Position numbers and translations under genes: made by a program
Assembly: GCA_023265365.1 (NCBI GenBank)
Contig: JAHFTY010000010.1
Coordinates: 4,885-45,349 of the forward strand
Source of the DNA: Acidobacteriota bacterium
GTDB lineage: Bacteria > Acidobacteriota > Terriglobia > 20CM-2-55-15
Direction: 5' to 3'
DNA: 40,465 bases
Notes under the pieces: generated by a model
Told to the model about the DNA's origin: nothing
The model's database searches: none
Seen by the model: only the letters and a program-made list of their open reading frames with translations
Shown here: positions 1 to 40,465 of the stretch, in pieces
Layout of the letters: each line of letters starts with the position of its first letter
Numbering within the stretch: position 1 is the first letter of the stretch

Positions 1-1
1 G

Positions 2-463
2 ACGTCGCCGATCACGGATCTCCAGGTGGTCCTCGGCAAGTTCTTTGCCGCGGTTTCGTTCTTCGCGATTCTGCTGTCCTCGACTCTGTTGCCGATGGCG
101 GTGCTCTACATTTACGGCACTCCGGCGTCGGGTCCGATCGCGAGCGCGTACCTGGGCATTCTGTTGTACGGACTGTCGTTGCTGGCGATCGGTCTGTTCA
201 TTTCCACGCTGACGGAGAACCAGATCATTTCGGCAGTCCTGAGTTTCGGAACGATCATGGTGCTCTGGCTCGTCGACGTCGTGGCCCAGCGGTCGGAAGA
301 GCCGGCCAAGGGAATCCTGACCTATCTTTCGATACTTTCACATCTCGATGACTTCATGAAGGGCGTGCTCTCGACGTCGCATGTGATCTTCTACCTGTCC
401 CTGATCGTTCTGGCGCTGTTCCTGACATACCGGTCCATCGATTCGCTGCGGTGGAGAGGATAA
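2..463 (+). CDS. ABC-2 type transporter permease (GldF-like), 5' truncated by window edge
   Basis: Frame is open from base 2 (TSPITDLQVVLGKFFAA...), several hydrophobic TM segments; directly followed by a GldG-like gene. Confidence 0.75.
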   Translation, partial: TSPITDLQVVLGKFFAAVSFFAILLSSTLLPMAVLYIYGTPASGPIASAYLGILLYGLSLLAIGLFISTLTENQIISAVLSFGTIMVLWLVDVVAQRSEEPAKGILTYLSILSHLDDFMKGVLSTSHVIFYLSLIVLALFLTYRSIDSLRWRG

Positions 464-465
464 CG

Positions 466-2031
466 ATGAAAGAACAACTCAAGAAAGCAGACCTGCTCGG
501 ACTGATCATCATCGCCGCTTCCACGATCGCACTCCGGACAACGGGCGTGAAACCGCTTTACCTCTACATCGCCATCGGCCTGGGCGCGGCTCTGGTTGTG
601 TCTTCCCTGGCCGTGAAGCAGCAGGAGATTTGCGCGGGGCTCGGACGGCGTTCGACGCGGTTTGGAATCAATTCGGCGACATCGGTCATTCTGATTGTCG
701 GCGTTCTCGCGATGGTGAATTACCTCGGAGCGCAGCATCAGAAACGCGTCGACATGACGACCGAGAAGATCTACAGCCTTTCGGACGAGTCTTCGAAAGT
801 GGCCGACCAGGTGAAGCAGAATCTGCACATCAAGGCGTTCTATCCCGGCGGCGAGTATCCGCCGGTGAAAGACCTGCTCAATCTCTTTCACAATCGAAAT
901 CAGAAGATCACCTTCGAATGGATCGATCCGGATAAGCAGCCCGAAGCCGCCAAACAGGCCCAGGTGACCGCGTACGGCGAGTTCCAGAATCCGATGTCGG
1001 GAGAGTCCTTCCGATACGGCACGCTGATCCTGCAGATGGGTGACAAAACCGAGCGGATCGAAAAGCAAAGCGAGCCGCTGCGTGAAGAAGACATCACGAA
1101 CAACCTGACCAAAATCGTGAAAGGCGAGAAAAAGACGGTTTACTTCGTCGACGGTCACGGTGAAAAGAAGATCGACGACAACGAACGCGGAGGATACAGC
1201 CAGGCCAAAAGCGGCCTGGAACGCGAAAGTTATGTCGTGAAGAGCGTCAACCTCGCGAGCGAAAACAAGGTTCCGGACGATGCAACCATTCTCGTTCTCG
1301 CCGGTCCGGCGGCCGAGCTGTTTCCGAATGAGGTCGAGATGATCGAGAACTACTTGAAGGGCGGCGGCAACGTCATGATGCTTCTCGATCCGCCTCCGGC
1401 AACCGGCCTCAAGGACTTTCTGCACCGGTGGGGGGTCGATCCCGGAGACAACCTCGTCGTCGATGCCAGCGGCGTCGGCCGGGCGTTTGGAATGAGCGCC
1501 GGCGTCCCGCTGGTGACGTCCTACCCTCAGCACGCCATTACCGCACCGATGCGGGTCATGACGTTCTTTCCGCTGGTCCGCTCGATCACTCCGGTGTCGC
1601 CGGCTCCCGAGGGCGTCACGGTCGACAAACTGCTCGAAACCAACGAACGGAGCTGGGGTGAGACCGACACCAAGGGGTCGCAGGCCCGGTTCGACGACGG
1701 GAAAGACGTGAAGGGGCCGGTCACGATCGCGGCCGCCATCTCCAGGGATGCCGCGGACAAGAAGAAAGCGCGGCTCGTCGTCTTTGGAGATTCCGACTTC
1801 GCTTCGAACGTTTATTTCGGCCAGGCCGGTAACGGCAATCTGTTTTCGAATACGGTGAACTGGCTCGCGCGGGACGAAAACTTTATTTCGATCAAACCCA
1901 AGAGCCCGGACGATCGACGGCTCGAGCTGACAGAAGCCCAGGGACGGCTGGTGAACTACGCATTCGTACTGCTGCTTCCAGCCGGAATTCTGATCGCCGG
2001 CATTTCCGTTTGGATGAGACGCCGGAAATAG
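466..2031 (+). CDS. GldG-family ABC transporter auxiliary protein
   Basis: Two N-terminal TM segments, extracytoplasmic domain (KIYSLSDESSKV, VYFVDGHGE, LVLAGPAAELFPNEVEMIENYLKGGGNVMMLLDPP), C-terminal TM. Start taken as ATG 466, just after the permease stop. Confidence 0.8.
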   Translation: MKEQLKKADLLGLIIIAASTIALRTTGVKPLYLYIAIGLGAALVVSSLAVKQQEICAGLGRRSTRFGINSATSVILIVGVLAMVNYLGAQHQKRVDMTTEKIYSLSDESSKVADQVKQNLHIKAFYPGGEYPPVKDLLNLFHNRNQKITFEWIDPDKQPEAAKQAQVTAYGEFQNPMSGESFRYGTLILQMGDKTERIEKQSEPLREEDITNNLTKIVKGEKKTVYFVDGHGEKKIDDNERGGYSQAKSGLERESYVVKSVNLASENKVPDDATILVLAGPAAELFPNEVEMIENYLKGGGNVMMLLDPPPATGLKDFLHRWGVDPGDNLVVDASGVGRAFGMSAGVPLVTSYPQHAITAPMRVMTFFPLVRSITPVSPAPEGVTVDKLLETNERSWGETDTKGSQARFDDGKDVKGPVTIAAAISRDAADKKKARLVVFGDSDFASNVYFGQAGNGNLFSNTVNWLARDENFISIKPKSPDDRRLELTEAQGRLVNYAFVLLLPAGILIAGISVWMRRRK

Positions 2032-2033
2032 GT

Positions 2034-3350
2034 ATGAAGTTCAAGGGCACACTTGCATTGCTTGCCGTATTTCTCGTCCTTGGCGGCTACATGTACTTCG
2101 CCGAATACAAAGGCAAGGACGCGAAGGAAGAGGACACCAAAAAGAAGGCGATCAACGTCGATGCCGGGGACATCGCCGAAATCAGCCTCATAACTCCGGA
2201 TCGCACGATCACCGGCGTGAAAAAGGGTGAGAAGCAATGGGAGGTCGCGAATCCCCAGGGCATCGATCCCGATCAGGACGAATGGGAACTTCTGGCCACC
2301 AACGTTCCACGCATCGAACGCGAAGACACGGTCACGACCGATGGCGCCAATCTTGCCCAGTTCGGATTGAAGGATCCGGGTTTGAAAGTCATCGCGAAGA
2401 CGAAGGACGGCAAAACGATCGAACTGCTCTTCGGCGACGAGAATCCACGAAAGATCTACAACTACGCGAAATTCAGCAACAGCAACGACGTCTTCCTCTC
2501 GCCCAGCTCCTGGAGCCGCATTTTCAAGAAGACGCTGACCGACCTTCGCAACAAGAAGGTCCTCGAACTCGAAGCGGACGACGTCGATATGGTCACGATC
2601 GCTGAGGGAACGAAGGAAACACTGTTTCAGAAGAACGGGACCGACTGGTTGATCAAGAAGCCCGTGGACGCCAAAGCCGACGCAAGCGAAATGACCACAT
2701 TCCTCAGCTCGATTCGTTTCGCCCGCGCCACCGATTTTTCGGACGCCGCCCTGGACAAGCCCGAGATCCGGATCACGCTTCACGATGGGAAGGCGAACGC
2801 CAACCGGGAGTTGTTGATCGCCAAAGCGCCCGAAGCCGACAAGTACTACGCGAAGGACTCATCGCGTCCCGCCACAATGATCATCGACAAGGACCTTGCC
2901 GAGAAGTCCAAAAGGCCCGTCATTGACTGGCGCGACAAGTCGATTGCCCAGATCGACCGCGACAAGACCGATCAGATCGAGATTGTCCGGGGTTCCGATA
3001 CCCTGGTCATCAAAAAGGACGGCAGCGACTGGAAGTCCGCAGACGGAAAAAAGCTGCAATGGGACAAGGTTTCAGGAATGCTGAACACGCTTGAGTTCGA
3101 CAAGGCGAAGGACATCATCGATGTTCCAAAGCCGGCGCGGGCTTACGGACTCGACAAGCCGAAAATGGAAGTCGTCTTCAGGCAGGGCGGCAAGGAGGCG
3201 TTGCGTCTGGCTTTTGGATCAGACAGCAAGACTCCGGAAGGTGTTTATATCGGGACCTCCGCTTCATCCGCCGTCAAGGTCGTATCCAAGGACGTGTACG
3301 ACAAGTTCAACGTCAAGGCCGAGGAGCTTGTGGAGAGTGCCGGAAAATGA
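2034..3350 (+). CDS. DUF4340 domain-containing protein
   Basis: N-terminal TM (GTLALLAVFLVLGGYMYFAEYKGKD) and repeated W-x-I/V-x-x-P modules typical of DUF4340; follows the GldG-like gene. Confidence 0.75.
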   Translation: MKFKGTLALLAVFLVLGGYMYFAEYKGKDAKEEDTKKKAINVDAGDIAEISLITPDRTITGVKKGEKQWEVANPQGIDPDQDEWELLATNVPRIEREDTVTTDGANLAQFGLKDPGLKVIAKTKDGKTIELLFGDENPRKIYNYAKFSNSNDVFLSPSSWSRIFKKTLTDLRNKKVLELEADDVDMVTIAEGTKETLFQKNGTDWLIKKPVDAKADASEMTTFLSSIRFARATDFSDAALDKPEIRITLHDGKANANRELLIAKAPEADKYYAKDSSRPATMIIDKDLAEKSKRPVIDWRDKSIAQIDRDKTDQIEIVRGSDTLVIKKDGSDWKSADGKKLQWDKVSGMLNTLEFDKAKDIIDVPKPARAYGLDKPKMEVVFRQGGKEALRLAFGSDSKTPEGVYIGTSASSAVKVVSKDVYDKFNVKAEELVESAGK

Positions 3351-3576
3351 AGCGACCCTCTCAGAACTGATCGGTTCAATCCTTCGCGGCAGCATCGGGA
3401 CCGTGCGCTCCAATAAGGTGGCTGCCGCTTTCGCTGCCGTCGCTCTGGCCGGCACGACCCTGATCGCCTTCAACAGTCAATATGACGAGCGTCCACGGTA
3501 CAGCCAGGCCGCTCTCCCCGAAATTAACGAATTGTTCAGGATATTCATCGCCGACTGTGGTACCAAATCCCTGTAG
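3337..3576 (+). CDS. candidate small membrane protein (79 aa), uncharacterised
   Basis: GTG-initiated ORF overlapping the DUF4340 stop by 14 nt; one predicted TM (KVAAAFAAVALAGTTLIAF). No recognised family. Confidence 0.3.
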   Translation: MPENEATLSELIGSILRGSIGTVRSNKVAAAFAAVALAGTTLIAFNSQYDERPRYSQAALPEINELFRIFIADCGTKSL

Positions 3577-3614
3577 CCGCCGGCGGGAATCGGCCGCCAC
3601 CACAATTCGTGACC

Positions 3615-3641
3615 TGTAACCCCAAACGAGAGATCGGCGTA
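3615..3641 (+). promoter_or_regulatory. candidate ECF sigma-type promoter TGTAAC-N17-CGTA
   Basis: TGTAAC at 3615-3620 and CGTA at 3638-3641, resembling Bacillus SigW/SigX-type ECF promoters; just upstream of the ECF sigma ATG at 3650. Confidence 0.45.
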
Positions 3642-3649
3642 TTGAGACT

Positions 3650-4177
3650 ATGAAATTTGATCGCGAACTGATTGTTCGCGCGCAGGGTGGGGACGGCACA
3701 GCCCAGGAGAGCATCGTCAAGCAGTTTTCGCCGATGGTTTTCAGGCTGATCAGCCGGTTCTTCAGGTCGAGAGAGGACGTGGAGGACCTGGCCCAGGACG
3801 TTTTCCTGAAGGTCTTTGCGCGTATCGATCAGGTGCGGCCGGACGAGAACTTTTCCGGTTGGCTGGCCCGAGTGGCGGTAAATACATGTTATGACGAGTT
3901 GCGGAAAAACCGGCGGCGCAAATTGGCCATGGAAACGTACGGGCCTGAGGCCTTTCGGGAAGCCTCCGTGGCGCCACCGGAAGTGGACTCTTACGGAAAA
4001 GCACGAGCGGCTTTGGAGAGTCTTGATCCAAAGCTTCGAATCCCGTTGATTCTGAAGGAAATAGAAGAGCAGTCCGTCGAGCAGATCGCACGGACCATGG
4101 GGTTGACCCAGACTAATGTGAAAGTCCGGCTGTTTCGGGCCAGAAAGAAACTGGCGGCCATTCTGGGTCAACGCTGA
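3650..4177 (+). CDS. ECF-type RNA polymerase sigma factor
   Basis: Region 2 (MVFRLISRFFRSREDVEDLAQDVFLKVF) and region 4 (LRIPLILKEIEEQSVEQIARTMGLTQTNVKVRLFRARKKL). Confidence 0.93.
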   Translation: MKFDRELIVRAQGGDGTAQESIVKQFSPMVFRLISRFFRSREDVEDLAQDVFLKVFARIDQVRPDENFSGWLARVAVNTCYDELRKNRRRKLAMETYGPEAFREASVAPPEVDSYGKARAALESLDPKLRIPLILKEIEEQSVEQIARTMGLTQTNVKVRLFRARKKLAAILGQR

Positions 4178-4192
4178 GGGGGAACAGGAAAG

Positions 4193-4543
4193 ATGGATAC
4201 AAAACTTAAAGAATTCTTCGACGAAGAAAAAAAACGAGTCTTTACCCCCGATCCACATTTCCACACGCGCGTGATGGCCAGGGTGCGTGAGGCGCGGGCA
4301 GCCGACTACACCATCTGGGACGCCGTTCCGAGTTCCAGCCGTCCCGTGTTTGGACTGGCTCTTGTCCTCATGCTTGCTTTCCTGGCGGTTCAGTTATTCA
4401 TTCCTCAAATCCCCGAGCGCGGGTTTCTCGACGCGCTGCTTGAGGCGGAACAGGGGCCGTCGGACGCGATGTTGTCTTCGGTGGCGGACATGCCGGACCA
4501 GGAGTTTGTCAATCAACTGCTGGGGTTTGAGGAGCAGAAATGA
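4193..4543 (+). CDS. single-TM protein, putative anti-sigma factor without zinc finger
   Basis: About 50-aa polar N-terminus, one TM (VFGLALVLMLAFLAVQLFI), short C-terminus; sits directly behind the ECF sigma gene. Confidence 0.6.
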   Translation: MDTKLKEFFDEEKKRVFTPDPHFHTRVMARVREARAADYTIWDAVPSSSRPVFGLALVLMLAFLAVQLFIPQIPERGFLDALLEAEQGPSDAMLSSVADMPDQEFVNQLLGFEEQK

Positions 4544-5037
4544 TCGCGCGATCGGCGTTGGGAAAGATCCTCGTCTTCTCCGTCTTCTTTATCGGGATCG
4601 GCACCGGCGCGCTGCTGGACACGGCCTACCGGACCCGCGTCAGCAGGGCGGGCAACGACGGCGACCGCCGCGGCGGCGAACACGGGTTGAGCCCGCAGGA
4701 ACGCGCCAAACGCGACCTGGACCGTATGGGCCAGTATCTCGGGCTCGATCAGAACCAGAAGGAACAGATCGCGAAAATCCAGGATGAAACGCGTGGGGAA
4801 TTCCGGGCCCTGCGTGAAAAGACGGATCCCGAATTCAAAGCACTGCGCGAGAAAGTGGATCCACAGTTCAAGGCCATCGAAGAACGATCCCGCGCCCGAA
4901 TCGGCGCCATCTTAAACGCAGAACAGCGGCGCAAATGGGAAGAAGTGCGGGCGCAGCGCCAGAACAATGGGCGTGGCCGGCCGGGGCCGCGGTCTGGCGA
5001 TCGCACGGACAAGTCGAATCGACCGGATAAGCAATAA
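4540..5037 (+). CDS. membrane-anchored Spy/CpxP/CnrX-like periplasmic helical protein
   Basis: N-terminal TM anchor, then charged alpha-helical region (LGLDQNQKEQIAKIQDETRGEFRALREK...RIGAILNAEQRRKWEE). ATGA overlap with the preceding gene. Confidence 0.65.
   Translation: MIARSALGKILVFSVFFIGIGTGALLDTAYRTRVSRAGNDGDRRGGEHGLSPQERAKRDLDRMGQYLGLDQNQKEQIAKIQDETRGEFRALREKTDPEFKALREKVDPQFKAIEERSRARIGAILNAEQRRKWEEVRAQRQNNGRGRPGPRSGDRTDKSNRPDKQ
4798..4896 (+). repeat. three tandem 11-residue (33-nt) coding repeats
   Basis: EFRALREKTDP / EFKALREKVDP / QFKAIEERSRA within the Spy-like protein. Confidence 0.7.
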
Positions 5038-5089
5038 ATATTTTTATTGAACAGGCTGGGCCGCGACCGGCTCCAGATGGAGGATTTAC

Positions 5090-8002
5090 GTGCACATGCG
5101 GAAGCTCTTAATAGCGGCCATGATCCTGCTGACCGCGACGATCGGCTTTGCCCAATCGGCAAAGGTTCGGGGCAAAGTTTTGGACAGTTCAGGCCTGATC
5201 ATGCCCGGCGCAACAGTGAAGCTGTTGCAGGGCGACAAGATCGTCAAAGAAGGCGCCACGACCGCCACCGGCGACTTCGACCTTGCCGTGAATCCGGGAG
5301 ATTACCGGCTGGAAGTCTCGGCCCCCGATTTTGCGACCAGTACTCAACCGGTCAAGGCCGCTGCCAATCCGGCTCCCATCAACGTGAAGCTGACCCTCGC
5401 TGTTCTTGCGACGAATGTGGACGTGACCGAAAACAGCAACGCCGTCAGTATCGATGCCGACTCGAGCCTGTCGACAACGACGCTGGCCGGAGACTCCATC
5501 GCGGAACTGCCGGACGATGAAACCGAACTGGCGGCTTACCTGCAACAGATCGCCGGATCGCGCGGCGGCGCCGAGTCGGGCGGTGGGAATGGCGGTTTCG
5601 TCATCGACGGGTTCAGCGGCGGACGTCTGCCTCCGAAAGACCAGATTCAGGAAATCCGGATCAACAACAATCCCTACAGCACCGAATTCAGCGGCCTGGG
5701 CTTTGGCCGCGTCGAGATCATCACGCGCGCCGGGACGGGAAACTTCAACGGCAACATGCAGTTCAACTTCAGAGATGAATCGCTGAACGCGAACAACCCG
5801 TTCTCCACCGAGAAGCGGCCACCGTATCAGACCCGCAATTTCAATACGAACTACGGCGGCCCGATCATCAAGAACAAGCTCACCATGAACTTCCGCGCCA
5901 ACAACAACGAGCAGGACAACAGCGGTGTCATTCGAGCCCTGGTGCCGGCCAGCATCAGCCCGACCGGATCGTTCAATCAGTCGTGGGTCAATCCCAGCGT
6001 CAATCGCGGCGCCAACGTTCGCGGTCAGTACGCGATCACGAAAAACCAGGTGCTGAACTTCAACTATTCCTATGGTTCGAACAAACGCACCAATCAGGGA
6101 CTCAGCGAATTCACGCTTCCTTCGCGCGCGTCCGACAGCAAGAGCTCGAACTATGAGATCCAGATTCGCGAGACCGCGATCATGAGCACGTCGCTCGTCC
6201 ACGAAATGCGTTTTGAAGTGGGTCGCGACAAGAGCAACCAGACGCCCCGGACCGCGGGAATCACGATCAATGTTCTGGACGCGTTCAATGGCGGCGGCGG
6301 CCAGAACCGGAACAGCAGCAATAACCGGAACCTGGAATTCGGAAACCTTCTGCTGTATTCGAAGGCGAAGTGGACGTCGAAGGCCGGCATGCAGATCAGC
6401 CGGGTGAAGAACCACAGCGAGTCCTACAACAACTACACCGGCACGTATTCCTTCTCGAACCTGGCAGACTACCTCGCTGGAAAGCCTCTCCAGTTCACGC
6501 AGACAACTGGAAATCCGATTCTGGATTCGAGACAGACGGAATTCGGTGTCTTCTGGCAAAACGACTGGAAAATCACTCCTAAATTCAGCTTTTCCGGCGG
6601 CGTGCGTTACGAATCCCAGACGAATCTGAAGGACTTCAACAATATCGATCCGAGGATCGGTTTCGCGTTCGGACTGACCAAGACCTCGCTGATCCGCGGC
6701 GGCGCAGGAATTTTTCATCAACGGCTGAATATCAACAACGTTCAACAGTTGATGCGCTTTGACGGCACGCGTCAGCTCCAGATCACCGTTCCGAATCCGT
6801 TCTACGATCCAGCCAGCCCTCCGGCCGGAGCAGCGGCGACTCCCGGCACGATTCGAGTGCGTGCGGAGGATCTGACAGCGCCCTATAACGCAAACACATC
6901 GCTGTCTCTGGAAAAGTCCTGGCCGCACGGATTCGGAACCACGTTCTCGTGGGATACCACGCGGGGTATCCATCTGTTCCGAAGCCGTAACTTGAACGCA
7001 CCCTATCCGGGCACCGCGATCTCGCAGGATCTGCAAGACCGATTGAATTCCCGTGACGCCGCGGTCAAAGCGGCGGCCAGGGAGCAGGTAGACCGGTTGC
7101 GGCCTCTCTACCCCAACGTTGGCAACGTGAATCAGTTGGAGTCGACCGGGAAGTCGCGCTCCAACAATTTCAACATCGGATTCCGCGAGAGCCAGCCAAA
7201 GATCTGGAATCTCCAGATCTTCGGGAGCTACGGACTCGGATACAACAGGAGCGACACGAACGACGCATTCGGCCTTCCGATGAACGGCTACAATCTGGCC
7301 CAGGAATGGTCCCGCTCGCAATTCGACACGCGCCACCGTTTCAATACAGGAATCAACCTTCGATGGCCTTCCGCCATGGGATTGGCTCGAAGCTCAAACA
7401 TGTTCGCGAAGGGCATCGGCAACCTCTGGAACGCCTCGTTCGGAAACATGTTCACGATGCTGAATATCAACGCCAGTTCGGCCCGGCCCTTCAACATCAC
7501 GACCGGCCGCGACAACAACGGAGATACCTCCATCAACGACCGGCCGGATGGATACTCGCGCAACGCCGGCATCGGGCACGACAATTACAACGTCAACCTG
7601 AACTTCAGCAAAACCTACAACCTCAAGCATGAACGCAGCGGTGGCGGCGGATCCGGAAACGGAGTGAATCCCTACCTCGCCTCGTTCGCCGAGCCGCAGC
7701 GCGGCGGCGGGGGCTTTCCAGGTGGATTTCCCGGAGGTGGGGGCGGCGAACAGCGCGGCCCCGGCGGCGGACCGGGTGGCGGCGATCGCGGCGGCCAGAG
7801 GGGCGGTCCCGGTGGCCCCGGTGGCCGAGGTCAGCAACCGAGTCGAGGGCCGACGATGTCCTTCACCGCAAATGTGAACAACCTGCTGAATAACACGCAG
7901 TACGGCAACTTCAGCGGCGTGATGACCTCGCCCTTCTTTGGAAAACCCACGAACGCCCAAAACTGGCGGCAGGTTAACCTCGGATTGCGTTTTAATTTCT
8001 AG
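5090..8002 (+). CDS. TonB-dependent receptor with N-terminal carboxypeptidase-regulatory-like domain (Oar-like)
   Basis: Signal peptide, KVRGKVLDSSGLIMPGATVKL domain, plug motif GGFVIDGFSGGRLPPKDQIQEIRINNNPYSTEFSG, C-terminal barrel ending VNLGLRFNF. Gly/Arg-rich insert near the C-terminus. Start may instead be ATG 5096. Confidence 0.88.
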   Translation: MHMRKLLIAAMILLTATIGFAQSAKVRGKVLDSSGLIMPGATVKLLQGDKIVKEGATTATGDFDLAVNPGDYRLEVSAPDFATSTQPVKAAANPAPINVKLTLAVLATNVDVTENSNAVSIDADSSLSTTTLAGDSIAELPDDETELAAYLQQIAGSRGGAESGGGNGGFVIDGFSGGRLPPKDQIQEIRINNNPYSTEFSGLGFGRVEIITRAGTGNFNGNMQFNFRDESLNANNPFSTEKRPPYQTRNFNTNYGGPIIKNKLTMNFRANNNEQDNSGVIRALVPASISPTGSFNQSWVNPSVNRGANVRGQYAITKNQVLNFNYSYGSNKRTNQGLSEFTLPSRASDSKSSNYEIQIRETAIMSTSLVHEMRFEVGRDKSNQTPRTAGITINVLDAFNGGGGQNRNSSNNRNLEFGNLLLYSKAKWTSKAGMQISRVKNHSESYNNYTGTYSFSNLADYLAGKPLQFTQTTGNPILDSRQTEFGVFWQNDWKITPKFSFSGGVRYESQTNLKDFNNIDPRIGFAFGLTKTSLIRGGAGIFHQRLNINNVQQLMRFDGTRQLQITVPNPFYDPASPPAGAAATPGTIRVRAEDLTAPYNANTSLSLEKSWPHGFGTTFSWDTTRGIHLFRSRNLNAPYPGTAISQDLQDRLNSRDAAVKAAAREQVDRLRPLYPNVGNVNQLESTGKSRSNNFNIGFRESQPKIWNLQIFGSYGLGYNRSDTNDAFGLPMNGYNLAQEWSRSQFDTRHRFNTGINLRWPSAMGLARSSNMFAKGIGNLWNASFGNMFTMLNINASSARPFNITTGRDNNGDTSINDRPDGYSRNAGIGHDNYNVNLNFSKTYNLKHERSGGGGSGNGVNPYLASFAEPQRGGGGFPGGFPGGGGGEQRGPGGGPGGGDRGGQRGGPGGPGGRGQQPSRGPTMSFTANVNNLLNNTQYGNFSGVMTSPFFGKPTNAQNWRQVNLGLRFNF

Positions 8003-8024
8003 TAAGCTTCACGCGACCAAAAAA

Positions 8025-8053
8025 GTGGCTGTCTTCCCCCGGAAGGCAGCCAC
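8025..8053 (+). terminator. Rho-independent-like terminator hairpin
   Basis: GTGGCTGTCTTCC-CCC-GGAAGGCAGCCAC, 13-bp stem with one G-U pair, preceded by an A run and followed by GTTTCT; just after the receptor stop. Confidence 0.8.
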
Positions 8054-8077
8054 GTTTCTATGTAAGGGGTAGCACCG

Positions 8078-8878
8078 ATGAATCGATTGGCTCTTCTACT
8101 GGCACTGGTTCTGATCGCCGTTCCTGTCTTTGCACAGGAAGGCGGCGCCGGCGACGGCGGCTTTGGCGGGCTTCTGGGTATGGGCGACGCGCCGCGAAAC
8201 AACAATGCGCCCCCGCCGGACCGGCTGGTGCAGCTCCGCAAGATTCTTCTCGATGCGAACGTTCCTTTGAACAAGGATCAGGAAAAAGCCCTCAGCAACA
8301 TGCTCGAGAAGGACATCAAACAGTACACGGCCGATCTTGAGAAGAAGTTTCCCACGGAAGTCGCGGCCGCTCGCGCGACAGCCGAAGGAGCGCCCGAGGG
8401 AGCGGTTCCTGCGGGCCGGCCCGGTGCAGGCGGCCAGGCTGGCGAACGTGGTGGTGGCCGAGGCTTTGGCGGCGGTCGCCGGGGCGGCGGAGTTCCTCCC
8501 AACAGCCCGTTGGGGCTCGAAATGACTCGTCTCAACACCGAGCTTCAAAACAAAGTGACCGCGGCCCTGAAGCCCGAACAGCAGGCCGCCTTCAAGAAAT
8601 TCCAGAACGATCAGGTCAAGAGAGCCGGCGGGTTCGGGGCATTGAAGCTCATCATGCAGGAAGCCGGCACGGCGCTCAGCGCCGATCAGGAGGCCCAGAT
8701 TCAGGCTCTCTATGCGGAGGAGAATCGGCAGCGCCAGCAGATTATCCGTGAATCTCAGGGGCAGCCCGACAGAGCCAGGCTGGATGCCCTGACGGCCGGG
8801 ACGATGTTGAAGGTGACCAAGATCCTTACCGCGGACCAGAAAAAGTTCTTCCTGGACGCCCTCAAAAAGCAGCAATAG
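8078..8878 (+). CDS. secreted Spy-like/LTxxQ-like helical protein with Gly/Arg-rich linker
   Basis: Signal peptide (MNRLALLLALVLIAVPVFAQ), repeated LxxDQ-type motifs (LNKDQEKA, LKPEQQAAF, LSADQEAQI, LTADQKKFF), GERGGGRGFGGGRRGGG linker. Confidence 0.6.
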   Translation: MNRLALLLALVLIAVPVFAQEGGAGDGGFGGLLGMGDAPRNNNAPPPDRLVQLRKILLDANVPLNKDQEKALSNMLEKDIKQYTADLEKKFPTEVAAARATAEGAPEGAVPAGRPGAGGQAGERGGGRGFGGGRRGGGVPPNSPLGLEMTRLNTELQNKVTAALKPEQQAAFKKFQNDQVKRAGGFGALKLIMQEAGTALSADQEAQIQALYAEENRQRQQIIRESQGQPDRARLDALTAGTMLKVTKILTADQKKFFLDALKKQQ

Positions 8879-8883
8879 AGCAT

Positions 8884-8937
8884 GGATTCGGTGTGAGGCC
8901 CCGGATTCCTGATGAAACAGGGCCTGCCACCGAATTC
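8884..8937. other. two-part stem-loop between the 8078 gene and lysA
   Basis: GGATTCGGTG-TGA-GGCCC-(18 nt)-GGGCC-TGC-CACCGAATTC; outer 10-bp and inner 5-bp stems, no obvious U tract. Confidence 0.6.
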
Positions 8938-8948
8938 ATCCGCGGTTC

Positions 8949-8954
8949 TATAAT
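8949..8954 (+). promoter_or_regulatory. perfect -10 hexamer TATAAT upstream of lysA
   Basis: TATAATGCGCCATG; the start codon lies only 5 nt after the hexamer. No strong -35. Confidence 0.45.
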
Positions 8955-8959
8955 GCGCC

Positions 8960-10195
8960 ATGCATTTCTTCGATTATCGCGTCGGCGAGTTGCACTGCGA
9001 GGAAGTTCCCCTTCACCGCATTGCCGATGAAGTCGGCACACCCGCTTATGTTTATAGCCTTCGAACGCTTGAGCGTCATGTTCGCGTTTTCGACGAGGCT
9101 TTCGAATCCGCCCCTCATCTGATCTGCTACGCCGTCAAAGCCAACTCCAATATCGGTATCCTGCGCCGGTTCGCCTCGTGGGGAACGGGCTTCGACATCG
9201 TCTCCGGAGGAGAGTTGTTTCGCGTTCTCCGGTCCGGCGGCGCGGCCGAAAAGGTCATTTTTTCCGGAGTCGGCAAAACGGCGGACGAGGTTCGGTACGC
9301 CCTCGAATCCGGCATCCTCTTTTTCAACGTTGAATCGAATGGCGAACTCGACGTGATTCAGGAAGTCGCCAGCTCCGTGGGGAAACGCGCGCGCATTTCG
9401 ATCCGAACGAATCCGAACGTCGATCCCAGGACCCATCCCTATATTTCGACCGGTCTGAAGAAAAACAAGTTCGGGGTCGCGCTGGAAGAAGCCGGACAGC
9501 TCTATGAGCGCGTCCGAACGATGCCCAACTTGGAGGTCGTTGGCGTGTCCTGCCACATCGGTTCGCAGATTACGGATCTTGAACCCTTTAAAGAGGCGCT
9601 CCAGGCTCTGCGCACGTTTGTTGTAACGCTTAAGTCGAGCGGTATCACCCTGCAGTACCTGGATTTCGGTGGAGGACTGGGAATCAGCTATCGGGGCGAG
9701 GAGCCGCCTTCGCCGTTGAATTACGCCTCCGTGGTGATTGAAGCGACACGCGATCTCGGCCTGACACTCATTCTGGAGCCCGGGCGCGTCATTGTGGGGA
9801 ATGCGGGGGTGCTGGTGACGCGGGTGCTGTTAAAGAAGGACCAGGGCGGAAAAAACTTCGTCATTATTGACGCGGGGATGAACGATCTCATCCGCCCTGC
9901 GCTTTACGGCTCCCATCATGAAATCTGGCCTGTGCGCGAAACGACCGAACGCGAGGTTGCCGATGTGGTCGGGCCGGTCTGCGAATCCGCCGACTTCATT
10001 GCCCAGGAGCGCGAAGTCCCGGTCGTTCATCGGGGCGACCTGGTCGCGGTGATGAGCGCGGGCGCCTACGGTTTCAGCCTCTCTTCCAATTACAACTCGC
10101 GGCCGCGCGTGGCTGAGGTCCTGGTCGAGGGAGACCGCTACTCCGTCATCAGAAGACGCGAGACCTACGACGACCTGGTTCGCCTCGAACAGTAA
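8960..10195 (+). CDS. lysA: diaminopimelate decarboxylase
   Basis: PLP fold type III motifs: CYAVKANSN, GTGFDIVSGGE, HIGSQITDLEPF, DFGGGLGISY, EPGRVIVGNAG, CESADFIAQER, GAYGFSLSSNYNSRPRVAEVLV. Confidence 0.95.
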   Translation: MHFFDYRVGELHCEEVPLHRIADEVGTPAYVYSLRTLERHVRVFDEAFESAPHLICYAVKANSNIGILRRFASWGTGFDIVSGGELFRVLRSGGAAEKVIFSGVGKTADEVRYALESGILFFNVESNGELDVIQEVASSVGKRARISIRTNPNVDPRTHPYISTGLKKNKFGVALEEAGQLYERVRTMPNLEVVGVSCHIGSQITDLEPFKEALQALRTFVVTLKSSGITLQYLDFGGGLGISYRGEEPPSPLNYASVVIEATRDLGLTLILEPGRVIVGNAGVLVTRVLLKKDQGGKNFVIIDAGMNDLIRPALYGSHHEIWPVRETTEREVADVVGPVCESADFIAQEREVPVVHRGDLVAVMSAGAYGFSLSSNYNSRPRVAEVLVEGDRYSVIRRRETYDDLVRLEQ

Positions 10196-10289
10196 CCGAT
10201 TCTTAATTTGCCGCTCCATTCCGCGACAGGTAAGATTTAATCGCTTTTGAACGTATGGGTGGGATCTAACAGCTTGTCTGGAGGTTTAC

Positions 10290-13200
10290 ATGAAACGGAT
10301 TTTCACACTGCTCTTCTTCCTATGTCTGACACGATGTCCGGACATCTTTGCACAGGCTGCTGGTTTCGGAAATATCTCCGGCGTCGTCCATGACGCGACG
10401 GGCGCGCGAGTTCCGGGAGCCAGCGTAACGATTACCAACGAATCGAAGGGAATCGTCCGAAACCTCATTTCCAACGAAGTGGGACTGTTTTCGGCGCCCG
10501 CTCTTGTACCGGCGTCCGGTTACGCGGTGACGGTGAAACTGACCGGATTTTCCGACTACAACGCAAAGAACATTGACCTGCAGGTCGGTCAGGAGATCAG
10601 CCTGGATATCGAACTCGGCGTCGCCGGCGCAACGACCGAATTGAGCGTGGTTTCCGAAGCGCCAATCGTCGACACGTCCAAGGTTGACGTTTCACAGGTC
10701 GTCAACAGCACGCAGATCCAGGAACTGCCAATCAATGGCCGCCGCGTCGACTCCTTTGTTTTGCTGACGCCGGCCGTGGTTCCCGACGGCACATTTGGAT
10801 TGTTGAGCTTCCGCGGAATTGCGGGAGGCAACTCCTTCCTCACGGACGGAAACGACACGACCAATCAGTTTTACAACGAGAATGCGGGACGCACCCGCAT
10901 CTCTTCGCAGATCTCGCAGGATGCGGTTCAGGAGTTTCAGGTGCTGACCAACGGATACTCTGCCGAATTCGGCCGGGCTTCCGGGGGCGTGGTGAACACC
11001 GTTACCCGCAGCGGAGGCAACACCGTTCACGGCACCGGTTACTGGTTCTTCCGCAATCAATCCCTCAATGCCCGCGACCGCTACGCAACGGTCAATCCGG
11101 ACGAGAAACGCAATCAATTCGGCGGAAGTGTTGGCGGACCGGTTGCGAAGGACAAGTTGTTCTACTTCTTCAACGTCGAGTTCACGCGAAGGAATTTCCC
11201 GCTCGTTAACCGCCTCATCAATCCTCAGTTTTTTGATGGAAACGGTAATTTCCTCCAGACGTGCGCCGCGCCGGCCACCGCCGCCCAATGCGAAGCGGCA
11301 CGGCGATTCCTCGATCGGCAGTTCCAGACTCTTCCTCGAACGGCAAACTCCGAATTGGGTTTTGGAAAAGTCGATTGGCTGGCCGACGAGCGCAACACCG
11401 TCAGCCTGAGCTTCAACGGTTTGCGATGGCTTTCTCCCAACGGAATTCAGACCCAGGCGGTTCTGACGAATGGAAACGGCATCGGTAACAACGCCAATTC
11501 CACCGTGCGAACCCGATATGGGCGCGCATCCTGGACCAATATTGTGACGAACAGCATTGTGAATGAACTTCGTTTTGGCTGGTTCAAGGACCGGCTCTAC
11601 GACTACGTGAATCCCGATCTGATTCCGGCCCAGACCGGGACCGTCGGTCTTTCGGTCGCCGGACAGTCGAATCTGGGGACGGCCACCGACTACCCGCGTT
11701 TGAATCCGAGCGAGCAGCGATTCCAGATTGCCGACAGCATGAGCTGGACCCGCGGATCGCACAACATGAAGTTCGGGTGGGACGTCGCCACCACGCAGGA
11801 CTACCTCGATATTCTGCGCAACCGCGCAGGGTCGTACTCCTACGGCACCTGGACCAACTTCGCGCTGGATCTCACCGGCAACACCACCGGCACGAAACGG
11901 TGGCAGTCGTTCTCACAGACGATCGGAAACCCGATCCTCGATTTCCGCACGTCGGATTACGCGTTCTTTGGGCAAGACCAGTTCCGCGCGACGAGCAAGT
12001 TGACCCTCAATTTCGGTCTCCGCTACGACTACAGCGACCTGCCTCAGCCGAAGGTCGTCAATGCCAACTATCCTCAGACGGCGAAGATCCACAAGCCGAA
12101 CAAGAACTTCGCTCCCCGCTTTGGGTTTGCCTACTCCGTGGCCGACAAGACGGTCTTACGCGGCGGGTACGGAATGTTTTACGCGAGGTTCCAGGGCGCT
12201 CTGGTTCAAACGCTCTTCCTTGCCAACGGCGTGTATCAACCCGCTGTTTCGCTTAGCGGCGCAAACGCGTCCGATCTGGCGGCCGGCCCGGTTTTTCCGA
12301 ACAGGCTGCCGCTGAATGCAGCGAACCTGCCAACGGGCAGCGTGGACATCACGTTCGCTTCGCCGGATTTCCGCAACCCATATACGCAGCAGGCGGATCT
12401 GGCGGTCGAGCGGCAACTGACGGGCAGCACGTCGCTCACGCTGAATTACATCTGGAGCCGTGGCGTTCAGATCACGACAAACCGAGACGTGAATATCGGC
12501 GCTCCGGGACCGACGGTCACCTATCGAGTCAACGATGCGAGCGGTAACCAGGTGGGTTCCTACACGACCGAAACCTATCGACTGGCGAATCGCGTCGATA
12601 CCCGCTATCGCCGCGTGATTCAGGTCGAAAATGGCGGCCGCAGCTATTACGACGCTCTTGCGGCCCAGTTGAAAAAACGCATGTCCAAAGGTGTCGAAGC
12701 TTCGGTTGCATACACGTATTCCCACGCCATCGATACGGCGAACATGGGCGGCGGAAGCAATGCGTTGTTCTTCGACACCCTTCGGTCGACAGCGAATGGA
12801 AGCTACAGTCAGGATAAAGGCTCGTCGAGTCTGGATCAGCGTCATCGTCTGGTATTCACGAGCATCCTTCAGCCGACGTTCTCCCACAACGACTCGGCCG
12901 CTGCGAAATTCCTCATCAACAACTGGCAACTGACGCAGATCACCACCGCAGCCTCGCCTCAGCCGGCAACCACGACGATCCGCGTCGTGACTTCGCCGTT
13001 TGCCGGGGCAGCCTTTACCACCACGCTCAACGGTTTTGGAGGAAGCAACCGTATTCCCTTCGAGCCGTTCTCCAATCTGGACATCGATAGGGTGTTCCGA
13101 ACGGACGCCCGGATCAGCAAGCTCCTGCCGTTCAACGACCAGGTGAAGTTGTACGTGAACTTCGAAGCGTTCAATGTGTTCAACCATGTTTCCAATACTT

Positions 13201-13346
13201 TTGTGAACACGGAGAAATACTCGGCAGGCAACAACACTCTCGTTCTCACGCCGAGCAACGGTCTCGGTGTCGGCAACCAGTCCCAGGGATTCCCCGACGG
13301 CACCAACGCCCGCCGCGCCCAATTCAGCATGCGGCTGGTTTTCTAG
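10290..13346 (+). CDS. TonB-dependent receptor with N-terminal carboxypeptidase-regulatory-like domain (Oar-like)
   Basis: Signal peptide, ISGVVHDATGARVPGASVTITNE, plug (IQELPINGRRVDSFVLLTPAVVPDG), VQEFQVLTNGYSAEFGRASGGVVNTVTRSGGN, C-terminal RAQFSMRLVF. Confidence 0.92.
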   Translation: MKRIFTLLFFLCLTRCPDIFAQAAGFGNISGVVHDATGARVPGASVTITNESKGIVRNLISNEVGLFSAPALVPASGYAVTVKLTGFSDYNAKNIDLQVGQEISLDIELGVAGATTELSVVSEAPIVDTSKVDVSQVVNSTQIQELPINGRRVDSFVLLTPAVVPDGTFGLLSFRGIAGGNSFLTDGNDTTNQFYNENAGRTRISSQISQDAVQEFQVLTNGYSAEFGRASGGVVNTVTRSGGNTVHGTGYWFFRNQSLNARDRYATVNPDEKRNQFGGSVGGPVAKDKLFYFFNVEFTRRNFPLVNRLINPQFFDGNGNFLQTCAAPATAAQCEAARRFLDRQFQTLPRTANSELGFGKVDWLADERNTVSLSFNGLRWLSPNGIQTQAVLTNGNGIGNNANSTVRTRYGRASWTNIVTNSIVNELRFGWFKDRLYDYVNPDLIPAQTGTVGLSVAGQSNLGTATDYPRLNPSEQRFQIADSMSWTRGSHNMKFGWDVATTQDYLDILRNRAGSYSYGTWTNFALDLTGNTTGTKRWQSFSQTIGNPILDFRTSDYAFFGQDQFRATSKLTLNFGLRYDYSDLPQPKVVNANYPQTAKIHKPNKNFAPRFGFAYSVADKTVLRGGYGMFYARFQGALVQTLFLANGVYQPAVSLSGANASDLAAGPVFPNRLPLNAANLPTGSVDITFASPDFRNPYTQQADLAVERQLTGSTSLTLNYIWSRGVQITTNRDVNIGAPGPTVTYRVNDASGNQVGSYTTETYRLANRVDTRYRRVIQVENGGRSYYDALAAQLKKRMSKGVEASVAYTYSHAIDTANMGGGSNALFFDTLRSTANGSYSQDKGSSSLDQRHRLVFTSILQPTFSHNDSAAAKFLINNWQLTQITTAASPQPATTTIRVVTSPFAGAAFTTTLNGFGGSNRIPFEPFSNLDIDRVFRTDARISKLLPFNDQVKLYVNFEAFNVFNHVSNTFVNTEKYSAGNNTLVLTPSNGLGVGNQSQGFPDGTNARRAQFSMRLVF

Positions 13347-13352
13347 AACGAT

Positions 13353-13390
13353 TTCGTGACGCGCCGGCTCGATCGCCGGCTCGTCGCGAA
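13353..13390. terminator. probable bidirectional terminator between convergent genes
   Basis: TTCGTGACG-C-GCCGGC-TCGATC-GCCGGC-T-CGTCGCGAA inverted repeat between the convergent stops at 13346 and 13409. Confidence 0.65.
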
Positions 13391-13408
13391 GCCCTTGTCT
13401 GCTTGCTG

Positions 13409-14242
13409 TTACTTCTGAATTCCAAGAGCTGTAAGAGCCGATTGGACTGAGCGGAGAAGGCGGGAAGACTCGTCCCGCAGGGATCCGCGGAACGCAATGG
13501 TCCCATTGGCGTCGACAACGACGATATCGCCGGCTTTGCCGCCCAGAAGTTGCGAGCCCTGATTCACCGCCGAAGGAAAAGTGGTATTGGCAGGTTTGAC
13601 TTCCCGGTCCTCGGAGATTCCCAGAACGCGTATTTTCGTATTCGCGCTAACAGACTTGTAGACCCGTTCAAGGTTCGCCGCAGTTTGCGGATCTTTGGAA
13701 TCCCACACACCGAAGATCAGAACATATCCCCGGTAATCGTTCAGCGTGCGCGAATACCCTGCCAGGTCGGTGACCAGAAATTCGGGAGCCTGCCTGTCGG
13801 CCTGACGCGCCTCGCGCGGAACACTCGACGGCCGGTCCGGCACAGTTGCTTCGGGTTTGGCCCGGCCGGTGACCGCGCCGGGATTCTGGATTTTGGGGGA
13901 TGTTGCGGGCTCGGGCGCAGGAATCTTGGATGTCATCGCCGGCGGAGCAGGAGTGCCCGGCGTCGAGGCCGGTTGACGAACCTGCGCGACGATCAGAAGG
14001 AGCGCTGCGGCGATCGCTGTTCCGAAAGCTCCAATCAGGACCGGCGAACGCCGCCGTTTTGGGCTTCGGGCGATGGCGAGGTCATATTCGAAGACCTGTT
14101 TCACCATGGGGTCGATCGCTCTCAGGCTCTCGATCTGTTCCCGGCAATGGGCGCAGACGGCCAGGTGGCCTTGGGCGAGCCGGTCGTCTTCGAAGGCCAG
14201 GCGTTCGAGGTTTTCTTCGATCCAATGACAGTCGACGTTCAT
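13409..14242 (-). CDS. zinc-finger anti-sigma factor fused to a thioredoxin-like (AhpC/TlpA-like) domain lacking CXXC
   Basis: N-terminal HLAVCAHC zinc-finger motif, TM (VLIGAFGTAIAAALLLIVAQV), Pro-rich linker, C-terminal QAPEFLVTDLAGYSRTLNDYRGYVLIFGVWDSKDPQ...GDIVVVDANGTIAFRGSL. Confidence 0.75.
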   Translation of the reverse strand: MNVDCHWIEENLERLAFEDDRLAQGHLAVCAHCREQIESLRAIDPMVKQVFEYDLAIARSPKRRRSPVLIGAFGTAIAAALLLIVAQVRQPASTPGTPAPPAMTSKIPAPEPATSPKIQNPGAVTGRAKPEATVPDRPSSVPREARQADRQAPEFLVTDLAGYSRTLNDYRGYVLIFGVWDSKDPQTAANLERVYKSVSANTKIRVLGISEDREVKPANTTFPSAVNQGSQLLGGKAGDIVVVDANGTIAFRGSLRDESSRLLRSVQSALTALGIQK

Positions 14243-14793
14243 CTTCTTTTTTTCGTCCGGAGCGTTGCGTTCAGCCGTTTGCGGGCATAGAAGATCCGCG
14301 ATTTCACGGTGCCTTCCGGAATTTCCAGAACAGCCGCAATTTCGGGGACCGTCATGCCGTCGACGGCGAGCATCATGAGCGGCAGCCGAAACTCGTCCGG
14401 CAGCCGCTTCACGTGTTTGCGCACGTCCAGCATCCTTTCTCGATCAAATTCGCGCAGCGGGTCGGGCGGATCGTATTCGTGGATGGTCCCATCGTCGGAC
14501 GGAAATTCCATGTCGCCAAAGAAGACCCATCGCTTCAGACGTCGAGCCACGCTGCGATGATGGTTGATCGCGACCCGTACCACGATCCGCGACAGCCAGA
14601 TGCGCAGCGGACAGTCACCTCGAAACCCCTTCATGCCTCGATAACCGCGCAGGAGAGCTTCCTGAACGACGTCCTCGGCATCGCTCGGATTCCGGGTGGA
14701 CGCCACCGCGATCTGAAGCAGGAACGGACGGCATTCGCGTGCGGCCGCTTCGAAGTCGATTTCTTCGCCTGCCCTCTTGGCTACGGGAGTCAC
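14239..14793 (-). CDS. ECF-type RNA polymerase sigma factor (RpoE-like)
   Basis: NPSDAEDVVQEALLRGYRGMKGFRGDCPLRIWLSRIVVRVAINHHRS and LPLMMLAVDGMTVPEIAAVLEIPEGTVKSRIFYARKRL; overlaps the anti-sigma start by 4 nt. Confidence 0.93.
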   Translation of the reverse strand: MTPVAKRAGEEIDFEAAARECRPFLLQIAVASTRNPSDAEDVVQEALLRGYRGMKGFRGDCPLRIWLSRIVVRVAINHHRSVARRLKRWVFFGDMEFPSDDGTIHEYDPPDPLREFDRERMLDVRKHVKRLPDEFRLPLMMLAVDGMTVPEIAAVLEIPEGTVKSRIFYARKRLNATLRTKKRR

Positions 14794-14843
14794 CCGGCCA
14801 TCGTTGTCTGTTGGTAGGACACTGTCAAGTGGGTACTGGTTCA

Positions 14844-14918
14844 GACAAATTCGGTGTCAGGCACCACTGACACCTTTAGGAGCAAGTGGTGTCAGTGGTG
14901 CCTGACACCGAATTTGTC
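14844..14918. repeat. REPIN-like perfect inverted repeat (31-nt arms, 13-nt spacer)
   Basis: GACAAATTCGGTGTCAGGCACCACTGACACC / TTTAGGAGCAAGT / GGTGTCAGTGGTGCCTGACACCGAATTTGTC; each arm also contains its own GGTGTCAG-N6-CTGACACC hairpin. Confidence 0.9.
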
Positions 14919-16872
14919 ATGGTTTGGCGACTTTACCCTTCAGATCGTCGATTTTCTTCTTAACTTTCGCGATTTCTTCAGGGTCCGTGCTCAGCTGAAC
15001 CGACTTGGTCCAGGCTGCTTTGGCCTCTTCGAGGCGCTTGGTCTTGAAGTAGAGATCGCCCATGTGATCGTTGACGGTCGGGTCTGTCGCGGCGAACCGG
15101 AGCGCTTTCTTCAGGTATTCTTCGGCAAGGTCCAGCTTGTTTTGGCGGAAATAGGCCCAGCCCAGGCTGTCCAGATAGGCTCCGTTGGTGGGGTCGGTTT
15201 TGAGGGCTTTTTCGATCATGTTCACGGCTTCGTCGAGCTTCACGCCGCGATCGGCGAGCATGTAGCCGAGATAGTTGAGAACGGCAGGATTATCGTTCTC
15301 GAGATCGAGGGCTTTTCGGAAGGCTTTCTCGGCTTCGGTGAACTTCTTCTGTTTTTCGTAGATGGAACCCTGCTGGAACCAGGCGTTCGACTCCTGCGGA
15401 AACTGTTTCACGATCGTGTCCGCGACCGTCTGCGCCTCGTCAAACTTCCGGGCCCGCAGGTAGACGTTCGCCATCGAACCGAGAACGTCCATGTCCTGTT
15501 CGGTGCCCTTCGTCATTTCCTTCAGCGAGCGAATCGCTTCGTCGACGCGGCCTTTCTCGGCAATCATGTCCGCGTGAACCAGTTTCAACGGCACGGAATT
15601 GGGACTTTCCTTCAGGGCCTGTTCGCAATACGCAATGGCGCGGTCCAGGTTCCTGGCGGATCGATAGGCGTCGACGATGCTTTTGTCGATGATCCCGTCG
15701 GTGTTCGGCGTGATGGCTTTCAGGGCTTCGAGCGCCTTGATCTCTTCATCGTATTTGCCGAGAGAGTCATTCATCTGCGCCTGATGGCGGAGGAACATCC
15801 TGCGATTCTGTTTTTCGGATTCGGTGTATCGGCCGTTTGAATGCTCGGTTCTTTTCAGGATGTCGGTGGTGCGCTGGTTGGCCTCTTCGATCATCCCCTC
15901 TTCTCTTTCCAGAAGCATCATGTTGAACTGGACTTCCATGCTGTCCGGAAAATTCTTGATCGCCTGCAGCATGTACACGTGCGCCTGGGCATAACGTTTC
16001 TGTTCGCGATAGATCTGCCCCAGGCGGAGCAGGGCAAGCCCGTCGTTGGAATCGAGTTTCAACAGTTCGAGATAGAGGGCTGACGCTTCGTCGAACTTTT
16101 CGTCGAAGAACAGGGCCTGTGCCAGCGCCTTCTTCAGGTCCACATCGTCCGGTGAAAGTTCGAGAGCTTTTCGATAAGTCGCGGCGGCCTTGTCGAATTG
16201 TTCGGCGCTGGCATACGCCTGCGCCAGCGCCTCGAGAGCGCGATCGGCGTCGGTGTGTTCTTTGACGAAGGTTTCAAGGAGCGAAACCGCTTCCTTGTTG
16301 TTTCCCGCGTCCATGTGAAGGCGGGCGAGCGCGGTAACGCCGTCCCCGGAACCCGGTTCCATCCCGAGAAATTTCGTGTAGATTTCTTCGGCTTTCTTGC
16401 TGTCGTTTTTGACCTGATACAAACGACCCAGCATCAAATAGGACTGACGATCGGTCGGATCGATGCGGACGATCTCTTCGAATTCGCGGATCGCCAGATT
16501 AACAGTATCTTCCGTCACTGGTGCGCTGGCGTTCGAGTCACCGATCATGTTGGTGTAGACGGATGCGAGAATCTTGTGGGCGTCGACGTTTTCCGGATCC
16601 GCCTTGACCGCTTTCTGTGCTGCGTCGACTGCGTCGCGAACACGCTGCGACCGAAGGTAGGTGTCGGCCATCTCGGAGTAGATCAACGAGCTGTTCGGAT
16701 CCAGCTCCAGCGCCTTCTTGTACTCGTTAATCGCCTCGGTCAACTGACCCGACTCCGCGGCGATTCGTGCCTTTGAGAAGTGAAGATAGGCTTCGGCTCG
16801 CGGAGACTTGGTTTGAGCGTAGGACGGGACTGTGATCGCCACGACCAGCAGCACCAGGAGAACTTTCTTCAT
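14917..16872 (-). CDS. secreted tetratricopeptide repeat protein
   Basis: Signal peptide (MKKVLLVLLVVAITVPSYAQ) and many TPR units (e.g. LTEAINEYKKALELDPNSSLIYSEMADTYLR). Confidence 0.9.
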   Translation of the reverse strand: MKKVLLVLLVVAITVPSYAQTKSPRAEAYLHFSKARIAAESGQLTEAINEYKKALELDPNSSLIYSEMADTYLRSQRVRDAVDAAQKAVKADPENVDAHKILASVYTNMIGDSNASAPVTEDTVNLAIREFEEIVRIDPTDRQSYLMLGRLYQVKNDSKKAEEIYTKFLGMEPGSGDGVTALARLHMDAGNNKEAVSLLETFVKEHTDADRALEALAQAYASAEQFDKAAATYRKALELSPDDVDLKKALAQALFFDEKFDEASALYLELLKLDSNDGLALLRLGQIYREQKRYAQAHVYMLQAIKNFPDSMEVQFNMMLLEREEGMIEEANQRTTDILKRTEHSNGRYTESEKQNRRMFLRHQAQMNDSLGKYDEEIKALEALKAITPNTDGIIDKSIVDAYRSARNLDRAIAYCEQALKESPNSVPLKLVHADMIAEKGRVDEAIRSLKEMTKGTEQDMDVLGSMANVYLRARKFDEAQTVADTIVKQFPQESNAWFQQGSIYEKQKKFTEAEKAFRKALDLENDNPAVLNYLGYMLADRGVKLDEAVNMIEKALKTDPTNGAYLDSLGWAYFRQNKLDLAEEYLKKALRFAATDPTVNDHMGDLYFKTKRLEEAKAAWTKSVQLSTDPEEIAKVKKKIDDLKGKVAKP

Positions 16873-16929
16873 AAGCCATCCGTTGATATTTATAGACTTT
16901 GGTCATTATACATTTCGGACGAATCCGCC

Positions 16930-18483
16930 CTAATGCTTAAAGTGCCGCAGTCCCGTAAAAACCATCGCCATTCCGTGTTCATTGGCGGCTTCGATGGTCT
17001 CCGCGTCGCGCGTCGAGCCGCCGGGCTGGATGATGGCCGTGACGCCGCCTTTGGCGGCCTCATCGATTCCGTCGCGGAACGGGAAGAATGCGTCAGACCC
17101 CAGGGAGGAGCCCTTTGATGTCGGATAAGCTTTTTGGATACTGATTCTTACCGATTCCACGCGGCTCATTTGGCCCGCCCCCACACCTACGGTTCTCCCA
17201 TCCTCCGCCAAAACGATGGCATTCGATTTCACGTGTTTCGCGACGCGCCAGGCAAATTCGAGGTCGGCCCATTCCTTTTTTGTCGGTTCACGCTTTGTCA
17301 CAACGCGCGTGTTGAGACCCATGAGTTGATCGTCCGGGTTCTGAAGCAGAACGCCACCCGACACCCTCTTGATTTCGTAACGCGCCCACTCGGCACCACT
17401 CGCCATTGAGCCCGCAGAAAGAACGCGAAGGTTCTTCTTTGCACCCAGCACTTCGAGCGCCCCGGCCTCGAACTCCGGCGCGATGACCGCTTCGACAAAA
17501 AGTTTGGCCGCTTCGATCGCCGTCTCACGGTCCATCACGCGATTCAGCGCAATAATCGATCCAAAAGCAGAGACGCTGTCGGCTTCGTAAGCTTTCAGGT
17601 ATGCCTCTCTCAGCGTTTCGCCAACCGCGGTCCCACACGGATTCGTGTGCTTGATGATGCAGCACGCAGGCTGTTGGAATTCACGAATGAGATTCCAGGC
17701 CGCCTCCAGATCCACAAGGTTGTTGTAGGAAAGTTCCTTGCCCTGCAGTTGTTTCGCGGCGGCCAGACCGTGCGTGGCCTGGCCTCCCCACCTGTAGAAG
17801 GCCGCGTGCTGATGCGGATTCTCGCCGTACCTCAGGTCCGCGGCCTTTTCGAAGTCCATGAAGATGTTCGGCGGAAACACACTGTCGGGACGGCCGATCC
17901 GCGACAGGTATTGCGAAATCTGGGCGTCATACCGAGCCGTGCACAGGAACGCCTTGCGGGCGAGATCGAACAGCATGGTGCGATCGAGCACCCCATCGCC
18001 GTTTTGCAGGGCCGTCAGAACGGAATTGTAATCATCCGGTGTGGTCACGACCGCCACATCCTGGAAATTCTTGGACGCCGCACGCAGCATGGACGGCCCG
18101 CCGATGTCGATGTTCTCGATGACTTCGTCGAATTGAACGCCGGGTCTTCGTGCGGTTTCAACAAAGGGATAAAGATTGACGCAAACGAGATCGATCAGTG
18201 GCAGTTGGTGTTCCCGGACCTGGCGCATGTGTTCCGCGTTTTCGCGAATGGCCAGCAGTCCCGCCGCGATCTTCGGGTTGATGGTCTTCACGCGCCCGTC
18301 CAGGATTTCAGGGAAGCCCGTGAGGTCGGATACCTCTCGAACGGGAATGTTGTTGGACGACAGAAGTCTGGCTGTGCCGCCGGTTGAAATGAGTTCCACT
18401 TTCAAGGCGGCCAGACCGCGTGCAAATTCGACAACACCGGTCTTGTCGTGCACGCTGATCAACGCGCGTTCGATTCTCTTCAC
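16930..18483 (-). CDS. purH: bifunctional AICAR formyltransferase / IMP cyclohydrolase
   Basis: RALISVHDKTGVVEFARGLAALKVELISTGGTARLL, GGPSMLRAASKN, LRYGENPHQHAAFY, CCIIKHTNPCGTAVG, SDAFFPFRDGIDEAAKGGVTAIIQPGGS. Confidence 0.97.
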   Translation of the reverse strand: MKRIERALISVHDKTGVVEFARGLAALKVELISTGGTARLLSSNNIPVREVSDLTGFPEILDGRVKTINPKIAAGLLAIRENAEHMRQVREHQLPLIDLVCVNLYPFVETARRPGVQFDEVIENIDIGGPSMLRAASKNFQDVAVVTTPDDYNSVLTALQNGDGVLDRTMLFDLARKAFLCTARYDAQISQYLSRIGRPDSVFPPNIFMDFEKAADLRYGENPHQHAAFYRWGGQATHGLAAAKQLQGKELSYNNLVDLEAAWNLIREFQQPACCIIKHTNPCGTAVGETLREAYLKAYEADSVSAFGSIIALNRVMDRETAIEAAKLFVEAVIAPEFEAGALEVLGAKKNLRVLSAGSMASGAEWARYEIKRVSGGVLLQNPDDQLMGLNTRVVTKREPTKKEWADLEFAWRVAKHVKSNAIVLAEDGRTVGVGAGQMSRVESVRISIQKAYPTSKGSSLGSDAFFPFRDGIDEAAKGGVTAIIQPGGSTRDAETIEAANEHGMAMVFTGLRHFKH

Positions 18484-18496
18484 TCGTATTTCTCCG

Positions 18497-19090
18497 TTAG
18501 GGGTTCAGGTCGCCGTTCGAGGATTTCCAGATGTGATACCACACGTTCGCTACGTCCGTGACAGCGTGCGAAAAAGCAATGGAGGCAATTCCAAAATCAG
18601 GCGAATTCTCGACCGTGTCCCTGCGATCGGGCAACTGCGACGATCGCCGAAGCCGGCTCAGCAGCCGCTGACTTTCTTCACGCCGCGCTTTCAGAAAGGC
18701 CTCAAGGTTTCCGGCCCTGATGAAGTCGTGATAGCCGTAAAACACAACGGCGAACTTCGAGACGTTGGAACTCACCAGCGCGTCCAACTGCGGATCGCTC
18801 ATCGCAGCCACCGCGCAACCCGCGTCGCGCATGGCGGCCACCGAAATGGCGGGATCGGCATTCTTTTTCGAAAACGCAGTGATGGCCTTCTTTGACGCTT
18901 CCTCCACGGTGATCGTCTGGCAAGGTTCGTTCAGGACCGCATCGAAGTCCTTGAGCAGCGTCGACAGGGCTTTGGGGAGCGCGCGCTGGGCGTTTCTGAA
19001 AATACGCGGATATGTCGACGCCGGCCAGGCCTGGAGCGGCGCCGCCCAAAGAAACATGAACAACGGAAGAATCAGATATTTTGGTCTCAT
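18497..19090 (-). CDS. secreted hypothetical protein
   Basis: N-terminal signal peptide ([18 protein letters not shown]); 4-nt overlap with the upstream gene; family not recognised with confidence. Confidence 0.55.
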
Positions 19091-19614
19091 TTGATGACCC
19101 GCGTTTTCAGATGAACGTCTCCGTCTTCCGTGCTGACGATGAAGACCACTTCCGCTTTCGCCGCTCGAAGCTTCCCGGCGACAAAATCATTGAATTTGAG
19201 CGGGTCGATCGGAGCTTCATTGCCGGTCCGTTCGCGGGCCCGGCAAAACGCCTGAAACAGGATATCGATCGATTCCTGGTCGCCTTCCGAAAAAATCGGA
19301 ACTTCGATTCTTCGCGCGTTCTCCGGTTCCGGACGCACGCCGTAGGCCGGTTTGCGGCCCTGTTCGAGGAGGCGAAGGTTCCGCTGCCAGAGATCGTTGT
19401 AGACCCTAAACCGCGTGGCCAGAGTATTGAGACGGAAACTCTGTGCGTACGTCAACGCCCGGATGTTGTAGAGGCGTTTGATCTCCCAGTCCATTTGTTC
19501 GTGCAGCTTTTGCGGGAAGTGATCGGAGCCGCCGTTGAAGAAAATGTCGAACTCCAGTTTCAGTCTCTTGATGGAGTCTTCGAGACGGTCTAGCAATTGG
19601 TCGTTTCGTTTCAT
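19087..19614 (-). CDS. hypothetical protein, possibly MXAN_5187 C-terminal-domain-like
   Basis: [19 protein letters not shown]...[25 protein letters not shown]; start taken at MKRNDQ. Family name is tentative. Confidence 0.55.
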
Positions 19615-19659
19615 CCGCTTTGCGCCGCAATTGTAAATCAAGTTACCATTGCGAACCGC

Positions 19660-21015
19660 ATGGAAGCACTACGGCAAATGCCACCCGTCAACGACGTCCT
19701 TCAAGCGCCCGAACTGGCTGCATACCGAAGGGTATTGGACACGCCTTTCGGCTCCCGCCTGCTGGCGGAAGTGATGAACGCCACCCGCCACGAGCTCGCA
19801 TCGGGAAGCGGGGTGATCCCGCGCGCGGATCTGACGGCTCGGATCGCCGAGGCGTTGGCGCAGAGGCTTTCGGCAGCCCTCCAGCCTTCGCTCCGGCGCG
19901 TCATCAATGCGTCCGGGGTGGTCTTGCATACGAATCTCGGCCGTGCGCCGCTGCCGGATTCCGCGATCGATCACCTGCGTGAAGTCTCGACCGGTTATTC
20001 GAACCTCGAGTTCGGCCTCGACGATGGCGTTCGCGGAAAGCGTGACCTGCACATCGAAAGGCTCTTACGTCAACTGCTCGATTGCGAAGCGGCCATCGTT
20101 GTGAACAATAACGCCGCGGCAGTGCTGCTCGTGCTGAACACTTTGGGCGAAGGCGGTGAAGTGATTGCTTCGCGCGGCGAACAGGTCGAGATCGGCGGAT
20201 CGTTCCGGATTCCAGAGGTGATGGCCAAAAGCAACGCCCGGCTTCGCGAAGTCGGCGCGACGAATCGAACGCGCATCAAGGATTACGAAAAGGCGATCGA
20301 CGCGAATACCCGGCTTCTGCTGCGCGTTCATCCGAGCAACTTCCGAATGACCGGTTTTACGGAAAGACCCACCCTGGACGAGTTCGTCGCCCTGGGCAGA
20401 AGGAAGAACATCCCCACGTTCGAAGATCTGGGCAGCGGTTCCATGCTGGACCTCAAGCCGATGGGGATTTCGGACGAGCCCGTCGTCTCGGACAGCGTCC
20501 GGGCCGGCGTCGACGTGATCTGCTTCAGTGGAGATAAGCTGCTCGGCGGCCCGCAGGCGGGCATCATCGCGGGCAAGAAGCTTTACGTGGAGAAAATCCG
20601 GCAGAACCCTCTGTTCCGGGCTCTCCGTGTCGACAAGCTGACGATCTCTGTCCTCGAATCCGTGCTTCTCTCTTACCTGACCGGCACGCTCGACGAGATT
20701 CCGATCTGGCGCATGCTCCGGGCTTCCGAAGGCGAACTGAAGCAGCGCGCCGAATCGCTTGCGAAACGGATCGGGAGAGCGGCCTTGGTCCTGCAGCTGA
20801 CCTCCCTGGTGGGCGGCGGCTCAGCGCCGGAAACCTATCTGCCTTCCTGGGGAGTGGCGTTGAAGATTGACGGATTATCGGATGCGGAACTGGAAAAGCG
20901 GCTCCGTCACTCGGAGCCGCCCGTGATCGTCAGGATCGAGGAGGGCCGGGTCGTTCTGGATCTCCGTACTATTTCTGCCGATGACGAAGACGAACTGATC
21001 GCCGTCCTGAGGTGA
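19660..21015 (+). CDS. selA: L-seryl-tRNA(Sec) selenium transferase
   Basis: VINASGVVLHTNLGRAPLP, GYSNLEFGLDDGVRGKRDLHIERLL, NNNAAAVLLVLNTL, LREVGATNRTRIKDYEKAI, PLP-lysine motif FSGDKLLGGPQAGIIAGKK. Confidence 0.95.
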   Translation: MEALRQMPPVNDVLQAPELAAYRRVLDTPFGSRLLAEVMNATRHELASGSGVIPRADLTARIAEALAQRLSAALQPSLRRVINASGVVLHTNLGRAPLPDSAIDHLREVSTGYSNLEFGLDDGVRGKRDLHIERLLRQLLDCEAAIVVNNNAAAVLLVLNTLGEGGEVIASRGEQVEIGGSFRIPEVMAKSNARLREVGATNRTRIKDYEKAIDANTRLLLRVHPSNFRMTGFTERPTLDEFVALGRRKNIPTFEDLGSGSMLDLKPMGISDEPVVSDSVRAGVDVICFSGDKLLGGPQAGIIAGKKLYVEKIRQNPLFRALRVDKLTISVLESVLLSYLTGTLDEIPIWRMLRASEGELKQRAESLAKRIGRAALVLQLTSLVGGGSAPETYLPSWGVALKIDGLSDAELEKRLRHSEPPVIVRIEEGRVVLDLRTISADDEDELIAVLR

Positions 21016-21047
21016 TTTCCGCCCCCGCTCCCCTGACACAGAACATT

Positions 21048-21611
21048 TTAGTTCCGGACACGTTCGACGTATTTGCCCTCTGTCGTATCCACGCGAATCA
21101 GTTCGCCGGCGGTAATGAAGTGCGGCACTCCGACAACCAGGCCGGTTTCGAGTGTGGCCGGCTTCAGTACGTTGCTTGCCGTTGCGGATGGCATTCCGGG
21201 TTCGGTCTCCACGACTCTCAGATCGACAGTTGCCGGAAGATCGATTCCAAGCGGCTTGCCTTCGTAGAACTGCACCTGGATCTTCATGTTGGGGGTCAGG
21301 TAGTTGACTGCTTCGCCAAGCATGTCCTCGCTGAGATGCGTCTGCTCAAACGTCTCCGTATCCATGAAGTGATGATCGGAACCGTCGCTGTACAGAAATT
21401 CCATCTCACGATCGTCGACGACAGCTTTTTCCAGGCGGTCTTCCGAACGGAACCGGTGATCGATGATGGCGCCCGTGCTCAGCCTGCGCAGCTTGGTCTG
21501 CACCATTCCCCGCCAGTTGCCCGGCGTGATGTGCGTGTAATCCACCACCTGGTGGAGTTCTCCGTTATGGATGATGATGTTTCCTTTGCGCAGTTGGGTT
21601 GCTTGAATCAT
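21048..21611 (-). CDS. efp: translation elongation factor P
   Basis: MIQATQLRKGNIIIHNGELHQVVDYTHITPGNWRGMVQTKLRRLSTGAIIDHRFRSEDRLEKA...; AAGGAG Shine-Dalgarno upstream. Confidence 0.93.
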   Translation of the reverse strand: MIQATQLRKGNIIIHNGELHQVVDYTHITPGNWRGMVQTKLRRLSTGAIIDHRFRSEDRLEKAVVDDREMEFLYSDGSDHHFMDTETFEQTHLSEDMLGEAVNYLTPNMKIQVQFYEGKPLGIDLPATVDLRVVETEPGMPSATASNVLKPATLETGLVVGVPHFITAGELIRVDTTEGKYVERVRN

Positions 21612-21749
21612 TACAGACAGACTCCTTAACGTGATTGAAACCGAAGATTCTACCACGGAAGCACCCGTTCAGAAATGCACGATGGTCCTGGATTTCAGCG
21701 ATGTGGCGTGTTTGAAGGCGTGGTTCTGAAATGTTTACTCAACGCGGTC

Positions 21750-22976
21750 TCACTGGAGCTTTGGCTTTGGGGCAGCGGACATGAGGCTCTCGATCTCTGC
21801 CGCTTCTTTTGGAAATGTCGACATGACGCGATTCCCGCTCGCGGTGATCAGGAGGTCGTCTTCAATGCGAACGCCGAGTTTCTCTTCCGGAATGTAGATT
21901 CCGGGTTCAATCGTGATCACCATTCCCGGTTCCATGGGGCGCGTGGTGCTGCCGACGTCGTGAACCTGAAGGCCGATGTGATGGCTGGTGCCATGGATAA
22001 AGTATTGGGAGTAGCCCTTCGACTTGATGTAATTGAAAGCCGCGGCGTGGATCTTGGCAAAGGTGGCGCCGGGTCTGACTTCGGCAATCGCGGCTTTCTG
22101 AGCGTCCAGAACGATTTGGTAGATTTCGCGTTGCCGGGGTGAAAACTTGCCGGAAACCGGGAAGGTCCGGGTGATATCGGCGACGTAGCCGCTGTACTCG
22201 GCTCCAACGTCGATGACGACGACGTCGCCCGCCTCCATCCTTCGGGCGTTCTTGTCGTAGTGAAGAACAGTCGAGAGCGGCCCGGATCCGACGATCGAGG
22301 GGTAGCCGGGCCTTTCCGCGCCGTTCCGGCGGAACTCGAATTCCAGCGCGGCTTCAACCTCATATTCCCAGACATCCGGTGAGACGGTTCGGGCGGCGGT
22401 ATGCAGGCCTTTCATTGTGATCTGCACCGCCTTGTCGAGCAGCGCAATCTCAGTTGGCGACTTGACCTGGCGCAATTCGGCGATTGCCGGAGTCACATCC
22501 TCGACCGCGGCCCCGGGAACCACGCCTCGCACCCGATCGAAGTTTTCACGTAAGGTATGAACCGTCTTGTTTGCCGAAACCCTTTTCAGAATCTCCGGGA
22601 AATCGTTCAGCATCTGAACGGTTTGAAACCCCAGCAGTTTCTCGGCCTCCGGACCCGGCCCGATCTTCGGGCCCGTCCATCGTTCCTGAGGGAGATCGCG
22701 CGGTTTGAGAAAAAGATAGTCGCGGGCAGGCTTCGCTGAAGCGTCAATCAGCAGAATGGCGTTGGGTTGGTCGAAGCCGGTCAGGTAATAGAAATTCGGG
22801 TCCTGCCGGTACTCGACCAGGTCCTCTTCAGGCAGCGCGAACAACACAACCACGCCATCCTTCGCCTTCTCGGCAATGTGGTCGCGGCGTGATTTGTATT
22901 CCTGGATCGGCTCCTTTTCAACCGCGGCCAGGGCGACGCAGAGAAAAAGCGTGAGAACTAGAGTCCGCGCAGCCAT
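21750..22976 (-). CDS. aminopeptidase P-family (Xaa-Pro) metallopeptidase with signal peptide
   Basis: M24 motifs RRMEAGDVVVIDVGAEYSGYVADITRTFPVSGKF, HGTSHHIGLQVHDVG, MVITIEPGIYI, GVRIEDDLLIT; N-terminal MAARTLVLTLFLCVALAAVE. Confidence 0.9.
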   Translation of the reverse strand: MAARTLVLTLFLCVALAAVEKEPIQEYKSRRDHIAEKAKDGVVVLFALPEEDLVEYRQDPNFYYLTGFDQPNAILLIDASAKPARDYLFLKPRDLPQERWTGPKIGPGPEAEKLLGFQTVQMLNDFPEILKRVSANKTVHTLRENFDRVRGVVPGAAVEDVTPAIAELRQVKSPTEIALLDKAVQITMKGLHTAARTVSPDVWEYEVEAALEFEFRRNGAERPGYPSIVGSGPLSTVLHYDKNARRMEAGDVVVIDVGAEYSGYVADITRTFPVSGKFSPRQREIYQIVLDAQKAAIAEVRPGATFAKIHAAAFNYIKSKGYSQYFIHGTSHHIGLQVHDVGSTTRPMEPGMVITIEPGIYIPEEKLGVRIEDDLLITASGNRVMSTFPKEAAEIESLMSAAPKPKLQ

Positions 22977-24517
22977 CGATGCAGTGTGACGTGCAGCAGG
23001 GACATCAGGCCCATGTAGGTGAAGCCGATGACGAACAGCATCAGGAACGGAATCGTCGGATAGTTCTGGTTGGTGAATGCGTAGACCACAACGAGAGCGA
23101 AATAGGCGCCGAGGGCCAGTTCCAGCAGAGGCAGGACGCCGGTTCCCTTGAGATAATTTTTCGAAGCCCACCGATCCTTTCGACTCTCGATTCGATACTT
23201 CGGCGTTCTTCGGAAACTCGTTTTGATGCCGAGCAAGGCTTCCATGACGGCCTTGGAGTTACTCACCGACAGGCCGATACCTACCGACATCAGCATGGGA
23301 AGATATCGCAGACGGGTGCGCCAGTCCGGATACAACTCCCTTTGCGAGACCAGGTAAAACATCGATACGGACGCTGTGGAGGCAAGCCACAGCGGAAGAT
23401 CGATGTAGAGCATCTGAAACCAGCCCTGGTTGAACCGGACGATCATCGCCGGCAGCAACAGGAAGCAAAGCGCGATCATCAGCGGGTAGGAAATATTGGC
23501 CGTGAGATGGAAAAACGCTTCGACTTTGATCTTCAGCGGCAGATCGCTCTTCAGGATGCGCGGAAGCAGTTTGATTGCGGTCTGGATCAGACCCTTCGCC
23601 CACCGCGACTGTTGCGTTTTGAATGCGTTCATCTCCACAGGAAGTTCAGCCGGGCACACGATGTGCGGCAAATAGAGGAATTTCCAGCCGGCCATTTGAG
23701 CGCGGTAGCTGAGGTCGGTGTCTTCGGTCAGCGTGTCGTGCTCCCAACCACCCGCCGTCTCGATCGCCGTTCGACGCCATATTCCTGCGGTTCCATTGAA
23801 ATTGAAGAATCGCCCGGACAAGTGTCTCCCGCCGTGTTCGATCATGAAGTGGCCGTCGAGAATCACGGACTCCACCTGGGTCAGCAGGGAGTAGTCGCGG
23901 TTGATGTGTCCCCAGCGTGCCTGGACCATGCCGACTTCAGGATCTGTGAAATAGTCGACCACGTCTTCGAGGAAGTTCTCGGCCGGAATGAAATCCGCGT
24001 CGAAGATCGCGATGAACTCGCCGGCCGCCATTGTCAAACCGTTTTCGAGCGCTCCCGCTTTGAATCCACTGCGATTGGCTCTGTGGACGTGGCTGATGTC
24101 GAATCCCAGCGCGCGATGCTTGTCCACGACCGCGGCCGCAATCTCCCTGGTCCCGTCGGTCGAATCGTCCAGAACCTGGATTTCAAGCAGTTCGCGCGGA
24201 TAGCGGATCCGGCAGGCGGCTTCCACCAGGCGGTCGATCACATACATTTCGTTATAAATCGGCAGTTGAACCGTGACTCTTGGAAGGACGCTCCATTTGC
24301 CTTTGGGAACAGCGACCTTGTTCTTGTGTTTGAGATACAGATAGACGAGGTGATAGCGATGCACGCCATAAACAGCCAGAATCGTGAGGATGACGAGGTA
24401 TGGAACGAGTATGAAAATATCGAAGGCGTTGGCGTGATAGAGGCCATTCCAGTGATCGATGGCCGGCAGTTGATAAAAGCGCGTTCGTTCGGGTGGAACG
24501 ATGAGCATTAAGGACAT
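22958..24517 (-). CDS. family 2 glycosyltransferase (cellulose synthase-like), membrane protein
   Basis: VTVQLPIYNEMYVIDRLVEAAC, QVLDDSTDGTREI, AIFDADFIP, TEDTDLSYRAQMAGW, QQSRWAKG motif, multiple TM segments. Confidence 0.9.
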   Translation of the reverse strand: MSLMLIVPPERTRFYQLPAIDHWNGLYHANAFDIFILVPYLVILTILAVYGVHRYHLVYLYLKHKNKVAVPKGKWSVLPRVTVQLPIYNEMYVIDRLVEAACRIRYPRELLEIQVLDDSTDGTREIAAAVVDKHRALGFDISHVHRANRSGFKAGALENGLTMAAGEFIAIFDADFIPAENFLEDVVDYFTDPEVGMVQARWGHINRDYSLLTQVESVILDGHFMIEHGGRHLSGRFFNFNGTAGIWRRTAIETAGGWEHDTLTEDTDLSYRAQMAGWKFLYLPHIVCPAELPVEMNAFKTQQSRWAKGLIQTAIKLLPRILKSDLPLKIKVEAFFHLTANISYPLMIALCFLLLPAMIVRFNQGWFQMLYIDLPLWLASTASVSMFYLVSQRELYPDWRTRLRYLPMLMSVGIGLSVSNSKAVMEALLGIKTSFRRTPKYRIESRKDRWASKNYLKGTGVLPLLELALGAYFALVVVYAFTNQNYPTIPFLMLFVIGFTYMGLMSLLHVTLHRWLRGL

Positions 24518-24524
24518 TCGATGG

Positions 24525-25385
24525 TCACCTTACAAGGATGTCGGTTGCGAACGTCAGCAGCAGAAGAATACTGACGTAGCCGTTCAAATTAAAGAAAGCC
24601 ACATTGACCCTGCTGAGGTCATCCGGCTTCACGATCCGGTGTTCCCAAAACAAGATGCCGGCGACGGCAACAATGCCGGCAAAAGCAATTGGTCCGGAAC
24701 GCGTCAGCAGCGCCGTCGCCAGCAGCAATCCCACGGTCAGAACGTGAAACAACGATGAGAATCGCAGAGCGGCTGGAATCCCAATCCGTGCCGGCAGCGA
24801 ATACAGTTCCGACCGCCGATCGAACTCCGTGTCCTGCAAAGCGTAGATCACGTCGAAACCGGCAATCCAGAACGTCACGGCGCCGCTCAAAAGCACCGGG
24901 ACCATGCCGAATGCCCCCCGGATTGCCAGCCACGCCGCAAGAGGAGCCGAGCCAATCGCAAATCCCAACACGAGATGGCTCAGCGCGGTGAACCGCTTGG
25001 TATACGAGTAAAAGAAGAGAACCCCTAACGCCGGGAACGAAAGGTAAAAGCACAAAGGGTTCAACTCCCAGGCCGCGAGCACGAAAATCGCGGACATCGC
25101 GATCGTAAAAAAGACCACGAATGGAGTCGTCAATGTTCCATTCGCCAGGGCCCGTTCCCTGGTTCTCGGATTCAGCCTGTCGTAGCGAACGTCCGCCAGC
25201 CGGTTGAACGCCATCGCCGCACTTCTGGCGCCGACCATGGCCGTGATGATCCAACCCATCTGCCACCGCGACGGCAACCCGCCGCTCGCCAGCAAAGCTC
25301 CAATCAGAGCGAACGGCAGGGCGAAGACCGTGTGCTCGAATTTGATCATCTCAAGCGTAATCTTTAACTTGCGCCAAATCAACAC
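24525..25385 (-). CDS. UbiA-family prenyltransferase, likely menaquinone pathway (MqnP-like)
   Basis: ARSAAMAFNRLADVRYDRLNPRTRERAL (NxxxDxxxD), IAGFDVIYALQDTEFDRRSELYSLPARIG second Asp-rich motif, multiple TM. Confidence 0.88.
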   Translation of the reverse strand: MLIWRKLKITLEMIKFEHTVFALPFALIGALLASGGLPSRWQMGWIITAMVGARSAAMAFNRLADVRYDRLNPRTRERALANGTLTTPFVVFFTIAMSAIFVLAAWELNPLCFYLSFPALGVLFFYSYTKRFTALSHLVLGFAIGSAPLAAWLAIRGAFGMVPVLLSGAVTFWIAGFDVIYALQDTEFDRRSELYSLPARIGIPAALRFSSLFHVLTVGLLLATALLTRSGPIAFAGIVAVAGILFWEHRIVKPDDLSRVNVAFFNLNGYVSILLLLTFATDILVR

Positions 25386-25431
25386 TCAAGGTCTCGCGTA
25401 TTCGGCTTCACATCGGTCTAAGAATGCAGGC

Positions 25432-25447
25432 TGGCACGGTACTTGCA
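25432..25447 (+). promoter_or_regulatory. sigma54 (-24/-12) promoter
   Basis: TGGCACG-GTAC-TTGCA, exact match to TGGCACG-N4-TTGCW, immediately upstream of the ChaN-like gene. Confidence 0.75.
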
Positions 25448-25462
25448 ACCTGCCAAAATAGC

Positions 25463-27049
25463 ATGGGCTACTCGCAGAAGAGAATTAAAGAAGTTGCGGA
25501 TATCAAACGGGCGACTGTCCAGAGGATTCGCCGGGAAATCGGGCAGTTTCATGTCTCGTCGAGTCATAAGTACATCGAGGACTTCGCCACCGAATTCGCT
25601 TCATATGCCGACGTCTGCGATCCTGTCGATGTCCTGAATCGGGCGGCCGCCTCGAACCTTGTCTGGATCGGGGACTACCACGCCTTGTCCCGGTTTCAGG
25701 AGTTCGCATCGGCGTTCGTGCGGGACCTTCATAAGCGCAACTCCAACATTGCTTTGGGCGTGGAGTGCGTTTTTGCGCGTCATCAGAAAATTCTCGACAA
25801 TTGGATGGCAGGACGGATTTCGGAACCGGCGTTTCTGGAAGGAATCCATTACCAGGACGACTGGGGCTGCGATTGGAAAAGCTATTCGCTCCTCTTCCAT
25901 ACCGCGCGCGAACTTGGCGTTCCCATTTATGGAGTGGACTGTCATCCACGCTACGACATGCGCAGCATCGGCCGCCGCGATCACCGGACCGCCCGCCGAA
26001 TTGCCCGCATCATTGAACACGATCCATCGCGATGTCTCGTTGTCGTTTTCGGCGAGTCGCACCTCGCGTCGAAGCACTTGCCTCGCCGGGTCCGGGCTGC
26101 GCTGGCGGAGCGGGGCATTTCCAGAAACGAAGCGGTCATCCTTCAGAACGTCGATGAAGTCTACTGGAAACTCCAGAAGCGCGGTCTCGAGGATGTTCGG
26201 TCGGTGCGTCTGACAGATCATGGCCAGTACTGTGTCTTTAATGCGACACCCATCGAGAAGTACGAATCGTTCCGCCAGTACCTGCGCAAATGCATCGATG
26301 AAGACGCCACCGGAGTGTGGACGGAATTCGTGCACACGCTCATCGACATCACCATGCAGTTTGTCGATCTCAAACGCGACGACATGTCGCTGACACTGCC
26401 GAGAGTGTATTCGGAAGTGTCGCCATCCAAACTGCCACAGTTTCTGGCGAGATTCTCCGTCCCCCCGATCCGGGTACGGCTGGCGCTGGATCATTTTCAG
26501 GAAAGCGGGACGTCGTATGTTCCGGAACTGAACTCCATCTTCATTCACCGCCTGCAGCTCTCCGCTGCGACTGAAGAATCCACCCGTTTCATCCACCAAT
26601 TCTGCCGCGGCGACCTCCCGGCCTCGTCGGATCGTCCGGCCGCCGACGAGTTTTTCGTGACCGTCATCGAAAGAGCTTTGGGCTATTTCTGTTCAAAGCT
26701 TCTGGATTCGTCCCGCGACGGCATTGAGTCATTGTCAAAGCGTGTTCTGGGCCAGATCGGCTACAATGAACAACTTGCACGCGCGGTATTGTCGCTTCTG
26801 AATCCTGTCCGGCGGCCTGCCGCTTCTCATTTTGAAACCTTGAAGCTGGCGATCGATGGCAATCGGGCAACCCGGACGACTCATATGCTTGGACAACTGC
26901 TCGGATACGCGTTGGGACGAAGGCTTTATGGGGCTTACCTGGAGATGCGGATCTCGCGCCGGGATCTCCAGGCGCTCTTTCGCGACCCGATGGAAGGTCC
27001 GAACCGGCCGCTGGAGTGCTATCGCGAACTAACCGAACGACTGGCGTGA
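25463..27049 (+). CDS. ChaN-like (Tiki/haem-binding-uptake superfamily) domain protein with uncharacterised C-terminal extension
   Basis: SNLVWIGDYHALSRFQEF, NIALGVECVFARHQKILDNWMAG, YGVDCHPRYDMRSIGRRDHRTARRIARII, VVVFGESHLASKHLP. The ORF track starts at 25424; ATG 25463 fits the sigma54 promoter better. Confidence 0.7.
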   Translation: MGYSQKRIKEVADIKRATVQRIRREIGQFHVSSSHKYIEDFATEFASYADVCDPVDVLNRAAASNLVWIGDYHALSRFQEFASAFVRDLHKRNSNIALGVECVFARHQKILDNWMAGRISEPAFLEGIHYQDDWGCDWKSYSLLFHTARELGVPIYGVDCHPRYDMRSIGRRDHRTARRIARIIEHDPSRCLVVVFGESHLASKHLPRRVRAALAERGISRNEAVILQNVDEVYWKLQKRGLEDVRSVRLTDHGQYCVFNATPIEKYESFRQYLRKCIDEDATGVWTEFVHTLIDITMQFVDLKRDDMSLTLPRVYSEVSPSKLPQFLARFSVPPIRVRLALDHFQESGTSYVPELNSIFIHRLQLSAATEESTRFIHQFCRGDLPASSDRPAADEFFVTVIERALGYFCSKLLDSSRDGIESLSKRVLGQIGYNEQLARAVLSLLNPVRRPAASHFETLKLAIDGNRATRTTHMLGQLLGYALGRRLYGAYLEMRISRRDLQALFRDPMEGPNRPLECYRELTERLA

Positions 27050-27094
27050 GCAAAACCACCCGGGCCGCCTCTTGGGCCAGGGTTCGGAAAAACC

Positions 27095-27841
27095 GTGACC
27101 GAACAGCAGATTCTCCGCATCCTCCAGGATTTCAAGTCGGGCCAGCTCGCTCCTGACGAGGCACTGGACCGTTTGCGCGGCCTCCCTTTTGAAGACCTCG
27201 GGTTCGCGAATGTCGACCATCACCGAACCCTTCGAGTCGGGTTTCCAGAAGTCGTCCTCGGCAGCGGCAAGACTGCCGATCAAGTAGCGCGCATCGTCGA
27301 GGCCATGAACCGGCACGACCACAACATCCTTGTGACGCGGGCCACCACCGAACACTTCGTCCGCGTTAAAGAATTGGTTCCGGCGGCGGAATTCCACGAG
27401 GCGGCCCGGGCGATCGTGGTTCGTAAAGACGACAGGATCCTGGGTAAAGGGAAAGTGCTGGTGATCACTGCGGGAACTTCCGATATGCCGGTGGCCGAAG
27501 AAGCCGTCGTGACATTAAACGTGATGGGAAATCACGTCGACTCTCTTTACGACGTCGGGGTGGCGGGCCTTCACCGGCTGCTCGACCGGCGGGATCGGTT
27601 GAACGCCGCGCGCGTCGTGATTGTGGTTGCTGGAATGGAGGGCGCGCTGCCCAGCGTTGTCGGCGGACTGGTTTCGGCGCCGGTCATCGCCGTTCCTACC
27701 AGCGTGGGCTATGGAGCCAGTTTCGGCGGCGTGGCCGCGCTGCTCGGCATGCTCAACAGTTGTGCCTCGAACGTTACGGTTGTAAATATCGACAATGGCT
27801 ACGGCGCCGCCGTGGTTGCCAGCCTGATCAATCGGCAGTAG
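27095..27841 (+). CDS. larB: nickel-pincer cofactor biosynthesis protein LarB
   Basis: [113 protein letters not shown]. Confidence 0.93.
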
Positions 27842-27845
27842 CTCC

Positions 27846-30197
27846 ATGGATTTTTCGCTTCACTCTCTCGAATACGATCGTCTGAAGGATCTTCTTGCCC
27901 GGTATACGTCCACGGACGCCGCCCGCGAGCTTTTGAGCCTGGTGCAGCCTTCGACGGATGGGCCGTCGCTGGATGAAGAGCACGCGATTACTGCCGAAGC
28001 GATGACCTACTTGCGTGAGTTTCGAGTGGGATTCAGCAACATCGAGCTGCTTTCCGGCGCTTTGCACAAGTTGACGGTGACCGGATCGATTCTCGAGGTC
28101 CCCGAAATCGAAGCGGTCCAGAGCTTTCTCAGCATGCTGGAAGGTCTTCGCGTTCGATGGAAGGACGATCGAGAACGATTCCCCCGCCTCGCCGCAAGGG
28201 CGCACGGCCTCCCCGACCTCCGTGAACTGGGCAAACAACTGGGCCGCGCCATCCAAAACGGCGAGATCGACGAGAGATACAGTCCGGAACTGGCGCGTAT
28301 TCGAAGAGCGTTGAATGCCGCCCGAACGCGGCTGACCGACCGCCTGCAGTCGATGGTGAAGAACCCGGCGTTGGCGGGACAGCTGCAGGATCAGGTGATC
28401 ACCATTCGCAATGGCCGGTTTGTGATTCCGGTGCGGGCCGAACAAAAGCGGACGATCGAGGGAATCGTTCACGGCAGCTCGTCCAGCGGCGCCACGGTCT
28501 TCATGGAACCGCTCGCCGTCCTCGAGATGAACAACGAACTGGTTCGTCTTCAGGAGGAAGAGCGATTCGAAATCGCCCGCATCCTCGCGGAGTTGACGGA
28601 TCTGATCCAGGCCAGCGCCGGTCCCATTCAACACGGCCGCCGCCTGGCGGCATACCTGGAGCTGGTTTTCGCAAAGGCCCGCTTTGGTCGTGAGTTTAAC
28701 TGTACGCGCCCGGCTTTCGCGAAGGGTTCGCTGATCAGCCTCATCAAGGCGCGGCATCCCTTGCTTGAAGACAATCTCCGCCGCGAAAACGCTTCCATCT
28801 CGCCCGTTTCCCTCGACATGGATTCGACCCGACGCATCCTGGTGATCAGTGGTCCGAACGCCGGGGGAAAAACCGTGGTGTTGAAAACGGTCGGACTGCT
28901 CGCGTTGATGGCACAGTCCGGTCTGCCGGTTCCTGCGGATGAGGCCACGCTTCCGCTGTTCGATCGGATACTGGCGGACATCGGCGATCAACAATCCATC
29001 ACGAATCATCTCAGTACGTTTTCCGCTCACATCCTCGCCATTCGCTCGATGATCGAGTCCGTGACCGCGAGTTCCCTCATCCTTCTCGACGAAATCGGCA
29101 GCAGCACGGAACCCGGCGAGGGTGCCGCATTGGCGAAGGCCGTTCTGGAGCGTTTTCGCGAGATCGGCGCCATGGGTATCGCGACGACGCACTACAACCG
29201 GCTGAAGTTCTATGCCGAAACAACTCCCGGAGTGGCAAACGCCGCGATGGAATTCAACGAACTGACCCTGCAACCCACCTATCGACTCATCCACGGACTG
29301 TCCGGCGCTTCAAGCGGACTGAAAATCGCGGAGCGGATGCAATTGCCCGCCGACGTCCTGATCGCGGCCAACAGCTACCTTGATTCGGGCGACGTCGAGG
29401 CCGCGCATTATGTCGCGGAACTGCGCCGGCGCATCACGGATCTCGAAAACGAAAAGGACAGGTTCGAAATCGAACGCCGCGAATTCGCGCAATGGAAACA
29501 GAAAGAATTCGACGATCTGACCTCCCAGCACCGGGAAGAAATTGCGCGCGTCGAAAAGCGGCTCGACCGGATCGTTCAGGAATTGACGGATCGCGCGTCG
29601 AAGGAGTTGCAGGCGGTCAGTGAGGATGCCGCGCGCAAGTTCCAGAAGAAGCTGGCCAACGTCAAGGCGCACGCGTCGTCGGAGATCCGCCGGGAACGCG
29701 ACAAAGTCGAACGTTCCGATGCTGCCCCGGTCCCGGAAAAGCAAGACAACCTTCCCATCGTCGAGGGTTCGCTGGTGCGCGTCCTTTCGATGGGGGTAAC
29801 CGGAACAGTGACCCGCATCAGGGGCGAGGACATCGAGGTTCAGGCGGGGAATATCAAGTTGCGGCGCCCGGAGTCGGATGTGGAAGTCGTTGTCCGTGCG
29901 CCGATCCCGCTTCCAAAGAATGTGCAGGTGCAGATCTCTTCAAAGCAGCTCGAGAAGAATGAGATCAACCTTGTCGGGCGAAAAGTGGATGAAGCCCTGG
30001 ATCTTACCGACAAGTTCCTGGATGATGCGTTCCTCGCGCAGATGACGGAGGTTCGAATTGTCCACGGTTCAGGCACGGGTGCGCTCCGTCAGGCGATCTC
30101 CGAGTTCCTCTCGTCTCATCCCCACGTGTCACGCTTTGAGGCCGCAAGTCAGAATCAGGGTGGGCGGGGAGTAACGGTGGTTACCCTTCGAGATTGA
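27846..30197 (+). CDS. mutS2: MutS2-family ATPase/endonuclease
   Basis: Walker A ISGPNAGGKTVVLKTVGL, TNHLSTFSAHILAI, LILLDEIGSSTEPGEGAALAKAVLE, ATTHYNRLK, coiled coil and C-terminal Smr domain (VRIVHGSGTGALRQAISEFL). Confidence 0.96.
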   Translation: MDFSLHSLEYDRLKDLLARYTSTDAARELLSLVQPSTDGPSLDEEHAITAEAMTYLREFRVGFSNIELLSGALHKLTVTGSILEVPEIEAVQSFLSMLEGLRVRWKDDRERFPRLAARAHGLPDLRELGKQLGRAIQNGEIDERYSPELARIRRALNAARTRLTDRLQSMVKNPALAGQLQDQVITIRNGRFVIPVRAEQKRTIEGIVHGSSSSGATVFMEPLAVLEMNNELVRLQEEERFEIARILAELTDLIQASAGPIQHGRRLAAYLELVFAKARFGREFNCTRPAFAKGSLISLIKARHPLLEDNLRRENASISPVSLDMDSTRRILVISGPNAGGKTVVLKTVGLLALMAQSGLPVPADEATLPLFDRILADIGDQQSITNHLSTFSAHILAIRSMIESVTASSLILLDEIGSSTEPGEGAALAKAVLERFREIGAMGIATTHYNRLKFYAETTPGVANAAMEFNELTLQPTYRLIHGLSGASSGLKIAERMQLPADVLIAANSYLDSGDVEAAHYVAELRRRITDLENEKDRFEIERREFAQWKQKEFDDLTSQHREEIARVEKRLDRIVQELTDRASKELQAVSEDAARKFQKKLANVKAHASSEIRRERDKVERSDAAPVPEKQDNLPIVEGSLVRVLSMGVTGTVTRIRGEDIEVQAGNIKLRRPESDVEVVVRAPIPLPKNVQVQISSKQLEKNEINLVGRKVDEALDLTDKFLDDAFLAQMTEVRIVHGSGTGALRQAISEFLSSHPHVSRFEAASQNQGGRGVTVVTLRD

Positions 30198-30226
30198 CCG
30201 CACCGCCGTGGTAAAATCCCTGACCC

Positions 30227-31147
30227 ATGCTCATCAAAAGACCCAACGACCTACATCCATCTGAAATCACCGACGAAAAAATCTATCGAAACCGGCGCGA
30301 GTTCATGAAAGCGATGTCTGCCGTTGCCGCAGCTTCGTTTTTCCCGTCGGCGCTGATGGCGTCGAAGGGACCGTTCGACACGGACGAACCACCAACCACG
30401 GAAAAGGACGCCACCACCTACAACAACTACTACGAGTTCGGCAACAAGAAGGACCAGCCCGCGAAGAACGTCGGCAGGTTCGTGACGAAACCGTGGAGCA
30501 TTGCCGTTGAAGGGATGGTCCGGAAGCCTGCCACGTTCGCGCTCGAAGACCTTCTCAAGGGCTTGAAGCCGGAGGACCGGATTTACAGGTTCCGGTGCGT
30601 GGAAGGGTGGTCGATGGTTTTGCCGTGGACCGGCGTCCCGCTCGCCGAGATTGTCAAAAAGCTGCAGCCGCTTCCTTCGGCGAAATTCATCGAGTTTACG
30701 ACGGTTTTGAGACCCGACCAGATGACCGGTCTCGACGACAATGACCACCTCGAATGGCCTTACAAAGAAGGCCTGCGCCTGGATGAAGCAAACAACCCTC
30801 TGGCACTGCTGGCCACCGGTATCTACGGCAAACCCCTTCCCGGCCAGAATGGTGCGCCGGTCCGGCTCGTGGTTCCGTGGAAGTACGGATTCAAAAACGT
30901 CAAATCCATCGTCAAAATCCGATTTACCGATCAGATGCCCGCAACGACCTGGGCCGTGAAACGTCCAACGGAGTACGGCTTTTACGCGAACGTGAACCCC
31001 GAAGTGGATCACCCGCGGTGGTCGCAAGCGAAGGAGCGACGTATCGGAGTCGACCTCGTCAAGAACCGTAAGACGCTCATGTTTAACGGATACGCGGACC
31101 GTGTGGCGTCCATGTACTCCGGAATGGATCTTCGAAAGAACTTTTGA
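30227..31147 (+). CDS. msrP: protein-methionine-sulfoxide reductase catalytic subunit (YedY-like molybdoenzyme), Tat substrate
   Basis: Tat signal NRREFMKAMSAVAAASFFPSALMA, RFRCVEGWSMVLPWTGVPL, GAPVRLVVPWKYGFKNVKSIVKI. Confidence 0.95.
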   Translation: MLIKRPNDLHPSEITDEKIYRNRREFMKAMSAVAAASFFPSALMASKGPFDTDEPPTTEKDATTYNNYYEFGNKKDQPAKNVGRFVTKPWSIAVEGMVRKPATFALEDLLKGLKPEDRIYRFRCVEGWSMVLPWTGVPLAEIVKKLQPLPSAKFIEFTTVLRPDQMTGLDDNDHLEWPYKEGLRLDEANNPLALLATGIYGKPLPGQNGAPVRLVVPWKYGFKNVKSIVKIRFTDQMPATTWAVKRPTEYGFYANVNPEVDHPRWSQAKERRIGVDLVKNRKTLMFNGYADRVASMYSGMDLRKNF

Positions 31148-31785
31148 TGGCCAATCGTCGCTGGAAGTGGTGGGTCGCCAAGCCGCTTGTTTTCCTGGCA
31201 TGTCTGGCGCCCATTTCCTACCTCCTGTATCTGGGATTTACCGCTCAGTTCAGCCCAAACCCCGTCGAAGACATCACGAATGGGACCGGCGTATGGACGC
31301 TTCGGTTCATCATGATCACGCTGGCCATTACCCCAATCCGAAGGATCACCGGGTGGCAGAGTCCGGTTCGATTCCGCCGGATGACCGGCCTGTTCGCGTT
31401 GTTCTATGGAATTCTGCACTTCATCACCTACATCTGGCTCGACCAGGCATTGGACTGGCCCGGAATCGTCAAAGACATTCCCAAACGGCCGTTCATAACG
31501 ATGGGATTCACCGCATTCGTGCTGATGATTCCGCTGGCGCTGACTTCGACCAAAAAGTGGATCGGACGTTTGGGAGGGAAGCGCTGGCAGCTTCTGCACC
31601 GTTTGATCTACATCAGCGGGATCGCCGCGGTGATTCACTATGTCTGGAAGGTCAAACTCGACGCGACCAACCCCATACGGTACGGATTACTGCTGGCCGT
31701 CCTTCTGGGCATCCGCGTCTGGTTCGCCCTCCGGCCGAGGCTTTCCCATAGTAAAGACGTCGTTTCCGCGAGTTTTCGCCCTTGA
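31144..31785 (+). CDS. msrQ: protein-methionine-sulfoxide reductase haem-binding membrane subunit (YedZ-like)
   Basis: Multi-TM ferric-reductase-like protein (GVWTLRFIMITLAITPIRRIT, YGILHFITYIWLDQ, LHRLIYISGIAAVIHYVWKVK); ATGA overlap with msrP. Confidence 0.93.
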   Translation: MMANRRWKWWVAKPLVFLACLAPISYLLYLGFTAQFSPNPVEDITNGTGVWTLRFIMITLAITPIRRITGWQSPVRFRRMTGLFALFYGILHFITYIWLDQALDWPGIVKDIPKRPFITMGFTAFVLMIPLALTSTKKWIGRLGGKRWQLLHRLIYISGIAAVIHYVWKVKLDATNPIRYGLLLAVLLGIRVWFALRPRLSHSKDVVSASFRP

Positions 31786-31845
31786 TATATTTCTTTAAAA
31801 ACGTATACATTATCTGATTTCGTTTTCTCGGTCCTCGGCAGGCAA

Positions 31846-33567
31846 ATGAACAATTTCTCCGAAACCGTCCGCAATGCTGCCGATATCGTCAAGGTCGTTT
31901 CGGAATATGTGACTCTTAAGCCTGCTGGCAGCACGCTCAAGGCGCTGTGTCCGTTCCATGCCGAGAAAACACCTTCGTTTTCCGTTCATCGTGAGAAGCA
32001 AATCTTTCACTGTTTCGGCTGCGGCAAGGGAGGCGACGTCTTTACCTTCGTGCAGGAGATCGAAAGCGTTTCTTTCCGCGAAGCGTTGAATATCCTTGCC
32101 GAAAAATGCGGGGTTCCTCTTCCATCCGACAGCGGTTTTGACGACCGGAAGGCCGAAGAGAAAAAGCACCTTTTTGAAACGAATGAGCGCGCGGCGGCGT
32201 ATTTCCACAAGGCGCTCGATTCCGAACAGGCAGCGGCCGCGAGGCAGGTCCTGCAGAAACGGCAGATCGAGTCCGCTTTTGTCGAGAAGTTTCAGCTCGG
32301 ATACGCTCCGAAGTCCGGGCTTTTGTCGATTTTGAAGCCGAAAGATCCGGTGGGCTCCGGACTTTTCCTGAAGAACGACCGAGGCGAAGTGTATGACCGG
32401 TTTCGCCACCGGTTGATGTTTCCGATCTGGAACGACCGCGGCAAGCCAATTGCATTTGGTGGACGCGCGCTCGGGTACGATGACGTCAAGTATTTGAATT
32501 CGCCGGAGACGCCTCTTTATGCGAAGTCGTCCGTCCTGTATGGCCTGCATTTCGCCCGCGAGGCCGCGCAGAAGGCAGGGCGGATGGTGGTGGTCGAGGG
32601 CTATTTCGATTGTTTGAGTCTTCACCAGAACGGGATTGGAAACGTCGTCGCCTCGTGCGGCACCAGTTTGACCCAGCAGCAAGTCGGGCTGATGGCCCGA
32701 TATGTTCCCGAGATTGTCATGAACTACGATCCGGATGCCGCCGGCCAGAATGCCATGCGGCGTTCGATCGATTTGCTCCTGGCGAAGGGGCTGCGCGTCC
32801 GCATTTTGCATTTGCCGGAGAAGCTGGATCCGGACGATTTCGTCAGGAAACACGGCCGGGAGGTCTATAGCCGGCTCCTGACCCAGGCGCCATATTTTTG
32901 GCAGTACCTGATCGCCGATGCCGGAAAACGGTACGACCTCACCGACCCTGGGATGAAAGGGACCGCAGTTCGCGATGTTCTCCAGGTGGTGGTCAAGATT
33001 CAGGACCGCGTGGAACGGCTCGAAGTCGCCAGAGCCGTCGCTGAAGGTTTTAAGGTCCCCGAGGCGATTCTGTTCGAACAGCTGAATTTGACTCCAGGCC
33101 GGAACGAACCCCGGCCGAGGGTCTTGGCCCAGCAGACCGTGAACAAACCGGCGTTGAAGGACTCGGAAAAACAGTTGATTCACGCTCTTCTGCAGGATCG
33201 CGAGGCCGCCCGGAATATCGAGCCGTTCCTGAGCTCGGGCATTCTGGCCGGCGCCTGGAGTTATCCGGTCATTGCCGGACTTGTGCAGAACCCCGATAGG
33301 AACATCGAGCATGTTCTGGGGTCTTTGGAAGATGAACAACTGCGGCAGGAAGTACGAGCCGCGGTTTTTGAACCATTTGCCCGCGTCACTGCCGAAGAGG
33401 CGTTGTCGTCGATCGCACAACTCTATGAAACGCAACTCGTCAAAAAAGAAAGGGAGATCCGTGAACAACTCAAACAATACGGCTCCGGGGCCGCGCCGCC
33501 CGACCTGGCGAGACAACTCATGGAAGTGGCTGTAGAAAAATCGAAAATTAAGAGCCTGAAGCCTTGA
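31846..33567 (+). CDS. dnaG: DNA primase
   Basis: Zinc finger CPFHAEKTPSFSVHREKQIFHCFGCGKGGDVFTF, TOPRIM region VVEGYFDCLSLHQNGIGNVVASCGTSLT, VMNYDPDAAGQNA. Confidence 0.97.
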   Translation: MNNFSETVRNAADIVKVVSEYVTLKPAGSTLKALCPFHAEKTPSFSVHREKQIFHCFGCGKGGDVFTFVQEIESVSFREALNILAEKCGVPLPSDSGFDDRKAEEKKHLFETNERAAAYFHKALDSEQAAAARQVLQKRQIESAFVEKFQLGYAPKSGLLSILKPKDPVGSGLFLKNDRGEVYDRFRHRLMFPIWNDRGKPIAFGGRALGYDDVKYLNSPETPLYAKSSVLYGLHFAREAAQKAGRMVVVEGYFDCLSLHQNGIGNVVASCGTSLTQQQVGLMARYVPEIVMNYDPDAAGQNAMRRSIDLLLAKGLRVRILHLPEKLDPDDFVRKHGREVYSRLLTQAPYFWQYLIADAGKRYDLTDPGMKGTAVRDVLQVVVKIQDRVERLEVARAVAEGFKVPEAILFEQLNLTPGRNEPRPRVLAQQTVNKPALKDSEKQLIHALLQDREAARNIEPFLSSGILAGAWSYPVIAGLVQNPDRNIEHVLGSLEDEQLRQEVRAAVFEPFARVTAEEALSSIAQLYETQLVKKEREIREQLKQYGSGAAPPDLARQLMEVAVEKSKIKSLKP

Positions 33568-33624
33568 ACCGGCGCGGGAACAGCTTATTGACTAACTTAG
33601 GGCATTCATAAGACGGAGGATCAA

Positions 33625-35340
33625 TTGGGACTCGAAGACAAATATACAGATGAGGTGCAAAAACTGATCGATATGGGCAAGGAAAAGGGCTACCTCCTTT
33701 ATGACGAGGTCAGCGACCTTCTCCCCCCCGAAATCAGCGCCTCCGCCGAAGACCTGGACGATCTGTTTTCCGCGTTTGGGACCGCCGGTATCGAAGTCAT
33801 CGATACCGAAGACCAGGGTTTCGCCGGACTCGACAAAATCCCCGGAGAGAAGAAGTTCGAAGGCGGCGAAATGCCCGAAGGCGGCGACGTCGAACTCGAC
33901 CTCACGCCGGGCGCCCTCGAGAAAACGAACGATCCCGTCCGCATGTACCTGCGCGAAATGGGTACGGTTCCCCTGCTCACCCGCGACGGCGAAGTCGAAA
34001 TCGCAAAACGCATCGAGCGCGGCCAACTGACCGTTCTGAAGTCGCTCTCCCGCTCCCCCGTGATCGTTCGCGAAATCATTTCTCTCGGCGACCAGCTGAA
34101 GAAGGATCCGAGCATCATCAAGGACCTGATTCAGTTCAGCGACGAAGAGCTGACCGACGAAAAGATCGAGAAGAAACTCCAGGAGACGCTCGACATCATC
34201 GATCACATCGCGAAAACATACAAAAAGGTCAACACCCTTCGCGGCAAACTCGACACGATGTCCAAGGCCAAGAAGGCGCCCTACCGCCGCGCCCGATGGA
34301 CCCTGGGCCGGACGCGCGTGGAATTATCGCAGTCCGTACGCTCGCTCGAGTTCTCAATGGGTGAGAAGCTGCGCCTGATGGCGGTCATGAAGGAGACCGT
34401 CGACAAGATTCGCCCGCTCGAACAGGAACTGAACCGGCTGGAGCGCAAGGCGGATCACACCAAGAAGGAATACCGCAAGAACGTCCTGAAGGACATCAAG
34501 GTCGTCAAAGCGAAGATCGGCGAAATCGAAAACGAGGCTCGATCAACCGCTCTCGAACTCCGGCGCACCGTCCAGACCATGATGCAGGGCCAGGTTCAGG
34601 CCGAGATCGCGAAACGTGAACTCGTCGAAGCCAACCTCCGGCTCGTGGTGTCGATCGCGAAGAAGTACACCAACCGCGGGCTTCAATTCCTCGACCTGAT
34701 CCAGGAAGGCAACATCGGTCTGATGAAAGCCGTGGACAAGTTCGAATACCGGCGCGGCTATAAGTTCTCGACATACGCCACGTGGTGGATTCGTCAGGCC
34801 ATCACGCGCGCCATCGCCGATCAGGCCCGCACGATCCGTATCCCTGTGCATATGATCGAAACGATCAACAAGCTCATCCGGACCTCTCGCGCCCTGGTCC
34901 AGGAACTGGGCCGAGAGCCGACCAGCGAAGAAATCGCAAAGCGCATGGACATTCCCGTGTCCAAGGTCCGGAAGGTCCTGAAGATCGCGCAGGAGCCGAT
35001 CTCGCTCGAAACGCCAATCGGCGAGGAAGAAGATTCGCATCTTGGCGACTTCATCGAAGACCGCGGCGTGGTTTCGCCGGCGGACGCCGTCATCAACATC
35101 AACCTGAAGGAGATGACCGAGCAGGTGCTCAACACGCTCACGCCTCGCGAAGAACGCGTCATCAAGATGCGATTCGGTCTCGAGGACGGCACGGAGCACA
35201 CGCTGGAAGAAGTCGGGCAGAACTTCGCAGTCACTCGCGAACGCATCCGGCAGATCGAAGCAAAAGCGCTGCGAAAACTTCGCCATCCCAGCCGCAGCCG
35301 TCGATTACGCGCATTCCTCGATGGAACCGGCCGCGATTAA
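33625..35340 (+). CDS. rpoD: primary RNA polymerase sigma factor
   Basis: [105 protein letters not shown] start preceded by GGAGGA. Confidence 0.97.
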
Positions 35341-35352
35341 GATAGAATGCAC

Positions 35353-35417
35353 TTCGGATTTCGGATTTCGGATTTAGGGAAAATGATTCCGGAATCCGAG
35401 TTTCGAAATCCGAAATT
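35353..35417. repeat. ATCCGAA/TTCGGAT short-unit repeat forming an imperfect inverted repeat
   Basis: Three direct TTCGGAT units (35353-35373) opposed by AATCCGAG and AAATCCGAAATT further downstream. Confidence 0.7.
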
Positions 35418-35423
35418 CTTTTT

Positions 35424-35497
35424 GGGCCCATAGCTCAGTTGGTTAGAGCTCCCGGCTCATAACCGGGCAGTCGTAGGTTCAAGTCCTACTGGGCCCA
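35424..35497 (+). tRNA. tRNA with CAT anticodon (elongator Met or lysidine-type Ile2)
   Basis: Cloverleaf: GGGCCCA/TGGGCCC acceptor, GCTC/GAGC D stem, CCCGG-CTCATAA-CCGGG anticodon arm, GTAGG-TTCAAGT-CCTAC T arm; CCA not encoded. Confidence 0.95.
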
Positions 35498-35512
35498 CTC
35501 CAAAAAACAAGA

Positions 35513-36244
35513 ATGAACTCCGATCTTAAGCAGCTGATCCGTCTTCAATCCATCGACCTCTCCATTCAGGAAATACGGGCGAGAATCGACAAGTTTCCCG
35601 CCATCTCCAAGGCTCTTGACGAAAAACTGAAGTCCGCCAGTGCCTCGCTCGATTCGGCAAAGGAAAAAATCAAATCCAATCAGGCCAACCGGAAGAAATT
35701 CGAGAGCGAGGTGGCGGCCGTGGAAGCGAAAATCTCGAAGTACCGCGAACAGATGCTCAATGTGAAGACCAACGTCGAATACAAAGGCCTTCAACACGAA
35801 ATCGAATACGCGCAGCAGATCATCCGCAAGACTGAAGACGAGATCCTGAACCTCATGGGCGATTTCGAAACGCTCCAGGCCGCGATGAAAACTGCCGAAG
35901 CCGTTCTGAAAGAAGACCAGCAGCGGGTCACCCAGGAACGCGCGGAACTCGAAAAAACCAATCGGCAGGACTTGAGCGCGCTCGAGGCGTACATCAAGGA
36001 ACGCAAGGAAATCCAGCAGGCGGTCTCCGAAGACCTCCTGACCCGGTACGACCGCGTTCGCAAGGCGAGAGGCGGCATCGCGGTTTCGGCCGCGCGCGAT
36101 TACGTCTGCGAAGTCTGCCAGGTCCGGATGCGGCCGCAGATCTTCCAGGAGGTTCGGAAGAACGATCAACTCATCGCCTGCGATGCGTGCCAGCGCATTC
36201 TGTATTCGCCGGACAATATGGACCATCCCTTTGAAGTTGCATGA
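35513..36244 (+). CDS. C4-type zinc ribbon / coiled-coil protein
   Basis: Long coiled coil then CEVCQVRMRPQIFQEVRKNDQLIACDACQRILY. Confidence 0.9.
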   Translation: MNSDLKQLIRLQSIDLSIQEIRARIDKFPAISKALDEKLKSASASLDSAKEKIKSNQANRKKFESEVAAVEAKISKYREQMLNVKTNVEYKGLQHEIEYAQQIIRKTEDEILNLMGDFETLQAAMKTAEAVLKEDQQRVTQERAELEKTNRQDLSALEAYIKERKEIQQAVSEDLLTRYDRVRKARGGIAVSAARDYVCEVCQVRMRPQIFQEVRKNDQLIACDACQRILYSPDNMDHPFEVA

Positions 36245-36645
36245 AGCTCGAGGCCTACATCGACGGAGGATCCAGAGGCAATCCTGGTGAATCCGGTCTC
36301 GGTGTTTACATGCCCGGCTTTGTCCGCATCGCCGAATTCCTCGGAACTCAAACGAACAACTACGCCGAATACTCCGCCCTGATCTGTGCCGCTCGTTGCG
36401 CAGTCTTCAGCCGTTGTGAAGAACTCGTCGTGTATGCCGATTCCGAGTTGGTGGTGAAACAGATCCTCGGCGAATACCAGGTGCGTAACGACATCATCCG
36501 TCATCTTTACGAATCCGCTCAACGCTGGATCGCGCTCATTCCGAGGTTTGAAATCCATCACGTTCGGCGCGAAAAGAACAAGGAAGCGGACAAGCTGGCG
36601 AACCTTGCCATGGACAAGCATCGGAATTCGGTTCAGTGGGAATAG
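36241..36645 (+). CDS. RNase HI-family protein
   Basis: MKLEAYIDGGSRGNPGESGLGVYM, NNYAEYSALI, ELVVYADSELVVKQILGEYQV, HVRREKNKEADKLANLAMD. Confidence 0.92.
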   Translation: MKLEAYIDGGSRGNPGESGLGVYMPGFVRIAEFLGTQTNNYAEYSALICAARCAVFSRCEELVVYADSELVVKQILGEYQVRNDIIRHLYESAQRWIALIPRFEIHHVRREKNKEADKLANLAMDKHRNSVQWE

Positions 36646-36714
36646 CGCTGAGCCCGTGGATCCCGCTCATCGCCTCCGTGACGAGCGATGGGAAATTAGC
36701 GGAGCTTCCCAAGC

Positions 36715-36720
36715 TATAAT
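36715..36720 (+). promoter_or_regulatory. perfect -10 hexamer TATAAT upstream of leuS
   Basis: TATAATCGTTGGACCATG; 9 nt between hexamer and start codon. Confidence 0.4.
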
Positions 36721-36729
36721 CGTTGGACC

Positions 36730-39162
<2,433 letters not shown>

Positions 39163-40465
39163 ATGAGGAATGGACGCCGGTCATTCCTGATCGCCGCGCT
39201 TTTAACGCTCGTGGTGTCCGAGGCGAACGCGCGACAAAACGTCCGGTTTCATGGGCGCGTTCTCGATTCCCGTTCCAGCGAGCCGATTGCAAAGGCTCTG
39301 GTTTCGATTCGCGATCAAAAGCTCCAGACCAATACCAACGAGGACGGGGAATTCGAAATCGCGGATGTGAAGCCCGGCGAAGTGGAACTGTACGTCGCGA
39401 CTGTGGGTTACAGTCTCGTCCGCAAGAAGATCGACGTCGCGCCCGGCGTTCCCGTCGAAATCGAAATACTGTTGGGTCCGGACGTACTGCGGCGAACCGA
39501 CGAGGTCCACGTGACGGCCGAACCGTTCGTCATGCCCGAGCCTTCCACCATCTCCGATCACACACTGACGGAATCGGAGTTGAAGAATCTGACGAGCGTC
39601 CTCATCGACGATCCGTTACGTTCCGTTCAGGCGCTGCCCGGTGTCACGACAGGCGACGATTTCGTCGCTGAATTCTCGGCGCGGGGCGCCGGTTTTCGGG
39701 TAATCGGCTTCACTATGGACGGCGTGCTTCTCACTTCACCGTTCCATTCGGTGAGCGACATCAGCGACGGCGGCTCCCTTTCGATTTTCAACGGAGAGGT
39801 GATCAACTCGCTGACATTCCTGCCGGCGGCGTTTCCCGCAACGTATGGCGACCGCACCGGCGGCGAACTGGTTGTCAGTACGCGCGACGGCAACCGGCAA
39901 AGATTCGCCAACAGCGCGACGGCGAGCGCTTCCGGCCTGAGCTGGACCAGTGAAAGCCCGATTGGAAAGTCGCGCAAAGCGTCCTGGATCGGTTCGGTTC
40001 GCAAGAGCTATCTCGACTACCTTATCAACCGGATCAGCAACGATCCGTCGACCACGCAGTTCATCTTTGGTTTTTACGACGGCTTCGGGAAAATCACGCT
40101 CGATCCGAACGACCGGCACCAGGTCCGGGTTAGCGGAAACTTCGGGAACTCGCGTGCCGACCAACACAAACGGATCTCGACGCTGGGCCTCAACACGTTT
40201 CTCTACGGCGACCGGAACACGCGGATTGTCCAGGGTGAATGGCGATGGATCCCTGGATCGAAAGTCGTTGTCGACTCGGATGTCAGTTATGTGGCGTCGT
40301 ACTCCCGCAATGTGAATCGCGACAAAGCAATCCTGTTCGAGTCGGACTTCCGGCAGACGGGAATCCGGCAAGACGCGGCTTTCCAGGTTTCGTCCGCCAA
40401 TCGAATCGAAGCCGGTCATTTCAGCCGGCGGCTCGGCGAAACCGCGCAGCGCCGCCGGTACAACA
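39163..40465 (+). CDS. TonB-dependent receptor with carboxypeptidase-regulatory-like domain, 3' truncated by window edge
   Basis: Frame is open from ATG 39163 (next to the leuS TAA) to the window end: MRNGRRSFLIAALLTLVVSEANARQNVRFHGRVLDSRSSEPIAKALVSIRD..., plug LRSVQALPGVTTGDDFVAEFSARG. Not in the supplied ORF list because it has no stop in the window. Confidence 0.88.
   Translation, partial: MRNGRRSFLIAALLTLVVSEANARQNVRFHGRVLDSRSSEPIAKALVSIRDQKLQTNTNEDGEFEIADVKPGEVELYVATVGYSLVRKKIDVAPGVPVEIEILLGPDVLRRTDEVHVTAEPFVMPEPSTISDHTLTESELKNLTSVLIDDPLRSVQALPGVTTGDDFVAEFSARGAGFRVIGFTMDGVLLTSPFHSVSDISDGGSLSIFNGEVINSLTFLPAAFPATYGDRTGGELVVSTRDGNRQRFANSATASASGLSWTSESPIGKSRKASWIGSVRKSYLDYLINRISNDPSTTQFIFGFYDGFGKITLDPNDRHQVRVSGNFGNSRADQHKRISTLGLNTFLYGDRNTRIVQGEWRWIPGSKVVVDSDVSYVASYSRNVNRDKAILFESDFRQTGIRQDAAFQVSSANRIEAGHFSRRLGETAQRRRYN

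What the first reader, a model, noticed from the sequence alone, without database searches (positions are those of the whole stretch)
3615..5037. CnrYXH-like three-component ECF operon: sigma, single-TM protein, membrane-anchored Spy-like sensor
An ECF sigma gene is followed by a short single-TM protein with no zinc finger and, by ATGA overlap, a TM-anchored helical Spy/CpxP-like protein. This matches the architecture of CnrH/CnrY/CnrX (ECF sigma, short single-TM anti-sigma, membrane-anchored helical sensor). The third protein's periplasmic part has very few His/Met residues and no Cys, so sensing of Co/Ni as in CnrX looks unlikely and a different envelope signal is plausible.
Basis: partly seen in the sequence, partly recalled or inferred. 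Interest (0 to 1): 0.68.

Follow-up and report, generated by a model that had tools for sequence, protein, structure and literature searches.

The report
Autoregulated envelope-stress sigma operon, Spy-like partner
A soil acidobacterium carries a self-activating stress switch, conserved across much of its phylum, in which a transcription factor is held at the inner membrane by an anchor protein coupled to a chaperone-like protein, and which in this lineage drives an outer-membrane protein; it is an uncharacterised variant of a known type of switch.

Summary
ECF sigma (3650-4177), a 116-aa single-TM protein without Cys (4193-4543) and a TM-anchored Spy/LTXXQ-like protein (4540-5037, ATGA overlap) form a tri-cistron present in 11/11 genomes of its family. 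(1) The operon starts with an ECF-type promoter, TGTAACC-N16-CGTA (3615-3641), present in 10/10 assessable relatives; a stricter version occurs in the 11 genomes only at this operon. (2) In 8/11 genomes it runs on into an Oar-like outer-membrane barrel, often followed by a second, soluble Spy-like protein. (3) The same anti-sigma/anchored-Spy pair occurs across Acidobacteriota, usually behind an ECF sigma and, in the loci examined, often before OMP or efflux genes. The short protein is not a CnrY relative: profile comparison makes it a shortened zinc-finger-type anti-sigma (hhalign 96%, E 1e-9) that lost its zinc finger. The third protein is by sequence closest to Spy; its similarity to the CnrX fold is not significant, and metal ligands are absent. 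Best reading: an autoregulated outer-membrane/envelope-stress switch in which the anchored Spy-like protein controls the anti-sigma. A sensor role for it is inferred; an effector-chaperone role (as proposed for Spy in Bacteroidales CirYZ-Spy) is the main rival.

The parts
3615..3641 (+). ECF-type promoter TGTAACC-N16-CGTA (-35 at 3615-3621, -10 at 3638-3641), 8 nt before the sigma ATG, so the mRNA is probably leaderless or nearly so
   Evidence: Same motif, same 16-nt spacer, in 10/10 assessable family members; stricter form TGTAACCC-N13-16-GACGTA has 6 hits in 11 genomes, all at this operon, reversed-pattern control 0
3650..4177 (+). ECF sigma factor, 175 aa
   Evidence: Pfam Sigma70_r2/r4_2; 74-82% identical in L012-L017
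4193..4543 (+). P2: single-TM anti-sigma factor, 116 aa; cytoplasmic N-terminus (1-50) with two predicted helices, TM about 51-72, about 44-aa periplasmic tail; zinc finger lost
   Evidence: hhalign of family profile A2 to same-position zf-HC2 anti-sigmas A6: prob. 96.4, E 1.4e-9; 9/12 of A6 match zf-HC2; 6/11 P2 members match DUF5056; helices from AF2
4540..5037 (+). P3: inner-membrane-anchored Spy/LTXXQ-like protein; TM motif FxxGxxxG and LxLxxxQ ... LxxxQ signature; AF2: TM helix plus four helices
   Evidence: A3: F16, G19, G23, L69, Q129 invariant in 38/38; 32/38 match LTXXQ; profile hits Spy in PDB E 7e-7; AF2 pLDDT 83
5090..8002 (+). Oar-like outer-membrane protein: CarboxypepD_reg domain plus beta barrel, 970 aa, ends in Phe; probable output of the operon
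   Evidence: Pfam PF13620 E 7e-14, PF25183 E 8e-57; directly behind P3 in 8/11 family genomes
8078..8878 (+). Second Spy-like protein, soluble periplasmic (signal peptide ending VFA-Q by inspection), weak LTXXQ/Metal_resist matches; behind a terminator-like hairpin at 8025-8053
   Evidence: kept in 5 family genomes, absent from 2, the other 4 not assessable

Best explanation
This is an autoregulated ECF-sigma operon for outer-membrane/envelope stress. At rest the sigma is bound by the N-terminal helices of P2 at the inner membrane. P3, anchored next to P2 by a glycine-zipper-like TM (FxxGxxxG), watches the periplasm with its Spy-like domain and keeps P2 in the inhibiting state, either by TM-to-TM contact as CnrX is thought to act on CnrY or by shielding P2's periplasmic tail from proteases as RseB does for RseA. 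Unfolded outer-membrane protein or another envelope ligand that occupies P3 makes P2 let go (or be cut), and the freed sigma transcribes its own operon: sigma, P2 and P3 (feedback) plus, in this lineage, the Oar-like OMP and perhaps a soluble Spy-like protein. Shown from sequence: gene order and conservation, promoter, homology of P2 to anti-sigmas, TM and Spy/LTXXQ relationship of P3, OMP linkage. Inferred: P2 binds this sigma; P3 controls P2; the signal; the release step.
For: P2 is homologous to zf-HC2 anti-sigmas at the same position. The operon has its own conserved ECF promoter. P3 follows the anti-sigma, not the sigma: of the 29 best P3 loci elsewhere in the phylum, 28 have a single-TM anti-sigma-like protein before P3, 20 also the ECF sigma, and 8 (one family, f29) have the anti-sigma-P3 pair behind queA with no sigma nearby. 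The P3 TM motif is invariant in 38/38, which a mere signal peptide would not need. Output: Oar-like OMP in 8/11 family genomes; in G203, which lacks it there, one of the motif's other matches precedes a Spy-like domain fused to an Oar-like OMP; in other families the genes next to P3 include OMP barrels (L178, L179, L181, L187, L188) or adaptor/efflux genes (L077, L193).
Against: No direct evidence that P3 senses anything or touches P2. In Phocaeicola vulgatus the Spy of a sigma/anti-sigma/spy operon is read as an induced chaperone (PMC13114119), so P3 could be output only. Two family members (G200, G203) have just the three genes at this place. The AF2 model of the sigma-P2 read-through has the sigma in the compact form seen in SigW/RsiW and CnrH/CnrY, but contacts could not be read out and the P2 tail is of low confidence. 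The same -35/-10 motif also precedes a zinc-ribbon gene in several genomes, so the motif may serve more than one ECF sigma.
Confidence: 0.6

Rival explanations
1. Effector-chaperone model: sigma and P2 form an ordinary sigma/anti-sigma pair; P2 itself senses or is cut by proteases, and P3, like the soluble second Spy, is merely an induced chaperone that guards newly made outer-membrane proteins from an anchored position.
For: P. vulgatus CirY/CirZ/Spy: sigma, anti-sigma and spy co-transcribed, deletion of cirZ raises cirY and spy (PMC13114119). P3's nearest solved relative by profile is Spy. In G200/G203 the operon holds nothing else that could be output.
Against: Invariant TM motif; P3 stays with the anti-sigma even where the sigma gene is elsewhere; translational overlap with P2; a separate soluble Spy-like gene already provides a chaperone next to the operon.
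Confidence: 0.28
2. True CnrYXH-type metal sensor: P3 binds Co/Ni or another metal and releases the sigma through P2.
For: Same three kinds of component; CnrX chains are among the Foldseek hits for P3; some relatives in other families sit next to adaptor/efflux genes (L077, L193) and 19/38 P3 members match Pfam Metal_resist.
Against: P3 has 1 His, 1 Met, 0 Cys in its periplasmic part and no HxxxH; P2 descends from zinc-finger anti-sigmas, not CnrY; gene order differs; Foldseek hits to CnrX not significant.
Confidence: 0.04
3. Cell-surface signalling: the Oar-like OMP is itself the receptor and passes an outside signal through P3/P2 to the sigma, in the manner of FecA/FecR.
For: OMP encoded right behind P3 in 8/11 family genomes; Oar-like OMPs also next to P3 in L179 and L181.
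Against: The three-gene switch is kept where the OMP is absent (G200, G203, G208); the OMP's N-terminal domain is CarboxypepD_reg, and no signalling (STN) domain was matched.
Confidence: 0.08

Closest known systems
CirY/CirZ/Spy of Phocaeicola vulgatus (PMC13114119)
   Same: sigma - anti-sigma - spy-like gene order in one transcript; operon induced when the anti-sigma is deleted, i.e. autoregulated; envelope-stress context; the second such locus of P. vulgatus has SusC/D outer-membrane genes next to it
   Different: Different phylum; not tested whether CirZ and P2 are homologous (P2's N-terminus weakly matches DUF5056, which also rings in a Bacteroides control genome); here P3 appears to stay membrane-anchored and an Oar-like OMP follows
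CnrH/CnrY/CnrX of Cupriavidus metallidurans
   Same: ECF sigma, short single-TM anti-sigma, TM-anchored helical sensor of the LTXXQ/Metal_resist kind
   Different: P2 is not related to CnrY but to zf-HC2 anti-sigmas; P3 lacks the metal ligands; gene order and downstream genes differ
Zinc-finger (ZAS, class I) anti-sigmas of other Acidobacteriota at the same position
   Same: Homologous over P2 residues 17-113; same TM and periplasmic tail; same neighbours
   Different: P2 has lost the HxxxCxxC zinc-finger part; several other lineages have no recognisable one either (e.g. L083, L085, L086, L093, L099, L105)
sigmaE-RseA-RseB and CpxP of E. coli
   Same: Proposed logic: a periplasmic protein restrains the membrane anti-sigma or sensor and is titrated by misfolded envelope proteins
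   Different: No RseB relationship seen; P3 is Spy-like and membrane-anchored; proteolysis not tested

Membership tests
CnrYXH system | ECF sigma plus short single-TM anti-sigma plus TM-anchored helical sensor encoded together | tested here: met
CnrYXH system | Anti-sigma of class II (CnrY) type | tested here: not met
   P2 profile is homologous to zf-HC2 (class I) anti-sigmas; no PDB hit to CnrY
CnrYXH system | Sensor with His/Met/Glu metal site | tested here: not met
   P3 periplasmic part 1 His, 1 Met, 0 Cys, no HxxxH
CnrYXH system | Sensor with the CnrX fold | tested here: inconclusive
   Foldseek lists CnrX chains but E at least 2, TM up to 0.56 of target
Spy/CpxP (LTXXQ) superfamily | LTXXQ sequence signature | tested here: met
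   32/38 family members match PF07813; profile finds Spy, E 7e-7; window P3 alone is below the cut-off
Spy/CpxP (LTXXQ) superfamily | Soluble periplasmic protein after signal-peptide cleavage | tested here: inconclusive
   By a simple motif check, window P3 has no AxA-like site after the hydrophobic stretch but 19 of 38 family members have such a triplet in the scanned stretch; invariant FxxGxxxG argues for a retained TM
ECF sigma with cognate membrane anti-sigma | sigma2 and sigma4, no sigma3 | tested here: met
ECF sigma with cognate membrane anti-sigma | Autoregulated promoter upstream of the sigma gene | tested here: met
   Conserved promoter sequence; activity itself not testable here
ECF sigma with cognate membrane anti-sigma | Anti-sigma binds the sigma | not testable with these tools
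   AF2 read-through model made but coordinates could not be inspected; Foldseek sees only the compact sigma form

The most novel reading that the evidence does not exclude
A phylum-wide acidobacterial envelope-stress switch in which a membrane-anchored Spy-like chaperone acts as the co-anti-sigma: it measures the load of unfolded outer-membrane protein and reports it through TM contacts to an anti-sigma, with Oar-like OMPs or tripartite exporters as lineage-specific outputs.
Probability: 0.4. Interest if true: 0.7.

Novelty: new variant of a known kind. Interest (0 to 1): 0.5.

Why it matters
Acidobacteriota are abundant soil bacteria whose envelope-stress regulation is little described. A module whose third protein has matches in roughly half of the sampled genomes (P3 profile: 139 of 247, although not every match was checked for its neighbours) gives a concrete, testable candidate. 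It would show that Spy-type chaperones were recruited as regulators of sigma factors beyond the metal sensor CnrX, and that a short 'CnrY-like' anti-sigma can arise by loss of the zinc finger from the common class. It also points to a function for Oar-like OMPs, which are numerous in these genomes.

Tried and rejected
CnrY homology: P2 alone and its profile find nothing relevant in the PDB. Apolipoprotein E hits of P3 rejected as amphipathic-helix similarity. Regulon search: loose motif TGTAACC-N16-18-CGTA gives 5 hits in the own genome against 3 in the control; the four others lie in or beside unrelated genes and were discarded. First structural alignment of the sigma-P2 read-through (A4) misaligned P2 rows onto sigma and was replaced by A5. 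The ECF reclassification paper (10.1093/nar/gkaa1229) is not held, so assignment to a numbered ECF group was not possible. Ignavibacteria/Bacteroidetes/Planctomycetes/Verrucomicrobia sigma relatives L019, L020, L022-L026, L028, L031 show no P3-type gene behind the sigma. Literature searches for this arrangement in Acidobacteria found nothing specific.

Full report
WHAT IS THERE. The window lies in an acidobacterial genome; its nearest relatives are MAGs mostly named Acidobacteria gp5. Three genes are confirmed: an ECF sigma (3650-4177), P2 (4193-4543, 116 aa, one TM, no Cys) and P3 (4540-5037, N-terminal TM, then helical; ATGA overlap with P2). They are followed at 52 nt by an Oar-like outer-membrane protein (5090-8002; CarboxypepD_reg plus OMP_b-brl_4) and, after a terminator-like hairpin (8025-8053), by a second Spy-like protein with an apparent cleavable signal peptide (8078-8878).

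PROMOTER. All upstream regions of the family share TGTAACC, exactly 16 nt, CGTA, about 8 nt before the sigma start codon (10 of 10 assessable; the eleventh contig starts inside sigma). The stricter form TGTAACCC-N13-16-GACGTA occurs 6 times in 11 genomes, every time here, with 0 for the reversed control pattern. This is the form of an ECF promoter ('AAC' in the -35, 'CGT' in the -10; general knowledge) and argues for autoregulation and a leaderless or near-leaderless sigma mRNA (inference).

CONSERVATION IN THE FAMILY. Sigma, P2 and P3 are present in this order in 11 of 11 genomes, with DUF4340/gldG before and lysA after in several of those whose contigs reach that far. The OMP is directly behind P3 in 8 of 11; it is absent there in G200, G203 and G208. 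The second Spy-like gene is kept in 5, absent from 2, and not assessable in 4 (contig ends). So the switch is the three genes; the OMP is a lineage output.

PHYLUM-WIDE. A profile of P3 finds matches in 139 of 247 sampled acidobacterial genomes; neighbours were checked only for the best loci. Of the 29 best loci outside the family, 28 have a single-TM anti-sigma-like protein before P3, 20 of them with an ECF sigma before that. Eight loci, all from one family (f29), have the anti-sigma/P3 pair behind queA with no sigma nearby. The counts are not a random sample, because the loci were picked by P3 score. An independent line: a scan with the sigma alone returned eight acidobacterial loci and all eight have the anti-sigma and P3 behind it. 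A second independent line: the P2 profile has weak hits in 11 other genomes, most of them directly upstream of P3 hits (compare coordinates).

WHAT P2 IS. The P2 profile aligns to same-position anti-sigmas of other families with hhalign probability 96.4 and E 1.4e-9, over P2 residues 17-113 and the C-terminal part of the longer proteins; 9 of 12 of those carry Pfam zf-HC2. P2 is thus a shortened zinc-finger-type anti-sigma. A zinc-finger motif is also not recognisable in several other lineages, and within one genus one species has HLKSCRRC and the other HLKSCGRY at the same place (L091, L093), so loss seems to have happened more than once. On this evidence the resemblance to CnrY is convergent.

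WHAT P3 IS. In 38 sequences F16, G19, G23 of the TM and L69, Q129 of the LTXXQ-type signature are invariant. 32 of 38 match LTXXQ; the profile finds E. coli Spy in the PDB at E 7e-7. AF2 gives a TM helix and four helices, pLDDT 83. Foldseek lists CnrX and Spy chains but nothing significant. Metal ligands are lacking. An invariant FxxGxxxG is more than a signal peptide needs and suggests helix packing, most simply with P2 (inference). A crude cleavage-site check is inconclusive for the wider family (19 of 38 have an AxA-like triplet).

OUTPUT. Besides the OMP here, neighbours of P3 in other families are Oar-like OMPs (L179, L181), small OMP barrels (L178, L187, L188), or adaptor, ABC and outer-membrane-efflux genes (L077, L193); other loci have unrelated neighbours, so this is a tendency. 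In G203, which has no OMP behind P3, one further match of the promoter motif lies before a protein with a Spy-like N-terminal domain and an Oar-like barrel; the Spy-like similarity there is weak and partly low-complexity, and the motif also has about as many chance-level matches elsewhere as its control, so this is suggestive only. Such fusions also exist in G200 without the motif.

MECHANISM. Best supported: autoregulated envelope-stress switch with P2 as anti-sigma. That P3 is its sensor or co-anti-sigma is inferred from its constant place behind the anti-sigma, the invariant TM and the existence of a separate soluble Spy. The rival, P3 as induced chaperone, has a direct precedent: in Phocaeicola vulgatus a sigma/anti-sigma/spy operon (cirY, cirZ, spy) is induced when cirZ is deleted (PMC13114119). 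CnrX controlling CnrY is the precedent for a sensor (PMC4598750; class II anti-sigma described in PMC7406223).

LIMITS. No interaction data. The sigma-P2 read-through model (TGA read as Trp) matches SigW/RsiW and CnrH/CnrY chains in compact form, but this covers sigma alone and is no proof of contact. Assignment to a numbered ECF group was not possible. Many genomes are fragmented MAGs.

Noticed in passing
13409-14242 and 14239-14793, minus strand: A second ECF sigma with an overlapping anti-sigma that has an N-terminal zinc-finger motif (HLAVCAHC), a TM and what looks like a C-terminal thioredoxin/TlpA-like domain (by eye; not searched).
   Followed up: no
L158 (own genome, G000:C353) and L150, L151, L153-L156: A conserved zinc-ribbon protein gene of about 157 aa has an ECF-type promoter (TGTAAC-N17-CGTA) in 7 family members, own genome included; possibly a second target of this or another ECF sigma.
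   Followed up: partly
L144, L145, L146 and L084, L087-L089, L094, L098, L100, L106: In one acidobacterial family (f29) the anti-sigma/anchored-Spy pair sits behind queA with no ECF sigma nearby.
   Followed up: partly
L148, L173, L175-L177 (G200, G203): Tandem and dispersed Oar-like OMPs whose N-terminal domain looks Spy-like instead of CarboxypepD_reg.
   Followed up: partly
4825-4890: P3 of this species alone, in its family, carries an 11-residue insertion that looks like an old tandem duplication in a helix (DPEFKALREKV / DPQFKAIEERS, 17 of 33 bases alike).
   Followed up: partly
10290-13346: Another Oar-like OMP gene (CarboxypepD_reg-type N-terminus by eye) just beyond lysA; such genes are numerous in these genomes.
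   Followed up: no
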